A DNA stretch of 64,000 nucleotides, taken from the NCBI GenBank assembly GCA_004379135.1, contig NBNI01000005.1:62001-126000 (forward strand), given 5' to 3'. Both the position numbers and the translations under genes were made by a program. Below are positions 1 to 64,000 of this stretch, one piece after another. Position 1 is the first letter of the stretch, and every line of letters begins with the position of its first letter. Source of the stretch: Acidimicrobiales bacterium mtb01. GTDB taxonomy: Bacteria > Actinomycetota > Acidimicrobiia > Acidimicrobiales > Ilumatobacteraceae. Under the pieces are notes generated by a model that was given only the letters and a program-made list of their open reading frames with translations, had not been told where the DNA came from and did no database searches.

Positions 1-449
1 AACTCGCTCTCGCCTGCGACTACCGGATCGCGAGCGAGAAGGCGGTGTTCGGCCAGCCCGAAATCCTCCTCGGAATCATTCCCGGCGGTGGCGGCACGCA
101 ACGACTTCCGCGGGTGGTGGGTCCGAGTCGGGCCAAGGAGATGATGATCACCGGCCGCCAGGTGAAGGCCGACGAGGCCTTGCGCATCGGTTTGGCCGAC
201 GAGGTCGTCGCGCACGAGTCGTTGGCCGAGCGCGCTCGGGCCCTGGCCGCCGAGATCGCACTCGGCGCACTGGTGTCGCAGTCGCTCGTCAAGCGCGCCG
301 TCGACGAGGGTTTGTCGTCGACGCTCGTCGACGGCCTGTTGCTCGAGCGCGACCTGTTCGTCGAGTCGTTCCGATCGGAAGACAGTCGGATCGGCGTGAA
401 GAGCTTCCTCGAGAACGGCCCCGGCAAGGCCGAGTTCACCGGCCGCTGA
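1..449 (+). CDS. Enoyl-CoA hydratase/isomerase family protein (5' truncated)
   Basis: The reading frame is open from base 3 and its start lies before the window. The visible part carries the crotonase signature: a CDYRIAS stretch, then FGQPE(I/L)LLGIIPGGGGTQRLPR, followed by the AKEMMITGR and EALRIGLADEVV segments that form the second half of the CoA-binding fold. The G-x-IPGGGGTQ segment contains the glutamate/glycine region used by enoyl-CoA hydratases of beta-oxidation. The C-terminus (about 145 residues seen) ends normally at a TGA. It converges with the glycosyltransferase on the minus strand and overlaps it by 14 bp. Substrate cannot be told from the fragment. Confidence 0.85.
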   Translation, partial: LALACDYRIASEKAVFGQPEILLGIIPGGGGTQRLPRVVGPSRAKEMMITGRQVKADEALRIGLADEVVAHESLAERARALAAEIALGALVSQSLVKRAVDEGLSSTLVDGLLLERDLFVESFRSEDSRIGVKSFLENGPGKAEFTGR

Positions 450-1587
450 TCACGCGTTCGTAGAGCGTCGACGTGGTGTCGGCGATCGCATCCCACGAGT
501 AGTGCGCGGCCAGGAGCCGTTGCGCGTTCGCGCGCAGTTGATCGGCCAATCGACGATCGGTCAGCAACCCCTCGATCGTCTCGGCCAAGCGCACCGCGTC
601 GCCCGGGGCGAAGAGCAATCCGGCGTCGGTGCCTTCGAGAATCTCGGCGAGGCCACCGGTCCGGGCGGCCACCAGCGGAGCGTCGGCGGCCATTGCTTCG
701 AGGGCCACGATGCCGAAGGGCTCGTACAACGACGGAATCACCACGCAACCGGCGCGATGCGACAGCGATCGCAATTCGTCATCGGGAACGAAACCCGGCA
801 ACTGCACGATGTCGCCCACGCCTTCCAGGTCGAGCTGGCTCTGCAGTTCGGCGAGGTACGAGCCGCGTCCGGCGATGACGCACGAGACGCCCGGAACGCG
901 TCCGCGCAGTCGGGCCATCGCCTGCGCGAGAACCTGGAAGCCCTTCTCGTATTGCACTCGGCCCCAGGCGAGAACCAGTGGATCACGCGTCGACTCGGGG
1001 TGGAGGGGGCGCCACGCGTCGGTGTCGACACCGTGAGGGATGAGGTGCACGCGCTCGGCGTCGAGATCGAAGCCGTCGAGAACTTCGCGCATCATGAATC
1101 GTGAACAACACACGACCGCACGCGCCTGCCAGGCGAGCCACCATTCGACCGAGTTGATAGCCGCCGGTGCTCCCTGCGGAACATGGCCGCCGTGGCGCCC
1201 GCGTTCAGTGGCGTGGATCGTGGCCACGAGGGGGGCTCGCGTGACGGTGGACAGGGCGTCGGCCGCCCAGGCGACGTTCCAGTCGTGGGCGTGCACCACG
1301 TCGGGCCGCCAATCGCCGAGTTCGGCGAGCAGACGCACGAAGTGGTGATTGGCCGACACCGTGTTGAGCACCACGTCGTCGTCGGGGAGCCAGGGCAAGT
1401 CGACCGATGCCCTCAGCACGCGAACCCCGGGCATGATCGCGGCGTCGTCGACGTCGCCATCGGCGCGGCCGAGAACCACCACCTCGTGACTGGCGCGGGC
1501 GAGTGCGCGGGAAAGACCCTCGACGTGCGCCGACACACCCGTGAGTTGATGGGGCGGCAGGTCCCACGCGAGCATGAGGATGCGCAC
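436..1587 (-). CDS. Glycosyltransferase family 4 (GT-B fold)
   Basis: A 383-residue GT-B enzyme. It begins with the Rossmann start RILMLAWDLPP and a G-V-S-A-H-V-E loop, has HAHDWNVAWAA in the first domain, and in the second domain AWGRVQYEKGF and the nucleotide-sugar E-x7-E motif EPFGIVALE (about residues 288-296). This is the pattern of glycogen-synthase-like and mannosyl/glucosyl transferases of GT4. I chose the GTG at 1587 because the conserved N-terminus begins there and a TACGGT box lies 8 nt upstream; the longer open frame to 2007 is antisense to azlC. Donor and acceptor are unknown. Confidence 0.85.
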   Translation of the reverse strand: MRILMLAWDLPPHQLTGVSAHVEGLSRALARASHEVVVLGRADGDVDDAAIMPGVRVLRASVDLPWLPDDDVVLNTVSANHHFVRLLAELGDWRPDVVHAHDWNVAWAADALSTVTRAPLVATIHATERGRHGGHVPQGAPAAINSVEWWLAWQARAVVCCSRFMMREVLDGFDLDAERVHLIPHGVDTDAWRPLHPESTRDPLVLAWGRVQYEKGFQVLAQAMARLRGRVPGVSCVIAGRGSYLAELQSQLDLEGVGDIVQLPGFVPDDELRSLSHRAGCVVIPSLYEPFGIVALEAMAADAPLVAARTGGLAEILEGTDAGLLFAPGDAVRLAETIEGLLTDRRLADQLRANAQRLLAAHYSWDAIADTTSTLYERVISGR

Positions 1588-1616
1588 GGACCCCGACCGT
1601 AGCAAGCGTCGCCCCG

Positions 1617-1622
1617 TAAAGT
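1617..1622 (+). promoter_or_regulatory. Leaderless -10 box of azlC
   Basis: TAAAGT ends 7 nt before the azlC ATG, so transcription should start at or next to the start codon. The divergent glycosyltransferase has TACGGT (1596-1601, minus strand) 8 nt before its GTG, so both promoters share the 42-bp gap. Confidence 0.5.
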
Positions 1623-1629
1623 CTCCGGC

Positions 1630-2328
1630 ATGTCGCGCGTCGATCAGCCGGTGTGGTGGCGCGACGAGTCGCTCCGTCCGATGATGGTGGCCTGCCTCAC
1701 GCTCAGTGCGGCGGTGGGCGTCTTCGGGGTTTCGTTCGGAGTCGCCTCGGTGTCCGCTGGGGCATCGGTCGCCCAGACCTGCGCGATTTCGCTTCTCGTC
1801 TTCACCGGTGCTTCGCAATTCTCGGCGGTCTCGGTGATCGGCTCGGGCGGCTCGTTCGGTTCGGCTCTCGGAGGAGCGCTTCTGCTGGCCGCGCGCAATG
1901 GCGTGTACGGGCTCGCGATGTCGCGGCGCATCGAAGGTTCGCTCGCTCTGCGAATGCTGGCGGCTCAATTGACGATCGACGAGACGACGGCCATGTCGGT
2001 GGCCCAACCCGATCCACGCGCTCAGCGTGTGGCGTTCTGGTTCACCGGCGCCGCTCTCTATTTCTTCTGGAATCTCGGCACGTTGATTGGCGCGGTCGCC
2101 GGGAACGCGATCGATCCCACCACCTACGGCCTCGACGTCGCCTTCCCGGCCGGTTTCGTGGCCATGTTGTGGCCACTGCTCACCGACGCCCGGGCCCGTC
2201 TGGCCGCGACGATCGGCGGCGTCGTGTGCCTCGTCGCCGTACCGATCACGCCGGTCGGGGTGCCGATCCTGCTGTCGGCGCTGGCCGTTCTGGTCGGAGT
2301 GCGTCGACCGAGCCAGGTTGCATCATGA
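1630..2328 (+). CDS. azlC: AzlC family branched-chain amino acid exporter, large subunit
   Basis: A 232-residue integral membrane protein with several hydrophobic helices and the AzlC hallmark FTGASQFSAVSVIGSGGSFGSAL, followed by AARNGVYGLAMS. AzlC is the large subunit of the AzlCD (BrnFE-type) exporter of branched-chain amino acids and analogues. Its TGA overlaps the ATG of the next gene (ATGA), so the two subunits are translationally coupled. The presence of leuA, leuB, leuCD, ilvE and cimA in the same window fits a role in balancing branched-chain amino acid pools, though AzlCD systems can have other substrates. Confidence 0.9.
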   Translation: MSRVDQPVWWRDESLRPMMVACLTLSAAVGVFGVSFGVASVSAGASVAQTCAISLLVFTGASQFSAVSVIGSGGSFGSALGGALLLAARNGVYGLAMSRRIEGSLALRMLAAQLTIDETTAMSVAQPDPRAQRVAFWFTGAALYFFWNLGTLIGAVAGNAIDPTTYGLDVAFPAGFVAMLWPLLTDARARLAATIGGVVCLVAVPITPVGVPILLSALAVLVGVRRPSQVAS

Positions 2329-2627
2329 CGTGGACGCTTGTGTTCGTTCTCGCCGCCGGTGCGTACGCGTTCAAGGTCACCGGTCTCGTGATTCTGGGTG
2401 GCCGTACATTGCCGCCGGTCTTCGATCGCTGCCTCGCGCTCATCCCGGCCGCGGTCATCACCGCGCTGGTCATGAAGGACACGTTCTCGACCGGCCAGGA
2501 TCTCGCGCTCGACGCTCGTGCGTTGGGTATCGCCGCCGCGGTGATCGCGGCCTGGCGGCGACTCCCGCTCATCGTCGTCATCGTGGTCGGAGCCGCGGTG
2601 ACCGCGGTGGTTCGACAGATCTCCTGA
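2325..2627 (+). CDS. azlD: AzlD family branched-chain amino acid exporter, small subunit
   Basis: A 100-residue membrane protein with three to four hydrophobic segments (TWTLVFVLAAGAYAFKVTGL, LALIPAAVITALVMKDTF, the ALGIAAAVIAAWRRLP loop and a final hydrophobic helix). Length and pattern match AzlD/BrnE, the small partner of AzlC. It starts at the ATG that overlaps the azlC stop by 4 bp. It ends 8 bp from the convergent SRPBCC gene, with no terminator hairpin visible between them. Confidence 0.88.
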   Translation: MTWTLVFVLAAGAYAFKVTGLVILGGRTLPPVFDRCLALIPAAVITALVMKDTFSTGQDLALDARALGIAAAVIAAWRRLPLIVVIVVGAAVTAVVRQIS

Positions 2628-2635
2628 CGAATCCG

Positions 2636-3076
2636 TCAACCAACGAGTGATTGGAGGCGCTTGAGATTGCGCTTCCAGATGGCCTTCATGACGAGGCCGC
2701 CGCCGACCGCTTCGCCGAGACGGCCACCGAGCCACCACGGGAAGCGAAGCTCCTCGCTCCAGGTGAAACGCGTGCGTTGGCCGCCATCGAGCGGGGCCAA
2801 CGTGAAGATGCCCGATCCGGTGACGAGGCCGGTGTGCTTCACTCCCATCGCCTCGCCGGGAATCCACTCGGTGATCTCCATGTGATCAGTGAGCCGTATG
2901 GGGCCGACCTTGGTGTCGCACAGGAACTTGGTGCCGACACCGCGCGTCTGGTCGGTCTCGAAGCGGATGGCCACCGCGTCGGCCATCCAGTCGACGTGCC
3001 GTTCGATCGGCTCGACGACGTCCCAGACCCGCGCCGGCGACACGTTCAGGTCGATGGAGACGGTGATGCGGGCCAC
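2636..3076 (-). CDS. SRPBCC family (polyketide cyclase/START-like) protein
   Basis: A 146-residue single-domain protein with the SRPBCC pattern: an N-terminal strand ARITVSIDLNVSPARVWDVVEPIERHVDWM, a central run of beta strands and a C-terminal helix with a G-G-L-V-M-K segment. These helix-grip folds bind hydrophobic ligands. It is the last gene of a minus-strand operon and starts 1 nt after the galT stop. Its ligand is unknown and nothing links it to galactose use. Confidence 0.75.
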   Translation of the reverse strand: MARITVSIDLNVSPARVWDVVEPIERHVDWMADAVAIRFETDQTRGVGTKFLCDTKVGPIRLTDHMEITEWIPGEAMGVKHTGLVTGSGIFTLAPLDGGQRTRFTWSEELRFPWWLGGRLGEAVGGGLVMKAIWKRNLKRLQSLVG

Positions 3077-3077
3077 G

Positions 3078-4061
3078 TCAGGCGTTCGCGCCCACGCGGC
3101 GCAACTCGTCGGCCGCCTGCTCGGGCGGAACGATGTTGATCATCACTCCGGTGCCGCGTTCGAAGCCGGCCACCGTGGTGAGCTTGGGCCACAGGTGCGC
3201 GTGCCAGTGGAACGGGCCGTCGTGCTGATGCGGCGCGGTGTGGAACACGAGGTTGAACGAGACGTCGGGGAATACCGCGTTGAGGTGTGCCAGCGCATCG
3301 CGGATCGCGCGACCGACTCCGGCCAGCGATTCGTCGGAGGCGTCGGGGAGGTGCTGGTGGTGGTGACGGGGGATCACGAGGATTTCGTAGGGGCCGCCGC
3401 TCCAGAACGGGCAGACCACGACCGCGTCTTCGGTGGCGAGGACGACGCGTTCACCCGAGACGAGTTCGGTCTCGACCGTGGCGCAGAGGATGCAGCCGCC
3501 TTCGAACCGGACGAACGCGCGTTCCTCGTCGAGGATCTCGCCCGGCACGAACGGAAGACCGAGGAGTTGACCATGTGGATGCGACAACGACGCACCGGCC
3601 TCGCGACCGTGGTTGACGATGGCCTGGGTGTAGCGGATGTTGCGCATGGAGGCGTGCTCGAGGAGACGCTGCTTGAGCACCGACATGATCTGCCCGCACG
3701 ATTCGTCGTCGAAGGTGTCGATGCCGCTGCGATGGTCGCGCGTGAACACGAACACCTCGTGCGTTCCGCTGGCTTCGGCCATCACGTGCACCGGTCCGAG
3801 GTTGCGCACGGCCAGCGAATCCTCGCCGTCGAAAGCCGGATACAAGTTGGGGATGACCCGCATCTTCCAGTCGTCGCCCTGGCCGACGGTGAGCATCGGC
3901 GGCGCCGAAGGATCCTCGTTGCCCGGGCAGAACGGGCACGGGCGGCTCGGATCTGACTCGACGGTCTGGACCCGCGTGGCGAAATCGGTGGGACGCATGG
4001 CCCGCTCGGCGTTGATGGTCACCCAGCGACCGGTGAGGGGATTCAGTCGGAGTTGGCTCAC
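3078..4061 (-). CDS. galT: Galactose-1-phosphate uridylyltransferase
   Basis: A 327-residue GalT-type HIT-superfamily enzyme. It begins with LRLNPLTGRWVTINAERAMRP, contains the metal-site CPFCPGNED, and has the nucleophile motif S-H-P-H-G-Q at about residue 160, where the histidine carries UMP during transfer between UDP-glucose and galactose-1-phosphate. The C-terminal lobe has HWHAHLWPK. Start is GTG. It sits between a methyltransferase and an SRPBCC protein in one operon, with no galK or galE nearby, so physiological use on another hexose-1-phosphate is possible. Confidence 0.9.
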   Translation of the reverse strand: MSQLRLNPLTGRWVTINAERAMRPTDFATRVQTVESDPSRPCPFCPGNEDPSAPPMLTVGQGDDWKMRVIPNLYPAFDGEDSLAVRNLGPVHVMAEASGTHEVFVFTRDHRSGIDTFDDESCGQIMSVLKQRLLEHASMRNIRYTQAIVNHGREAGASLSHPHGQLLGLPFVPGEILDEERAFVRFEGGCILCATVETELVSGERVVLATEDAVVVCPFWSGGPYEILVIPRHHHQHLPDASDESLAGVGRAIRDALAHLNAVFPDVSFNLVFHTAPHQHDGPFHWHAHLWPKLTTVAGFERGTGVMINIVPPEQAADELRRVGANA

Positions 4062-4082
4062 GGTGCTGATCAGGATACGGAA

Positions 4083-4850
4083 TCAGGTGGCTCGGGACAC
4101 CGACGCTCGCCGGTACACCGAGACATGAGTGACGGAATCGTGTCGAAATGGTGTCCGGCGGGTGTCCTCCCAGCGGTCGGCCAGGCCGAGGCCGGCCTCG
4201 TGGGCCATGCGGTCGAGTTCGGACGTGGTGGAGTAGCGAATGCTGAACGGCCGCAATCGAACCGTGGCGCCATCGGTGAACTCGATGAATTGTCCATCGA
4301 CCGTCTGCGTATCGGGATCGTGAACATCGGCCATGAGAACCACCCGGTCGGCGGCCATCGTTCGCACACCGACGTTTCCACCCGCCGGTCTTCCGACGTC
4401 GGGGACGAACGCCTCGATCACGAACGAGCCGCCGGGAGCGAGGCGCTTGGAAACTTCCGCGAACAACTCGTGTTGACGCTCGTACGAACGCAGCGCGAAG
4501 AGCGTGTTGTACGCGACGAACACCACGTCGAACGACGCATCGGGCAGGCCACGCAGCATGTCGCCCACGATCACCGAGACCTTCCCGCTCGGATCCTTGG
4601 CGCGCAGTCGTTCGATCATGGCGCGACTCGCGTCGATGCCGGTCACCCGTGCCCCGGTCTCGGCCAGCGGCAACGCGATGCGTCCGGTGCCGATTCCCAG
4701 TTCGAGGAAGCGTCCGTCTCCCGGTCGTCCAGAAGGCCCGAGCGAGGCGAGCAGCGCGACGGTGGAGTCGACGTCGCTGACGTCGTGGTACCAGTCGTCG
4801 TAGACGTCGGCGAACCCGTCTCCGTAGGAGGATTCGCCGTACCCCTGCAT
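4083..4850 (-). CDS. Class I SAM-dependent methyltransferase
   Basis: A 255-residue protein with a class I motif I (FLELGIGTGRIALPLAE), an acidic residue ending strand 2 (VTGIDAS), and motif IV-like DVVFVAYNTLFAL, followed by LAPGGSFVIEAFVP. This set defines a Rossmann methyltransferase binding S-adenosylmethionine. It is the first gene of a minus-strand operon, 21 bp before galT. The C-terminal half has a beta-rich segment (DPDTQTVDGQFIEFTDG) found in small-molecule methyltransferases. Substrate unknown. Confidence 0.8.
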   Translation of the reverse strand: MQGYGESSYGDGFADVYDDWYHDVSDVDSTVALLASLGPSGRPGDGRFLELGIGTGRIALPLAETGARVTGIDASRAMIERLRAKDPSGKVSVIVGDMLRGLPDASFDVVFVAYNTLFALRSYERQHELFAEVSKRLAPGGSFVIEAFVPDVGRPAGGNVGVRTMAADRVVLMADVHDPDTQTVDGQFIEFTDGATVRLRPFSIRYSTTSELDRMAHEAGLGLADRWEDTRRTPFRHDSVTHVSVYRRASVSRAT

Positions 4851-4885
4851 CTTCTCAGTCCACCACGCGTTTCGCGTTTCGCCAC

Positions 4886-4891
4886 TACCGT
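4886..4891 (+). promoter_or_regulatory. Leaderless -10 box of iscS-like gene
   Basis: TACCGT followed by exactly 6 nt and then the GTG start at 4898. No Shine-Dalgarno sequence is present. Confidence 0.55.
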
Positions 4892-4897
4892 GACGGC

Positions 4898-6043
4898 GTG
4901 AGCAAGCGCCTCGTCTACCTCGATCATGCGGCCACCACGCCCATGCGCCCGGAGGCGGTCGAAGCCATGCTCCCGTTCCTCACCGAGTCGTACGCAAATC
5001 CGTCCGGCTCGCACCGCTTCGCGCGCGAGGCCCGTCGTGCGATCGACGAGGCCCGCGACGTGGTCGCCTCCGTGATCGGCTGCCAGCCCGGGGAAGTCGT
5101 GTTCAACGGCGGCGGAACCGAGGGCGACAACACGGCGATCCGCGGCGCGATCGAACGACGCGGTGGCGTGCCGGTGTGCTCGGCGGCCGAGCACCACGCG
5201 GTTCTGCACTGCATCGAACACGAGAAGGGGCGCGTCGTCGGAGTCGACGCGAGCGGCGCCATCGACCTCGCCGATCTCGAACGCGTTCTACGCGACGAGC
5301 CGAACGTGTCGGTGGTGTCGGTGATGGCGGTCAACAACGAGACCGGAACGATCACCGACATGCGTGCCGTTTCGCGCATCGTGCGCTCGCTCGCACCCGG
5401 TGCGCTGCTCCACACCGATGCCGTGCAGGCCGCCTGCTGGCTCGACCTGCGCGACATCTGGCCGCTCGTCGACGCCATGGCGTTGTCGGCGCACAAGTTC
5501 GGCGGCCCCAAGGGAGTGGGAGTCCTCGCGGTGCGCGGTGGCGCCGATGTCGCGCCGTTGATCCTCGGCGGCGGCCAGGAGCGCGACCGTCGCAGCGGTA
5601 CGCACAACGTGGCCGGCATCGTCGCTCTGGCGCGAGCACTCGAGTCGACCGACCGCGAGCGCGCGAACGAATGCGCGCGCATCGAGGTGTTGCGCGAGAA
5701 CCTCATCTCGCGCCTCACCGCTTCGGGCGGAGTTCATCGAACCGTTCCGGCCGAGCACGCGGTGCCTGGTGTGGCGCACGTGTGCATCGCCGACGTGGAG
5801 AGCGAGGCGTTGCTCTATCTCCTCGACGAAGGGGGAGTGTGCGCGTCCGCGGCGTCGGCCTGCGCGAGTGGGGCCATGGAACCGTCTCACGTATTGGCCG
5901 CGATGGGGGTCGAGCGCGGATTGGCGACGGGTGCCCTGCGCATGTCGCTCGGACACACGACCACCGAGTCGGACGTCGACGAGGCGGCCTCCGTGGTCAC
6001 CGCCGCGATCTCGCGCATCCGCTCGGCTTCCCGGAATCGCTGA
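4898..6043 (+). CDS. iscS: Cysteine desulfurase (IscS/NifS family)
   Basis: A 381-residue fold-type I PLP enzyme. It has the N-terminal YLDHAATTPMRPEAVEAM, the cofactor-binding EHHAVL region, the PLP lysine in LSAHKFGGPKGVG (about residue 199) and the catalytic cysteine loop in SACASG (about residue 322), then the GALRMSLGHTTTESDVD tail. It releases sulfur from cysteine as enzyme persulfide. mnmA follows 47 bp downstream on the same strand, so one likely job is supplying sulfur for tRNA thiolation; it may also serve Fe-S assembly. Confidence 0.92.
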   Translation: MSKRLVYLDHAATTPMRPEAVEAMLPFLTESYANPSGSHRFAREARRAIDEARDVVASVIGCQPGEVVFNGGGTEGDNTAIRGAIERRGGVPVCSAAEHHAVLHCIEHEKGRVVGVDASGAIDLADLERVLRDEPNVSVVSVMAVNNETGTITDMRAVSRIVRSLAPGALLHTDAVQAACWLDLRDIWPLVDAMALSAHKFGGPKGVGVLAVRGGADVAPLILGGGQERDRRSGTHNVAGIVALARALESTDRERANECARIEVLRENLISRLTASGGVHRTVPAEHAVPGVAHVCIADVESEALLYLLDEGGVCASAASACASGAMEPSHVLAAMGVERGLATGALRMSLGHTTTESDVDEAASVVTAAISRIRSASRNR

Positions 6044-6090
6044 CTGCTCCGACGGCTCGACAGCCGTAGCCTGAGCAGCGGAGAGATGCC

Positions 6091-7179
6091 GTGAAAGTTC
6101 TTGTCGCCATGTCCGGAGGAGTCGATTCGTCGGTCGCCGCCGCACTCCTGCTCGAGCAAGGCCATCACGTCGTGGGCGTGACGATGCGACTGTGGGGTGG
6201 CGAGAGCGACACCGGCTGCTGCAGCGTGAGCGATGTCGACGACGCGCGACGCGTGGCCCAGCAACTCGGGATCGATCACCTGGTCTTCAATTTCACCGAG
6301 GACTTCCACCGCCATGTCGTCGATCCGTACGTGGCCGATCACGCGCGCGGAGTCACGCCCAATCCGTGCATCGAGTGCAACCGCCACCTCAAGTTCGATC
6401 GGCTTCTCGAACGCGCCGAGGTCCTCGGCTTCGACGCCGTGGCCACCGGCCATCACGCTCGCATCGAGAAAGTCGACGGAGTATGGCGTCTGCTGCGCGG
6501 TGCCGATGCTGCCAAGGATCAGAGCTACGTGATCCACATGCTCGATCAGGACGCGCTGTCGCGCACGCTGCTGCCGGTCGGAACGCTCACCAAGGCCGAG
6601 GTGCGCACGCACGCGGCTCGACTCGGTCTGCGGACCGCGGCGAAACCCGACAGCCAGGACGTGTGCTTCATCACCTCGACCAAATCGCCCGAGGGCGCCA
6701 CGGGGCGCTCGTCGTTCCTGCGGCGCCGCATCGAATTGCATCCGGCCGATGTGGTCGACGAAGCCGGCGAAAGGATCGGAAGCGTCGACGCGGTCGAACT
6801 CGTGACACTCGGTCAGCGGCGCGGTGTCGCCGGTGGTGGCGGATCCAAGCGGTTCGTGGTCGACGTCGACGTGCCGCGACGGCGGGTCGTCGTCGGTCCC
6901 GAATCGCGCCTTCTCGCCGATCAGGAAGTGGGCTCGTCGCCCACCTGGAGCAGCGGGCCCTTCGAAGGTCGGGTGTGGGTGCAGTGCAGCGCGCATGGCG
7001 AGCCGCGGGCCGCGTCGATTCGAGCGGGCGGAGTCGATAGTGGATCGGTCGTCGTCGCGTGGGACGAACCGCAACGTCGCGTGTCGCCGGGGCAGTCGCT
7101 CGTGTTCTACGACCGCGAAGGCGACTGGGTGATCGGCGGAGCCACCACCGCGACGCTCACGACGACAGAACGTCGATAG
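6091..7179 (+). CDS. mnmA: tRNA-specific 2-thiouridylase MnmA
   Basis: A 362-residue N-type ATP pyrophosphatase that makes 2-thiouridine at the wobble position of Lys, Glu and Gln tRNAs. It has the P-loop MSGGVDSSVAAALL, TPNPCIECNRHLKFD with the first active cysteine (about residue 93), ATGHHAR, KDQSYVIHML, and SQDVCFI with the second cysteine (about residue 191). A short spacer and an AGCGGAGAG Shine-Dalgarno sequence precede the ATG. It takes sulfur from the upstream cysteine desulfurase. The 3' end overlaps the convergent membrane-protein gene by 23 bp. Confidence 0.94.
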   Translation: MKVLVAMSGGVDSSVAAALLLEQGHHVVGVTMRLWGGESDTGCCSVSDVDDARRVAQQLGIDHLVFNFTEDFHRHVVDPYVADHARGVTPNPCIECNRHLKFDRLLERAEVLGFDAVATGHHARIEKVDGVWRLLRGADAAKDQSYVIHMLDQDALSRTLLPVGTLTKAEVRTHAARLGLRTAAKPDSQDVCFITSTKSPEGATGRSSFLRRRIELHPADVVDEAGERIGSVDAVELVTLGQRRGVAGGGGSKRFVVDVDVPRRRVVVGPESRLLADQEVGSSPTWSSGPFEGRVWVQCSAHGEPRAASIRAGGVDSGSVVVAWDEPQRRVSPGQSLVFYDREGDWVIGGATTATLTTTERR

Positions 7180-8032
7180 CCGCCGTCAACCGCGTCGGAC
7201 GGATGCGGAACGACTTCACGTGAATGGCCGAGCCGCCCGGCGTCGACGGAGTCGCCGCGCGGACCACGGTGTCGAAGTCGTTCAGAGTGATTTCCAGCCA
7301 TGGCCGACCCGTGCCGCCCGAGAGGTCGGCCGACTCCCCGGATTCGGCCACGAGAGCGGCTGCGTCAATGGAGTTCCGTGCGAACATCGCCGTCTCGGCC
7401 AGCACGACGTGATCGTGCACGACGATGCCGGCGGGAACCGAAACCAGCCATCGGCGCGAGTAGCGATGGAATCGGCGCGGCAGAGCCGGCAATCCGAGGG
7501 CGGCCAGAGCGGTGAGAATTCCTCCGAACACCCAACTGCGATTGACGAGCGCCGACACTCCCACGATGCCGCTCGCGACCCAGAGGGACCACATCGTGAC
7601 GATGACGGCGAGATGGGCGCGTGGACAGCGAAGGAGGATCCGTCGCTCGTCGCCGTACGCCGATGTCTGGACGAACACGTGACCCAATTCGGCCGAGAGG
7701 GAGAGAACCACGACGATCGCACTGAGCACCGCCGCGACCAGGGAGCCGGTGTCCGGATTCGACACGGCGAGCACGACGCACAGCGTGAGGTGGAACGGCG
7801 AGACGAGGCGCAGGGCCGTGAGCGACACGGTGGATGGCACGAGGACGCACAGGAGGACGACGGCCCAGGTGGCCCAGATCGTCGACTGCACGGTCAGACG
7901 TTCGGCCGCGTCGAGCGTCTCGAGCCGATTCGACACCAACGGAGCGCACGAGCCGAGAGCGAGCACCAGCACCCGGGTCGCGACGAGGATCGAAGATCGT
8001 TCGCTCGTGATCGAGTCGTTGCGACCGTCCAC
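7157..8032 (-). CDS. Hypothetical multi-pass membrane protein
   Basis: A protein of about 291 residues that I do not recognise. The N-terminal 190 residues contain four or five hydrophobic helices (for example STIWATWAVVLLCVLVPS and LAVIVTMWSLWVASGIVG). The C-terminal 100 residues are soluble and begin after the basic RRFHRYSRRW; they resemble a small beta domain (VPAGIVVHDHVVLAETAMF, WLEITLNDFDTVV). The start is uncertain: I give the GTG at 8032 (VDGRNDS), but no good ribosome site is visible and the frame stays open further upstream. It is convergent with mnmA and divergent from the MetE-like gene. Confidence 0.6.
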   Translation of the reverse strand: MDGRNDSITSERSSILVATRVLVLALGSCAPLVSNRLETLDAAERLTVQSTIWATWAVVLLCVLVPSTVSLTALRLVSPFHLTLCVVLAVSNPDTGSLVAAVLSAIVVVLSLSAELGHVFVQTSAYGDERRILLRCPRAHLAVIVTMWSLWVASGIVGVSALVNRSWVFGGILTALAALGLPALPRRFHRYSRRWLVSVPAGIVVHDHVVLAETAMFARNSIDAAALVAESGESADLSGGTGRPWLEITLNDFDTVVRAATPSTPGGSAIHVKSFRIRPTRLTAAIDVLSS

Positions 8033-8135
8033 GTCGTCAAGGGTGGCCCGTCGGGGTCCCGGTGGCCAAACCGTGTGATCCGATTCGTGACGACTTCGTC
8101 CGCTTTGATACGAAAGAAGGAGAGGGGAAAACGAA

Positions 8136-11266
<3,131 letters not shown>

Positions 11267-11273
11267 CGGCGGC

Positions 11274-11894
11274 TCAGAGAACTTCGAACGACCACGAGTA
11301 CGACCGCGCGGTGTTGCGGCCATCCTCGATCTTCCAGAAGATCACGGTCACCTGGTGACGACCGACCGAGTACGACTCGATGACGGCTCCGTCGCGCGGC
11401 TCGAAGCGGATGAGCGAATTGCCCTGGTCGTAGATCGCCGTGGGCGGCAGCTCGATCTGCTGCCCGGGTTCGGGCAAGCCGCCGGCGATGTCTTCGAGAC
11501 GCGAGGTCGGAATCTCGATCCCGTCGAGCACGAGCACCGCTTCGTAGCCGTCCTGGAGGTCGACCGAGATCTCGGTCTGCGAGAGAACCTGTCGATCGTT
11601 CGGTGCGGGCGAGATGTCGACGATCGCCTCGGGATAGTCGAGAAGATCACGACCGGTGGTGGCCGAGAGAAAACCGGCGATCACCAGGAAGAGACCGGCA
11701 CCAGCAGCGACGCTGATGAGCAGGAGTTCGCGGTTGGGTCGACGACGGCGACGCACCGTGCTGCTGTCGACCGTGCTGCTGTCGACCGTGCTGCTGTCGA
11801 CCGTGCTGCTGTCGACCGTGCTGCTGTCGACCGTGCTGCTGTCGACCGTGCTGCTGTCGACCGTGTTCTCGGCGGTGGATTCTTCGCTCGCCAC
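11274..11894 (-). CDS. Membrane-anchored protein with N-terminal TVDSS repeats
   Basis: A 206-residue protein I cannot assign to a family. Residues about 11-47 are seven and a half perfect copies of Thr-Val-Asp-Ser-Ser, followed by five arginines (stop-transfer/positive-inside signal), one transmembrane helix (LLLISVAAGAGLFLVIAGFLS) and an outside domain of about 125 residues rich in beta strands (EISVDLQDGYEAVLVLDGIEIP, HQVTVIFWKIEDG). The repeat should be a cytoplasmic, disordered, acidic, hydroxyl-rich tail. It is convergent with ligA and divergent from the PASTA-kinase homologue, 102 bp away. A signalling link with that gene is possible but is only inferred. Confidence 0.7.
   Translation of the reverse strand: MASEESTAENTVDSSTVDSSTVDSSTVDSSTVDSSTVDSSTVDSSTVRRRRRPNRELLLISVAAGAGLFLVIAGFLSATTGRDLLDYPEAIVDISPAPNDRQVLSQTEISVDLQDGYEAVLVLDGIEIPTSRLEDIAGGLPEPGQQIELPPTAIYDQGNSLIRFEPRDGAVIESYSVGRHQVTVIFWKIEDGRNTARSYSWSFEVL
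11755..11865. repeat. 15-bp tandem repeat, 7 perfect copies plus a partial
   Basis: The unit ACCGTGCTGCTGTCG is repeated perfectly from 11755 to 11859 and followed by a 6-bp partial copy. It lies inside the minus-strand gene and encodes TVDSS. The unit length is a multiple of three, so copy-number change would lengthen or shorten the tail without a frameshift. Confidence 0.95.
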
Positions 11895-11982
11895 CAGGTC
11901 AGTTTCGCGGTCGTGGACAGGTTTTCCACAATGGATCTCCGTGAACTCGGTCGCCGCCGGTCACACGTGTGGCCGTGACGGC

Positions 11983-11988
11983 TAGTTT
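11983..11988 (+). promoter_or_regulatory. Leaderless -10 box of the PASTA kinase homologue
   Basis: TAGTTT ends 8 nt before the ATG at 11997; no ribosome-binding site intervenes. Confidence 0.4.
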
Positions 11989-11996
11989 TTCCTCCC

Positions 11997-14003
11997 ATGT
12001 CCGGAGCCGTCGATCCGCTCGAACTCGTCGGCACGACCATCGACGGCCGCTTCCGCCTCGAGCGTTTGGTGTCGCCGTCCACGCAGTCGAGCACCTACGT
12101 CGCCGTCGACACCCGTGATCGCCGTTCGGTCCATGTTCGGCTCTTCACGCCCGAAACGTCGATGTCGATCGGTGACGCGGTGCTCGAGCAGGCGCGACTG
12201 GTCGCTGGCATCAACCACCCCACCGTGGCCGGGGTGTTGTCGGCCGATCGAGTCGATGTCGCCGGTCATCGCATGGTCTATGTGGCGAGCGAACGGCCGC
12301 TCGGCGGAACGTTGCAGGACATGCTCGATCGCGGGCGTCTGCTCTCCCCGTCGCAGGCCGTCGTGGTGGGTGTCGACGTGTGCCGCGCCCTCGACCGCGC
12401 GCATCGCCGCGGCATCGTGCACCTCGATCTTCGGCCGTCCGCGATCATGTTCTCCGAGAATCAGCGCGTCGTCGTGTCCGACCTCGGAATCGCCGCTCCG
12501 TCGGCCGAGGTCGCCTGGTCGGTTCCGTCGGCGGTGTCTCCCGAGCGTGCGCGTTACGCCTCACCCGAACAGGCCGAAGGTCAACCCTTCGACGAGAAGA
12601 CCGATGTGTACGCGCTCGCGCTCGTCCTCGTCGAGGCCGTCACCGGCTCGGTTCCGTTCGTGACCGATTCGGTCGTGGCCACTCTGTCGTCTCGGATCGA
12701 TCGCCTGTTCCCCGTGTCGGCCGATCTCGGTGCGTTGGCCTCGGTGCTCGAAAAGGCCGGCCGCGCTCGACCCGAAGATCGATCGAGTGCGGCCGAAATG
12801 GGTCGTGCTCTCGTCCAGTCGGCGCAGTCGATGGCTCGCCCCGACTCGTTGCCCGTGGTCGTGTCGGATGCGACCGGTGAGATTCTCGTTCCGTCGTTGG
12901 AGATCGATCCGACCGTCGACGTCGCCCGCCCGAGCGAGTTCGCGTCGATGGCAACGTCCGAGACGGCTGCGTCGTCGTCGACCGTGTCGCGTGACATCCC
13001 GACGGCAGTGGGCGACCTGGTGATCAAGTCCGACACCGAGGTTCTTGGGCCAGTCGAAACGGACGAAACAGACGACACCGACGACCAGCCGCGGGTCGCC
13101 CGGTGGATCCTGGCCGCGACCGCTGCTCTGGTGTTGGTGGTCGGTGGTTTCTTCGCGTACCGCTTCATCACCGACAGCGGCCGGGAGATTCCGATCCTCG
13201 CCAACCTCACCGAAGGACAGGCCACCAACTCCATCACCGAATACGGCTGGGACATCGAGCGAGTGGAGGAGTTCAGCGAGGACGTCGAGACGGGACGGGT
13301 CATCCGAACCGAACCGCCGGCTGGCGATTCGTTGAAGTCGAGTGGGGTTCTCACGCTCGTCGTGTCGAGTGGTCCGCCCCCTGTTCCGTTGCCCGACCTC
13401 GCGAACCTCGATTCGGTCAGCGCGGTGACCGCTCTCGGCAATGTCGGCCTGCAGGCCAACGTGCTCGAAGAGCCGAGCGAAGACGTCGTCAAGGGTCTCG
13501 TCGTGCGCTGGGTGGTCGCCGAGCAGCCCAACCTCGCCGCGGGTGACGACGTGATCAAGGGAACCACGATCGACGTGTACGTGTCGCAGGGTCCGGCTCC
13601 GCGCATCGTTCCCGACCTCAAGGGTCAGACGCTCGAATCCGCGACGGCGAAACTCGCCGAGGCGCGGCTCGTCATCAAGCGGCTCGACGACCAGTTCTTC
13701 ATCGACGTTCCGGCCGGCGAGATCGGGTCGCAGGTTCCGGCGGCCGGCGAACAAGTCGAACGCGACAGTGAGATCTCGGTCGTCGTGTCGAAGGGTCCCG
13801 ATGTCGTCGCCATCCCCGTGGTTCGCCGCCTCAATTTCGAGCAGGTGAAGCAAGCCCTCGTCGACGCCGGACTCGTGGTCGGCAATGTGACCGGCAACAC
13901 CAACGGCGTCCTGGTGGCCCTCGCGTACAACGGCCAGATCGTGACTCCCGGTCAGTTGCTGCCCCGCGGTGCCGCGGTCGACCTGGCCTACTTCGGTCGT
14001 TGA
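11997..14003 (+). CDS. Serine/threonine protein kinase homologue with four PASTA domains (probable pseudokinase)
   Basis: A 668-residue protein laid out like PknB: kinase-like domain (about 12-275), acidic linker, one transmembrane helix (about 369-390) and four extracellular PASTA repeats (from about 396) that in this family bind peptidoglycan fragments. The kinase fold is recognisable (ARYASPEQAEG substrate loop, KTDVYALALVLVEAVTG), but key residues differ. The glycine loop has no glycines (residues 24-32), the ATP lysine is Arg48, and the catalytic loop reads HLDLRPSAI, with Asp144 kept, the usual Lys replaced by Arg146 and the metal-binding Asn by Ala149. DFG is DLG (162-164). It therefore probably binds without catalysing. 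The neighbouring divergent membrane protein is a possible partner. Confidence 0.85.
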   Translation: MSGAVDPLELVGTTIDGRFRLERLVSPSTQSSTYVAVDTRDRRSVHVRLFTPETSMSIGDAVLEQARLVAGINHPTVAGVLSADRVDVAGHRMVYVASERPLGGTLQDMLDRGRLLSPSQAVVVGVDVCRALDRAHRRGIVHLDLRPSAIMFSENQRVVVSDLGIAAPSAEVAWSVPSAVSPERARYASPEQAEGQPFDEKTDVYALALVLVEAVTGSVPFVTDSVVATLSSRIDRLFPVSADLGALASVLEKAGRARPEDRSSAAEMGRALVQSAQSMARPDSLPVVVSDATGEILVPSLEIDPTVDVARPSEFASMATSETAASSSTVSRDIPTAVGDLVIKSDTEVLGPVETDETDDTDDQPRVARWILAATAALVLVVGGFFAYRFITDSGREIPILANLTEGQATNSITEYGWDIERVEEFSEDVETGRVIRTEPPAGDSLKSSGVLTLVVSSGPPPVPLPDLANLDSVSAVTALGNVGLQANVLEEPSEDVVKGLVVRWVVAEQPNLAAGDDVIKGTTIDVYVSQGPAPRIVPDLKGQTLESATAKLAEARLVIKRLDDQFFIDVPAGEIGSQVPAAGEQVERDSEISVVVSKGPDVVAIPVVRRLNFEQVKQALVDAGLVVGNVTGNTNGVLVALAYNGQIVTPGQLLPRGAAVDLAYFGR

Positions 14004-14114
14004 TCGGCGCGGCTTCGCGTCGTCGGGCCGCCCTGCCTAAGGTGAACTCCGGCCGAGCGTGACGCACGGTCGTTCGCTGGCGCGAAGCCGCGACGGTTCG
14101 ACGAGGAGTAGGTC

Positions 14115-14993
14115 ATGGGTGCATTGGACGGACGAGTGGCGATCATCACCGGAGCCGGGCGCGGCCTCGGTCGCGAGCATGCATTGCTGTTCGCCGCCGA
14201 AGGTGCCAAGGTCGTGGTGAACGACCTGGGTGGCGCCAACGACGGCACCGGGTCCGACATGACACCGGCCCAGCAGACCGTGGCCGACATCGAGGCGATG
14301 GGCGGTGAGGCCATCGTGAATACCGACAACGTCGCCGACTGGGACGGCGCCAAGCGCATGATCGATCAGGCCATCGAGACGTTCGGCGACCTCGACATCC
14401 TCGTCAACAACGCCGGCATCCTTCGTGATCGTGTCCTCGTCAACATGACCGAAGCCGAGTGGGACGCCGTGATCGCGGTGCACCTGAAGGGCCACTTCGC
14501 GCCCACGCGCCACGCCGCCGCCTACTGGCGCGAGCAGTCGAAGAACGGCATCACCAAGCCGCGAAACATCGTGCACACCTCCAGCACCTCAGGTCTGTTC
14601 TCCAATCCGGGTCAGACCAACTACGGCGCGGCCAAGTCGGGGATCGCCACGTTCGGTCAGATCTGTGCCAAGGAGTTGGCGCGCTACAACGTGAAGAGCA
14701 ACTCGATCGCTCCGGCCGCCCGGACCCGTCTGACTCTGGCCACACCCGGCCTCGAGGACGTGATGGCGCCCAAGGAAGGCGCGTTCGACATGTGGGATCC
14801 GGCCAACGTGAGTCCGCTCGTCGCGTACTTGTCGTCGGCCGCCTGCGAATTCAACGGCGAGACGTTCTACGTGCAGGGTGGTCAGGTCACCCGCGTGCAG
14901 TCGTGGACCATGGCCGAGGAGATCAAGCAGAACGATCGTTGGTCGGTCGCCGATCTCACCACGGCAATGGCCAAGCTCGCGCCCAAGTCCTGA
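14115..14993 (+). CDS. SDR family oxidoreductase (multifunctional beta-oxidation type)
   Basis: A 292-residue short-chain dehydrogenase with TGAGRGLGREHALLF nucleotide binding, NDLGGANDGTGSD after strand 2, NNAG, the catalytic Ser in HTSSTSG and Tyr/Lys in YGAAKSG. The long G-G-x-x-D-G insert after strand 2 is typical of 3-hydroxyacyl-CoA dehydrogenase domains related to peroxisomal MFE-2. It probably oxidises a 3-hydroxyacyl-CoA or a steroid-like alcohol. A GAGGAG ribosome site precedes the ATG, and a TAAGGT box at 14038 may be its -10. An MFS exporter starts 4 nt after its stop. Confidence 0.85.
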   Translation: MGALDGRVAIITGAGRGLGREHALLFAAEGAKVVVNDLGGANDGTGSDMTPAQQTVADIEAMGGEAIVNTDNVADWDGAKRMIDQAIETFGDLDILVNNAGILRDRVLVNMTEAEWDAVIAVHLKGHFAPTRHAAAYWREQSKNGITKPRNIVHTSSTSGLFSNPGQTNYGAAKSGIATFGQICAKELARYNVKSNSIAPAARTRLTLATPGLEDVMAPKEGAFDMWDPANVSPLVAYLSSAACEFNGETFYVQGGQVTRVQSWTMAEEIKQNDRWSVADLTTAMAKLAPKS

Positions 14994-14996
14994 TCC

Positions 14997-16472
14997 GTGG
15001 GCGCCGAGCCCCGCGAATCCTCGCCGCGCACCGTCAACGTCGACTCCGCCGGAGTCGACGAGGTCGGTGTCGTCCCGTGGCCGAGTCTCGTTCGTCGCCG
15101 TTTGGCCGACCGGGTTCCGATCGAGCGCAATTGGGCCCTGCTGATCGTCGTTCTGTCGGGACTCTTCACGATCGCCGTCACGTTCACGATCCTCGTGGTC
15201 GAACTCCAGACCATCGCCCGCGAATTCGATTCGACCGTGTCGGTGATCTCGTGGGCCGTCACCGGGCCGATGCTCGCGTTCGGCGTTGTGGGTCCGGCGT
15301 ACGGAAAAGCGGGTGATTTGTGGGGCCACAAGCGTGTCTTCGTGTTCGGGTTGTTGGGAGCCGGGTTGTTCGCGGCGCTCACGGCGATCGCCTGGAACGC
15401 CGCGTCGATGGTGGCGTTCCGCATCCTGTCGGCCACCGCTGGTGCGGCCACCGGTCCGGCGACGATGGCGTACATCAATCGTCTGTTCCCACCCGAGCAA
15501 CGGGTCCGACCACTTGGCTATTGGAGTTTCGTCAACGCGGGCGCGCCGGTGATCGGCGTGGTCGCGGGCGTTCCGCTGGTCGATGCCGTCGGCTGGCGGG
15601 CCATCTTCGCCGTGCAGGCGCCGCTCTGCGTCGTCGGTGTGCTGCTCGCATGGCGCCTGCTTCCCGACACCGAGCGCATCCGGGACGTGCGCTTCGACAT
15701 CTGGGGTTCGCTCACCCTCGGACTCGGCGCTCTCATGATGCTGACCGGTGTGAATCAAGGTCCGAAATGGGGTTGGGCCAGCCCGGCCGTGGTGTTGCTG
15801 CTGGCCGGCAGCATCGCGGTGCTGATCCTGTTCGTGCGGATCGAGCGGCGGGTGTCCGATCCGCTGATGCCCCTTCGCTGGATGCGCACGCGCAACTTCG
15901 TCGTGCCGGTCGCCTCGCAGGCGTTCGCCAACTTCGCCTACATGGGTGGACTGCTGCTCTCGCCACTCGTCATGAGTGAGATCCTCGGCTACGACAGCGG
16001 ACGAATCTCGCTCGTGATCATCGCGCGACCTCTCACGTTCGCACTCCTCGCACCGTTGGCGAGTCTGGCCACGATTCGCATCGGTGAGCGTCTGGCCGCC
16101 GTGTTCGGCTGGTCGTGCATCCTCGCGTCGATGCTCGCTTTCATGCTCGTCGACGAGTCGAGCGGTGTGATCCTCATGGTCGCCGCACTGGCGCTGTCGG
16201 GAGCCGGCTTCGGCATCGCCGGACCGGCGCTCACGTCATTGGTGGCCAACTCGGTCGACGAACGCGACCTCGGAGTCGCCGGGGCCATGCAGCAACTCGT
16301 GAACCAGATGGGTTCGGTGTTCGGCTCGGTGGTGATGACGACCATTCAGGTCGCCACGGTGGGTGTCGGGCTCGAGACCTCGTACCACGTCACGTTCGCC
16401 GTGGCCGCGGCAGTCGCGGGTGTGGCCGTGGTCCTGGCCGCGTTCGTCCGGCCCACGCCGCGCGCGGCCTGA
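14997..16472 (+). CDS. MFS transporter, DHA2-like (14-helix) drug/efflux family
   Basis: A 491-residue membrane protein with about 14 hydrophobic helices. It has the MFS motif A region GKAGDLWGHKRVFVFG between helices 2 and 3 and motif C-like GAPVIGVVAGVPL in helix 5. The last helices include GIAGPALTSLVANSVDERDLGVAGAMQQLVNQMGS, common in EmrB/QacA proteins. It should export a hydrophobic compound with proton motive force. Its GTG is 4 nt after the SDR stop, so the two are probably co-transcribed. Substrate unknown. Confidence 0.85.
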   Translation: MGAEPRESSPRTVNVDSAGVDEVGVVPWPSLVRRRLADRVPIERNWALLIVVLSGLFTIAVTFTILVVELQTIAREFDSTVSVISWAVTGPMLAFGVVGPAYGKAGDLWGHKRVFVFGLLGAGLFAALTAIAWNAASMVAFRILSATAGAATGPATMAYINRLFPPEQRVRPLGYWSFVNAGAPVIGVVAGVPLVDAVGWRAIFAVQAPLCVVGVLLAWRLLPDTERIRDVRFDIWGSLTLGLGALMMLTGVNQGPKWGWASPAVVLLLAGSIAVLILFVRIERRVSDPLMPLRWMRTRNFVVPVASQAFANFAYMGGLLLSPLVMSEILGYDSGRISLVIIARPLTFALLAPLASLATIRIGERLAAVFGWSCILASMLAFMLVDESSGVILMVAALALSGAGFGIAGPALTSLVANSVDERDLGVAGAMQQLVNQMGSVFGSVVMTTIQVATVGVGLETSYHVTFAVAAAVAGVAVVLAAFVRPTPRAA

Positions 16473-16486
16473 GCCGACGACGGCGT

Positions 16487-16894
16487 CTACTTGGTGATGC
16501 CCTTGATCTCGTCGGCGATCTTGACGGTGATGTCGCTCTGAGGAACCGCGGTCTGCATCGACATGAGCTTCATCATGTCGCCGGTGACCTTGATCTTGCC
16601 GCTCATGAACGCCTGCATCGCCGCGGCTTGGTCTCCGATTGCGAACATCGCGCGAGCGGTGGCCCAGTCGGTGGTGACCACGGCATCGGGATTCTCGAGC
16701 TCGCCCAGGTCCATCTGCATGTCGCCCGAAGACGTGTCGATGAAGCTCTTGACCTCGCCGGTTCCGAACGGAACCTCGGTGATCACCTGGTTGATGCGAA
16801 TGGACGCGGCGATCTTGGGCGTCTGGCCCTCGTACTTCGCGCGGATGGCACGGGCTGCGTTCATCCAGTCGTCGGACAAGAATTCGTGAGTCAT
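16487..16894 (-). CDS. SCP2 sterol-binding domain protein
   Basis: A 135-residue single-domain protein with the SCP2 pattern: W-M-N-A-A-R-A-I near the N-terminus, a strand with SFIDTSSGDMQMDLGEL, the VVTTDWATARAMFAIGDQAAAMQAFMSGKIKVTGDM core and a final lipid-pocket helix. SCP2 domains bind acyl chains or sterols and often accompany beta-oxidation genes. It is 9 bp downstream of menC on the same strand, so may be in that transcript. Convergent with the MFS gene. Confidence 0.85.
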   Translation of the reverse strand: MTHEFLSDDWMNAARAIRAKYEGQTPKIAASIRINQVITEVPFGTGEVKSFIDTSSGDMQMDLGELENPDAVVTTDWATARAMFAIGDQAAAMQAFMSGKIKVTGDMMKLMSMQTAVPQSDITVKIADEIKGITK

Positions 16895-16903
16895 GGCGCG
16901 ACC

Positions 16904-18043
16904 CTATCCCTGGGGAACGACGACACGCGAGGTCGTGACCGAGTCGAGGAAATCGTGATCGATGATCACTCCCGACCCCGAGCCGGCGGGCACCGTCACG
17001 TGGCCGTTGGCGAGGCGCACCGGATCGGTGACGATGTCCCGGCGCCAGAACCGCTCGGATGCCGACACGTCGCCGGTGATCGTGAAGTTGGGGAGCGCGG
17101 CCAGGGCCAGGTTCATGGCTCGACCGATTCCGGTTTCGAGCATTCCCCCGCACCAGACCGGGACGCCGCGCTCGCGGCACACGTCGTGGACGGCCACCGC
17201 CTCGAGATAGCCGCCGACCCGTCCGGCCTTGATGTTGATGATGCGACAGGCTCCGCGTTCGATGGCGTCGACGGCGGCGCGTGACGACACGATCGATTCG
17301 TCGAGGCAGATGGCGGTCGCGACCTGCTTCGCGATGATCGCGTGACCGGTGACGTCGTCCTCGGGAAGGGGTTGCTCGATGAGCAGGAGGTCGAACTGGT
17401 CGAGGCGAGCCAGGTGTGGGCCGTCGTCGCGGGTGTACGCGGTGTTGGCGTCCACCTGGAGCGGGATCGAATCACCGAAGGTGCGACGAATCACCCCGAC
17501 CGGTTCGATGTCCCAGCCCGGTTCGATCTTCAACTTGATGCGGACGTATCCGTCGTCGAGGTATCCACCCACGACGCGCACGAGGTCGTCGATGGTGTCC
17601 ATGATTCCGACCGATACTCCGGAAGGAACCCGATCGCGGACGGCACCCAGTGCCGCCGCGAACGACACGTCGTTGGCCCGGAGTTGCGCGTCGAGGACGG
17701 CGGCCTCGACGGCGCCCTTGGCCATGCGGTGATCCTTCACCGGCTCGAGGACGCGGGCGACGTCGACCGCGTGGATCGGCGCGCCGATCGGAATGCGCGA
17801 GACGAGGTGATGAACGCTCACGTGTTGGGCGGCGTCGACGTACTCGCTCGAATAGAGCGGGTCGTTGCCGGCCACGCACTCGCCCCATCCGTCGGGGCCG
17901 TCGGTCAGAGCGCGCACCAGAAGGATGTCGCGATCCGTCTCGGTTCCGAACGATGTGCGGAACGGAGACACCAGCGGCAGCGCGATGCGGCGGAACTCGA
18001 ATCCGCGCAGGACGATGGGGGAGAGTTCGGCGAGTCGGCTCAT
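16904..18043 (-). CDS. menC: o-Succinylbenzoate synthase / N-succinylamino acid racemase (enolase superfamily)
   Basis: A 379-residue enolase-superfamily enzyme. It has the catalytic K-x-K in RIKLKIEP, metal ligands in LQVDANTAY, LLIEQPL and CLDESI, and the second-side lysine in IINIKAGRVGG, the OSBS/NSAR arrangement. OSBS works in menaquinone synthesis; NSAR racemises N-succinyl amino acids. The ATG at 18043 overlaps the stop of the upstream GNAT gene (ATGA), which fixes the start; the frame upstream is antisense-like shadow. Coupling to a GNAT fits the NSAR role described in Geobacillus, but no other men or racemase-pathway gene is here, so both remain open. Confidence 0.85.
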   Translation of the reverse strand: MSRLAELSPIVLRGFEFRRIALPLVSPFRTSFGTETDRDILLVRALTDGPDGWGECVAGNDPLYSSEYVDAAQHVSVHHLVSRIPIGAPIHAVDVARVLEPVKDHRMAKGAVEAAVLDAQLRANDVSFAAALGAVRDRVPSGVSVGIMDTIDDLVRVVGGYLDDGYVRIKLKIEPGWDIEPVGVIRRTFGDSIPLQVDANTAYTRDDGPHLARLDQFDLLLIEQPLPEDDVTGHAIIAKQVATAICLDESIVSSRAAVDAIERGACRIINIKAGRVGGYLEAVAVHDVCRERGVPVWCGGMLETGIGRAMNLALAALPNFTITGDVSASERFWRRDIVTDPVRLANGHVTVPAGSGSGVIIDHDFLDSVTTSRVVVPQG

Positions 18044-18807
18044 GAGTTGTCGGTTCGGTTCCGGACGACGTAGGCGCCATCGGCCGTGAGGCCGACCACG
18101 TCGTGGTCGTCGAGCAACGACTGTAGGTCGGTTCGCAGCGAACGACGCCAGCGACGAGCGGCCGCGTCGTCGGTGCGACGCGTCGCGACGATGTCGGCGG
18201 GTGTGGGAACGAGGTGGTCGCCCGGCTCGGGTTCGACCACGGGCAGTGGAGCAGTGAGAGCTTCTCGGGAACGCGAGGATTCGATGTCCCAGCGGGCGAG
18301 CAGCCGATCGGAGTCGTCGTCGCCGTTGATGTCGTCGCGCAGCGGTCCGTAGAAGTTCTCGTGGTACTCGGTGCCGACGGCGCCGAGCACGTGCAGGTTG
18401 AACCAGGCGTTGCGTCGAACGAGGGGATCGAAGGTCCACGTGATGGCGGTCAGCCCGTGTTGCCGAGCCCACTCGTACTGGTGCTGCTTGAGGCGGCGGC
18501 CGAGTCGGGTGTTCTGTCGATCGGGAACGACACCGGTGATGTGCGAGTGCAGGCACCAGTCGCCGCGGTGTCGAGCAAGCACTCCGAACGACGCGCCGAT
18601 CATGCGGTCGCCCTCGAAAGCGCCCGACACGTAACCGCCGGCGTGCGTGAGCGCCACCAGGAAGTCGGGTCCGACGAGCCCACCCGGCGCGATGCCCCAC
18701 ACGGCATCGGCCACGGCGAGCAGCGCGTGCATCTCGTCGAGGTCGTGCAAGAGGCGGATGTCGACGTTCGTTTTCGGCGTCTCGGCGGTCGGGGTGTCGG
18801 AGGTCAT
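18040..18807 (-). CDS. GNAT superfamily acyltransferase (COG3375-like)
   Basis: A 255-residue protein with a GNAT core: DLDEMHALLAVADAVWG at the N-terminus, GGYVSGAFEGDRMIGASFG, then the acyl-CoA loop SHITGVVPDRQNTRLGRRLK and ITWTFDPLVRRNAWFNL. This long GNAT type is often found beside menC/NSAR genes and is a candidate N-succinyltransferase for amino acids. I chose ATG 18807 (MTSDTPTAE); a longer frame is open but poorly conserved. Its stop overlaps the menC start. Divergent from serA. Confidence 0.75.
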   Translation of the reverse strand: MTSDTPTAETPKTNVDIRLLHDLDEMHALLAVADAVWGIAPGGLVGPDFLVALTHAGGYVSGAFEGDRMIGASFGVLARHRGDWCLHSHITGVVPDRQNTRLGRRLKQHQYEWARQHGLTAITWTFDPLVRRNAWFNLHVLGAVGTEYHENFYGPLRDDINGDDDSDRLLARWDIESSRSREALTAPLPVVEPEPGDHLVPTPADIVATRRTDDAAARRWRRSLRTDLQSLLDDHDVVGLTADGAYVVRNRTDNS

Positions 18808-18879
18808 GGGTTTCTTTGAACGAAATGTCAATTGGGTTGGGTGGCCCGGGGGCTCACCGACCACGATAGGAACTCGTCT

Positions 18880-20445
18880 ATGGCTCGCATCCTGGTTTCC
18901 GAAGAGATTGCCGAAGGAGGCCTCGATCGTTTACGGGCGGCCGGCCACGACGTGATCGTGCGACTCGATCTCACTCCGGCCACTCTGCTCGACGCCATGG
19001 TCGGGGTGCACGCCCTCATCATCCGCTCGGCCACCCAGGTGACAGCCGAGGTGCTGGCCGGAGCCACCGATCTGGTGGTGGTGGGTCGAGCGGGCATCGG
19101 ACTCGACAACGTCGACGTCGAAGCGGCCACCCGCCGCGGCGTGATGGTGGTGAACGCGCCGCAGAGCAACATCGTGTCGGCCGCCGAGCACACCATGGCG
19201 TTGCTGCTCGCGTCGGCGCGCAACGTTCCGCAGGCCCATGCCGCCCTGAAGGCTGGTCGTTGGGAGCGCAGCCGTTGGGAGGGCGTCGAGCTCGCCGACA
19301 AGACGCTCGGCATCGTGGGTCTCGGCCGCATCGGCAAACTCGTGGCGCAGCGCGCGGCCGGCTTCGGCATGCGCCTCATCGCCTACGACCCCTACATCAC
19401 CTCCGATCGCGCCCGTCAGATGGGTGTCGACATGGTCCAACTCGACGACCTCATCGCGCAGAGCGATTTCGTGACGGTGCACCTGCCCAAGACCAAGGAG
19501 ACCAAGGGCATCATCGGACGCGACATCCTCGCCAAGGCCAAGCCCGATCTTCGTGTGATCAACGTGGCCCGCGGCGGCATCGTCGACGAGGAAGCCCTCG
19601 CCGAAGCGGTGCGCTCCGGTCAGATCGCCGGAGCCGCTCTCGACGTGTTCGACGTCGAGCCGTGCACCGACAGCCCGCTCTTCGCACTCGACCAAGTAGT
19701 GGTCACACCGCACCTCGGCGCGAGCACGCGCGAGGCGCAGGACAAAGCCGGCGACACCATCGCCGACATGGTCCAGCTGGCCCTGGCCGGCGATTTCGTG
19801 CCCTTCGCGGTCAACGTGTCGGCGGCCGAGGCCAACGAAACCCTGCGTCCGTTCCTTCCCTTGGCCGAACGTCTCGGGCGCTTGTTCGCCACGTTGTGCG
19901 AGTCGGCTCCGCCGCAACTCGAGATCTGCCTCGAAGGCGAGATCGCGCAATACGACAGCCGCATCCTCACCCTCAGCGTCCTCAAGGGATTCTTCGGAGC
20001 CATCAGCGACGAACCCGTGTCGTACGTCAACGCTCCGCAGCTGGCCAAGTCGGCCGGCGTCGAGGTGCGCGAACTGTCGTCACGCGATTCGCACGACTAC
20101 GTGAACCTCGTGACGTTGCGCGGCGGCGGGCACAGCATCGCCGGCACGCTCACCGGTCGTCGCGGCGATCCGCGTCTGGTGATGATCGAGGATCACACCA
20201 CCGACGTTCCGCCGGCCGAGAACATGCTCGTGGTGCGCAACGACGACCGCCCCGGCGTGATCGGACTCGTCGGTACGGTTCTCGGCGACGCCGGCGTGAA
20301 CATCAACGACATGGACGTGGGTCGGAGTCCCGAGCCCGGATCGGCGCTCATGGTCATCGCGCCGTCCGGACCGGTGGCCGACGAAGTGCTCCATCGTCTG
20401 CGCACCTCGCCCGGTATCACGAGCGTCCACGTACTGCACGCCTAG
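18880..20445 (+). CDS. serA: D-3-phosphoglycerate dehydrogenase
   Basis: A 521-residue long-form SerA, first enzyme of serine synthesis. It shows the NAD-binding [21 protein letters not shown], the catalytic residues in [13 protein letters not shown] and [13 protein letters not shown], the intervening ASB domain and a C-terminal ACT domain ([25 protein letters not shown]) that usually binds serine for feedback control. Start ATG 18880 gives [10 protein letters not shown], the conserved N-terminus. It overlaps the convergent pyrF by 4 bp. Confidence 0.95.
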
Positions 20446-21251
20446 ACGGCGCGGATCTCGTCCCGGGTGCGGCGCGCGGCCAGTGCGGTCGCTTCCACCC
20501 AGTCGGCGGCACCCGATGCGTAGAGGATCGCGCGTGAGGAATTGATCATCATTCCGTGGCCCGACGAGTCGCGTCCGGCCGACACGGTGGCGGCCACGTC
20601 GCCGCCCTGCGCCCCGATGCCCGGCACCAAGAGCGGCAGATCACCGACGATCGAGCGCACGCGGGCCAACTCGGCGGGGTAAGTGGCGCCTACGACGAGG
20701 GCCACTTCGCCGCGCTTCGACCAGTCGTCGATCGCACGTTGGGCCACGCGCTCGTAGAGGGGTCGACCGTCGACGGCGAGCGACTGGAAGTCGCCGCTGC
20801 CCGGATTGGAGGTGCGGCAGAGAACGATCACACCCTTGCCCGCGTGGGCGAGGAACGGTTCGAGCGAGTCGGTGCCGAGATACGGATTGACCGTGACGGC
20901 GTCGGCGCCGTAGCGGTCGAAGGCTTCGCGCGCGTAGCGCTCGGCGGTCGGGCCGATGTCGCCGCGCTTGGCGTCGAGGACGAGCACGATGTTCGGGTGC
21001 TGTTGGCGGATGTGCGCGCAGAGCTGTTCGAGTTCGCGCTCGGCACCGAGCGCGGCGAAGTAGGCGATCTGCGGTTTGAACGCGCAGGCGAACTCGGCGG
21101 TGGAGTCGACGACGCGCCGGCAGAACTCGAGTGCTCCGCGAGCCGAACGCTCGACCCCGTCGGGAAACTTGTCGAGGTCGGGATCGAGCCCGACGCACAG
21201 CATCGAGTCGGCCGATTGCCAGGTCGAGCGGAGCTTGGCGTGAAAGCCCAG
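20442..21251 (-). CDS. pyrF: Orotidine 5'-phosphate decarboxylase
   Basis: About 269 residues of a long-form (type 2) Pyr[14 protein letters not shown], the catalytic [15 protein letters not shown] with its Asp-Lys-Asp set, [14 protein letters not shown], and [12 protein letters not shown] near the phosphate site. It makes UMP from OMP. The start is unusual. Family alignment wants it just before GFHAKL, where no ATG, GTG or TTG exists; a CTG at 21251 has a GAAGG ribosome site 6 nt upstream. The nearest standard start is a GTG at 21287 inside the ferredoxin gene. Overlap or near-abutment with the ferredoxin stop suggests translational coupling. Confidence 0.9.
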
Positions 21252-21253
21252 GA

Positions 21254-21445
21254 TCAGCCTTCGACGGAGATCGCGGCGGTGGGGCACAGGTCGGCGGCCT
21301 GCTCGACCTTCTCGCGCAGCTCTTCGCCCGGCTCTTCGTTGAGGATGTAGAGGTAGCCGTCGCTGCGCACCTCGAAGACCTCGGGGCACACTTGCATGCA
21401 CGATCCCGTGGATGCGCACACGTCGTAGTCGACCTTCACTCGCAT
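21254..21445 (-). CDS. Single-cluster ferredoxin, probably [3Fe-4S]
   Basis: A 63-residue ferredoxin: [21 protein letters not shown] and a distal LCPTAAI. In the usual C-x2-C-x2-C-x3-C(P) motif the second cysteine is Thr13, leaving C10, C16 and the distal Cys-Pro, a pattern of [3Fe-4S] ferredoxins that feed cytochromes P450 or Rieske oxygenases. No P450 or reductase is in this window. It lies between leuA (57 bp upstream, same strand) and pyrF, whose start touches its stop. Confidence 0.88.
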
Positions 21446-21501
21446 GGTGACTCCTGTCTGAACATGTGCGCCGACCCTATCCCACCGGGTCGGCGCGCCC
21501 G

Positions 21502-23379
<1,878 letters not shown>

Positions 23380-23428
23380 CTACCGACCGACCCGAGGGCG
23401 CGCAACGGACAGGCGCGAACGCGGGTCG

Positions 23429-23593
23429 TCAGTCGACGGGAACCGAGTCGAGACGCGCCAGCTCGTCGTCGAGCGAGGCGGCCTCGGCGGCCGCGACCAG
23501 CGAGCGCCAGTCGTAGCCGATGCCCTTGCCGGGATAGCGGGGTTCCGTGAGATCGATGGTGAGGGTGCGGGCCTCGGTGGTCTGGGTGTTCAT
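23429..23593 (-). CDS. Hypothetical small acidic protein (54 aa)
   Basis: MNTQTTEARTLTIDLTEPRY begins a 54-residue soluble protein with a helix rich in Ala/Glu/Asp at the end (LVAAAEAASLDDELARLD). A strong ribosome site GGGGAGG lies 8 nt before the ATG, and the codon choice matches its neighbours, so I consider it real. It ends 59 bp upstream of the leucine leader peptide on the same strand. I do not recognise it. Confidence 0.6.
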   Translation of the reverse strand: MNTQTTEARTLTIDLTEPRYPGKGIGYDWRSLVAAAEAASLDDELARLDSVPVD

Positions 23594-23811
23594 CGGTCTG
23601 ACCTCCCCGGATGTGTTCCTGCTAGCAGGGACGAATAAAGCGTTGGGACAATACAAACGTGGGGGGTGGGTGTCCATTGTCCAGGGGGATTTCTGGCCCA
23701 CAGTGACGGATGTAACAATCGCCCGGGGAATGATCGTTCGGGGGCGCGGGTTGCCTCCTTCGCCCGGACATCCCCCGAACCACCGGCATCACGAGAATCG
23801 AGAACCGAACC

Positions 23812-24177
23812 ATGGGTACCGCCGTCGAACTCACCGCGGCCAACTTCGAGTCAACCGTCGCGGGCGACGGGCTGGTCCTCGTCGACTTCTGGGCCGCCTG
23901 GTGCGGACCGTGCCGGGCCTTCGCTCCGGTGTTCGAGAAGGTCGCCTCGGCCCACCCCGACGCCACGTTCGGAAAGGTCGACACCGAAGCCGAGCAGGCC
24001 ATCGCGGCCGAGTTCGGCATCCAGTCGATCCCGACCCTCATGATCTTCCGCGACGGCATCCTGCTCTACAACCAGGCCGGTGCGCTGCCAGAGCACGCGC
24101 TCAGCGAATTGGTCGACAAGGCCAAGGCCCTCGACATGAACGCGGTGCGCGCCGAGATCGACGCCCAATCGAAGTGA
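23812..24177 (+). CDS. trxA: Thioredoxin
   Basis: A 121-residue thioredoxin with VLVDFWAAWCGPCRAFAPVFEK, so the classic WCGPC redox site, and the cis-proline in SIPTLMIFRDG. It reduces protein disulfides in the cytoplasm. The C-terminal helix is slightly longer than in E. coli TrxA. The 218-bp region before it shares the promoter area with the divergent 54-residue protein. A 10-bp inverted repeat 126 bp downstream is its likely terminator. Confidence 0.93.
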   Translation: MGTAVELTAANFESTVAGDGLVLVDFWAAWCGPCRAFAPVFEKVASAHPDATFGKVDTEAEQAIAAEFGIQSIPTLMIFRDGILLYNQAGALPEHALSELVDKAKALDMNAVRAEIDAQSK

Positions 24178-24303
24178 CCCGCCGAGTCGCGGGGGACACC
24201 TGTCCGCCGACGACCGCGAGATTGTAGAAATCTTCCCCCTCCGCGAGGGTTCACCCAACGTTCACGTCTCACTAGGTTTCGTTTGCCGCACCCGCCAGCG
24301 GCG

Positions 24304-24352
24304 CAACGACCCGAAGGCTCGAGCTCGCGCTCGCCGACGGGTCGTTGTATTT
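24304..24352 (+). terminator. Probable terminator downstream of thioredoxin
   Basis: A perfect 10-bp inverted repeat, CAACGACCCG (24304-24313) and CGGGTCGTTG (24338-24347), followed by TATTT. The loop contains a second small palindrome, GAGCTCGCGCTC. Confidence 0.6.
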
Positions 24353-24388
24353 CGGGCGCCCCTTCGTTCCGGTGCCTAACGTGACGTC

Positions 24389-25624
24389 ATGAATCACGGT
24401 CTGCCCCTGGTGAGTCCCGGAGAAGTCGGGCTGTCGCCCGAGCGGCTCGCGCGTCTCGACGCCCACTTCACCCGCTACGTCGACGAGGGACGCCTGGCCG
24501 GGTGGCAGGTGGTGATCGCACGCGACGGCAAGGTGGCGCACTCGTCGCGGTGCGGTTTCGCCGATCGTGAGGAAAATCGCCCGGTTTCCGACGACACGAT
24601 CTGGCGCATCTTCTCGATGACAAAGCCCATCACCGCGGTGGCCGCCTTGATGCTCTGGGAGGAAGGTCGCTTCGAACTCAACGATCGCGTGTCGAAGTTC
24701 ATCCCCGAGTTCGGCGAGTCGAAGGTGTGGCGGGGCGGAACGTTCGTGAACCCCATCCTCGAACCGCAGACCGAGCCGATGCTCATGTGGCATCTCTTCA
24801 CGCACACCGCCGGACTCACCTACGGATTCATGTATTCGCATCCGGTCGACGAGATCTACCGGCGCGCCGGCATGGAGTGGGGATTCCCGCGCGATCTCGA
24901 CCTGGCCGGCGTGTGCTCGCTCCTCGCACGGCAGCCCTTGTTGTTCCAGCCCGGACGCGAGTGGAACTACTCCACGTCCATCGACGTGCTCGGTCGCGTG
25001 GTGGAGGTGATCAGCGGTCAACGCCTCGGCGAGTTCTTGCGCCAGCGCATCTTCGAACCGCTCGGCATGACCGACACCGCGTTCTGGTGTCCGCCCGACA
25101 AGGTCGAACGTCTCAGCGCGCTGTACACGAAGATGCCCGGCAAGCGCGAGGCGGTGCGCGCCGACGGCGCCGATCGCGGGACGCGCAGCGAGCCGGCATT
25201 CGACGGCGGTGGTGGCGGTCTGGTCTCGACGATGCCCGACTACGTGCGCTTCGCCGAGATGCTGCGACGCGGTGGCGAGTTCGACGGTCGGCGCATCCTG
25301 TCGCCGCGCACCGTGCAGTACATGGCGAGCAACCATCTTCCCGGCAACGCCGATCTCACGCAATACGGCCGTCCGCTCTTCGCCGAGACGACGTTCGACG
25401 GAGTCGGATTCGGTCTGGGTGTGAGCGTCACGCTCGATCCGGTGGCCAACAAGACGCCGGGTTCGGTGGGCGATTTCGGTTGGGGCGGCGCGGCGAGCAC
25501 GTGGTTCATGGTCGATCCGGTCGAGGACATCACGCTCACGTTCATGACGCAGTTGATGCCGTCGAGCACGTATCCGATTCGCAGCCAGTTGAAGCAGCTG
25601 GTCCACCAGGCCCTGGAGGACTAA
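24389..25624 (+). CDS. Beta-lactamase class C family serine hydrolase
   Basis: A 411-residue protein of the class C beta-lactamase/EstB fold. It has the S-x-x-K nucleophile motif in FSMTKPITAVAALML (about residue 74), the Y-x-S-like element in WNYSTSIDVLGRVVE, and a C-terminal FGWGGAASTWFMVDP that stands in for the K-T-G triad (here G-W-G-G, as in esterases). No signal peptide is seen, so a cytoplasmic esterase is likelier than a true beta-lactamase. Its stop overlaps the convergent methyltransferase by 4 bp. Confidence 0.85.
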   Translation: MNHGLPLVSPGEVGLSPERLARLDAHFTRYVDEGRLAGWQVVIARDGKVAHSSRCGFADREENRPVSDDTIWRIFSMTKPITAVAALMLWEEGRFELNDRVSKFIPEFGESKVWRGGTFVNPILEPQTEPMLMWHLFTHTAGLTYGFMYSHPVDEIYRRAGMEWGFPRDLDLAGVCSLLARQPLLFQPGREWNYSTSIDVLGRVVEVISGQRLGEFLRQRIFEPLGMTDTAFWCPPDKVERLSALYTKMPGKREAVRADGADRGTRSEPAFDGGGGGLVSTMPDYVRFAEMLRRGGEFDGRRILSPRTVQYMASNHLPGNADLTQYGRPLFAETTFDGVGFGLGVSVTLDPVANKTPGSVGDFGWGGAASTWFMVDPVEDITLTFMTQLMPSSTYPIRSQLKQLVHQALED

Positions 25625-26328
25625 TCGCTTGATGGCTTCCACAGGTGCCAGATCGAACAAAGACTGAGATTTCCGGCCGGGATGGGCAGCGGGAAGTATC
25701 GTCTCGAGATCCCGAAACCCGAGAATTGGTGATCGAGTTCGGTCTTTATCGCCCAGTAGTGGTTCTTGTGCTCCCGAGCGTTGATCAAAGGATACGAGTC
25801 GAACCCGGCCCTTCTTGCTCGCGGCGTGACGAACAGGCGTCTGTTCAGACGGTTCAGGACACCGGGATCGCTGGGAAGAAACAGTGAAAATACTCCACCA
25901 GGCGCAAGCCACGAACGGATGTTTCTGAGGACTTGAGCGACATCGTCGACGTGGTGCAGTACACACATTGAAATGACCCTGTCGAATGACTCCGGCGGGA
26001 AGTCCGTGTCCTCTGCCCGACCCGCCACAACTCTCACCTTGGGTTCATCTGCTTCGATGCGTGAGGTCTGATTCGGTTCGAGCATCACGTATTCACTGAA
26101 CGAGCCTCGAACGAAGGCAAGGTGCTCGCCTTTTCCTGCTCCGATCTCGAGAATTCTCTTGTCAGAGTTGTCGACTCCACGTTCGACCAGTCTGTGGGTC
26201 CGACGGTACATGGAACCCGCGAACCCTTGTTGGTCGAATACCTGGTGGTAGCAATCCCGGTAGAAAGTTTCGACCAACTCGGCGTCACTCAACACCTGCT
26301 GTGGTTCGATTGGCTCCTGCTCGGACAT
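25621..26328 (-). CDS. Class I SAM-dependent methyltransferase (lower-GC cluster)
   Basis: A 235-residue methyltransferase with motif I ILEIGAGKGEHLAFV, SMCVLHHVDDVAQVLRNI and LAPGGVFSLFLPSDPG. The segment REHKNHYWAI resembles methyltransferases of cell-surface glycolipid clusters. Base composition and codon use are visibly less GC-rich than in the flanking genes, as in the two genes upstream on the same strand, so the three probably arrived together. It follows the fusion gene by 85 bp. Confidence 0.8.
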   Translation of the reverse strand: MSEQEPIEPQQVLSDAELVETFYRDCYHQVFDQQGFAGSMYRRTHRLVERGVDNSDKRILEIGAGKGEHLAFVRGSFSEYVMLEPNQTSRIEADEPKVRVVAGRAEDTDFPPESFDRVISMCVLHHVDDVAQVLRNIRSWLAPGGVFSLFLPSDPGVLNRLNRRLFVTPRARRAGFDSYPLINAREHKNHYWAIKTELDHQFSGFGISRRYFPLPIPAGNLSLCSIWHLWKPSSD

Positions 26329-26413
26329 TGTCAGTCCCTTTCCTTCCCCCTGCCCCTCGGCCCAGGGAACGTCCTTCGCACAAGGTCACACCCCAGGTTG
26401 GTGTGGTGTCGAT

Positions 26414-27718
26414 TCACGCCGTCTGCGGGAAACGTATCTTTCGCGCCGCAATCCCGCTCATCCTGAAGAGAAGAAATCCGTGTCTGAATCGGGAGATGTT
26501 CGTTGATCCGTATGACCGTGCTTTGTAGTGGATCGGTACGTCACGGATGCGGATTCCCAGTCGCGCCGCTCCGAACAACAGGTCGAAATCACCGAAAGGA
26601 TCGAAGTCCCCGAAGTAGTCGCGGTTGGCAACGATCCGTTCGTAGTCGGTTTTCCACATCGCCTTTGTTCCGCACAACGTGTCGCGTATCGGCTGTCCGA
26701 TCAGAAATGTGAAGAGAGAGCCGAAGAAGCGGTTTCCGAGAAGATTCAGGAAGCGCATCGCATCCTTCTCCATCGAGTAGACGAGTCTCGACCCGTTTGC
26801 GAATCGGCAGTGACCCCGCACCAGCGCGTCGGTGAACTTCCCGAGTTCTTCGGGTGGGACCGAGATATCGGCATCGAGAATCACGAGAATGTCTCCTGAT
26901 GAGTGTTCGAAGCCATGCCTGATGGCATCGGCTTTCCCCTTCCCGGGCTGTCGAAGCAGACGATATGAAAGGTGTGGATCCCGGCCTTGTCGTCGGGCGA
27001 TTTCGCCTTCTATTACCTCCCAGGTGTTGTCTTCGGATCCCCCCTCCACCAGGATCACTTCTTGCTTCGGCGCGATGTGGGGAATCCTGTCGAGGAGTTC
27101 GGGGATGTGGCCGGCTTCGTTTCTCGCGGCGATCACGATGGAGACCGAGGCTGCTTCTCCGAGGTGAGGCTCGACACGTGGCCGGGCAGTTATCGCCGTC
27201 ACGAAGCACAAACTTCTGAACAGCGGCAGGGGAGCCACCCAACGATTGAGCACTCGGCTGATGATCGGAATCTCGAAGGGAACCAAGACATGGCTGCTTT
27301 TCGTGACCATTTCGAAGTCCGCCAACTCGAGAAAGTTGATGAGGTCCGATGGGGGCACCCAGTTCTCGATCTCGTGTCCGGTGCGGAGTCGCATCAGCGT
27401 CAGTAGGCGAACCAGTGGTTGCCACAATCTGCTGAAAGTAAAGACAACCATTCGTCCGTTTGGGTCGAGTGAGGCCCTGATTCGGGAGAAGCTTTGCGGG
27501 ATGTCCGAAACGTACTCAATAAGTTTGATCGTGAATACCGTGTCGAATGGGCCCGATTGCTTGCTCGGGTTGTGGTGATCGATCACGTGAATTCGTGGAT
27601 CATTGGAGAACAGTTCAAGTTCGCGAGGATCGACGCAGGCAACGGCCGTCTGCTCGTCGGACAACAACAGAGCGTCCACGATCGATCGCCGGCATTCCGC
27701 GAAGTATTTGAATCTCAT
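26414..27718 (-). CDS. Methyltransferase-like domain fused to family 2 glycosyltransferase
   Basis: A 434-residue fusion. Residues 1-190 resemble the C-terminal part of a class I methyltransferase (PFDTVFTIKLIEYVSD, PSDLINFLELADFEMV, LLNRW...LPLFRSLCFVTAI). Residues about 200-434 are a GT2 domain: VSIVIAARNEAGHIPELLDRI, GKADAIRHGFEHSSGD, D-A-D in VILDADISV, and LCGTKAMWKTDYERI. The bifunctional family usually has a GxGxG SAM loop before this, which is absent here, so the methyltransferase part may be degenerate. ATG 27718 overlaps the upstream stop (ATGA) and has a GGGAGG site, fixing the start. Confidence 0.82.
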   Translation of the reverse strand: MRFKYFAECRRSIVDALLLSDEQTAVACVDPRELELFSNDPRIHVIDHHNPSKQSGPFDTVFTIKLIEYVSDIPQSFSRIRASLDPNGRMVVFTFSRLWQPLVRLLTLMRLRTGHEIENWVPPSDLINFLELADFEMVTKSSHVLVPFEIPIISRVLNRWVAPLPLFRSLCFVTAITARPRVEPHLGEAASVSIVIAARNEAGHIPELLDRIPHIAPKQEVILVEGGSEDNTWEVIEGEIARRQGRDPHLSYRLLRQPGKGKADAIRHGFEHSSGDILVILDADISVPPEELGKFTDALVRGHCRFANGSRLVYSMEKDAMRFLNLLGNRFFGSLFTFLIGQPIRDTLCGTKAMWKTDYERIVANRDYFGDFDPFGDFDLLFGAARLGIRIRDVPIHYKARSYGSTNISRFRHGFLLFRMSGIAARKIRFPQTA

Positions 27719-28539
27719 ACGCCGCTCGCCTCCCGACTTTGACTCGGATAGACCCCGGGGCTCGAGACTTTCTCGAACACTGCGAGGAAGGCGAAGCGCA
27801 GCGGGTTCATCCAAGCACCTTGGCGCTCTTCCCAGTAGAACAGCGATTTCAGGATTCGGCCCGACACCGGAGTTCGGCTGTGCACGCCCCCGCCCAGAAG
27901 GAAACTCGGGCCCACATGTAGGCCGACTTCGCGGATTTCGAGATTCGGGAAGATCTTTGCGAACTTCTGCCGATCGCGCCTCAGGAGGATGTAGCCCAAG
28001 GCCTGATTGCTGTCGTGCGGGCTTCGGGCTTCGAATCTCCACTCCTGCGCATGTGGGCGGAACGGTTCTCTGTGCAGGAAGCGGTAGACGAATCGAGCCA
28101 ATGGGCCCCAATACGGGTCGAAAACAACGATGCGCCCGCCCGGCCTCAGGACTCGGTCGGCTTCTTCGAAGAACTCACGAACGTCCGGGATGTGATGGAG
28201 AGAGTCCTTGAGGACGAGGGCATCCACCGCGGAGTCACCGAACGGTAGTCGTCGTGCGTCGACCACGATGTCGAGGAACTCGTTGACCTCGACATCTGAG
28301 GTGATGACCGGCCAACCGAGCTTCTTGATCAGCGCTGCTCCGGCTCCGATTTCGACGACTCGGGGAAATTCGGTTGACGGGATCTCACGCATGATCACGT
28401 CGTAACTCCGTTGAATCAGCGAATTGACGAAGTCATCTGAGTGGAAAAGCCGTCGAGTCTCCCGCGGATCCAAAGTCTTATTGGTGTACTCGCTGCTTTT
28501 GCTTTGTTGTAGGGGAGCTTTTTCCGCAATAACCACCAT
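27715..28539 (-). CDS. Class I SAM-dependent methyltransferase, first gene of lower-GC cluster
   Basis: A 274-residue methyltransferase with motif [16 protein letters not shown], the acidic [44 protein letters not shown], then a C-terminal region typical of enzymes modifying sugars or lipids. First gene of the minus-strand cluster; its stop overlaps the next start. Its 5' end lies 25 bp from the divergent GDP-fucose-synthase-like gene, so the two promoters nearly coincide. Lower GC than the surroundings. Confidence 0.8.
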
Positions 28540-28552
28540 CGTACTGCACTGC

Positions 28553-28558
28553 TATTCT
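28553..28558 (+). promoter_or_regulatory. Leaderless -10 box of the GDP-fucose synthase-like gene
   Basis: TATTCT followed by 6 nt and GTG at 28565. This supports the GTG over the longer open frame that runs antisense to the methyltransferase. Confidence 0.55.
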
Positions 28559-28564
28559 TCGCGC

Positions 28565-29521
28565 GTGAAGGCGAATTCGAAGGTGTTCGTGGCCGGGCAC
28601 ACCGGCCTGGTGGGCAGTGCGGTGCTGCGTCGCCTCGAGGCGGCCGGCCACACCAACGTGCTCACCGCCACTCGTCGCGAACTCGATCTGCGCGACCAGG
28701 GCGCGGTCAACGCCTGGTTCGAGGCCAACCGTCCCGAGTACGTGTTCCTGGTGGCGGGCACGGTGGGAGGCATCCTCGCCAACAGCACGCGTCCGGCCGA
28801 GTTCATCTACGACAACCTCATGATCCACGGAACGGTGGTGCACGCGAGTCATCTGAGCGGCGTCACCAAGTTGCTGTATCTCGGCAGCTCGTGCATCTAT
28901 CCGCGTCACGCCACGCAGCCGATCACCGAGGAGCAGCTGCTCACCGGTCCACTCGAACCCACCAACGAGTGGTACGCCATCGCCAAGATCGCCGGCATCA
29001 AGTTGTGCCAGGCTTACCGCCGCCAGTACGGATCCGACTTCGTTTCGGCCATGCCCACCAACCTGTACGGCCCGAACGACAACTTCGATCTCGCCTCCAG
29101 CCACGTTCTGCCCGCGCTCATCCGCAAGTTCCACGACGCGCGCGAAGCCGGTCGCTCCGAGGTGGAGATCTGGGGAACCGGCAGTCCGATGCGCGAGTTC
29201 CTGCACGTCGACGATCTGGCCGACGCCTGCGTGTTCCTGATGGAGAACTACAGCGACGACTCGCACATCAACGTGGGTACAGGAGTCGACCTCAGCATCC
29301 GTGAACTCGCCGAGAAGGTGCGTGACGTCGTGCATCCCGAGGCCGAGTTGGTGTTCGACACATCGAAGCCCGACGGAATGCCGCGCAAGGTGCTCGACGT
29401 GAGCCGTCTGCGCAATCTGGGCTGGTCGCCGTCGTACGACCTCGACTCGGGCATCCGCTCGACGTATCAGTGGTATCTCGAGCAGGTGTCGGCCGCGGTC
29501 GGCCTGCGCGGAATCGACTGA
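28565..29521 (+). CDS. GDP-L-fucose synthase-like NAD-dependent epimerase/reductase
   Basis: A 318-residue extended SDR with [19 protein letters not shown], the catalytic Ser in [15 protein letters not shown], Tyr-x3-Lys in [21 protein letters not shown], and [13 protein letters not shown] and [15 protein letters not shown], all typical of GDP-4-keto-6-deoxy-mannose 3,5-epimerase/4-reductase (Fcl/WcaG). The gene name would be fcl if it makes GDP-fucose. No GDP-mannose dehydratase (gmd) is in the window. Codon use is high-GC, unlike the divergent cluster. Start GTG 28565 is supported by a TATTCT box. Confidence 0.87.
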
Positions 29522-29522
29522 C

Positions 29523-31082
29523 TCAGTTCACCTGACGCGTCTGGCCGGCCCAGTACGGCTCGCGCAGTTTGAACTTCTGCAACTTGCCGGTGGCCGTGCG
29601 GGCCAGCGCCTCGCGGAACTCCACGCGCTTCGGGCACTTGTAGCCGGCCAACTTGGTCTTCGCGTAGGCGATCACGTCGTCCTCGCTCAGCGTCGAACCA
29701 GCCGACTTCACGACGAGCGCGAGGACGAGTTCGCCCCATTTCTCGTCGGGAACGCCGATCACCGCCACCTCGGCCACGTCGGGGTGGCTGAAGATCGCGT
29801 CCTCCACCTCGATGGACGACACGTTCTCACCGCCCGAGATGATCACGTCCTTCTTGCGATCGCTGATGGTGACGTAGCCCTCGTCGTCGATGGTGCCGCC
29901 GTCACCCGTATGGAACCAGGAAGGACCGTTCGGGTCGTCGGCTGCCGCGTGGATCGCGTCGTTGGTGGCTTCGGGTTGGTTCCAGTAGCCCTCCATGACC
30001 ACGTTTCCGCGCGCGAGGACTTCACCTTGCGGCGAGGTGCGCAGTTCGACTCCGAGCGCCGGTGCGCCCGCGCGCGACAGCCGCTGCGCGCGTTCGTTGG
30101 GTGTGAGCGAGTCGAACTCGGAACGCGTGCGATTCATGGTGAGGAACGGCGACGTCTCGGTGAGCCCGTAGAGCTGGACGAACTCCCATCCCAAGTCGGT
30201 CTCCATGCGCTCGATGGTGCGCGTCGGCGGCGGTGCGCCGGCCACGACCATGCGCACACGGTCGCGACCCGGAATCGCGCCGTTCCAGTTGGCGGCGGCG
30301 TCGAGAATGGCGTTCACGACGGCCGGTGCTCCGCACAGCATCGTGACGCCGTGCTCATCGACGCGACCCAGGATCTCGGCCCCGTCGACCTTGCGCAGGA
30401 TGATATGGCGGCCGCCCATGCCGGTGACGGCGTACACCATGCCCCAGCCGTTGCAGTGGAACTGGGGGAGCGTGTGCAGATACACGTCGCGATCGTTCAC
30501 GCCCATCTGCCATCCGAACGTGGCCGCGTTGAGCCACAGATTGCGGTGGGTGAGCTGCACGCCCTTGGGGCGCGCGGTGGTGCCGCTCGTGTAGTTGATG
30601 GTGGCGGTGGCTGTTTCGTCGGGCGTCCATGGCTTCGGCTCGACGCCATGGCGGAGCAACGCGTCGTCGGCGTCGCGTCCGATCACGAATTTGTGCTCGC
30701 ACTCGACCGACGACATCGCGTCCTCCAACTCGGGGTCGACGAGCAGGACGCGCGCACCCGAATGTTCGACGATGTACTTCACTTCTTCGGCGACGAGACG
30801 GAAGTTCACCGGAACGAGGATGCGTCCCGATCCCGACACGCCGAAGAAACTCGTGAGAAGTCGCGCCGAGTTGTGGCTCACCATCGCCACGCGTTCGCCG
30901 ACGGCGATCCCGAGTGCGTCGAGCCCGGCCGCCTGCGCACGCATGCGCTCGCCGATCTGGCGGTAGGTGAGCGAGCCCCACGATTCGGCCGGCTGATCGG
31001 GCTCGTCGACCACGGCCATGCGGTCGGGGTAGAGGAGTTCGGCGCGGCGAATGTGGTCGTTGATCGTCAAGGGCACGTGCAT
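29523..31082 (-). CDS. AMP-dependent fatty acyl-CoA synthetase
   Basis: A 519-residue ANL-superfamily ligase: AMP-binding motif NYTSGTTARPKGVQLTHRN, QLYGLTETSPF, WFHTGDGGTIDDEGYVTISDRKKDVIISGGENVS (hinge), and the C-terminal catalytic lysine in PKRVEFREALARTATGKLQKFKL. It activates a carboxylic acid as acyl-AMP and transfers it to CoA. ATG 31082 (MHVPLTINDHIRRAELLYPDR) matches the family start; an ATG nine codons earlier is also possible. Chain length of the substrate is unknown. Confidence 0.9.
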   Translation of the reverse strand: MHVPLTINDHIRRAELLYPDRMAVVDEPDQPAESWGSLTYRQIGERMRAQAAGLDALGIAVGERVAMVSHNSARLLTSFFGVSGSGRILVPVNFRLVAEEVKYIVEHSGARVLLVDPELEDAMSSVECEHKFVIGRDADDALLRHGVEPKPWTPDETATATINYTSGTTARPKGVQLTHRNLWLNAATFGWQMGVNDRDVYLHTLPQFHCNGWGMVYAVTGMGGRHIILRKVDGAEILGRVDEHGVTMLCGAPAVVNAILDAAANWNGAIPGRDRVRMVVAGAPPPTRTIERMETDLGWEFVQLYGLTETSPFLTMNRTRSEFDSLTPNERAQRLSRAGAPALGVELRTSPQGEVLARGNVVMEGYWNQPEATNDAIHAAADDPNGPSWFHTGDGGTIDDEGYVTISDRKKDVIISGGENVSSIEVEDAIFSHPDVAEVAVIGVPDEKWGELVLALVVKSAGSTLSEDDVIAYAKTKLAGYKCPKRVEFREALARTATGKLQKFKLREPYWAGQTRQVN

Positions 31083-31167
31083 GTCGACAGAGTAGGCACA
31101 CGGCGTCACCGGTTCTTCGGCCGATCAGCACTGAGATCGCGATCACCCGGTACCCTCGGAGGCGACC

Positions 31168-32454
31168 ATGACCGAGCCCGCCCCCCGACAGAGATCGCCT
31201 CGCGGTCGTCGGCGCCGCAGTCGTCCAGACGACGGCCCTGCTCCGGCGTCCACGCAGCCCCTCACTTCCATCAACGTTCTGCCCCCGGTGTCCACGCCCA
31301 CCGGCTTCGCCGCACTCGGTGTTCCCGATACCGTCGACGCTGGTCTGGCCGCGGCCGGATTCGCCCAGCCCTTCGCGATCCAGAAAGAGGCCATCCCGGT
31401 CGCGTTGCAAGGTCGTGACGTGTGCGGTCGAGCCAAGACCGGTTCGGGCAAGACTCTCGCGTTCGGTGTTCCGATGCTGTCGCGCATCTCCGAACGCGCC
31501 GAACCTCTGCGCCCGCTCGGGTTGGTGCTCGTACCCACGCGCGAACTCGCCATTCAGGTGGCCGAGGTCATCGAACCGGTGGCGCGTCATTCGGGTCGCC
31601 GCGTTCTCGCGGTGTACGGCGGCGCGAGCCGTCATCATCAGGTCGACAAGTTGAAGGACGGCATCGAAATCGTCGTGGCCACTCCGTTGCGCCTCATCGA
31701 CTTGTTGAAGTCCGACGAGATCGACGTGTCGGGCGTCGAAGTGGTGGTGCTCGACGAAGCCGACCGCATGGCCGACGACGGCTTCACGCCGCAGGTCGAA
31801 TGGATCCTGCGTCGCTGCACCGGCCGGAACCAGACCATGCTGTTCTCGGCCACCCTCGACGGCGACGTCGGCCACTTGATCCGCGCCTACCTGAAGGATC
31901 CGGTGGAAGTCGCGATCGACGCCGCCACCGACACCGTGGGCACCATGCATCACCTGTGGCTCGCGGTGCACCACATGGACAAGGACAAGGTCGTGTCGGC
32001 CATCGCGCGCGGCGCGGGCAAGACCGTGGTGTTCTGCCAGACCAAGCGCGTGTGCGATCGGGTGTCCGACAACCTTCAGGCCCTCGGGGTGAACGCGGCC
32101 GCCATCCACGGCGATCTTCCGCAGCCCGCTCGCGAGAAGGCGTTGCGGCGCTTCGCCGAAGGCGACCTCAAGGTCCTGGTGGCCACTGACGTGGCGGCGC
32201 GCGGAATCGACATCGACGACATCGCGGCCGTCATCCACTACGAGCCGGCCAAGGACAACAAGGACTACCTGCACCGCTCGGGGCGTACCGCGCGCGCGGG
32301 TCGCGACGGCTGGGCCGTCACTCTGGCGGAATACAACCAGCACACGCAGGTGACGATCCTTCAGCGCACGATGCGCATGCCCATCACCAAGCCGATCGAG
32401 GTGTTCAGCAACAACCCGAAGTTGTCGAACCTCGTCGAGTTCCTCGCCGACTGA
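31168..32454 (+). CDS. DEAD-box ATP-dependent RNA helicase (RhlE/DeaD-like)
   Basis: A 428-residue helicase with Q motif FAQPFAIQKEAIP, motif I AKTGSGKTLAFG, PTRELAIQV, motif II VLDEADRMADDGF, motif III SATL, motif V TDVAARGIDIDD and motif VI HRSGRTARAGRDG. The C-terminal tail is short (ends NLVEFLAD), so it lacks the RNA-binding extension of DeaD. The basic N-terminus (RSPRGRRRRSRPDD) may bind RNA. A CGGAGG ribosome site precedes ATG. Confidence 0.92.
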   Translation: MTEPAPRQRSPRGRRRRSRPDDGPAPASTQPLTSINVLPPVSTPTGFAALGVPDTVDAGLAAAGFAQPFAIQKEAIPVALQGRDVCGRAKTGSGKTLAFGVPMLSRISERAEPLRPLGLVLVPTRELAIQVAEVIEPVARHSGRRVLAVYGGASRHHQVDKLKDGIEIVVATPLRLIDLLKSDEIDVSGVEVVVLDEADRMADDGFTPQVEWILRRCTGRNQTMLFSATLDGDVGHLIRAYLKDPVEVAIDAATDTVGTMHHLWLAVHHMDKDKVVSAIARGAGKTVVFCQTKRVCDRVSDNLQALGVNAAAIHGDLPQPAREKALRRFAEGDLKVLVATDVAARGIDIDDIAAVIHYEPAKDNKDYLHRSGRTARAGRDGWAVTLAEYNQHTQVTILQRTMRMPITKPIEVFSNNPKLSNLVEFLAD

Positions 32455-32469
32455 ACCGTTCGCCGCGCG

Positions 32470-33057
32470 TCAGGCGCCGAGCCAGGCCGGGCGCTTCTTC
32501 TCGAACGCGTCGATCTCGCTCGCGTGCTGCATCGTGATGCCGATGTCGTCGAGACCGTTCAGGAACCGGTGCTGGTTCTGCGGCTCCATCGGGAACGACT
32601 CCTTCACACCGGCGGCCGGAACCTCCACCACCAACTTCTCCATGTCGACCACGATCGACGTGGCCGGATCGGATTCGATGGCCGCCCACACCTTCTCGAC
32701 GCTGTCGAGACCGAGGGCGACGGGGACGAGTCCGTTCTTGGTGCAGTTGTTGCGGAAGATGTCGCTGAAACTCGGGGCGATCACGGCGTCGAATCCGTAT
32801 TGCTGGATGGCCCACACCGCGTGTTCGCGGCTCGATCCGACGCCGAACGACGGGCCGGCCACGAGAATGGACGCACTGGCGTAGCGCTGATCGTTCAACA
32901 CGAAGTCGCGGTCGTCGCGCCAGGTGGCGAACAGTCCGGCTTCGAAGCCGGTGCGCTCGACGCGCTTCAGCCATTCGGCCGGAATGATCTGGTCGGTGTC
33001 GACATCGCTGCGGCGCAGCGGAATTCCGCGGCCGGTGAGGACTCGTACGCTCTTCAT
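32470..33057 (-). CDS. leuD: 3-Isopropylmalate dehydratase small subunit
   Basis: A 195-residue swivel-domain subunit with GRGIPLRRSDVDTDQIIPAEWLKR, the substrate loop FGVGSSREHAVWAIQ and FSDIFRNNCTKNGLVPV. With LeuC it isomerises 2- to 3-isopropylmalate in leucine synthesis. Separated from leuC by 37 bp on the same strand, a usual leuCD operon. Convergent with the helicase gene. Confidence 0.95.
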   Translation of the reverse strand: MKSVRVLTGRGIPLRRSDVDTDQIIPAEWLKRVERTGFEAGLFATWRDDRDFVLNDQRYASASILVAGPSFGVGSSREHAVWAIQQYGFDAVIAPSFSDIFRNNCTKNGLVPVALGLDSVEKVWAAIESDPATSIVVDMEKLVVEVPAAGVKESFPMEPQNQHRFLNGLDDIGITMQHASEIDAFEKKRPAWLGA

Positions 33058-33094
33058 CGTTCGTCTCGTTTCGTTCGTCTCGGTTCGTGTCGGT

Positions 33095-34498
33095 TCAGTT
33101 CAGATCGGCCGGGGCGGCGAAGCGGCCGACCACCGCGGTGGCGGCGGCGACAGCGGGGGACACGAGGTGCGTGCGTCCACCGCGGCCCTGGCGGCCTTCG
33201 AAGTTGCGGTTGCTTGTGCTCGCGGCGCGCTCGCCCGGTGCGAGTTTGTCGGGGTTCATGGCCAGGCACATCGAGCAACCCGGCTCGCGCCATTCGGCGC
33301 CGGCGGCGGTGAAGATCGTGTGCAATCCCTCGGCTTCGGCTTGCTGCTTCACGGCGTGGCTACCCGGGACGATGAGCGCGCGCTTCACGGAGATCTTGCG
33401 ACCGGCCAGCACGTCGGCGGCGGCGCGCAGGTCTTCGATACGGCTGTTGGTGCACGATCCGATGAACACGGTGTCGACCGTGACGTCGCGCATGCGTTGG
33501 CCGGGTGTCAGTCCCATGTATTCGAGGGCACGGGCCACCGTCTCACGGGTGGTCGCATCGCTGAAGTCGTCGGGTGACGGAACGTTCGCGTCGATGCTCG
33601 CCACCTGTCCGGGGTTGGTGCCCCAACTCACGTGCGGCGACAGCGCGGCGGCGTCGAGCGACACTTCTTTGTCGAAGCGGGCGCCGGCATCGGTGGCCAA
33701 CGCACGCCAGGCGTCGAGCGCCTGCTCCCACTTCTTGCCCTTGGGCGCGTGCTCGCGGCCCTCGAGATACGCGAAGGTGGTGTCGTCGGGTGCGATGAGC
33801 CCGGCCTTCGCGCCGGCTTCGATGCTCATGTTGCACACGGTCATGCGACCTTCCATCGACAGCGAGCGAATGGCCGAGCCGCGGTACTCGATCACGTGGC
33901 CGATACCGCCGCCGGTTCCGATCTTTCCGATCACCGCGAGGATGACGTCCTTGGCCGTGACTCCGGCCGGCAGCGTGCCGTCGACGTTCACCGACATCCA
34001 CTTCGGTCGGCTCTGCGGAAGCGTCTGCGTGGCGAGGACGTGCTCGACCTCGCTCGTTCCGATTCCGAAGGCGAGTGCGCCGAACGCACCATGCGTGGCG
34101 GTGTGGCTGTCGCCGCACACGATGGTCATGCCGGGAAGCGTGCGTCCCTGCTCGGGTCCGATCACGTGCACGATGCCCTGACGCGCGTCGCCCATCGAGT
34201 AGAGCTCGAGGCCGAACTCCTTGGCGTTGCTGCGGAGCACTTCCACCTGACGGGCCGAGATCGGGTCGGCGATGGGGAGGTGGATGTTCTCGGTCGGCAC
34301 GTTGTGGTCTTCGGTGGCCAGCGTGAGATCGGGGCGGCGCACCGGACGGCCCGACAGGCGCAGACCGTCGAAGGCCTGCGGACTGGTGACCTCGTGCAGG
34401 AGATGCAGATCGATGTAGAGGAGGTCGGGTTCGCCCGGTGCCGAATGCACCACGTGGGCGTCCCACACCTTCTGCGGGAGGGTGGTCGGTTGGCTCAT
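33095..34498 (-). CDS. leuC: 3-Isopropylmalate dehydratase large subunit
   Basis: A 467-residue aconitase-family subunit with the three [4Fe-4S] cysteines in [13 protein letters not shown] and in [10 protein letters not shown], plus [35 protein letters not shown]. Start ATG after GAGGGAGAA. First gene of leuC-leuD. A divergent IclR regulator and a palindrome at 34537-34551 lie directly upstream, the classical actinobacterial layout for leucine control. Confidence 0.97.
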
Positions 34499-34536
34499 GG
34501 GTTCTCCCTCGCCCCACCGAGGCTCGTGAAACGGAG

Positions 34537-34551
34537 TCTCACATAGTGGGA
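34537..34551. promoter_or_regulatory. Probable IclR (LtbR/NdgR-type) operator between leuC and its regulator
   Basis: TCTCAC-ATA-GTGGGA is a palindrome with one mismatch, midway in the 68-bp divergent gap. TAGGCT (34552-34557) next to it can serve as -10 of the regulator gene (9 nt before its ATG). Binding here could block both promoters. Confidence 0.6.
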
Positions 34552-34566
34552 TAGGCTTCCTGAATC

Positions 34567-35217
34567 ATGGACATGGTATCGGGGGTCGGAGTACTCGACA
34601 AGGTCGCCACGGTGTGGCGCGCCCTCGAACGGGCCGGATCGTTGTCGCTGGCCGATCTCACGGTGGCCACGGGCATTCCGCGCGCAACGCTGCATCGCCT
34701 GGCCGTGGCGATGGAGACCCAAGGCCTGCTGCGCCGCGATCCGCAGGGCGAGTTCTGCCTGGGCTGGTGGCTCGTGTCGCTCGGCCATGCCGCCGAGAGC
34801 GCGTTCCCGTTGGTCGCGCTGGCGCGGCCGATCCTCGAAGACCTGCGCGACACCACGGGTGAGAGCGTTCAGTTGTACGTGCGCGAGGCCGACGCGCGAC
34901 GTTGTGTCGTGTCGCTCGAATCGACGCACGGCTTGCGTTGGATCGTCCCCGAAGGGGCACTGCTTCCGCTGTCGGCTGGTTCGGCCGGGCACGTTCTCGA
35001 TGGTGCGGCCGTCAACAAGCGCGGATGGGTCGCGAGCGTGGGTGAACGCGAAGCGGGCGTCGCATCGGTGAGCGCACCGGTGCGTACTCGCGACGGTGCG
35101 GTGCGGGCGGCCGTGAGCCTGAGCGGGCCGATCGAACGCGTGTCGGCCGATCCGGGCAAGAAGTACGGCTCCGCCGTGGTCGATGCGGCCGCCGCATTGG
35201 CCGCGCTCATCGGCTGA
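34567..35217 (+). CDS. IclR family transcriptional regulator (LtbR/NdgR-like)
   Basis: A 216-residue regulator: winged helix-turn-helix (LDKVATVWRALERAGSLSLADLTVATGIPRATLHRLAVAMETQGLLRR) and a shortened IclR effector domain (LVALARPILEDLRDTTGESVQLYVRE, VSVSAPVRT-like segment, AAVSLSGPIERVS). The divergent position from leuCD and the size match LtbR of Corynebacterium and NdgR of Streptomyces, which control leucine genes. Predicted to bind the palindrome at 34537-34551. Confidence 0.88.
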   Translation: MDMVSGVGVLDKVATVWRALERAGSLSLADLTVATGIPRATLHRLAVAMETQGLLRRDPQGEFCLGWWLVSLGHAAESAFPLVALARPILEDLRDTTGESVQLYVREADARRCVVSLESTHGLRWIVPEGALLPLSAGSAGHVLDGAAVNKRGWVASVGEREAGVASVSAPVRTRDGAVRAAVSLSGPIERVSADPGKKYGSAVVDAAAALAALIG

Positions 35218-35284
35218 CGACGCGGCAACGCGTTCGTCGATGACGGCGACTCCGTCGCGGGGCTCGGAGGCTCACACTCTCCGC

Positions 35285-35767
35285 ATGTCCGACACCCGTG
35301 TCACACCCTTGTCGATCGCCGAATGGGTCGACTCCGATCTCCACGAATCACTCGCCGAGACCATGCGCTACCGCGCGGCCCGCGTGTTCGCCGTACGTTC
35401 TGACGGGCCCGATCTCGAACGCGAACTGGTCGACAGCGATTCCGACCCGTACCGATTGCTCACGCGTATTCCGGTCTGGCGCCCGGTCGACGCCTTGTGC
35501 CTCGTGATGACGGGTTGGATGTCGCGCATCGACATCGACGACGACGATCCGGGTGACGATCTCGACGACGTGCTCGACGACTCGCGCGAGCGCGTCCGCG
35601 TGACCGCGGCCGTGAACGATCAAGGTGTGTCGGTGGTGGTGCGCCGCTGGGATCTCGAAGGCCGAACCGATTCGTTCGCCGATGGTGGCGAGGGAATCTT
35701 CCCCGAGGCGTTGCGCGTGTGGTGGACCGCGTTCGACGCGGTCAGAAGGCAGCCAGAAGGTCGATGA
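35285..35767 (+). CDS. Hypothetical protein (160 aa)
   Basis: A 160-residue soluble protein I do not recognise. It has an N-terminal helical part (PLSIAEWVDSDLHESLAETMRYRAARVFAV), a very acidic centre (DIDDDDPGDDLDDVLDD) and a beta-rich C-terminus (VRVTAAVNDQGVSVVVRRWDLEG). ATG 35285 (MSDTRVT) is chosen over an upstream frame extension. It follows the IclR gene by 67 bp on the same strand and overlaps the convergent FKBP gene by 26 bp. Confidence 0.6.
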   Translation: MSDTRVTPLSIAEWVDSDLHESLAETMRYRAARVFAVRSDGPDLERELVDSDSDPYRLLTRIPVWRPVDALCLVMTGWMSRIDIDDDDPGDDLDDVLDDSRERVRVTAAVNDQGVSVVVRRWDLEGRTDSFADGGEGIFPEALRVWWTAFDAVRRQPEGR

Positions 35768-36632
35768 CCACGATCACGTCGGTGCTCTCGGGCAACCCGA
35801 TCTGCTGCTGACCCTCGGCTCCCCAGGCCTGTTCGAACGGGATGTGCGCCTGACGGCGCCCGCCGACCCTCATTCCAACCAGGGCTTCGAGAAGACCGGG
35901 CAGGGTGCCGCCTTCCTCGAGATCGAACGTGACCGGCTGCGGATCCTTCCACGTGCTCACGATCTGCTCGCCGGTGTCGGCGCGGAAGGCGAGGAGTTGA
36001 AGGACGACGGTCATGCCCATCTCGGCCGCGGTGCCGTCGCCCTCGTTCAGATCGGTGACGGCGAGTTCGTCGATGTTGTCGGTGGCATCCACCGTGATGC
36101 TCGGTTCGTCGTCGGCCGATGTGGCCGGAACCACCGCGACCGCGTCGACCACGAACGAAATGGCGTCGCCCGCTTTGATGATGTCGCCGGCACCGGTGTC
36201 GCCGTAGGCGAGGTCGGCCGGGATGTCGAGTTGGCGGCGACCACCGGCCTTGATGCCCACGAGTCCTTTCTCCCAACCCGCGATGACCGAACCCGAGCCG
36301 AGTGTGACGGCGAAGGGTGACTGGCCGAAGTTGCCGTCGAAGCGCGTGCCGTCCTTGGTGAGGACGCCCACGTAGTACACGAACACGGTGTCGCCTTCGG
36401 CCGCGGCGGCGCCCTCGCCTTCGGTGACGTCGGTGATCACGAGCTCGGTGGGGAGAGAGGCCGGCAGACTCACGCTCGGTTCGTCGGCGTCCATCATCGG
36501 ATCGCCCATCGTCACGTCGACGACCGAATCGGTGCCGTCGTTCGCCGCGTCGTCACTCGATGAATCGCCTCCGCACGAAGCGAGAACGACGAGCGAAGCG
36601 ACGACGAGTGCGGAGATGCGGCGAGACGACAT
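35742..36632 (-). CDS. FKBP-type peptidyl-prolyl isomerase, tandem-domain lipoprotein
   Basis: A 296-residue exported lipoprotein: signal peptide ending in a lipobox LASC (Cys about residue 20), a disordered acidic linker, then two FKBP domains. The first (about 60-165) has GDTVFVYYVGVLTKDGTRFDGNFGQSPFAVTLGSGSVIAGWEKGLVGIKAGGRR; the second (about 190-296) is more divergent but keeps PGLLEALVGMRVGGRRQAHIP. It should catalyse prolyl isomerisation outside the membrane. 10 bp downstream of the ubiB-like gene end on its own strand. Confidence 0.88.
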   Translation of the reverse strand: MSSRRISALVVASLVVLASCGGDSSSDDAANDGTDSVVDVTMGDPMMDADEPSVSLPASLPTELVITDVTEGEGAAAAEGDTVFVYYVGVLTKDGTRFDGNFGQSPFAVTLGSGSVIAGWEKGLVGIKAGGRRQLDIPADLAYGDTGAGDIIKAGDAISFVVDAVAVVPATSADDEPSITVDATDNIDELAVTDLNEGDGTAAEMGMTVVLQLLAFRADTGEQIVSTWKDPQPVTFDLEEGGTLPGLLEALVGMRVGGRRQAHIPFEQAWGAEGQQQIGLPESTDVIVVIDLLAAF

Positions 36633-36642
36633 TCGGCCGAGG

Positions 36643-38115
36643 CTAGTGCCGCGACGCGGCCCACTCGGCTTCGGCCCGGCCCAACTCGGTGCTGGGTGCA
36701 CCGTTGGCGAATGGCCACAGTTCCTCGGCGATGCGTCGGTAATTGCCGGTCGCGCCGAGTTCGCCGAGGATGGCGTACAGGCCGAGGTTGATGCGCTGGA
36801 TGAACACGAACGCGCGCGGCACCGTGGCGTACTGCGCGATCGGGCTCGACCGGTCGAACGTGTGTCGCACGATGCCCGACGCGTACGACGGCGTCCATGT
36901 GATGGTGCGGTTCTCGCGCACCGGCTCATAGAAACGGCCGAAATACGTGCCCACGTCGTCGGTCTCGACCGGTGCGTCGAGCTTGAGCATGCCGGCGTTC
37001 TCGAGAACGTCGCGGAAGGTGGGAATGTCGTTCTCGTAGGCGGCCGACTTCACCATCGCGATGAAGGTGGTCATCTCGTCGTCGGTGAAGTGCTTCACGA
37101 GTCCGTAGTCGAGGAACGTGACGGTGCCGTCCTCGTGGAATATGTAGTTGCCCGGGTGCGGATCGCCGTTGAACTTGTGCATTCCGTAGAGGCTCCGGAA
37201 CACGAAGCGGAACAGCACCTCGGCCACGCGATCGCGGTACTCCTGCGGCTGCTGTTGCACCCACGACCACGGCCGGCCCACAACGAGTTCGGACGTGATC
37301 ACGCGAGAAGTGCTGAGCGACGGGATCACCGCGGGCACCTTGATGAACGGATGGCCGCGGAACCAGTCGGCGAACGTCTGCTGATTGCGGGCTTCGATGG
37401 TGTAGTCGAGTTCCTCGCGGATGCGCGTCTTGACCTCGTCCACCATCTCCGAGGGGTCGAGTCCGCTGAAACCCTGCTGCAGAAGGAAACCGAGCAGATC
37501 GGCGTTCTTGAGGTCGGCGTCGATGGCCGCGTCGACACCGGGATACTGGACCTTCACGGCCACCGCGCGTTCGGCGCCGGTGTCGGGGTCGATGATCACC
37601 GCGCGGTGGACCTGTCCGATGGACGCCGCCGCGATCGGTTCGGGATCCCATTCGACGAAGAGTCGTTCGGGAGCTGCACCGAGTTCGCGCTCGATGACCT
37701 CGGCGGCCAGCTCGGCCGACATGGGCGGTGCACTCGACTGCAGTTGCGACAGCGCGGCGCGCAGCGGGGCGGGCAGACCCTCGTCGAGGTAGCTCGCCAT
37801 CTGGCCGAGCTTCATCAACGCGCCCTTCATCTGTCCGAGCCGATCGGCCACCTGTGCGGCCGACTTGAGTTCGGTCTCGTGATCTATCTGCACGCGCCGT
37901 TCGGCTGAGGCGAACAGTTTGCGCGCCGATGCGCTCGCGTACGTGGCGCCCACTCGCACGCCCAACTTCGCGAGTTCGCCGTTGCGGGCTGCCATCGTCC
38001 CGCGTTTGATGGCCGACGGAAGCGGTGCACCGCGACGCCGCCAGGCCGACCAGCCGTAGGCGCCGCCGACGGCGAGGGTCAGCGCCGTGAGACCTCGTGC
38101 GAATCGACTTCTCAT
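36643..38115 (-). CDS. ABC1/UbiB/AarF family atypical kinase
   Basis: A 490-residue ADCK-like protein. It has the KxGQ signature in MKLGQMASYLDEGLP, A-A-S-I-G-Q-V-H in place of the glycine loop, the ATP lysine in VAVKVQYPGV, the catalytic GDPHPGNY and FLDYGLVK. Near the N-terminus is one hydrophobic segment (ALTLAVGGAYGWSAW). UbiB proteins support quinone or isoprenoid lipid metabolism. Its ATG overlaps the stop of the upstream hydrolase (ATGA), so it belongs to a greA-hydrolase-ubiB operon. Confidence 0.88.
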   Translation of the reverse strand: MRSRFARGLTALTLAVGGAYGWSAWRRRGAPLPSAIKRGTMAARNGELAKLGVRVGATYASASARKLFASAERRVQIDHETELKSAAQVADRLGQMKGALMKLGQMASYLDEGLPAPLRAALSQLQSSAPPMSAELAAEVIERELGAAPERLFVEWDPEPIAAASIGQVHRAVIIDPDTGAERAVAVKVQYPGVDAAIDADLKNADLLGFLLQQGFSGLDPSEMVDEVKTRIREELDYTIEARNQQTFADWFRGHPFIKVPAVIPSLSTSRVITSELVVGRPWSWVQQQPQEYRDRVAEVLFRFVFRSLYGMHKFNGDPHPGNYIFHEDGTVTFLDYGLVKHFTDDEMTTFIAMVKSAAYENDIPTFRDVLENAGMLKLDAPVETDDVGTYFGRFYEPVRENRTITWTPSYASGIVRHTFDRSSPIAQYATVPRAFVFIQRINLGLYAILGELGATGNYRRIAEELWPFANGAPSTELGRAEAEWAASRH

Positions 38116-38996
38116 GACGGATCCGGTGCGCGGCGCAGCACCGACTCGACCGAACCGATGATCAGATCGGACATGCGCGCGTGCTGCGATGCGATGGCGT
38201 CGTGTTCGGCGTCGATGCGCACGGCGTCGGCGTCGGGGATGCTCGTGAAGAGTTCGAGTTGGCGATAGGCCGGGACCACCGGGTCGCGCAGTGTGATCAC
38301 GTGCGACGTGGGCACGTCGATGTCGGGCAGCCATTCGGTGGCCGAGAACGATCCGATGGCGTGTCCGGCTTCGAGGATCATGCGCCAGTCGTGCTGCGCG
38401 ACCTGGCTCATGGCCCAGCCGCCCCACTTCTCGGCCTTGCGACGCAGGAACACTCGCTCGGTGATGCGTTCCTTGGTGGCGCTCGGGGTGAGGCGGGCCA
38501 CGGCGCTGAGTCCGGTGAGGCCGAGGAAACTCATGCGCTCGGCGCGGCTGTGCCGGAAGCTGCCCGCGGTCGCGCACAGCACCAGGCCGCGCACGATCGG
38601 TCGGTGGCGCCGCCACATCAGAAGTGCGACGGGTCCGCCCATCGAGTAGCCGACGGGAATCACCGGACCGAGTTCGAGTTCGTTGACGAGGCAGGCCGCG
38701 TCGTCGGCGCAGTCGGACAGACGGAACGGCTTGCGCGATCTGATGCCGCGACCGTGGCCGCGGTGATCGAGGGCGACGATTCGGAAGTGCTCGCCGAGTC
38801 GCTCGTACGCGCCGAACCAGTTGAGATCGGCGGTGGCGGTCCAGCCGTGGAGGAGCAGCAACGTGGGTGCGTCGGGACGCGGGCCGGGAAGTTCGCGGAT
38901 GAACGTCGTGCCGCGGCCCGGCAGTTCGATTTCTCGCCCGGGCGGCAGCGGTGGAGCCAGCGGTTCGCTCTGCAGCGTGGGCGACTCGTTGCTCAC
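38112..38996 (-). CDS. Alpha/beta hydrolase
   Basis: A 294-residue hydrolase: LLLLHGWTATADLNWFGAYERL oxyanion region, DHRGHGRG, nucleophile elbow VGYSMGGPVALLMWRRH (Ser about residue 123), and a C-terminal IDAEHDAI that provides the histidine. GTG 38996 overlaps the greA stop (GTGA) and its stop overlaps the ubiB-like ATG, so all three are translationally coupled. Substrate unknown. Confidence 0.85.
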   Translation of the reverse strand: MSNESPTLQSEPLAPPLPPGREIELPGRGTTFIRELPGPRPDAPTLLLLHGWTATADLNWFGAYERLGEHFRIVALDHRGHGRGIRSRKPFRLSDCADDAACLVNELELGPVIPVGYSMGGPVALLMWRRHRPIVRGLVLCATAGSFRHSRAERMSFLGLTGLSAVARLTPSATKERITERVFLRRKAEKWGGWAMSQVAQHDWRMILEAGHAIGSFSATEWLPDIDVPTSHVITLRDPVVPAYRQLELFTSIPDADAVRIDAEHDAIASQHARMSDLIIGSVESVLRRAPDPS

Positions 38997-39463
38997 GGGA
39001 GTTCGACGCTGACGATCACAACGCTGAGCGTGTGTCCGTTGGGCGTCGTGTAGGAGCACGTCTCGTTCACGCGTCTGTCAGTGACCGCCTTGCCGAGAGC
39101 CGACTCGGGCGTCATCGTGGCCGCACCTTCGTAGCGCTCCTCGTGCGAGCCGAAGTAGTAGGTCTCGGGTTCGTCGCCGTCGATCGAGAGTGTGACGAGC
39201 TTGCCGGGCCCCACGACGTCGCCGTCGTCGGCCTCGACGATCTCGTGATTCTCGAGAATCGATTCGAGATGCCGGATGCGGCCCTCCATGTGGCCCTGCT
39301 CGTCCTTGGCGGCGTGGTAGTCGCCGTTCTCGGACAGGTCGCCCAGTTCGCGGGCGCGCTCGATCTTGTTGGCCACTTCGATGCGGCCGCGCGTCGTCAG
39401 GTCGTGGTGTTCGGCCTGGAGACGCTCGAGAGCCGACTTGGTGAGGTGGTGGACCTTCGCCAT
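38993..39463 (-). CDS. greA: Transcription elongation factor GreA
   Basis: A 156-residue GreA: N-terminal coiled coil (LTKSALERLQAEHHDLTTRGRIEVANKIERARELGDLSENGDYHAAKDEQGHMEGRIRHLESIL) with the acidic tip D-x-x-E-N-x-D-Y that induces RNA cleavage in backtracked polymerase, then the FKBP-like C-terminal domain (ESALGKAVTDRRVNE). First gene of a coupled operon with the hydrolase and ubiB-like genes. Confidence 0.95.
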   Translation of the reverse strand: MAKVHHLTKSALERLQAEHHDLTTRGRIEVANKIERARELGDLSENGDYHAAKDEQGHMEGRIRHLESILENHEIVEADDGDVVGPGKLVTLSIDGDEPETYYFGSHEERYEGAATMTPESALGKAVTDRRVNETCSYTTPNGHTLSVVIVSVELP

Positions 39464-39552
39464 GTCGAACAGGGTAACGGTGCTTCTCGGGGGTTGAGAC
39501 GGCGGACCGGGAATGGCCACCTCGCCGTGTACGCCCGTACGCTGTGACCTCT

Positions 39553-40545
39553 ATGACGCACAAGTTGGCAGTGATCGGCGGCGACGGAATCGGACCCGAA
39601 GTGACCGCGGTCGCTCTCGACGTGGTGCGCGCGACCGGCGTCGACATCGCCACCACCGACTTCGATCTCGGCGGAGCTCGCTACCTCCGCGACGGTGAGG
39701 TGCTCTCGGACGCGACGCTCGATCAACTGCGCGGCTTCGACGCGATCCTCCTCGGCGCCGTGGGCACACCCGCCGTGCCACCCGGAGTCATCGAGCGCGG
39801 CCTGCTGCTCAAGATGCGGTTCGAACTCGACCTCTACGTGAACCAGCGGCCGTTCGTGGGCACCGCCCCCGGCCATTCGAAGCCGCACGATTTCATCGTG
39901 ATCCGCGAGAACACCGAGGGGCCGTACGTGGGCGAAGGCGGCGTGTTGCGTCGCGGTACGCCGAACGAGGTGGCCACGCAGGGAAGCGTCAACACGCGAT
40001 TCGGCGTCGAGCGGTGCATCCGCTACGCGTTCGAACTGGCCGCGCGGCGCGAGCGCAAGCACGTGACCCTCGTGCACAAGACCAACGTGCTCACGTTCGC
40101 CGGAAATCTCTGGGAGCGCACGTTCAACGAAGTCGCCAGCCAGTATCCGGGCGTCGGCACGGCCTACAACCACGTCGACGCCGCGTGCATCTACTTCGTG
40201 CAGGATCCGCATCGTTACGACGTGATCGTGACCGACAACTTGTTCGGCGACATCCTCACCGATCTCGGTGGAGCGGTGTCGGGCGGTATCGGTCTGGCGT
40301 CGTCGGCCAATCTCAATCCGGCTCGCACGGGTCCGTCGATGTTCGAACCCGTTCACGGTTCGGCTCCCGACATCGTGGGCACGGGCAAGGCCAATCCGAC
40401 CGCCGCAATCCTGTCGGCGGCGCTCATGCTCGATTTCCTCTGCGAAACGTCGGCGGCCGATCGCATTCGCGCGGCTTGCGCCGAACCGGCCAGCGGTTCG
40501 ACCACCGAAATCGGTCGCGCCATCATCGGTCGACTCGCCCGCTGA
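39553..40545 (+). CDS. leuB: 3-Isopropylmalate dehydrogenase
   Basis: A 330-residue beta-decarboxylating dehydrogenase: [21 protein letters not shown], the substrate loop [28 protein letters not shown], the metal site [26 protein letters not shown], and [11 protein letters not shown]...[15 protein letters not shown]. It gives 2-ketoisocaproate for leucine. I prefer ATG 39553 to the GTG three codons upstream; a TACGCT box lies 9 nt before it. ilvE follows 70 bp later. Confidence 0.93.
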
Positions 40546-40615
40546 GCACTATTCACGGTGCCTGGTCGCCCCGGTAGGGGATACCGTTACGGCCACTACT
40601 CGAACGGAGAAGAAG

Positions 40616-41536
40616 ATGCCCACCCTGATCCCGACTCCCAAGATCTGGATGAACGGAAAGCTCGTCGACTGGGACAAGGCGCAGGTGCACGTACTCACTC
40701 ACACGCTGCACTACGGCACGGGCGTGTTCGAGGGGATTCGCGCGTACGAGACGAAGAGCGGTACGGCCATCTTCCGTCTGACCGAGCACATCGAGCGCCT
40801 GTTCCGCAGTGCGCACATCCTCGGCATGGACATTCCGTATTCGGTCGACGAGTTGATCTCGGCCACCAAGGAGACCGTCGCCAGCACCGGTCTGGCGTCG
40901 TGCTACGTGCGTCCGATCGCGTACTACGGGTACGGCGAGATGGGTCTCAACACGCTGCCGTGCAAGGTCGACGTCGCCATCGCCTGCTGGCCGTGGGGCG
41001 CGTACCTCGGTGACGACGCGCTTTCGAAGGGCGTGCGCATGAAGATCTCGTCGTGGACGCGGCACGATCACAACACCATGCCGCCGGCGGCCAAGACCGT
41101 GGGCAACTACGTCAACTCGTCGCTCGCCAAGGTGGAGGCTCTCAAGGCCGGTTACGACGAGGCGATCATGCTCGCACCCAACGGCCTGGTCGCCGAGTGC
41201 ACCGGCGAGAACATCTTCGTGAAGCGCAACGGCATCGTGCTCACGCCGCCGTTGTCGGCCGGTGCGCTCGAGGGCATCACGCAGAACACGGTCATGACCC
41301 TGGCTCGCGATCTGGGGATCGACATGCGCGTCGACAACCTCGCCCGCAGCGACCTGTACATCGCGGACGAGATCTTCGTGTGCGGAACCGCCGCCGAAGT
41401 GAGCGCAGTCAATTCGGTCGATGACCGCACGGTGCCGTGCCCGGGTCCGGTCACGACCGAGATCGGTCAGCTGTACGGCAAGGTGGTGCGGGGCGAATTC
41501 GCCAAGTACCAGTCCTGGTGCGAACTCGCCAAGTAA
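40616..41536 (+). CDS. ilvE: Branched-chain amino acid aminotransferase
   Basis: A 306-residue fold-type IV aminotransferase: KIWMNGKLVDWDKAQVHVLTHTLHYGTGVFEGIRAYET, PLP lysine in KTVGNYVNSSLAK (Lys160), ECTGENIFVKRNGIVLTPPLSAGALEGITQ and FVCGTAAEVSAVNSVDDR. It performs the last step of leucine, isoleucine and valine synthesis. A GAGAAGAAG ribosome site precedes ATG 40616, and TACCGT (40582-40587) may be its -10. A long inverted repeat follows its stop. Confidence 0.95.
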   Translation: MPTLIPTPKIWMNGKLVDWDKAQVHVLTHTLHYGTGVFEGIRAYETKSGTAIFRLTEHIERLFRSAHILGMDIPYSVDELISATKETVASTGLASCYVRPIAYYGYGEMGLNTLPCKVDVAIACWPWGAYLGDDALSKGVRMKISSWTRHDHNTMPPAAKTVGNYVNSSLAKVEALKAGYDEAIMLAPNGLVAECTGENIFVKRNGIVLTPPLSAGALEGITQNTVMTLARDLGIDMRVDNLARSDLYIADEIFVCGTAAEVSAVNSVDDRTVPCPGPVTTEIGQLYGKVVRGEFAKYQSWCELAK

Positions 41537-41685
41537 CCCTGTGGTTCTGGTGACTGAAAGTCACCGCATAGGTGACCAACTCGCACCAGAAAATCCGCCT
41601 CGCGGCCGTCAGGCCCCCGAAGCGCCCGAATCTGGTTGGACTTCGTCCCCTATGCGGTGACTTTCAGTCACCAGAACCACAAGGG
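41537..41685. repeat. Long inverted repeat between ilvE and the ureohydrolase gene
   Basis: Two perfect 32-bp arms, 41541-41572 and 41649-41680, extend further through CCCT/AGGG with one bulged base. They enclose 76 bp with an inner imperfect pairing (CCAAC...CCAGA with TCTGGTTGG). Each arm itself contains the palindrome GGTGACT-GAA-AGTCACC. It sits exactly between two convergent genes, so it may terminate both. The size and nested palindromes also suggest a small non-autonomous repeat element. No flanking target duplication is evident. Confidence 0.85.
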
Positions 41686-41695
41686 GTGGTGAGGG

Positions 41696-42715
41696 TCAGG
41701 AGTGGGCGCGTTTGCGGGCGGCCAGACCGGCCAGGCATTCGAACGCCAGTCGGTGCGCCACGTTCACGGTGAGCTCGCTCACGTCGTACGCCGGAGCGAC
41801 TTCCACGATGTCGATGCCCACCACGTCGTGTTCGAGGCACAGCGTGCGCACCATGCGCAACAAGTCGGCCGACACGATGCCGCCGGGTTCGGGAGTACCG
41901 GTTCCCGGTGCGTACGACGGGTCGAGGCTGTCGATGTCTATGGAGATGTAGAGCTTGTCGGCCGACGCGAGAGCCTGATCGATCGCCTCGCGCATCACCG
42001 TCTGGAATCCGCGCTCCCAGATGTCGTGCATCGTGAACCACTGCATGCCCTGCGCGGCCATCCAGTCGAACACGTCCTTGGGTGGCCAGTATCCACGCAG
42101 GCCCACCTGGACGAAATGCGAACCGGGGATGGCGCCGCTCTCGATGAGGCGGCGCATGGGCGTGCCATGGCTCGCGAGGTTGCCGGCGATGATGTCGGCG
42201 GTGTCGGCGTGGGCGTCGAAGTGCACCATGCCCACGTTCCCGTAACCGTGCGCGGCCGCGACAGCAGTGGCCGACGGCCACGTGATGGAGTGGTCGCCAC
42301 CGAGCACCAGCGGGATGATGCGGCGGTTCGCGACCTCGGCGATGCGGGCCTTGATGTTGGCGTGGCTCAACTCGGTGAGTCCGTGCGGGCAGTAGGCGTC
42401 GCCGAAGTCGACGACTTCGAGCCAATCGAAGATCTCGATGCCGAGATCCATGTGATACGTGCCCGGTTCGTAGGCCTGCGCGCGAATCGCTCGCGGACCG
42501 AATCGCGCGCCGGGACGATTCGACGTGGAGTTGTCGAATGGAGCACCCACGATGGCCACGTCGGGTTGCCAGGTGTCGAGGTCGGACGGTTCGGTCAGGA
42601 ACGGGCGCTGGCCGAACGTGGAGAGGCCCCCGAAGCTGTAGCCGAGGTCGAGTTGCTCGCGGAGTCCGTCGGGAAGCTCGCGACGCGGAGTGTCGCGTCC
42701 GTCGGCTGAAGCCAT
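41696..42715 (-). CDS. speB: Agmatinase/arginase family ureohydrolase
   Basis: A 339-residue ureohydrolase with the binuclear manganese ligands in VLGGDHSITWP, VHFDAHADTAD and YISIDIDSLDPSYAPGTGTPEPGG, and N-terminal FGPRAIRAQAYEPGTYHMDLG. This variant with GGLSTFGQRPF resembles agmatinase and guanidinobutyrase, so the exact guanidino substrate is open. ATG 42715 is supported by a TAGCGT box 7 nt upstream; an ATG at 42733 is also in frame. Confidence 0.88.
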   Translation of the reverse strand: MASADGRDTPRRELPDGLREQLDLGYSFGGLSTFGQRPFLTEPSDLDTWQPDVAIVGAPFDNSTSNRPGARFGPRAIRAQAYEPGTYHMDLGIEIFDWLEVVDFGDAYCPHGLTELSHANIKARIAEVANRRIIPLVLGGDHSITWPSATAVAAAHGYGNVGMVHFDAHADTADIIAGNLASHGTPMRRLIESGAIPGSHFVQVGLRGYWPPKDVFDWMAAQGMQWFTMHDIWERGFQTVMREAIDQALASADKLYISIDIDSLDPSYAPGTGTPEPGGIVSADLLRMVRTLCLEHDVVGIDIVEVAPAYDVSELTVNVAHRLAFECLAGLAARKRAHS

Positions 42716-42722
42716 GCGCGTC

Positions 42723-42728
42723 ACGCTA
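42723..42728 (-). promoter_or_regulatory. Leaderless -10 box of the ureohydrolase gene
   Basis: On the minus strand TAGCGT is followed by 7 nt and the ATG at 42715. Confidence 0.5.
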
Positions 42729-42740
42729 CCCATGCATGAC

Positions 42741-43147
42741 GAAGGCCCCGACGGTGCGGCCAGTCGCCCGGCGCTCCATCGGGGCCTTCAAGGTCGAGGT
42801 CATCCACCAGCGATCGATCGAGGGTTGTTACCCTTCTCTCGCTCACTTGACTCGCCCGTCGGAGTTGCCCCCGGCGGGCGAGTGCCATTTCCAGCCCGGC
42901 CACTCAGTTGCCCATGTGGCGGCGATTCGGTTGCCCGACTCGCCCGATGGAGTTGCCCCCACCCGGTCCGGACGGTCCGATCCGTGTGAACCCGGAAGTT
43001 GCCCTCCGGCCCACCGAACCCACCAGCGCCCACTCGGTTGCCCGAGGGTCGCCCGTGCGAACCTCCCCTTGCCGACCCAGGAGGTCACCCTCGTGGACCG
43101 GCCGATCGAAGATCCGGTTGTGTGCGGCGGGGTTGCCCCCGTCACCC
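42741..43147 (+). ncRNA. Candidate structured RNA: hairpin array with conserved RGTTGCCC loops
   Basis: No convincing reading frame covers this stretch. It opens with an 11-bp perfect stem (42741-42751 with 42779-42789). Then the octamer RGTTGCCC occurs at 42863, 42906, 42929, 42951, 42997, 43036 and 43131. In six of the seven it is exactly the 8-nt loop of a hairpin whose stem sequence differs each time: 13 pairs at 42850-42883, about seven at 42921-42944, three plus three at 42944-42966, five at 42992-43009, three to five at 43030-43048, five at 43026+100 (43126-43143). The copy at 42906 sits in a 12-nt loop over a five-pair stem. A related TTGTTA loop is at 42821-42834. G-U pairs make sense only if the plus strand is transcribed. 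Promoter and 3' end are not resolved. Confidence 0.5.
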
Positions 43148-43443
43148 ACAGGACGTCGATGACCTCTCCCGAGCCGATCGTGTGGCTTTGATCCACTAGA
43201 GGGCCGGAGCCCTGCGCTGGATCTCGTCACCGTTTTCGTCCCGGTGAGAGGACTGTGCCAGTCACGAAAGTCCTGGTCAAGGGATATTTTTGTACTCACA
43301 GGGTTATCCCCGAACTTTCCCGTGAATCCACAGAAATCAGTGATCTATGCACCGCCGATTCACACCGTTGCCCACAGGTCGTCCACAGACTTTCGCGTCT
43401 CCGCGTTGACGCTGCGGGCGGGGGAACGGTTGACTGAGGGGCG
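43148..43443. other. Non-coding region with DnaA-box-like words and AT-rich patch
   Basis: No gene is supported here. An AT-rich patch GATATTTTTGTAC (43283-43295) is followed within 110 bp by TTATCCCCG, AATCCACAG, TTGCCCACA and TCGTCCACA, each near the actinobacterial DnaA box TTGTCCACA. A 7-bp inverted repeat GTGAATC/GATTCAC spans 43322-43363. Possible -35 elements TTGACG (43406) and TTGACT (43430) precede the isoleucine leader peptide, but no clear -10 is paired with them. Confidence 0.35.
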
Positions 43444-43494
43444 ATGAACGCTTCGACTGCTTCCGCCGCTGTTGCGATCATCATTATTCGCTAG
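43444..43494 (+). CDS. Isoleucine leader peptide (attenuator)
   Basis: Sixteen codons and a TAG: Met-Asn-Ala-Ser-Thr-Ala-Ser-Ala-Ala-Val-Ala-Ile-Ile-Ile-Ile-Arg. Four consecutive Ile codons (ATC ATC ATT ATT) sit just before the stop, with a GAGGGG ribosome site before ATG. A hairpin and a rho-independent terminator follow at once, then the citramalate synthase gene. Low isoleucyl-tRNA should stall the ribosome and allow read-through. Too short for automatic callers. Confidence 0.88.
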   Translation: MNASTASAAVAIIIIR

Positions 43495-43517
43495 CGCACG
43501 GGGTCGTCCTCGTGCGC
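43494..43517 (+). promoter_or_regulatory. Isoleucine leader pause hairpin
   Basis: GCGCACG (43494-43500) pairs with CGTGCGC (43511-43517) around loop GGGTCGTCCT. It overlaps the leader stop codon, the usual place for a pause stem in attenuators. Confidence 0.65.
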
Positions 43518-43519
43518 AC

Positions 43520-43549
43520 ACGCCGCCCAGTGGGCGGCGTTTTTGTTTT
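43520..43549 (+). terminator. Attenuator terminator before citramalate synthase
   Basis: CGCCGCCCA-G-TGGGCGGCG (43521-43539) is a perfect GC-rich palindrome followed by TTTTTGTTTT. It lies 26 nt after the leader-peptide stop and 66 nt before the cimA ATG, so termination must be conditional. Confidence 0.9.
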
Positions 43550-43614
43550 CTCGCTCACGAAACGACCGCGACCAACCGATAACCACGACGAAGGAACGAA
43601 AAGGAATCATCGAC

Positions 43615-45198
43615 ATGAGCGACATGATCGAAGTCTTCGACACGACGTTGCGCGACGGCTTGCAAGTGGAGGGCGTGTCGGCCACGGTGGAAGACAAGCT
43701 TCGCATCGCCGAACAACTCGACCACCTCGGAGTTCACTTCATCGAAGGTGGTTGGCCTGGCGCAAACCCGAAGGACATCGAATTCTTTGCGCGCGCCGCA
43801 CATGATCTTCGTCTGTCGACGAGCACGTTGGTGGCGTTCGGCTCCACGCGGCGTCCGCGCGGCAAGGTCGACGATGACGCGACGTTGCGCAATCTCATCG
43901 ACGCCAACACGAGTGCGGTGTGCATCGTCGCCAAGAGTTGGGACTACCACGTTCTCGAAGCTCTGCAGACCACGCTCGACGAAGGCGAGGCGATGATCGC
44001 CGACTCGGTCGAGTACCTGGTTGCCAATGGCCGTCGCGTATTGGTCGACATGGAGCATTTCTTCGACGGCTACAAGCGGAATCCCGAATTCGCGTTGCGC
44101 GCACTCGAAGCGGCGATCGTGAAGGGCGCGTCGCACGTGGTGCTGTGCGACACCAACGGCGGCAGTCTGCCGCACGAGGTGCAGAGCATCGTGGGCGACG
44201 TGAAGCGCCACATCGGCGACGACGCGATCATCGGAATCCATTGCCACGACGACACCGGCTGCGCCGTGGCCAACTCGGTCGCCGCCGTGTTGAGCGGCGC
44301 GCGCCACGTGCAGGGAACGCTCAACGGACTCGGCGAGCGAACCGGCAACACCAATCTCACCACCGTCATCCCCAACCTGCAGTTGAAGATGGGGTTCGAG
44401 TGCCTGCCGGCCGGTCGTATCGAGCGTCTCACCGCCGTGAGCAACCATGTGGCCGAGGTTCTCAACCGTCCTCTCAATCCGCAGGCGCCCTACGTGGGTG
44501 CCTCGGCCTTCGCTCACAAGGCCGGCCTGCACGTGAGTGCGATCGCTCGTGCCAAGGACGCGTATGAACACGTCGATCCCGATCTCGTGGGCAACGGCAC
44601 GCGCTTCGTCGTGAGCGAGATGGCCGGCCGCGCGACCATCACCATGAAGGCCGAGGAGCTCGGTCTGCCCATGGACGGCCCGGCCGTCAACCAGGTGATC
44701 GACGACCTGAAGCGGCTCGAGCACGAGGGCTATCACTTCGAGGCGGCCGACGCCTCGCTCGAACTCCTCATGCGTCGGGCCACGGGTTGGGATCAGCAGT
44801 ACTTCCGTGTGGAGAGCATGCGCGTGATCACCGACGAGACCATGACGGGCGCCTTCAGCACCGAAGCCACGGTGAAGGTGTGGGTTGGTCCGGAGGGCTC
44901 GGCCACGCGCCACGTGTTCACCGCCGAAGGGAACGGTCCGGTGAACGCGATCGACAAGGCGTTGCGCGCCGCCGTGATGCAGGCCTATCCGCAGATCGCG
45001 CGCGTGCACCTCACCGACTACAAGGTGCGCATCCTCGACGGTGCGACGGCGACCGGTGCCGTGACCCGCGTGCTCATCGACGCCAGCGATGGCGAGCGCA
45101 CCTGGACCACCATCGGTGTGAGCCCCAACATCATCGAAGCCTCCTGGCGCGCCCTCGAGGAGTCGCTGGTGTACGGGCTCCTGCACGCTTCGAACTGA
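43615..45198 (+). CDS. cimA: (R)-Citramalate synthase
   Basis: A 527-residue HMGL-like acyltransferase: EVFDTTLRDGLQVEGVSATVEDKLRIAEQLD, IEGGWPGANPKD, metal site IGIHCHDDTGCAVANS, GTLNGLGERTGNTNLTTVIP, and a C-terminal LeuA-type regulatory domain (about 400-520). The E-G-G-W-P-G-A-N-P motif and overall length match CimA rather than 2-isopropylmalate synthase. It condenses acetyl-CoA with pyruvate to citramalate, entry to isoleucine without threonine deaminase. The isoleucine leader peptide supports this assignment. LeuCD and LeuB can carry the next steps. AAAAGGA ribosome site. Confidence 0.93.
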   Translation: MSDMIEVFDTTLRDGLQVEGVSATVEDKLRIAEQLDHLGVHFIEGGWPGANPKDIEFFARAAHDLRLSTSTLVAFGSTRRPRGKVDDDATLRNLIDANTSAVCIVAKSWDYHVLEALQTTLDEGEAMIADSVEYLVANGRRVLVDMEHFFDGYKRNPEFALRALEAAIVKGASHVVLCDTNGGSLPHEVQSIVGDVKRHIGDDAIIGIHCHDDTGCAVANSVAAVLSGARHVQGTLNGLGERTGNTNLTTVIPNLQLKMGFECLPAGRIERLTAVSNHVAEVLNRPLNPQAPYVGASAFAHKAGLHVSAIARAKDAYEHVDPDLVGNGTRFVVSEMAGRATITMKAEELGLPMDGPAVNQVIDDLKRLEHEGYHFEAADASLELLMRRATGWDQQYFRVESMRVITDETMTGAFSTEATVKVWVGPEGSATRHVFTAEGNGPVNAIDKALRAAVMQAYPQIARVHLTDYKVRILDGATATGAVTRVLIDASDGERTWTTIGVSPNIIEASWRALEESLVYGLLHASN

Positions 45199-45212
45199 CG
45201 CCCCCTCACAAC

Positions 45213-45218
45213 TACGCT
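45213..45218 (+). promoter_or_regulatory. Leaderless -10 box, hypothetical 172-aa gene
   Basis: TACGCT followed by 6 nt and ATG at 45225, in the 26-bp gap after cimA. Confidence 0.5.
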
Positions 45219-45224
45219 TCGAAC

Positions 45225-45743
45225 ATGGCCGCCCCCAAGCACGCGCCCGCTCCGGTGATCGACGAGGTTCGTACCTACGCATCGCCCGACTTCGTTCCGT
45301 CTCCGTGGACGCCCGATCGTCCGGGCGATCTGGAAGCCGGTCAACCGTCGGGGGAGCGGCTCGGTTATCAAGGACCCGACCAGGGTTACGGGCTCTCGCT
45401 CGCCAACCGCTTCCGCCCGCGTCTCCACACCGGTGAGTTGTCGGCCGATGACGCGGTTCGCGGCTGCCTGAACATCGCGTTGCGTCGGGCGTCGCTGTTC
45501 GGCCGCGCACCGGTCGTTCACGATCTCACGATGTCATTCACCATGTGGGGATTCCTCGACGCCAATCCGCCGGCCGATCTCGTGGCTCGACGAGTCGAGT
45601 TGTTCGAGGGCGTCGGTCACGTGCACCACTACAAAGAGGGACGGCTCATCGCCGATCTGGTGCCCGAGGCGACGTTGCGTTCGACGCCCGCTCAAGTGGC
45701 CGCGGCGTACCCGGGTTCGTGGCGTCAGCTCACGGGCGCGTGA
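45225..45743 (+). CDS. Hypothetical protein (172 aa)
   Basis: A 172-residue soluble protein I cannot name. It has a proline-rich start (APKHAPAPVIDEVRTYASPDFVPSPWTPDRPGDLEAGQPSG, disordered), then GYQGPDQGYGLSLANRFRPRLHTGELSADDAVRGCLNIALRRASLFGRAPVVHDLTMSFTMWGFLD and a helical end (STPAQVAAAYPGSWRQL). It is on the cimA strand but has its own TACGCT box 6 nt before ATG, so is likely expressed separately and leaderless. 25 bp before the acyl-CoA dehydrogenase gene. Confidence 0.7.
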   Translation: MAAPKHAPAPVIDEVRTYASPDFVPSPWTPDRPGDLEAGQPSGERLGYQGPDQGYGLSLANRFRPRLHTGELSADDAVRGCLNIALRRASLFGRAPVVHDLTMSFTMWGFLDANPPADLVARRVELFEGVGHVHHYKEGRLIADLVPEATLRSTPAQVAAAYPGSWRQLTGA

Positions 45744-45756
45744 TCGCTCGAGCACC

Positions 45757-45762
45757 TAGCCT
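45757..45762 (+). promoter_or_regulatory. Leaderless -10 box of acyl-CoA dehydrogenase gene
   Basis: TAGCCT followed by 6 nt and GTG at 45769. Confidence 0.5.
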
Positions 45763-45768
45763 GGAGTC

Positions 45769-47541
45769 GTGACCGACTACCGCGCACCGCTCCACGACAT
45801 CGACTTCGTCCTCAATCGGGTCTGTGGCCTCGACCGCATCCTGTCGTTGCCCGGCTACATCGAAGTCGACTCGTCGGTCGTTCGCGATCTCATGTCCGAG
45901 GCCGCGCGCTTCATGGAGGAAAAGGTCGCGCCGCTCAATCGAGTGGGCGACGTGCACGGCGTGAAGCGCAACGCCGACGGCTCCATCACCACCGCGCCCG
46001 GCTTCATCGAGGCGTATCAGGCGTACGTCGACGCCGGTTGGGGCGCGGTGCCGTTCGACATGGGTTTTGGCGGCGGCGGATTCCCGTGGATGGTGGGCGT
46101 GGCGCTGCAGGAAATCCTCACCTCGGCGAACATGGCCTTCTCGATGTGTCCGTTGCTCACGCAGGGTGCGATCGACGCGATCATGCACCACGGCAGCGAA
46201 GAGCAGAAGATGACCTATCTGCCCAAGATGATCACCGGCGAGTGGTCGGGCACCATGAATCTCACCGAACCCGATGCCGGCAGCGACGTCGGTGCGGTTC
46301 GCACCCGCGCCCTTCGTCAGCCCGACGGCACGTACCTCGTCACCGGCACCAAGATCTATATCTCGTTCGGCGAACACGACATGGCCGACAACATCGTCCA
46401 CCTCGTGCTGGCGCGCACTCCCGACGCGCCTCCCGGGACGAAGGGCATCTCGTGCTTCATCGTGCCGAAGTTCCTCATCAACCCCGATGGTTCGCTCGGT
46501 CGACGCAATGACGTTTCATGCGTGTCGGTCGAGCACAAGTTGGGCATCCATGCCAGCCCCACCTGCGTCTTGTCGTATGGCGATCAGGGCGGCGCGGTCG
46601 GATACCTCATCGGCGAAGAGAACCGCGGCATGCAATACATGTTCACCATGATGAACCAGGCCCGTCTGTCGGTCGGTCTGCAAGGTCTGTCGCTCGGCGA
46701 GCGCGCCTATCAGCAGGCCCTGCGGTATGCGCGCGAACGCCGTCAAGGGCGCGCTCCCGGTGCGCCGGCCGGCGAGAGTTCGCCGATCATCGACCACCCC
46801 GACGTGAAGCGCATGCTCCTCACCATGAAGGTCACGAACGAGGCGTTGCGGCGCCTCACGTACTGGAACGCGGCCTGCATCGACGTCGCCAATCATCATC
46901 CCGACGCGACCGAGCGCGAATGGGCGGCCGATCTCGCCGCTCTTCTCACACCGCTGTCGAAGGGTTGGGGGACCGACATGGGCGTCGAGATGACCGGTCT
47001 TGCGGTGCAGATCCATGGCGGCATGGGTTTCGTCGAGGAGACCGGTGTCGCACAGCACTACCGCGACGCGCGCATCGCCACCATCTACGAGGGCACCAAC
47101 GGCATCCAGGCCATCGACTTGGTTGGTCGCAAGCTTGGCCTGCGCGGCGGTGAAGTCGTGAAGCGCCATCTCGACGCCATCGCCGAAGCGGCCACTCGCG
47201 TGAAGAAGCACCCCGATCTGGCCGAAGCGGCCAAGGCTCTCGAGACGAGTCTGCAGGCCACGCGGCGCGCGACCGAGTGGCTCATGGCGCACGCCACCGA
47301 TCCGTTGTCGATGCTGTCGGGCGCCACCCCGTATCTGCGCATGTTGAGCACGGTCACGGCCGGTTTCCTGCTCGCCGAGTCGGCGCTCATTGCTCGCGAG
47401 CACGCGGCGGAAGTGGGTGAGTCGGTGGTGGCTGAACGCGTCGCGTCGGCGCGCTTCTTCTGCGAACAGCTGATGCCGGCGTCCGACGGACTCGTGGGCG
47501 CCGTCACCGGCGACGCGCAGCTGTTGATGTCGTCGATCTGA
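45769..47541 (+). CDS. Acyl-CoA dehydrogenase (long form with C-terminal extension)
   Basis: A 590-residue FAD enzyme. It has the acyl-CoA dehydrogenase signature MNLTEPDAGSDVGAVRTRA, KIYISFGEHDMADNIVHLVLAR, HKLGIHASPTCVLSYGD, NQARLSVGLQGLSLGERAYQQALRYARERRQG, and QIHGGMGFVEETGVAQHYRDARIATIYEGTNGIQAIDLVGRKL, which includes the catalytic glutamate region (YEGTN). The 60-90 residue N-terminal and longer C-terminal extensions are those of mycobacterial FadE5-like and AidB-like enzymes. It probably serves fatty acid oxidation. Confidence 0.92.
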   Translation: MTDYRAPLHDIDFVLNRVCGLDRILSLPGYIEVDSSVVRDLMSEAARFMEEKVAPLNRVGDVHGVKRNADGSITTAPGFIEAYQAYVDAGWGAVPFDMGFGGGGFPWMVGVALQEILTSANMAFSMCPLLTQGAIDAIMHHGSEEQKMTYLPKMITGEWSGTMNLTEPDAGSDVGAVRTRALRQPDGTYLVTGTKIYISFGEHDMADNIVHLVLARTPDAPPGTKGISCFIVPKFLINPDGSLGRRNDVSCVSVEHKLGIHASPTCVLSYGDQGGAVGYLIGEENRGMQYMFTMMNQARLSVGLQGLSLGERAYQQALRYARERRQGRAPGAPAGESSPIIDHPDVKRMLLTMKVTNEALRRLTYWNAACIDVANHHPDATEREWAADLAALLTPLSKGWGTDMGVEMTGLAVQIHGGMGFVEETGVAQHYRDARIATIYEGTNGIQAIDLVGRKLGLRGGEVVKRHLDAIAEAATRVKKHPDLAEAAKALETSLQATRRATEWLMAHATDPLSMLSGATPYLRMLSTVTAGFLLAESALIAREHAAEVGESVVAERVASARFFCEQLMPASDGLVGAVTGDAQLLMSSI

Positions 47542-47544
47542 GTT

Positions 47545-47916
47545 TCAGGCCGGCGCGTCGACGGCATGCTCGGTGAGCGCGGCCAGATCGCAGAACTCGA
47601 GTGCTGACACGTGCGTGGCGGCGAGCACCACACGCGGTGCCCGGCCGGCTTCGAAGGCCTCCTGCCAACGCGATGCGCACAAGCACCATTGGTCGCCGTC
47701 CTTCAGCCCGGCGAAGCCGTACTGCGGCATGGGCGTGCTGAGGTCGTTTCCGCGGCTCTTGCTGAACGCGAGGAACTCGTCGGTCATGATCGCGCACACC
47801 ACGTGCATACCTGGATCGTCACCGCGAGATTCGCAGCACCCGGTGCGGTAGTAGCCGGTGAGCGGATCGAACGAACACGGAACGAGTTCGCCCCCAAGGA
47901 CGTTGCGTTGGGTCAC
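47545..47916 (-). CDS. DUF2237 family protein
   Basis: A 123-residue protein matching DUF2237: RNVLGGELVPCSFDPLTGYYRTGCCESRGDDPGMHVVCAIMTDEFLAFSKSRGNDLSTPMPQYGFAGLKDGDQWCLCASRW. Several cysteines and the G-D-x-W-C-L-C-A-x-R-W motif are conserved in the family, whose function is not established. Start GTG 47916. It is convergent with the dehydrogenase (3-bp gap) and follows the VIT gene by 14 bp. Confidence 0.85.
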   Translation of the reverse strand: MTQRNVLGGELVPCSFDPLTGYYRTGCCESRGDDPGMHVVCAIMTDEFLAFSKSRGNDLSTPMPQYGFAGLKDGDQWCLCASRWQEAFEAGRAPRVVLAATHVSALEFCDLAALTEHAVDAPA

Positions 47917-47930
47917 GGCGACAGTGTGGC

Positions 47931-48656
47931 TCAGGAAACCGAGACGTCGAGAAGTTGGCCGATGAGATAGGTGACGCCGCAGGCCACCAGCAGGATGAGG
48001 ACCTGCCGGAGGGAACTCCAGGCGATGCGCCGTTCGGCGAACTTGCCGATGCTCGCGCCGACGATGGCGGCCGCGATCACTCCGATGATGATCGACGCAA
48101 ATCGAGCGCCGGTTCCCTCGCCGATGAACCACGGAACGACCGGCAGAAGCGCACCGAACAGGAAGCACACCAAGGACAGAGCGGCGGCCTGCCAGGGCGA
48201 GGGAAGCACGCCGGGGTCGACGCCGAGTTCTTCGCGCGCGTGCACCGCCAGGGCGGCTTCGGGGTCGTTCATCACATCGGCGGCCGCGGCGGCGGCACGC
48301 TGCGGTTCGATGCCGTGACTCTCGTAGATCTTGGCCAATTCGTGTGTCTCAGCGGCCGTGTTGACGTGCAACTCGCGGCGTTCGATCTCGAGTTCGCGTG
48401 TGATGAGTTCGTTCTGGGCTGACACGGAGATCCATTCGCCCGCGGCCATACTCGCGCCACCGGCGATTGCGCCGGCGAGGCCGGCCAGTCGAACGAGTGT
48501 CGAGTCGACACCGCTGCCCGCGAATCCGATCACCAACGACACGTTGGAGACGAGACCGTCGCTGATGCCGAAGACGGCGGCACGGGCGAGTCCGCCGGCC
48601 ACACTGCGGTGTCCGGGATGCTGTTCGGCGCCGGTGGTGAACGAGTGTCGTCCCAT
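47931..48656 (-). CDS. VIT1/CCC1 family iron/manganese transporter
   Basis: A 241-residue membrane protein: GGLARAAVFGISDGLVSNVSLVIGFAG, the SMAAGEWISVSAQNELITRELEIERREL metal-binding loop with its glutamates, then helices SPWQAAALSLVCFLFGALLPVVPWF and the final two. VIT family transporters move Fe2+ or Mn2+ out of the cytoplasm. ATG 48656 (MGRHSFTTGAEQHPGHR) is chosen; the upstream frame extension overlaps the gltX region antisense. Confidence 0.88.
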   Translation of the reverse strand: MGRHSFTTGAEQHPGHRSVAGGLARAAVFGISDGLVSNVSLVIGFAGSGVDSTLVRLAGLAGAIAGGASMAAGEWISVSAQNELITRELEIERRELHVNTAAETHELAKIYESHGIEPQRAAAAAADVMNDPEAALAVHAREELGVDPGVLPSPWQAAALSLVCFLFGALLPVVPWFIGEGTGARFASIIIGVIAAAIVGASIGKFAERRIAWSSLRQVLILLVACGVTYLIGQLLDVSVS

Positions 48657-48741
48657 GAGTTCGACGCTACTGCCAACCACGTCACGGGTAGCGTGTGACG
48701 CGCATGACGCCGCATGAATTCTCCACATCGGGTGCACCGCG

Positions 48742-50151
48742 GTGTTAGGCGCACCTCGCTTCCGTTTCGCGCCGTCGCCCACCGGCTTCTTCCACGTCGG
48801 TGGTGCGCGCACCGCGCTGTACAACTGGGCGCTGGCCAAGCGGACGGGTGGCACGTTCGTCCTGCGCATCGAAGACACCGACGAAGCCCGCAATCAGCCC
48901 GAATGGACGCAGGGCATCATCGACGCTCTTGCGTGGATCGGCATCAGCCGCGACGACCCCGCGTTCGAGGGCCCGTATTTCCAGAGCCAGTACGCCGGTG
49001 AACACGTGGCCGCGGCCGAGCGTCTGCACGCGGCCGGTCACGCGTACTACTGCGACCTCACACCCGATCAGATCCAGGAGCGGGCCAAGCAGTCGGGCAA
49101 GCCGGGCTACGACGGATACTCGCGCGATCGCGGCCTCGGACCCGGGCCGGGCCGGGTTCTTCGATTCCGCGTTCCCGAGGGCGTCACGGTCGTGAACGAT
49201 CTAGTGCGCGGTCGGGTGGAGTTCCAGAACGAGACGATCGAGGATTTCGTCCTCCTGCGCGGCAACGGGTCGCCCATGTTCCTTCTCGCCAATGTCATCG
49301 ACGACGTGTCGATGCGCGTGTCGCACGTGGTGCGCGCCGAGGAGCATCTGCCCAACACACCGAAGCAGCAGTTGCTATGGCAGGCGCTCGGCCACGAGCC
49401 TCCGGTGTGGGCGCACGTGCCCGTCCTCGTGAACGAGCAGCGCAAAAAGTTGTCGAAGCGCCGCGACAAGGTGGCTCTCGAGCAGTACCGCGCCGAGGGC
49501 TACCTCGCGTCGGCGATGATCAACTACCTCATGACGCTCGGCTGGGCGCCGCAGGGCGAGACGGAAATCGTGCCGTGGTCGAAGATCCAGGACGAGTTCC
49601 GGCTGGAGGACGTCAACCACTCGCCGGCGTTCTTCGACCTGAAGAAGTTGGCCGCGTTCAACGGCGAGTACATCCGGGCGATGTCGCTCGATCAATTCAT
49701 CGACGCGTGCCAGCCCTGGCTCACCGGAGCCGATGTTCCGTGGACCGCGGCCCAGTATCGCCCCGAGATCTTCCGCGCCATGGCCGAACTCGTGCAGACG
49801 CGCATCGTCACGCTGAGCGAAGTTCCCCAATTGGTCGACTTCATGTTCCTCGACGCGCCTCTCGTCGACGAAACCTCGTGGTCGAAGACTTTCGGTTCGG
49901 CCGACGGGATCGCGATGCTGCGTTCGGGCCGTGAAGCATTGGCGTCGTGCGACTGGAACGCCGAGGCGTTGAAGAGTGCGGTCGAGGCGGCCGGATCGGC
50001 GCTGGGTTTGAAGCTGGGCAAGGCGCAGGCGCCCGTTCGCGTGGCGGTCACGGGGCGCACGGTCGGCCCGCCGTTGTTCGAAGCCCTCGAGTTGCTGGGT
50101 CGCGACGCAGTACTGAAGCGTCTCGATGCGGCGCTGACCTCCTTCGGGTGA
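48742..50151 (+). CDS. gltX: Glutamyl-tRNA synthetase
   Basis: A 469-residue class I synthetase: [22 protein letters not shown] (HIGH variant HVGG), [51 protein letters not shown], and KLSKRRDK (KMSKS variant). The C-terminal anticodon-binding region is present. In bacteria lacking GlnRS it charges both tRNA-Glu and tRNA-Gln, and genes for exactly these two tRNAs follow within 1 kb. Start GTG. Confidence 0.96.
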
Positions 50152-50152
50152 C

Positions 50153-50890
50153 ATGACCACTCCCGCGGACGAGCCTTTGTTGTCGTCGCCGGTGTCGAGT
50201 GCCGACGACACGCCGGTCGGGGGAGTGGTGATTCCACAGTGGCGCCGTCGTGTTCGGGTTCCGCGTTGGTGGCGTCGGGGCGGCTGGCGCCGTGTGCTGG
50301 GAAGCGCGCTGTGCGTCCTGCTGCTCGGTGTTCTGTACTACGCAATCTCGTTGTTCCAGGTGTGGTCGACCGGTCGCGATCATCAGGATCGCGCGGTCGA
50401 TGCGATCGTGGTGATGGGCGCCGCGCAATACGACGGACGACCGTCGCCGCAGTTGCAGGCCCGACTCGATCACGTGGTCGAGTTGTGGTCGACCGGAGTC
50501 GCACGAGTCGTGATCGTCACCGGCGGCAATCAGCCGGGCGATCGCTTCACCGAAGCACAGGCATCGCGGCGGTATCTGGTGAACAAGGGTGTTCCCGATG
50601 GCGTAATCCTCGCCGAGGACACCGGTCGGTCGTCGTGGGAATCGATCACCAACGTCGCCGACCGCGCATCGGTATGGGGAGTCGGTTCGGTGCTCATCGT
50701 GAGCGATCCGTACCACAGTTTGCGCGTGCGACTCATGGCCGAAGAACTCGGTCTCACCGCGTACGTATCGGCCACGTCCACCAGTCCCGTGAAGGGTTGG
50801 ACGGCGGCGCGTGAGCACCTGGCCGAGGCGGCCGGCGTGGCGGTGGGCCGGATCGTGGGCTTCGGCACGTTGGAGAGCTGGATCGGCTGA
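50153..50890 (+). CDS. YdcF/SanA-like DUF218 membrane protein
   Basis: A 245-residue protein with one N-terminal transmembrane helix after a basic stretch (VRVPRWWRRGGWRRVLGSALCVLLLGVLYYAISLF) and a DUF218 domain: VDAIVVMGAAQYDGRPSPQLQARLDH, VVIVTGGNQPGDRFTEAQASRRYLVNKGVP, EDTGRSSWESITNVADR and VSDPYHSLRVRLMAEELG. Related proteins (SanA, ElyC) affect envelope integrity. Its ATG is 1 nt after the gltX stop, so co-transcribed. Confidence 0.88.
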   Translation: MTTPADEPLLSSPVSSADDTPVGGVVIPQWRRRVRVPRWWRRGGWRRVLGSALCVLLLGVLYYAISLFQVWSTGRDHQDRAVDAIVVMGAAQYDGRPSPQLQARLDHVVELWSTGVARVVIVTGGNQPGDRFTEAQASRRYLVNKGVPDGVILAEDTGRSSWESITNVADRASVWGVGSVLIVSDPYHSLRVRLMAEELGLTAYVSATSTSPVKGWTAAREHLAEAAGVAVGRIVGFGTLESWIG

Positions 50891-50936
50891 GCCCGGTGGC
50901 GGCTGGCCGGGTCGCCACTACACTTTCGTCGCTCCT

Positions 50937-51011
50937 TGGGGAGTGGTGTAACTGGCAACACAGCAGATTCTGGTTCTGTTATTCAGGGTTCGATTCCTTG
51001 CTCCCCAGCCA
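50937..51011 (+). tRNA. tRNA-Gln (anticodon CTG)
   Basis: Cloverleaf: acceptor TGGGGAG/CTCCCCA, anticodon stem GCAGA/TCTGT with loop TTCTGGT (anticodon CTG, codon CAG), T-arm CAGGGTTCGATTCCTTG, discriminator G and an encoded CCA. A TACACT box at 50919 is its likely -10. A rho-independent terminator follows directly. Confidence 0.95.
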
Positions 51012-51014
51012 CGA

Positions 51015-51047
51015 ACGACCGGGCCACGCGCCCGGTCGTCGTTTTTT
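51015..51047 (+). terminator. Terminator after tRNA-Gln
   Basis: ACGACCGGGC (51015-51024) pairs with GCCCGGTCGT (51030-51039), then CG and six T. Ten perfect pairs. Confidence 0.92.
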
Positions 51048-51096
51048 CGGCCCGTGGCTCGGTGGAAGTCCGGCGGTAGCGTTTCGTCCGCTACTT

Positions 51097-51172
51097 GCTC
51101 CCATCGTCTAGTGGCCTAGGACACCACCCTCTCAAGGTGGCGGCACGGGTTCGAATCCCGTTGGGAGTGCCA
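51097..51172 (+). tRNA. tRNA-Glu (anticodon CTC)
   Basis: Cloverleaf: acceptor GCTCCCA/TGGGAGT (G-U at the end), anticodon stem CCACC/GGTGG with loop CTCTCAA (anticodon CTC, codon GAG), T-arm ACGGGTTCGAATCCCGT, discriminator G, encoded CCA ending at 51172. A TAGCGT box at 51077 may be its -10. The next gene's GTG begins at the very next base. Confidence 0.95.
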
Positions 51173-51658
51173 GTGACTATCGCGTCGGTCGGGTTGACTA
51201 CGGGTGTGGTCGCCGAGGGAAAGCGTTCGTTCTGGCTCCATCAGGCCGCTGAGTACGTGGTCGGTGGGGCACTCGTCGCCACCGGACTCCAGTCACCCGA
51301 ACCACTCGTGCCGACCGTGATCGGTGCGTTGATCGCGCTGAACACTGCGTGTGCCGACGGACCACTCGGTGCGTTCCGAAGGGTGTCGCGACGACTCCAC
51401 CGTGTTCTCGACTGGCTCGTTCTCGCCGTGGCAATCGCTGCATCGGCCGCGCCGAATCTCGACGAGGCGACGCGCATCGTGATGATCATGATCGTCATCG
51501 TGTTCGCGGTGGTCGTGTGGCGTACCGACTACTCGCCCAAGCAGCCGCGATCGGTGCCGTCCAATCCGAGTCGTGCCGACGACCTCGGTCGTCAAGCCGG
51601 CCGTCTGGCCGGCCGTGCCGCGGGCCGCGCACGAGACAAATGGCGCCAGTCCCGCTGA
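51173..51658 (+). CDS. Hypothetical small membrane protein (161 aa)
   Basis: A 161-residue protein I do not recognise. Two to four hydrophobic segments are seen (AAEYVVGGALVATGL, PTVIGALIALNTACADGPLGAF, VLDWLVLAVAIAASAAP, IVMIMIVIVFAVVVW), then a basic Ala/Arg/Gly-rich tail (RQAGRLAGRAAGRARDKWRQ). The first GTG is immediately after the tRNA-Glu CCA, with no ribosome site, so it may be translated from the RNA left after tRNA processing. A GTG about 12 codons later is an alternative start. Confidence 0.65.
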   Translation: MTIASVGLTTGVVAEGKRSFWLHQAAEYVVGGALVATGLQSPEPLVPTVIGALIALNTACADGPLGAFRRVSRRLHRVLDWLVLAVAIAASAAPNLDEATRIVMIMIVIVFAVVVWRTDYSPKQPRSVPSNPSRADDLGRQAGRLAGRAAGRARDKWRQSR

Positions 51659-51679
51659 GCGACCTTGCACCACCACTCG

Positions 51680-51685
51680 TAGGCT
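51680..51685 (+). promoter_or_regulatory. Leaderless -10 box of the 58-aa gene
   Basis: TAGGCT followed by 6 nt and ATG at 51692. Confidence 0.5.
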
Positions 51686-51691
51686 GACGGC

Positions 51692-51868
51692 ATGTCGTCA
51701 ACGTTCGAACGCCCGGCCCCCGACTTGTCGAAGATTCTCGCGGCGTGGGAGGAATGGGAGCGCGGTGAGCAGAACCCCGGCAAGGTGCTCACCAACATGA
51801 AGACGGCCGGCCTGACCGAGATCTTGCGCGAACTCGCCGAATCCGGCTGGAAACCCGCGTCACGCTGA
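51692..51868 (+). CDS. Hypothetical small protein (58 aa)
   Basis: Starts MSSTFERPAPDLSKILAAWE and continues with EEWERGEQNPGKVLTNMK, TAGLTEILRELAESGW and a short basic end. All helical and amphipathic, no membrane segment. Evidence that it is real: a TAGGCT box exactly 6 nt before ATG, the local codon pattern, and the NUDIX gene starting 4 bp after its stop. I do not recognise the family. Confidence 0.65.
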   Translation: MSSTFERPAPDLSKILAAWEEWERGEQNPGKVLTNMKTAGLTEILRELAESGWKPASR

Positions 51869-51872
51869 TCCC

Positions 51873-52571
51873 ATGACTGCCGCTCGGCGCCCGGGTGGCA
51901 CACAGCGCATTCCGTCACCGGCCGCTCGGCGTCCGGCCGGCCGAGCAGTGTGGTCGACGGCCACCGCGTCCCTGAGTCTCGTCGACGTGCTGGCGCGGGT
52001 GACCGATCATCAGGAACGACTCGCCGACGATCACACCCCCCGTTCGGATGAGCGAGTGTCGGCCGTGTTGGTGGCACTGACCGACGGCCCGCATGGTGCC
52101 GAGGTGCTGCTCACTCGCCGCTCGGAGAAGTTGTCGAACCACAAGGGAGAGATCAGTTTCCCGGGTGGCCGCGTCGATCCCGACGAAGACGTGGTTTCGG
52201 CCGCCCGCCGCGAGGCGCACGAGGAAGTGGGACTCGTAGTCCACTCGTCGGCGGTGCATGGTCGATTGAGTTCGTTGTCGACCTTCGTGAGCAAGAGCTA
52301 CATCGTGCCGGTCGTGGCGACCGTCGACGACAAGCCCGCGTTGTCGCTGCAGGACGCCGAAGTCGACCGTGCCTTCTGGGTTCCGTTGCGCGAATTGGCG
52401 GCCCCGGACGTGTTCGAGTGGGAGTGGTGGTCGTTCAACCATTCGAGCGACGTCGAACGTCCGATGTACTTCTTCTACCTGCACGACGAAACCGTGTGGG
52501 GCGCGACTGCTCGCGTGCTCCACGAACTGCTCTGCGTCGCCCACGGCGTCGACCACCGCGAACCGGGTTGA
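51873..52571 (+). CDS. NUDIX hydrolase (CoA pyrophosphatase-like)
   Basis: A 232-residue protein with a complete Nudix box, G-G-R-V-D-P-D-E-D-V-V-S-A-A-R-R-E-A then HEEVGL, preceded by LLTRRSEKLSNHKGEISFPG, the NuPro-type motif of CoA and nucleoside-diphosphate hydrolases such as NudL. It likely cleaves CoA or a related pyrophosphate. ATG 51873 is 4 bp after the small-protein stop. Confidence 0.88.
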   Translation: MTAARRPGGTQRIPSPAARRPAGRAVWSTATASLSLVDVLARVTDHQERLADDHTPRSDERVSAVLVALTDGPHGAEVLLTRRSEKLSNHKGEISFPGGRVDPDEDVVSAARREAHEEVGLVVHSSAVHGRLSSLSTFVSKSYIVPVVATVDDKPALSLQDAEVDRAFWVPLRELAAPDVFEWEWWSFNHSSDVERPMYFFYLHDETVWGATARVLHELLCVAHGVDHREPG

Positions 52572-52572
52572 A

Positions 52573-53013
52573 TCACGGGCCGCCGGCGATGCGGACGGCA
52601 CGGAAGAACACCTCGGCCCACGAACGACACGTGACCTTCTGATCGATCGGTCGTGTCGAGCACGTGACGATCATGTCGCGCCTGAATTGCTCGTCGATCC
52701 TCCGGCGTTTCGGCGCCGTCCACTCACCCGGCAACCGTTTCGCGTTGCGATAGGCGAAGTCGTGACGACGACACGGCAACGTGAAGTCGAACGACCGCCC
52801 GGTGCTCCCGATCATGGGCGCCGAACACCAGTCGGTCGTCCAGTCGAACTGCGGCGGCAGTTGCCGTTCGGCCGCCACCGCAAAGTGCAGGAGAGGCGTC
52901 GAGAACATGAGACGACGAAAGTCGTCGACGTCGGCGGTGTCGACAGGGGGAGCGGCCAGGTGACTCGTGGCCGCCACGAGGATGGCCAGGGCCCAGCCCA
53001 TGCGCTCCTCCAT
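52573..53013 (-). CDS. Secreted prokaryotic phospholipase A2
   Basis: A 146-residue precursor with a signal peptide (MGWALAILVAATSHLAAP) and the bacterial PLA2 domain: FDWTTDWCSAPMIGSTGRSFDF, then the catalytic His-Asp pair in LPCRRHDFAYRNAKRL, and two further cysteines for disulfides (VTCSTR, VTCRSW). It hydrolyses the sn-2 ester of phospholipids with calcium, as in the Streptomyces enzyme. It stands alone, 75 bp downstream of ribH on the same strand. An in-frame ATG four codons later is an alternative start. Confidence 0.88.
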   Translation of the reverse strand: MEERMGWALAILVAATSHLAAPPVDTADVDDFRRLMFSTPLLHFAVAAERQLPPQFDWTTDWCSAPMIGSTGRSFDFTLPCRRHDFAYRNAKRLPGEWTAPKRRRIDEQFRRDMIVTCSTRPIDQKVTCRSWAEVFFRAVRIAGGP

Positions 53014-53088
53014 TCGTGCTCCGGCTGATGCCGGTGGACGAAGGTGGAGTCAGGATCGCGCCATCGGCGACGCGCCGCGAATCGACGA

Positions 53089-53580
53089 TCAGAACTCGAC
53101 GGAGTCGTTGATCCCGTTCACCAGGAGCGCCATCTCGACGGCACCCACGGCGGCTTCATCACCCTTGTTGTCGGTGCCGGGCCCCGAGCGATCGAGCGCC
53201 TGCTGGTTGGTGTCGACCGTCAAGACTCCGAACATGATCGGCACGCCGGTGTCGATCTGAGCGGTCTGGATTCCGCGCGCGCACTCGCCGGCGACGAAAT
53301 CGAAGTGCGCGGTCTCGCCGCGGATCACCGCACCGAGGGTGATGACGGCGTCGTACTTTCCGCTGCGCGCCAGCGTGGCCGCGGCGAGCGGCACCTCGAA
53401 CGCACCGGGCACCCACGCCTCGTCGATGCGGTCGCGCGCCACTCGGCAACGCTCGAGCCCGCGGTAGGCGCCGGCCAGGAGTTCCTTGCCGATGTGGTCG
53501 TTGAAACGCGCGCACACGATCGCGATGCTCAGGCCCGAGCCGTCGAACGAAAGGGGCTGTCCGTCGTTGAGGCGAGTCAT
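53089..53580 (-). CDS. ribH: 6,7-Dimethyl-8-ribityllumazine synthase
   Basis: A 163-residue lumazine synthase: IAIVCARFNDHIGKELLAGA, WVPGAFEVPLAAATLARSGKYDAVITLGAVIRGETAHFDFVAGECARGI, VPIMFGVLTVDTNQQALDR. It joins the ribBA product with the pyrimidine to give lumazine. Its ATG is 1 nt after the ribBA stop; last gene of the rib operon. Confidence 0.96.
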   Translation of the reverse strand: MTRLNDGQPLSFDGSGLSIAIVCARFNDHIGKELLAGAYRGLERCRVARDRIDEAWVPGAFEVPLAAATLARSGKYDAVITLGAVIRGETAHFDFVAGECARGIQTAQIDTGVPIMFGVLTVDTNQQALDRSGPGTDNKGDEAAVGAVEMALLVNGINDSVEF

Positions 53581-53581
53581 G

Positions 53582-54820
53582 TCAGTTCGCTCCGTTCGGT
53601 GCGCTCGACGGCAGATCGAGCAGGTGGCCCATGCGATCGCGCTTTGTTTCGAGGTACTTGATGTTCTCGGGCGTGGCGTGCGTGTCGAGTGCGACGCGGC
53701 CGACTACCTCCAGGCCGTAGCCGGCGAGCCCGCCGTACTTCGACGGGTTGTTGGTCATGAGTCGCAGTTTGGTCACACCGAGGTCGGCGATGATCTGCGC
53801 TCCGATTCCGTACTCGCGACTGTCGATAGGAAGACCGAGTTCGGTGTTGGCGTCGACGGTGTCGAGTCCCTTGTCCTGAAGCGAATAGGCGCGAATCTTG
53901 TGGCCGATGCCGATACCGCGTCCCTCGTGACCCCGCAGATACACCACGACTCCGCGCCCGGTCTCGCCGATGAGTCGCATGGCCGAGTCGAGCTGCGGCC
54001 CGCAGTCGCAGCGGCGGCTGCCGAACACGTCGCCGGTGAGGCACTCGGAGTGCACGCGAACGAGAACGGGCTCTCCGTCGTCCACGTCGCCGATGCTGAA
54101 CGACAGATGCTCGATGTCGTCGATCTGACTGCGGTACGCGGTGCAGGTGAAGGCGCCCCACTCGGTGGGGACCTGCGCCTGACCGATGCGCGTGACCAAC
54201 TTTTCATGCCGACGGCGGTACTTGATCAACTCGGCGATGCTGGAGAGGAGCAGACCGTGCTCCTTGGCGAACTCGATGAGTTGCGGAAGGCGCGACATCG
54301 TGCCGTCGTCGTTGGTGATCTCGCAGATCACGCCGGCCGGTTCGAGTCCGGCCATGCGTGCGAGATCGACGGCGGCCTCGGTGTGGCCGGCCCGCTTCAG
54401 CACTCCACCCTCGCGTGCGCGCAGGGGGAAGATGTGTCCGGGTCGCGCGAACGAGGCGAAACCCGCCTGCGGATCGGCCAACGCGCGGAGCGTGGCGGCT
54501 CGATCGGCGGCCGAGATGCCGGTGGTCGTGCCTTCGATGAGGTCGACCGACACGGTGAAGGCCGTGCGGTGGCTCTCGGTGTTGTGCTCGACCATCAGCG
54601 GGAGGCGCAGATCGTCGCAGCGTTCGCCCGCCAGCGGCGCGACGACCACACCCGAAGTGTGGCGGACGATGAAGTTGATCTTCTCTGGTGTGGCGAACTG
54701 CGCGGCCATGATGAGGTCGCCTTCGTTCTCGCGATCCTCGTCGTCGACCATCACGATCATCTCGCCGCGCCCGATGGCGGCGATCACGTCCTCGATGGGG
54801 GCGAACTCGAAATCAGTCAT
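53582..54820 (-). CDS. ribBA: Bifunctional DHBP synthase / GTP cyclohydrolase II
   Basis: A 412-residue fusion. The DHBP synthase half (1-200) has MIVMVDDEDRENEGDLIMAAQ and GHIFPLRAREGGVLKRAGHTEAAVDL. The GTP cyclohydrolase II half has VRVHSECLTGDVFGSRRCDCGPQLDSAM with the three zinc cysteines and YLRGHEGRGIGIGHKI. It supplies both precursors of riboflavin. ATG 54820 follows an AGGAG site and overlaps the ribD end by 8 bp, indicating coupling. Confidence 0.95.
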   Translation of the reverse strand: MTDFEFAPIEDVIAAIGRGEMIVMVDDEDRENEGDLIMAAQFATPEKINFIVRHTSGVVVAPLAGERCDDLRLPLMVEHNTESHRTAFTVSVDLIEGTTTGISAADRAATLRALADPQAGFASFARPGHIFPLRAREGGVLKRAGHTEAAVDLARMAGLEPAGVICEITNDDGTMSRLPQLIEFAKEHGLLLSSIAELIKYRRRHEKLVTRIGQAQVPTEWGAFTCTAYRSQIDDIEHLSFSIGDVDDGEPVLVRVHSECLTGDVFGSRRCDCGPQLDSAMRLIGETGRGVVVYLRGHEGRGIGIGHKIRAYSLQDKGLDTVDANTELGLPIDSREYGIGAQIIADLGVTKLRLMTNNPSKYGGLAGYGLEVVGRVALDTHATPENIKYLETKRDRMGHLLDLPSSAPNGAN

Positions 54821-55820
54821 GACCACTCCTCACTATCGACGTATCGACGACGATCTCCAAATCGCCGCCCACCGGGGTGACGCGAACGAACCGTCCGCGC
54901 CTCAGATCTGCTATTGACGCCGCACCGGCACCGCCGAACAGAGGCGTGCCGTCGCTTCCGCCCATGAAGGCCGGCGCCAGGTAGGCGACGTAGCGATTCA
55001 CGAGCCCGCACCGATGGAACTCGCCGGCCACGGTGGCGCCGCCCTCCACCAGCAATTGCACGACGCCTTCCGATCCCAACTGGTCGAGGAGCGGTTCGAG
55101 CTCTCCCGACCATTCGAGACACGGGTGCACCTTCGCGTTCGCGGGTGCCGCACCGAGCACGACACGGCGCGGCGATCGACCCGGCACGAGCCGGGTGGTG
55201 AGCGACGGATCGTCGGTGCGCACGGTGCCGGCGCCAACGAGGATCGCATCGCTCTCGGCCCGCAACTGGTGAGCGGCGCGACGCGCCTCCTCGCCGGTGA
55301 TCCACTGGCTTGACCCATCGGCCGCGGCGGTTCGACCGTCGACGGTGGCGGCCAACTTCACGATCACGAAAGGTCGACCGGTACGACGGTGGTGCAAGTA
55401 GGGGAGGAGTTGCTCCGTCGCCTCGTCGGCGCCGCAACCCACGTCGACGGCCATGCCGGCCGCGCGCAACGCCGCGAATCCGGATCCACCCACCTGGCCG
55501 TCGGGATCCTCGAGAGCCGATACCACCCGCGCGACACCGGCCTCGATGAGCGCGTCGGTGCACGGCGGCGTGCGACCGTGATGGCTGCACGGTTCGAGAG
55601 TCGTGTAAACGGTCGCTCCGCGAACATCGGCCCCGGCCGCGCGTGCCGCGTCGAGAGCGACTCGTTCGGCGTGTCGGCGACCGGGCTCCTCGGTGGCGCC
55701 CTCGAACACACGACCATCGGACGCGACGATCACGCAACCGACCCACGGATTGGGAGAGGCAACCGTGCGCGCCGTCGCGGCGGCGGTCAGTGCTCGTTGC
55801 ATCATCGTGTGGTCGGTCAT
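54813..55820 (-). CDS. ribD: Riboflavin deaminase/reductase RibD
   Basis: A 335-residue bifunctional enzyme. The deaminase domain has MQRALTAAATARTVASPNPWVGCVIV, RHAERVALDAARAAG (H-A-E zinc site) and TLEPCSHHGRTPPCTDALI. The reductase domain has VKLAATVDGRTAAADGSSQWITGEEARR and LVEGGATVAGEFHR. First gene of ribD-ribBA-ribH, behind an FMN riboswitch. A GGAGAA ribosome site precedes ATG 55820. The usual riboflavin synthase gene between ribD and ribBA is missing. Confidence 0.95.
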   Translation of the reverse strand: MTDHTMMQRALTAAATARTVASPNPWVGCVIVASDGRVFEGATEEPGRRHAERVALDAARAAGADVRGATVYTTLEPCSHHGRTPPCTDALIEAGVARVVSALEDPDGQVGGSGFAALRAAGMAVDVGCGADEATEQLLPYLHHRRTGRPFVIVKLAATVDGRTAAADGSSQWITGEEARRAAHQLRAESDAILVGAGTVRTDDPSLTTRLVPGRSPRRVVLGAAPANAKVHPCLEWSGELEPLLDQLGSEGVVQLLVEGGATVAGEFHRCGLVNRYVAYLAPAFMGGSDGTPLFGGAGAASIADLRRGRFVRVTPVGGDLEIVVDTSIVRSGHD

Positions 55821-55889
55821 CGGTGTTCTCCGGTTCGTGCGGGACGAGACGGAACGCGACGACCGACCGAGCAGGCTCGGCCAGCAGTG

Positions 55890-56024
55890 ACGCACCCGTG
55901 CTCCCATCCGGACTCTGACCGTCGGCTCCGGATTTCCACCGGATCGGCCCGGATTCGACATCGCTGCCGATTCCGGGTTCGCGGGCTCTCACCGCCGGTT
56001 GGGACTTTCACCCACACCCCGCAC
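55890..56024 (-). promoter_or_regulatory. FMN riboswitch (RFN element)
   Basis: On the minus strand the conserved RFN blocks appear in order: GCGGGGTGTGGGTGAAAGTC, CCAACCGGCGGTGAGAGCCC, the variable arm, ATCCGGTGGAAATCCGGAGC, CGACGGTCAGAGTCCGGATG and GGAG. It ends about 70 nt before ribD. No T-rich terminator follows; CCGAGC-CT-GCTCGG (about 55871-55881) is a small stem in the expression platform, so control may be at translation. Confidence 0.93.
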
Positions 56025-56050
56025 GAGGTGGTTTCAGTTGTCCGGTCAGC

Positions 56051-57454
56051 CTACGCGTGGGTCCGGAGCAATTCCCACGCCTCGGCCACGTGATGCCGCT
56101 CGGTGGTTCGACTGCCGATGGAGAACCGCAGGACGCTGCGGTCACCCAGCACCGTCCGGGTGAACAAAACCTCCCGTGTGCGGTTCGTCCGTTCGATGAG
56201 GGCGTCGGTGGCCTGATCGCCGGCCCGCAGGCGCAGACACAGCAGATTGAGCGGATGCGGGGCGACGACCTCGAAGCGTTCGTCGGCGGCCACCCACGAG
56301 GCGAGTTCATGAGTGAGGCCGACGTGTCGACGGATCATCGACCGGAAGTAGTCGACACCCTCGGCGCGAATCGCGAACCACAACTTGAGCGATCGGAAAC
56401 GGCGACCGAGCGGAATCTGCCAGTCGCGGTAGTCGATCGCCTGTCCGGATTGCGCGGCGGCCGATCGCAAGTACTCGGGAAGAATGCTCAACGCTCCGAG
56501 CAGCGCCGTGCGATCGGCGACCCAGAACAGATCGCAGTCGAAGTTGACACCCATCCACTTGTGCGGGTTGGTGCAGTAACTGTCGGCCGATTCGAGACCT
56601 TCGTTGACCCAGCGATGCTCGGGAGCGAGAGCGGCGATTCCGTGCATCGCGCCGTCGACGTGCAACCACATCCCGTGGCGGCGGGTGACGGCGGCGATTT
56701 CGGTCGTCGGATCGAACGCACCCGACGACGTGGTTCCATGAGTCGAGCACACCCAGAACGGAACGAGCCCGGCGGCGAGATCGGCTTCGATCATCCGTTC
56801 GAGTTCGCTCGTGATCATGGCGAACGATTCGTCGTGGGGCACGATGCGCACGCGGTCGGTTCCGATGCCGGCGATGCGCAGACCCTTCTCGATGCTCGAA
56901 TGCGCCTGCGCCGTGCAGTACGCGACGAGTGCGCTGGTGTCGCCGTCCGAGTTCACGCGTCCACTGGTGATCCGGTGGCGCGCGGCCAGGATCGACGAGA
57001 GAGTGGCTTCGCTGGCCGAGCCCTGGATCACTCCGCCGCCGTTGTCGGAGGTCGAACGAAACTTTGCCGGTAGGTCGAGCAGTTCGTGCATCCAGTCGAG
57101 CATCAGCGTCTCCACTTCGGTGCACGCCGGTGACGTGACCCAGCTCATTCCCTGGACGCCGAGGCCAGCGGTCAACAGATCGGCCAGGATCGACGGGTAC
57201 GACGAATTGCCGGGGAAGTACGCGAAGAATTTCGGGTGCTGCCAGTGGGTCAGGCCGGGCATCACGATGTCGCGCACGTCAGCGAGGATCGCGTCGAAGG
57301 GTTCGGGAGCGCTCGGCGGATGCTCGGGGAGCCGGCGCCGGATGTCGCCCGGCTCCGCATCGGACGTGACGGGTCGCGTGTCGATGGTGTCGAGATAGTC
57401 GGCGATCATGTCGATCACGGCTCGCCCCAGGGCCCGGAATTCTTCGGCGTCCAT
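56051..57454 (-). CDS. PLP-dependent group II amino acid decarboxylase (aromatic-L-amino-acid decarboxylase-like)
   Basis: A 467-residue fold-type I decarboxylase: HWQHPKFFAYFPGNSSYPSILADLL, SPACTEVETLMLDWM, GGVIQGSASEATLSSILAAR, the cofactor Asp in LHVDGAMHG and PLP lysine in NPHKWMGVNFDCDLFWV (about residue 299). Strongest resemblance is to dopa/tryptophan decarboxylases. ATG 57454 is chosen because a TAGCGT box lies 7 nt upstream; a GTG three codons earlier is in frame. It ends just before the FMN riboswitch of ribD on the same strand. Confidence 0.9.
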   Translation of the reverse strand: MDAEEFRALGRAVIDMIADYLDTIDTRPVTSDAEPGDIRRRLPEHPPSAPEPFDAILADVRDIVMPGLTHWQHPKFFAYFPGNSSYPSILADLLTAGLGVQGMSWVTSPACTEVETLMLDWMHELLDLPAKFRSTSDNGGGVIQGSASEATLSSILAARHRITSGRVNSDGDTSALVAYCTAQAHSSIEKGLRIAGIGTDRVRIVPHDESFAMITSELERMIEADLAAGLVPFWVCSTHGTTSSGAFDPTTEIAAVTRRHGMWLHVDGAMHGIAALAPEHRWVNEGLESADSYCTNPHKWMGVNFDCDLFWVADRTALLGALSILPEYLRSAAAQSGQAIDYRDWQIPLGRRFRSLKLWFAIRAEGVDYFRSMIRRHVGLTHELASWVAADERFEVVAPHPLNLLCLRLRAGDQATDALIERTNRTREVLFTRTVLGDRSVLRFSIGSRTTERHHVAEAWELLRTHA

Positions 57455-57461
57455 GTTCGTC

Positions 57462-57467
57462 ACGCTA
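57462..57467 (-). promoter_or_regulatory. Leaderless -10 box of the decarboxylase gene
   Basis: TAGCGT on the minus strand, then 7 nt and ATG at 57454. It lies 12 bp from the divergent -10 box at 57480. Confidence 0.5.
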
Positions 57468-57479
57468 GTGACGCAGGGC

Positions 57480-57485
57480 TACCTT
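57480..57485 (+). promoter_or_regulatory. Leaderless -10 box of the hydrolase gene
   Basis: TACCTT followed by 6 nt and ATG at 57492. It rules out the longer frame that starts at 57408 inside the decarboxylase gene. Confidence 0.5.
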
Positions 57486-57491
57486 GCCCGC

Positions 57492-58427
57492 ATGGCCACG
57501 CACATCGACCCGGCGCGCTTCGAGGTCCATCGCTCCGATGTTCGCGGGTTCGATCAGGCCTTCGTCCACGAACGCTCGCGCCGTGGTTCACCGGCCCCGG
57601 CACTGGTGTGCGTGCACGGATGGCCCGAGTCGAAGCGGATCTTCTGGAAGGTGATCGAACCTCTGGCGGCGGCCGGCTTCGACGTGATCGTTCCCGACCT
57701 GCGCGGTTTCGGCGAAAGCGGACTGGCGGCCGACGGCTTCTACGACACCCCGTCGCATGCGCGTGATCTCTACGCTCTCGTGCACGATCACCTCGGGTAC
57801 GAGAGTGCGGTGCTCCTCGGCGGCGACCTGGGCGGCCCGGTCATCCAGGAGATGGCGTTGCGCTGGCCCGACTTCGTGTCACGGATGGTGCTGTTCAACT
57901 CGCCGCTTCCGTACGACAAGGAGCGCATGGACGGCATCGCCGGCACGCGGCCCCCGCGCGAGTCGTCCGACTACTTCATTCGCCAGGGCACCGACGCCGA
58001 CGCGCTCGCATCCGAACTCGCCACCGGAGCCGAACGGCGTCGCTACATCGCCACGTTCTATTCGAGCCGCTTCTGGGCCCATCCAGGGTCGTTTGATTCC
58101 GCCGAGATCGACTTCCACACGGAACCGTTCGCACGAGCCGAATCGCTGCGGGCTTCGTTCGGCGGTTACGAGTCGGTGTTCGATGCGGCCAGGCGGTCGG
58201 AGCCGCCGATGCTCGGGCGGAATTCGCGCACGCGGACGCTCATCTTGTTCGGACCGAGCGATCACGTGATCTATCCGGCGTTCGATCTCATGGCCGCGCA
58301 GGTGTTCGACGATCACGTGGGCCCGTTCCTTTTGCGAGACTGCGGTCACTTCGTGCCGTGGGAGTCGCCGCACGCGATGGTGTCGGCGACCGTGGCGTTC
58401 TGCGCCGACTTGCTGACTCAGCCCTGA
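57492..58427 (+). CDS. Alpha/beta hydrolase (haloalkane/haloacetate dehalogenase-epoxide hydrolase type)
   Basis: A 311-residue hydrolase: ALVCVHGWPESKRIFWKVIEPLAAAGFDVIVPDLRGFGESG, nucleophile elbow LLGGDLGGPVIQEMALRWPDF with Asp as the likely nucleophile (G-G-D-L-G-G, about residue 115), and a C-terminal RDCGHFVPWESP histidine. An Asp elbow points to dehalogenase or epoxide hydrolase chemistry rather than a serine esterase. Divergent from the decarboxylase with only 37 bp between starts. Confidence 0.85.
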   Translation: MATHIDPARFEVHRSDVRGFDQAFVHERSRRGSPAPALVCVHGWPESKRIFWKVIEPLAAAGFDVIVPDLRGFGESGLAADGFYDTPSHARDLYALVHDHLGYESAVLLGGDLGGPVIQEMALRWPDFVSRMVLFNSPLPYDKERMDGIAGTRPPRESSDYFIRQGTDADALASELATGAERRRYIATFYSSRFWAHPGSFDSAEIDFHTEPFARAESLRASFGGYESVFDAARRSEPPMLGRNSRTRTLILFGPSDHVIYPAFDLMAAQVFDDHVGPFLLRDCGHFVPWESPHAMVSATVAFCADLLTQP

Positions 58428-58443
58428 AGGGTGTCGCGCATCG

Positions 58444-60114
58444 TCAGGAGTCGGCGACGATGCGGATCTCGCCCGCTACCGAGTCGACGTCGACGATCAT
58501 GCCGTCGCGCAGAACGTTCATGGCCTGGGGTGCTCCGATCACACCGGGGATTCCGAGTTCGCGCGCCAGGACCGCGGCATGACTCAGCACGCCGCCTTCG
58601 GCGGTGACGACGGCGCCAGCCATGGCGAGCACCATGTTGTAGGCCGGGGTCGTGGTCGGAACCACGAGAACGTCACCGTCCTGAAGGTTGGCGATCGCAT
58701 CCTCGGGAGTATCGGCTCGGCACACTCGGCCGCGATGCACGCCGTTGCCGACGCCGACGCCGGTGAGGCCGGTGGTGCGCACCTCGCCGTCCATGCCGGC
58801 CTCGGCGAGGATCGTCTGCATCCCTCCGGCGATACGGGCCATTGCGGGCGGCAGGACATGGAGCGGCGGAGGCGGCTCGGGAGTTCCGAGGACTCGCGGA
58901 GCGTCGGAGACATCGACGGTCGCTCGCCAGTGAGCGCGCCGAGCGAGTTCGTCGGCCGACGGACCGCGGCCGTCGAACAACGCGATCGTGATCTCGGGTT
59001 CGTCGAGTTCGAGGGCGTGGCTCGCGTCGTGCACGAGACCGCGCGCGGCCAGGCGACGCCCGACCTCGAGGAGCGCGAGTTTGATCAAGCCATTGGGCCA
59101 TTCGAGAGTGTGAGGCCCGTTGTCGTCGCGAAGATCCATCGCGGCCCGGGCCTCGGCCAACTTGTCGTCGAAATCGGTTTTCAGATGGGAGGGAATCCTC
59201 GCGCGAACCTCATTCGTGAGTCGAGCGACTCGCTCGGTCACCTCGTTGGCCCGTTCGGTTTCGTCGCGTGCGGCCATGATCGACGCGAAGAGGACGTCGG
59301 GTGCCTCGCTCAGACACAGGCCGTCGATGTCGTAGCGCGAGAAGATCATCGCTCCCCGGACGCGGAGGAACGCGTCGATCGCGGCGGCGATTTCGTGCGA
59401 GATCGATCGAATGTCGTCGAGATCGCGGGGTTGGCGTCCCGATGCGTCGACCATCCTCTTGATCTCGAGCATGGCGCGTTCGGCTTCGGAGGTCGACGGT
59501 GACGCGCCTTCGAGAAGAGGGACCAGTGAGCTCCGCTCGACACCCCACGACTCGGCCGAGTGGAGGAGGAAGCCGATCGGCCCGAGATCGAAGCCGTGGA
59601 GCCAGAAGTGCATGCGCATCATCTCGTGGGCGTGTGTGAGCGCGGCGCGGACATGGGCGATCGACTGCTCGTCGTCGAGCGCTGCCCGGTCGACGTCCTG
59701 GAGTTCGAGATTCCGGGTGGTGATCCGATCGCGATGGCCGCCGGGTCGACGCCACTCGTCCACCACCGCCCGCCAGGGCCGCTCGGCCAGCGTGCGTTCA
59801 GCCGTCTTGCGTCGCTTTCGCATCGACGGGTGAAGGCGAATGGCGAGTTTCAGCAAGGGGAGTGGCGGGAGTTTGGCCGCCGGCTTGTCGGGGGCGATGA
59901 GCGGTCGGATACGCGTGTAGATCAGGCCGTTCACGAAGCGGAACTCGAGCGCATCGAGCGGCGCACCGATGTATTCGAACATCTCGCGCGTCCCGATCGG
60001 GACGTTCGTGAGGTGGATTCGTTGACAGATCGACGTGGCTGGTTGATTGATGTGCGATCGGTCGAGCGCCCACCGGCCGGGACCGGGTGCGATCCATTCC
60101 ATCTTCGCAGTCAT
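58444..60114 (-). CDS. PEP-utilising enzyme: rifampicin phosphotransferase-like protein lacking the ATP-grasp domain
   Basis: A 556-residue protein. Residues 445-556 are the swivelling phosphohistidine domain of PEP-utilising enzymes: GDVLVVPTTTPAYNMVLAMAGAVVTAEGGVLSHAAVLARELGIPGVIG with catalytic His512. Residues 1-440 resemble the substrate-binding middle part of rifampicin phosphotransferase and PEP synthase (helical, with FLRVRGAMIFSRYDIDGLCLSEAPDVLFAS). The N-terminal ATP-grasp domain that phosphorylates the histidine is absent and no separate one is nearby. Its ATG overlaps the MarR stop (ATGA), so the two form an operon. Function is inferred only. Confidence 0.8.
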   Translation of the reverse strand: MTAKMEWIAPGPGRWALDRSHINQPATSICQRIHLTNVPIGTREMFEYIGAPLDALEFRFVNGLIYTRIRPLIAPDKPAAKLPPLPLLKLAIRLHPSMRKRRKTAERTLAERPWRAVVDEWRRPGGHRDRITTRNLELQDVDRAALDDEQSIAHVRAALTHAHEMMRMHFWLHGFDLGPIGFLLHSAESWGVERSSLVPLLEGASPSTSEAERAMLEIKRMVDASGRQPRDLDDIRSISHEIAAAIDAFLRVRGAMIFSRYDIDGLCLSEAPDVLFASIMAARDETERANEVTERVARLTNEVRARIPSHLKTDFDDKLAEARAAMDLRDDNGPHTLEWPNGLIKLALLEVGRRLAARGLVHDASHALELDEPEITIALFDGRGPSADELARRAHWRATVDVSDAPRVLGTPEPPPPLHVLPPAMARIAGGMQTILAEAGMDGEVRTTGLTGVGVGNGVHRGRVCRADTPEDAIANLQDGDVLVVPTTTPAYNMVLAMAGAVVTAEGGVLSHAAVLARELGIPGVIGAPQAMNVLRDGMIVDVDSVAGEIRIVADS

Positions 60115-60635
60115 GCCCCCACCTCGACCTCTGCATCCACTTCGTCGACGAGCGTAGTCAGCAGACGACCGAGCACCCTTCGATCGGTTGCACTGACGTT
60201 GCTGATCAGTTGATTGTGGGCGTCGGCGATGAGCTCGATTCCGCGGTCGGCGATTCGCCGTCCGGCCGGAGTGATCCGGATGAGCGAACTGCGTCGATCG
60301 TCCGGGTCGACCGATCGTGAGACGAGGCCGGCCCGTTCGAGACGAGCGAGCCGATGCGACAGGCCACTCGGCTTGACCATTCCCACCTCGGCGATGTGCG
60401 ACGGCGTGAGTTCGGCCCGCGCCCCGGAACGACGCAGAGTCGCGAGCACGTCGAATTCCGACAATGTGATCCCGTACTCGCTCAGTTGCTCATGGATCCG
60501 GGCCGCGCTGAGGCGGACCAACGACGTCATGCGGAGTATCAGGTCCATGCCGGTGACGTCGATGTCGGGACGGCTGTCGCGCCAGGTGGCGATGGTGTCG
60601 TCGATGATCTCGTTGGCGGTCACGTCGATCTCCAA
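60111..60635 (-). CDS. MarR family transcriptional regulator
   Basis: A 174-residue winged-helix protein: RLSAARIHEQLSEYGITLSEFDVLATLRRSGARAELTPSHIAEVGMVKPSGLSHRLARLERAGLVSRSVDPDDRRSSLIRITPAGRRI. It starts 59 bp from the divergent catabolic operon and is coupled to the PEP-utiliser gene. A palindrome in the divergent gap is its probable operator, so it likely represses both directions until a phenolic or related ligand is bound. Confidence 0.92.
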   Translation of the reverse strand: MEIDVTANEIIDDTIATWRDSRPDIDVTGMDLILRMTSLVRLSAARIHEQLSEYGITLSEFDVLATLRRSGARAELTPSHIAEVGMVKPSGLSHRLARLERAGLVSRSVDPDDRRSSLIRITPAGRRIADRGIELIADAHNQLISNVSATDRRVLGRLLTTLVDEVDAEVEVGA

Positions 60636-60643
60636 AAGGTCGG

Positions 60644-60673
60644 TTGACTCGAATTAGTTCGACATCGTACTAT
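60644..60673 (+). promoter_or_regulatory. Promoter with embedded palindromic operator for the divergent operon
   Basis: TTGACT (60644-60649), an 18-bp spacer and TACTAT (60668-60673). The palindrome TCGAA-TTAG-TTCGA (60649-60662) fills the spacer, an ideal place for repression by the MarR protein encoded next to it. A GGGAGGGGG ribosome site follows before ATG 60694. Confidence 0.7.
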
Positions 60674-60693
60674 CTCGCTGGGAGGGGGAATCG

Positions 60694-61056
60694 ATGACAC
60701 GCGAACAAGGACGCGAACTGGCCGGCCGACTCTTCAAGGGAGCGCCGCCCACCAAGGGTGTGAGCCCCGATCTGATGGCGCGCACGATCGACCATCTGTT
60801 CGGCGACATCTGGCAGGACCCGCGTCTTGCTCTCGAGCAACGATCGCTCATCACGTGCACGGTGCTCGTCGCACTCGGCCGCGAGTCCGAGCAGTACCTG
60901 CACTTCCGCGGAGCGCGCAATCTCGGCATCTCGCGCGACACGCTCGAGGCCATGATCACGCACGTCGCCCATTACGCCGGTTGGCCGGTCGCGGTGAGCG
61001 CCTCGCGGGTGCTCGCCGAGGTGTGGGAGATCATGGATCAGCAGGAGAACGGCTGA
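60694..61056 (+). CDS. Carboxymuconolactone decarboxylase family protein
   Basis: A 120-residue CMD-family protein: FGDIWQDPRLALEQRSLITCTVLVALGRESEQYLHFRGARNLGISRDTLEAMITHVAHYAGWPVAVSA. It keeps E-Q-R-S and the H-x-x-H-Y-x-G-W-P motif of protocatechuate-pathway CMD enzymes and lacks the CxxC of AhpD. First gene of a MarR-controlled operon. Exact lactone substrate unknown. Confidence 0.85.
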   Translation: MTREQGRELAGRLFKGAPPTKGVSPDLMARTIDHLFGDIWQDPRLALEQRSLITCTVLVALGRESEQYLHFRGARNLGISRDTLEAMITHVAHYAGWPVAVSASRVLAEVWEIMDQQENG

Positions 61057-62012
61057 TGGCTCTCAACGGTCTGCTCGACATCGAACTCGCGGTCCCCGAT
61101 CCGCAGGCGACGTTCGACTTCTGGCTGCGTCGTGGAATGACGCAGACGGCGGCCGGCGTCTTGGGAACTCCCGATCGACCGGTTCAGATGAGGATCACCG
61201 AGGGTTCGTATCGTCACCTGTCGACGATGCATCTGTCGTGCGAATCGGAAGCCGATCTGGCGGCCATCGCCAAGCGGTTGGCCGAAGCCGGTGTCGCGTC
61301 CGAAGTCTCGGATACGACGCTCTCGTGCACCGATCCGGTGTTCGGCCACGTCATCGTGATCGACGTCGGCTCCCCGCACCCTCTCACGCCGTCGCAGCAT
61401 CGGGCGTTCAACGGTCCGGGCGAACAAGTTCGTCGCAACGACCGCGCCGATGCGGTGATGAATCGCCAACCGCCGCCGCCGCGACGCGTCGGCCACGTCG
61501 TCCTCGCCACGCCCGACTTCAAGCGATCCGCCGACTTCTACGTCGACACACTCGGCTTCCGCGTGTCCGACGGCATGTTCAATCGCATGCTCACGTTCAT
61601 GCGTGTCGAATCCGATCACCACAACCTTCTGATCCAGCCCGGTCCCACCTCGTATCTCAACCACTATGCGATCGAAGTCGACGACATCGACGCGGTCGGA
61701 CAATTCGGCACCGCGGTGATCGCGGAGGATCCGGCGGCGAACGTGGTCGGAATCGGACGCCACAATCTCGGATCGAACGTCTTCTGGTATCTCACGGATC
61801 CGGCCGGCAACATGTTCGAGTTCTTCTCCGACATGGATCAGATCGTCGACGACGAGGTGTGGGATCGTGTTCATCGTCGGGACGACTGGGACGGCAAGGA
61901 CGGCCCGGCCGGTTTCTCGGTGTGGGGACCGAAGGATCCGCCGCCGGAGTTCATCAGTCCGCCCGACGTCAAGCAGATCGCGGCCGCGCGCGAGGCGCTC
62001 GGGCTGCGCTGA
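61056..62012 (+). CDS. VOC family protein, type I extradiol dioxygenase-like
   Basis: A 318-residue two-module vicinal oxygen chelate protein. The second module (about 145-270) has RVGHVVLATPDFKRSADFYVDTLGFRVSD, NHYAIEVDDIDAVG and NMFEFFSDMDQIVDD, which place two His and one Glu as in catechol extradiol dioxygenases. The first module lacks a clear metal set. Its ATG overlaps the previous stop (TGATG). It probably opens an aromatic ring made by the hydroxylase encoded two genes downstream. Confidence 0.82.
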   Translation: MALNGLLDIELAVPDPQATFDFWLRRGMTQTAAGVLGTPDRPVQMRITEGSYRHLSTMHLSCESEADLAAIAKRLAEAGVASEVSDTTLSCTDPVFGHVIVIDVGSPHPLTPSQHRAFNGPGEQVRRNDRADAVMNRQPPPPRRVGHVVLATPDFKRSADFYVDTLGFRVSDGMFNRMLTFMRVESDHHNLLIQPGPTSYLNHYAIEVDDIDAVGQFGTAVIAEDPAANVVGIGRHNLGSNVFWYLTDPAGNMFEFFSDMDQIVDDEVWDRVHRRDDWDGKDGPAGFSVWGPKDPPPEFISPPDVKQIAAAREALGLR

Positions 62013-62015
62013 ATC

Positions 62016-62795
62016 ATGGACCTCGGGATCGCCGGCCGTTGGGCGATATTGCTCGGCTCGAGTCGCGGGCTCGGGCGCGCCTGCGCCGAGAGCGTCGCGC
62101 GCGAGGGGGTCAACGTCGTCGTGAATGGACGAACCGCCGCCGACGTCGAAATGGCCGCCGCCGAGATCACTTCGCGCTACGGCGTGGAAGCCCGTGCGGT
62201 GGTGGGCGACTCGACGACGAGCGAGGTCCACGAGGCGCTTCTCGCCGCGTGCGGCGTCCCCGACATCGTGTTGTTGAACGGCGAAGGTCCGTCACCCGTT
62301 CGGTTCGGCGAACTCGATCCATCGCAGTGGGGTCGTGTCGTGCATCAGGGAATCGTCGGGCCACTGTCGTTCGTTCAACGAGTTCTGCCGGGCATGATCG
62401 AACGCCGATTCGGCCGCATTGTGGCCATCAGTTCGGCGATGGTGAAGTCGCCCAATTCGATGATGAGCCTGTCGCACGGGACCCGACTCGGTTTGACGGG
62501 TGTTCTGAAAGGCGTGTCGAAGGACGTCGCGAAGTACAACGTGACGATCAATCAACTCCTTCCCGAGCGCTTCGATACCGCGCGCCAGGAGCAAATGGCC
62601 CATGTGGCGATGAAGTTGAAGGGCATCACGTACGAGCAGGCTCGGGCCGAGCAGATCGCGTCGATCAAGGCCGGACGTCTCGGTCAAGCGCATGAGTTGG
62701 GCGACATGTTCGCCTTCGTGTGCTCGGCCCAGGCCGGTTACCTCAGCGGTCAGAGCATCCAGCTCGACGGTGGAAGTTACGAAGGGGTCTTCTGA
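62016..62795 (+). CDS. SDR family protein with altered catalytic residues
   Basis: A 259-residue Rossmann protein. It has LLGSSRGLGRACAESVAREG, LLNGEGPSPV in place of NNAG, ISSAMVK with the catalytic Ser140, and the C-terminal GYLSGQSIQLDGGSYEG. At the Tyr-x3-Lys site it reads Ser153-H-G-T-Arg157, so the standard proton donor and lysine are missing. This matches the beta-ketoacyl-reductase-like SDR subgroup noted for an incomplete tetrad. It starts 3 nt after the VOC stop. Confidence 0.85.
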   Translation: MDLGIAGRWAILLGSSRGLGRACAESVAREGVNVVVNGRTAADVEMAAAEITSRYGVEARAVVGDSTTSEVHEALLAACGVPDIVLLNGEGPSPVRFGELDPSQWGRVVHQGIVGPLSFVQRVLPGMIERRFGRIVAISSAMVKSPNSMMSLSHGTRLGLTGVLKGVSKDVAKYNVTINQLLPERFDTARQEQMAHVAMKLKGITYEQARAEQIASIKAGRLGQAHELGDMFAFVCSAQAGYLSGQSIQLDGGSYEGVF

Positions 62796-63916
62796 TGCGT
62801 ATCGCTCGTTCGGTCGGCGCGATCGTCGCCGAAATCGAATCGCAGGCGGATCGACTCGATCGGCTGGCCGACGAGGCCGACTCGCTCGGCCGCGCACCGG
62901 TCGACCTCGTCGATGCGATGCGCGAGATTCGCGTTCCGATGATCAAGGCGCCGGTGGAGGTGGGAGGTGATCATCTGCACCTCGCTGATCAGCTGCGCTT
63001 CTTCTCGGCGCTGTCGTACCGGAACGCGACGGCTGCCTGGACGGGCTTCAACCATGCCGGGGCATGCGGAGTCGCCGGCGCACGACTCACCGAAGCCGGC
63101 GTCGCTGAACTCTTCGCCGACGAGGCCTGTCCGTTCATCGCGGCGGTGTCGGCGCCTTCCGGCCGTTTCCGTCGCGTCGATGGTGGCTTCGAACTCACCG
63201 GCCGCTGGAAGTATGCGAGCGGGGTGCCGCATTCGGAGTTCATCCTCCTCACCGCTCTCGGCGAGGACACCCCGCCTCGGCCACGCATCCTCATCGTGCG
63301 GGCCGACGACGTGACGGTCACGGGGGAGTGGGACGTCATGGCCCTCAAGGGAACCGGAAGCATCGACGTCGTGGCCGATGGTGCATTCGTGCCCGATCAC
63401 TTGTCGATCGACCCGTTCGATCCGATCGAACGCGGCGGCCCAATGTTCGCGCTCTCGTATCAGGCCTATGTCGCACCGGAGAATCTCGGCTTCACCCTCG
63501 GTGTATGCCAACGCTTCGTCGACGAGATCGTGATCTACGCGAAGGGAAAGGCGCGCGGTTCGGACGGACGACTCGCCGACCGTGGTGCGTTCAAGTACGA
63601 GGTTGGCAAGGCTCAGATTCAGATCGAGGCCGCTCGCGGGTTCGGCTTGGCCGAATTCGGTGAAGTGGACGCTCTACTGCGTCGCGGGGAGAGCGTGAAC
63701 TCGGCCGGCAACGAACGACTCGGCGGCGTGATCGCCTACGCGACCGAATTGGCGGTCGGTGCCGTGACCCACTTGTTCCACTTCGCCGGAGCGGGAGCTC
63801 TGTTCAACTCCAGCGTCTTGTCCCGGCTGTATCGCGACGCGGTCGGATCGCACCAGCACCTCATGGCCTCCAACATCGCCTACGACCGTCGCGGTGAACG
63901 GATGATCTCGGCCTGA
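62795..63916 (+). CDS. Acyl-CoA dehydrogenase-fold flavin monooxygenase (HsaA/group D type)
   Basis: A 373-residue acyl-CoA dehydrogenase-like protein: ESQADRLDRLADEADSLGRAPVDLVDAMREIRVPMIKAPVEVGGD, then RRVDGGFELTGRWKYASGVPHSEFILLTAL, KGTGSIDVVADGAFVPD, and the C-terminal helical bundle ending in RDAVGSHQHLMASNIAYDRRGE. The W-K-Y-A-S-G and S-H-Q-H motifs match two-component aromatic hydroxylases such as HsaA and HpaB-like group D enzymes, which need a separate flavin reductase. ATG overlaps the SDR stop by 1 base. Last gene of the MarR-controlled operon. Confidence 0.85.
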   Translation: MRIARSVGAIVAEIESQADRLDRLADEADSLGRAPVDLVDAMREIRVPMIKAPVEVGGDHLHLADQLRFFSALSYRNATAAWTGFNHAGACGVAGARLTEAGVAELFADEACPFIAAVSAPSGRFRRVDGGFELTGRWKYASGVPHSEFILLTALGEDTPPRPRILIVRADDVTVTGEWDVMALKGTGSIDVVADGAFVPDHLSIDPFDPIERGGPMFALSYQAYVAPENLGFTLGVCQRFVDEIVIYAKGKARGSDGRLADRGAFKYEVGKAQIQIEAARGFGLAEFGEVDALLRRGESVNSAGNERLGGVIAYATELAVGAVTHLFHFAGAGALFNSSVLSRLYRDAVGSHQHLMASNIAYDRRGERMISA

Positions 63917-63928
63917 ACCTTCGGGGAG

Positions 63929-63934
63929 TACCGT
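63929..63934 (+). promoter_or_regulatory. Leaderless -10 box of the terminal MFS gene
   Basis: TACCGT followed by 6 nt and GTG at 63941. Confidence 0.5.
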
Positions 63935-63940
63935 CGTCCC

Positions 63941-64000
63941 GTGCGCGGCAAACCCCTTTTCTCGGTCTTCTTCACCGTCTTTCTCGATCTGCTCGGTTTC
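63941..64000 (+). CDS. MFS transporter (3' truncated by window end)
   Basis: Only 20 codons are visible: Val/Met-Arg-Gly-Lys-Pro-Leu-Phe-Ser-Val-Phe-Phe-Thr-Val-Phe-Leu-Asp-Leu-Leu-Gly-Phe. This F-x-T-V-F-L-D-L-L-G-F start is typical of the first helix of TetA-like MFS proteins. The start is supported by a TACCGT box 6 nt before the GTG. Substrate cannot be judged. Confidence 0.6.
   Translation, partial: MRGKPLFSVFFTVFLDLLGF

Follow-up and report, generated by a model that had tools for sequence, protein, structure and literature searches.

A predicted family of large structured RNAs in Acidimicrobiales, preceded by DnaA-box-like repeats

What kind of element places seven copies of one octamer between two divergent genes? 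The question arises in a 64,000-nucleotide stretch of the genome of Acidimicrobiales bacterium mtb01, termed here the window, whose first letter is position 1. The octamer RGTTGCCC occurs on its plus strand at 42863, 42906, 42929, 42951, 42997, 43036 and 43131, all inside 276 bp, and the array is flanked by genes for agmatinase (minus strand) and citramalate synthase (plus strand), both named from NCBIfam. Counting both strands, the window holds 11 copies versus 2.66 expected, and none of 100 dinucleotide shuffles contains 11 or more. The initial annotation located the seven octamers correctly and read them as the 8-nt loops of plus-strand hairpins. The octamers exist on that strand; the hairpins exist in part, with 12, 0, 2, 3, 5, 3 and 5 immediate closing pairs. 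The octamer at 42906 thus has no closing pair beside the loop, and several other sites are weak. Nor do the stems share no sequence, as had been stated, given that positions 42849-42872 and 42937-42960 are 92% alike across 24 nt. Lox-like recombination sites, in which 13-bp arms surround an 8-bp core, were rejected because the arms of such sites, not the core, should be constant. Two more pairs of RGTTGCCC on contig C1 were inspected and do not form an array; one copy on that contig caps a terminator-like hairpin of its own. The comparisons described below strongly support the assignment of the array to a new family of large structured RNAs in Acidimicrobiales, previously uncatalogued and without an Rfam match at threshold, much as the initial annotation had supposed in proposing a new structured RNA. 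The RNA to which the array belongs is predicted to be standalone, trans-acting and encoded on the minus strand. Its features are collected in Table 1.

Table 1. Predicted features of the RNA locus, in window coordinates.
Feature	Position	Strand	Basis or detail
DnaA-box-like repeats before promoter	43295-43387	-	GGGGATAACCCTGTGAG (43311-43295), TGTGGGCAA (43376-43368), TGTGGACGA (43387-43379)
Predicted promoter	43252-43280	-	TTGACC (43280-43275), 17 nt, CACAGT (43257-43252)
Predicted standalone structured RNA gene, ~500 nt	42741-43245	-	promoter, 3' hairpin, fold, homologues
5' strand of predicted long-range helix closing the multi-hairpin domain	43155-43170	-	at least 4 pairs in 37 of 40 folds
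Lineage-variable central-domain hairpins	42889-43154	-	six with GCAA tetraloops; together with hairpin 1, the array of the initial annotation
Conserved hairpin 1	42850-42883	-	invariant C.A mismatch, GCAA tip
Second conserved hairpin	42808-42849	-	UAAC-type apical stem-loop; helices 2 and 3
3' strand of predicted long-range helix	42792-42807	-	GUGGAUGACCUCGACC, beginning in conserved GGUGGAU
3' hairpin, terminator-like	42741-42789	-	GCGA loop, a GNRA loop; helices 4 and 5 of the core
Putative agmatinase -10	42713-42728	-	TAGCGT (42728-42723), 7 nt before ATG (42715-42713); inferred from sequence

The strand of the RNA was examined through its loops and fold energies. On the minus strand, RGTTGCCC reads GGGCAACY, that is, G-G-(GCAA)-C-Y: a GNRA tetraloop closed by a G-C pair and then by a G-C or G-U pair, which explains why the octamer varies at its first base only. 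All seven octamers form hairpins with a GCAA tip in the minimum-energy fold of this strand, and the variants GAAA, GUAA and GCGA in relatives remain within the GNRA class. The fold energy in the window is -295.2 kcal/mol (z -7.84) for the minus strand and -235.6 kcal/mol (z -3.98) for the plus strand. Among 40 full-length homologue folds, the minus-type strand carries 143 GNRA and 64 UNCG loops in 278 tetraloops, versus 5 GNRA and no UNCG in 212 on the opposite strand and 29 GNRA and no UNCG in 271 from shuffles. The fold z is lower on the RNA strand in 32 of the 40 loci and on the opposite strand in the other 8, with medians of -5.6 versus -3.7. The 38 modelled pairs contain 93 G-U against 41 A-C combinations, which favours the minus strand; an invariant C.A column outside these pairs (43/43) shifts the ratio to 93 versus 84, and the count is therefore not relied on. 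That same column undoes the earlier case for plus-strand RNA, which was built on G-U pairs such as T42859-G42874. On the minus strand this pair is a C.A mismatch, and since 43 of 43 relatives keep it unchanged, neither strand gains any covariation from it. A putative plus-strand promoter element, TACCCT at ~42829-42834, was discarded; its bases belong to the conserved UAAC hairpin of the RNA.

The alternative is a plus-strand RNA that would titrate an RNA-binding protein by means of constant 8-nt AGUUGCCC loops set in an array. The octamers themselves, a plus-strand fold z of -4.0 and two U-G pairs present on the plus strand only are in keeping with it. However, GNRA or UNCG loops make up 5 of 212 tetraloops there versus 207 of 278 on the other strand, the loops vary among relatives, and the minus strand is the one indicated by the conserved promoter and the box cluster, so that titration from the plus strand appears extremely improbable. 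The idea that a constant loop serves as a ligand-binding element, by CsrB-like titration or by loop-loop contact, likewise loses its footing, as the octamer amounts to a GNRA tetraloop plus the pairs that close it and the same hairpin positions in relatives bear GAAA, GUAA, GCGA, UUCG, UCCG or longer tips. Comparison among relatives thus makes it very probable that the RNA gene lies on the minus strand and adopts its predicted core fold, the two being judged as a joint claim.

The core fold was assessed by covariation. As the initial annotation had proposed, pairing is kept while sequence varies, with compensatory changes at paired positions in relatives. In the 3' core alignment of 43 rows (alignment A5), 28 of 38 pairs are changed on both sides. 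Cells with both-side changes number 184 versus 47.6 in shuffles, none of 500 shuffles being as high, and sliding the pairing partners by 1 to 3 columns abolishes the signal; because the alignment was fitted to a model with a structure derived from 12 of the 43 rows, these counts lean towards the model. Across the 43 core rows, 96.6% of cells are paired in helix 1 (hairpin 1) and just 69.8% in helix 3. The UAAC-type apical stem-loop of the second conserved hairpin is replaced by AACC(UACG)GGUU in Microthrix-type relatives. Two wrong-strand self-matches in alignment A3 were removed by a stricter E-value. Three loci (L124, L231 and L232) contribute cores to A5 but have no full-length extract, and full-length analyses therefore used 40 of the 43. 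Comparison thus shows the strand and the conserved 3' core of the predicted RNA.

A long-range helix would close the multi-hairpin domain. When the 5' strand is taken from a fixed window, 12 of 5000 permutations equal the own pairing for the distal 12 nt, and none of 5000 does so with GGUGGAU included (n = 33 distinct). When the whole 5' region is searched, 74 of 5000 permutations are as good for the distal strand and 1 of 5000 with GGUGGAU. An additional permutation test gave 0/2000 on 33 loci (27 distinct) whose 5' strand is compact, and it is biased in that its 5' strands came from the loci's own folds. The own strand is the single best in just 0 to 2 of 33 loci, and support for the helix is for this reason graded as moderate rather than strong. 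Of the 37 folds that have it, 29 pair the 5' end with the stretch preceding the helix. Length variation among homologues resides in the hairpins between hairpin 1 and the 5' domain, which in the window genome constitute the octamer array; the fold of this genome has seven GCAA loops in all. At three other loci (L131, L136 and L174) the RNA is 624-664 nt long and rich in GCAA hairpins, frequently CCGG(GCAA)CCGG, an expansion exceeding that of the window. Between families, the tips of hairpin 1 and of the 3' hairpin switch among GCAA, UUCG, UCCG and extended forms, which fits caps that provide stability better than a single constant ligand.

The distribution of the RNA was determined by DNA and covariance-model searches. 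When 61 genomes, the window's own and 60 relatives, were searched at the DNA level, 10 congeners had clear homologues, and a weak match in another genus (G033) proved syntenic; in all 11 relatives, the RNA lies between agmatinase and citramalate synthase genes. Covariance model R1, built on the 3' core, has full-length matches in 18 of 298 Acidimicrobiales genomes, the own genome included, from several families; these strong matches have E-values up to 1.1e-8, and the weaker matches in 21 of the 39 matched order genomes (E from 2.3e-4) were dropped. The search of Acidimicrobiia relatives that the initial annotation had suggested, made with a wider model (R2), returned pairing-conserved members within Acidimicrobiales: 18 strong matches in 296 class genomes, all from this order, after 3 weak ones among 21 were dropped, in a sample that partly holds the same genomes as the order sample. 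In a phylum sample of 396 genomes, all 9 strong matches are again from Acidimicrobiales; 7 weak matches among 16 (at most 36.3 bits) were dropped. A hairpin-pattern scan of named genomes yielded at least 117 loci. Among those listed, 32 are full-length model matches of at least 83.7 bits, one further match is cut by a contig end (54 bits), and the remainder, at most 37.1 bits, were dropped. These 33 matches among the loci listed, several of which are apparently on the same contigs as in other genome samples, carry the names Ilumatobacter, Ilumatobacteraceae, Acidimicrobiaceae, Acidimicrobiales, Acidimicrobiia and Candidatus Microthrix parvicella, with others from unplaced Actinomycetota and one from an "Actinomycetes bacterium". 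Candidatus Microthrix is a filament former in wastewater. Two viral contigs bearing the hairpin pattern are not members, and phage records gave no model match. By comparison, then, the predicted family is distributed at the level of the order, being found only in Acidimicrobiales in the samples searched. Carriers make up less than half of the order genomes sampled. Among 24 genomes of the genus, 11 have a model match and 13, many of them incomplete, have none; 4 of the 7 best-quality genomes have the RNA. The genome searches were sampled and partly filtered, and a missing match is therefore no proof of absence from a genome.

Is the RNA a gene of its own or a part of its neighbours? Where flanking genes could be named, which covers part of the families and excludes f3 and f46, they differ: IclR and ABC-2 genes in one family, an S4-domain gene in another, and enoyl-CoA hydratase and translation-factor GTPase genes near the Microthrix-type loci. 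Five congeners (G004, G008, G010, G017 and G022) have an agmatinase-citramalate synthase gap of ~240-270 bp without the RNA gene and without the boxes, and they retain both flanking genes and the isoleucine-rich leader of citramalate synthase. The differing flanks and the absence of the whole unit from these five congeners argue for a standalone gene, and by this comparison the predicted RNA is independent of neighbouring genes. A cis-acting leader of the agmatinase gene, either a riboswitch or an attenuator, would be suggested by the arrangement in the genus, where the RNA is directly upstream of that gene, is codirectional with it and ends in a terminator-like hairpin. Such a leader is nevertheless very unlikely. 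The RNA has other neighbours in other families where these are nameable, three loci of the same family (L094, L096 and L100) show citramalate synthase but no agmatinase in the stretch read, and the five congeners above have agmatinase without the RNA. In addition, a possible -10 element of the agmatinase gene lies between the 3' hairpin and the ATG, and so the RNA need not be the agmatinase leader. The TANNNT..ATG spacing is alike in most syntenic homologues, and agmatinase is apparently leaderless, with predicted transcription from this -10 downstream of the 3' hairpin. On the other flank, citramalate synthase has a putative isoleucine attenuator of its own (43444-43550), composed of the leader peptide MNASTASAAVAIIIIR and an intrinsic terminator at 43520-43540; its run of Ile codons is kept in relatives, including those that lack the RNA.

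The ends of the standalone RNA gene were placed from its promoter and 3' hairpin. TTGACC-17-CANAGT occurs in all 12 syntenic homologues, own genome included. Of the 40 full-length loci, 33 have the more general TTGACN-17-CANNNT immediately upstream of the assumed start. In 28 of the 40, those not in the syntenic set, a TTGAC promoter pattern had itself served to place the start, and the promoter is there partly by construction. Better evidence in those 28 loci comes from a fixed upstream box, which does not depend on the start placement, and an A-rich tract, both aligned before the promoter. We infer that transcription begins at ~43245, a 5' end placed from the promoter, and ends at the 42741-42789 hairpin. 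This hairpin has no U-run in the window, and many relatives have UUUU-type tails. By their predicted ends, the homologous RNAs are 290-780 nt long.

Upstream of the promoter are repeats of the form TGTGGAYAA, which resemble the consensus of the DnaA box. Within 240 bp upstream of the 40 loci, sites with at most one mismatch have a mean of 2.18, versus 0.024 in 1171 control windows from the same loci. The 87 sites are spread over 38 of the 40 loci, with none at the other two (G318 and G097); 28 loci have at least two, versus 0 of 1171 controls. The loci are related, congeners not being independent, and so the box count does not represent 40 independent cases. Measured from the assumed start, the sites recur near -67, -87, -108, -119, -130 and -142, in steps of one or two helical turns, and, five palindromic second readings aside, they share one orientation. 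Another conserved element, GGATAACCCTGTG, precedes the A-rich tract and TTGACC. Box-like sites at recurrent upstream positions are what a promoter regulated by DnaA would be predicted to have. Their phasing suggests that synthesis of the RNA may be tied to DnaA or to the replication state, a proposal to which we give even chances.

The same repeats could instead mark an element that works as DNA, such as a replication origin or a DnaA-box locus, with the hairpins acting in DNA and no functional transcript. The boxes adjoin the RNA at 38 of 40 loci, and in two other genera of the family (G028 and G024; loci L259 and L260) they occur beside citramalate synthase without a model match, which speaks for such an element. 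The GNRA and UNCG loops and the G-U-tolerant covariation are, however, features of RNA, and the promoter is conserved. An origin was considered in view of a TCCACA cluster at 43300-43390 and rejected, as there is no clear switch of GC skew there and dnaA and some boxes lie elsewhere. GC skew, which is noisy, reaches no minimum at the locus, whether on contig C3 or in the surroundings of the locus in the 4.83-Mb genome; dnaA and the RNA locus are on different contigs. Taken together, these observations make a purely DNA-level element highly improbable and favour the minus-strand RNA gene. Besides dnaA, a short segment of contig C7 (2201-2449, locus L026) also matches the DnaA ATPase family (33.5 bits).

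Our studies allow a tentative model of the RNA. Its fold would comprise three parts: a 5' domain, a central domain of several helices that the long-range helix closes, and the 3' hairpin. The octamers would be the tips of GNRA-capped peripheral hairpins that have multiplied in Ilumatobacteraceae, the family of the window. Alone or with proteins, the RNA may form a compact particle; the hairpin tips would serve mainly as caps that lend stability, and some of the GNRA type would dock into helices. Such an architectural RNA or ribonucleoprotein is the mechanism we favour, though we hold to it only tentatively. A new class of large RNAs under direct DnaA control, in which an RNA or RNP particle that grows by adding GNRA-capped hairpins couples the replication state to cell physiology in Acidimicrobiales, is a bolder extension that we regard as rather unlikely. 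The novelty concerns the RNA family. Outside the housekeeping RNAs, large structured RNAs are uncommon, and every one so far has raised a new question. The present RNA combines a core backed by covariation, a promoter rich in DnaA-box-like sites, a size range of 290-780 nt and natural absences in close relatives, and its role can thus be tested by comparing carriers with noncarriers.

How does the RNA compare with known systems? At gathering scores, Rfam 15 finds in the window and six relatives just tRNA and FMN matches elsewhere and no family over the RNA, in agreement with the novelty that the initial annotation had asked to be checked in this way. The window's share of these comprises two plus-strand tRNA genes (50937-51008 and 51097-51169) and an FMN riboswitch aptamer on the minus strand (55892-56030). 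With a relaxed E-value, the window stretch and nine relatives gave solely sub-threshold matches, and those overlapping the RNA were F6, sR035 and BjrC80, with SrbA in one relative (L102). F6 TB sRNA (RF01791) resembles the RNA over its 3' hairpin alone, at 20.8 bits versus a gathering score of 46 (E 0.57); SrbA scores 20.5 bits versus 69. These two matches, as well as sR035 and BjrC80 in the window stretch, are taken as chance. RNase P is found elsewhere in 4 of 4 genomes, and this identity was rejected. Open-licence PMC literature contained no noncoding RNA of Ilumatobacter and no report linking DnaA boxes, noncoding RNA and Actinobacteria; for structured RNA in Acidimicrobiia, the literature listed concerns HelD, and broader literature of this kind gave nothing relevant among the matches listed.

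One close comparison is with Ms1, scr3559 and 6S RNA, which are also standalone structured RNAs of a few hundred nucleotides in Actinobacteria (PMC9130861, PMC11077062). An RNA-polymerase-binding RNA of the Ms1 or 6S type that has diverged would share with the new RNA its standalone nature, structure and similar length, and divergence beyond recognition has a precedent: PMC9130861 reports that Streptomyces Ms1 has no detectable sequence similarity to mycobacterial Ms1. The 6S model (RF00013) matches in 0 of 7 carrier genomes, as such divergence would allow; it detects just 5 of 14 control genomes, however, and its absence in carriers is therefore weak evidence. The predicted multi-helix architecture differs from that of Ms1, scr3559 and 6S RNA, as do the neighbours where named. 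The HAD-IB hydrolase that adjoins Ms1 is absent among the named flanks, which cover part of the families, and agmatinase and citramalate synthase take its place in the window. The main text of PMC9130861 does not contain "Acidimicrob". We consider kinship with Ms1 or 6S RNA improbable and prefer the separate family. OLE, ROOL and GOLLD are likewise large, standalone bacterial RNAs with many helices, as described in PMC12286853. The new RNA differs from them in having no Rfam match to them, a predicted length of 290-780 nt, a distribution limited to Acidimicrobiales in the samples and no match in phage records. A sponge of the CsrB type also has several like-tipped hairpins in one RNA. A protein-binding loop of that kind would be expected to stay constant in relatives, whereas RGTTGCCC ranges from 1 to 7 copies across 12 homologues and the loops exchange: the tips of the new RNA are GNRA caps that alternate with UNCG caps in relatives, and they lie on the strand opposite to that of the titration proposal.
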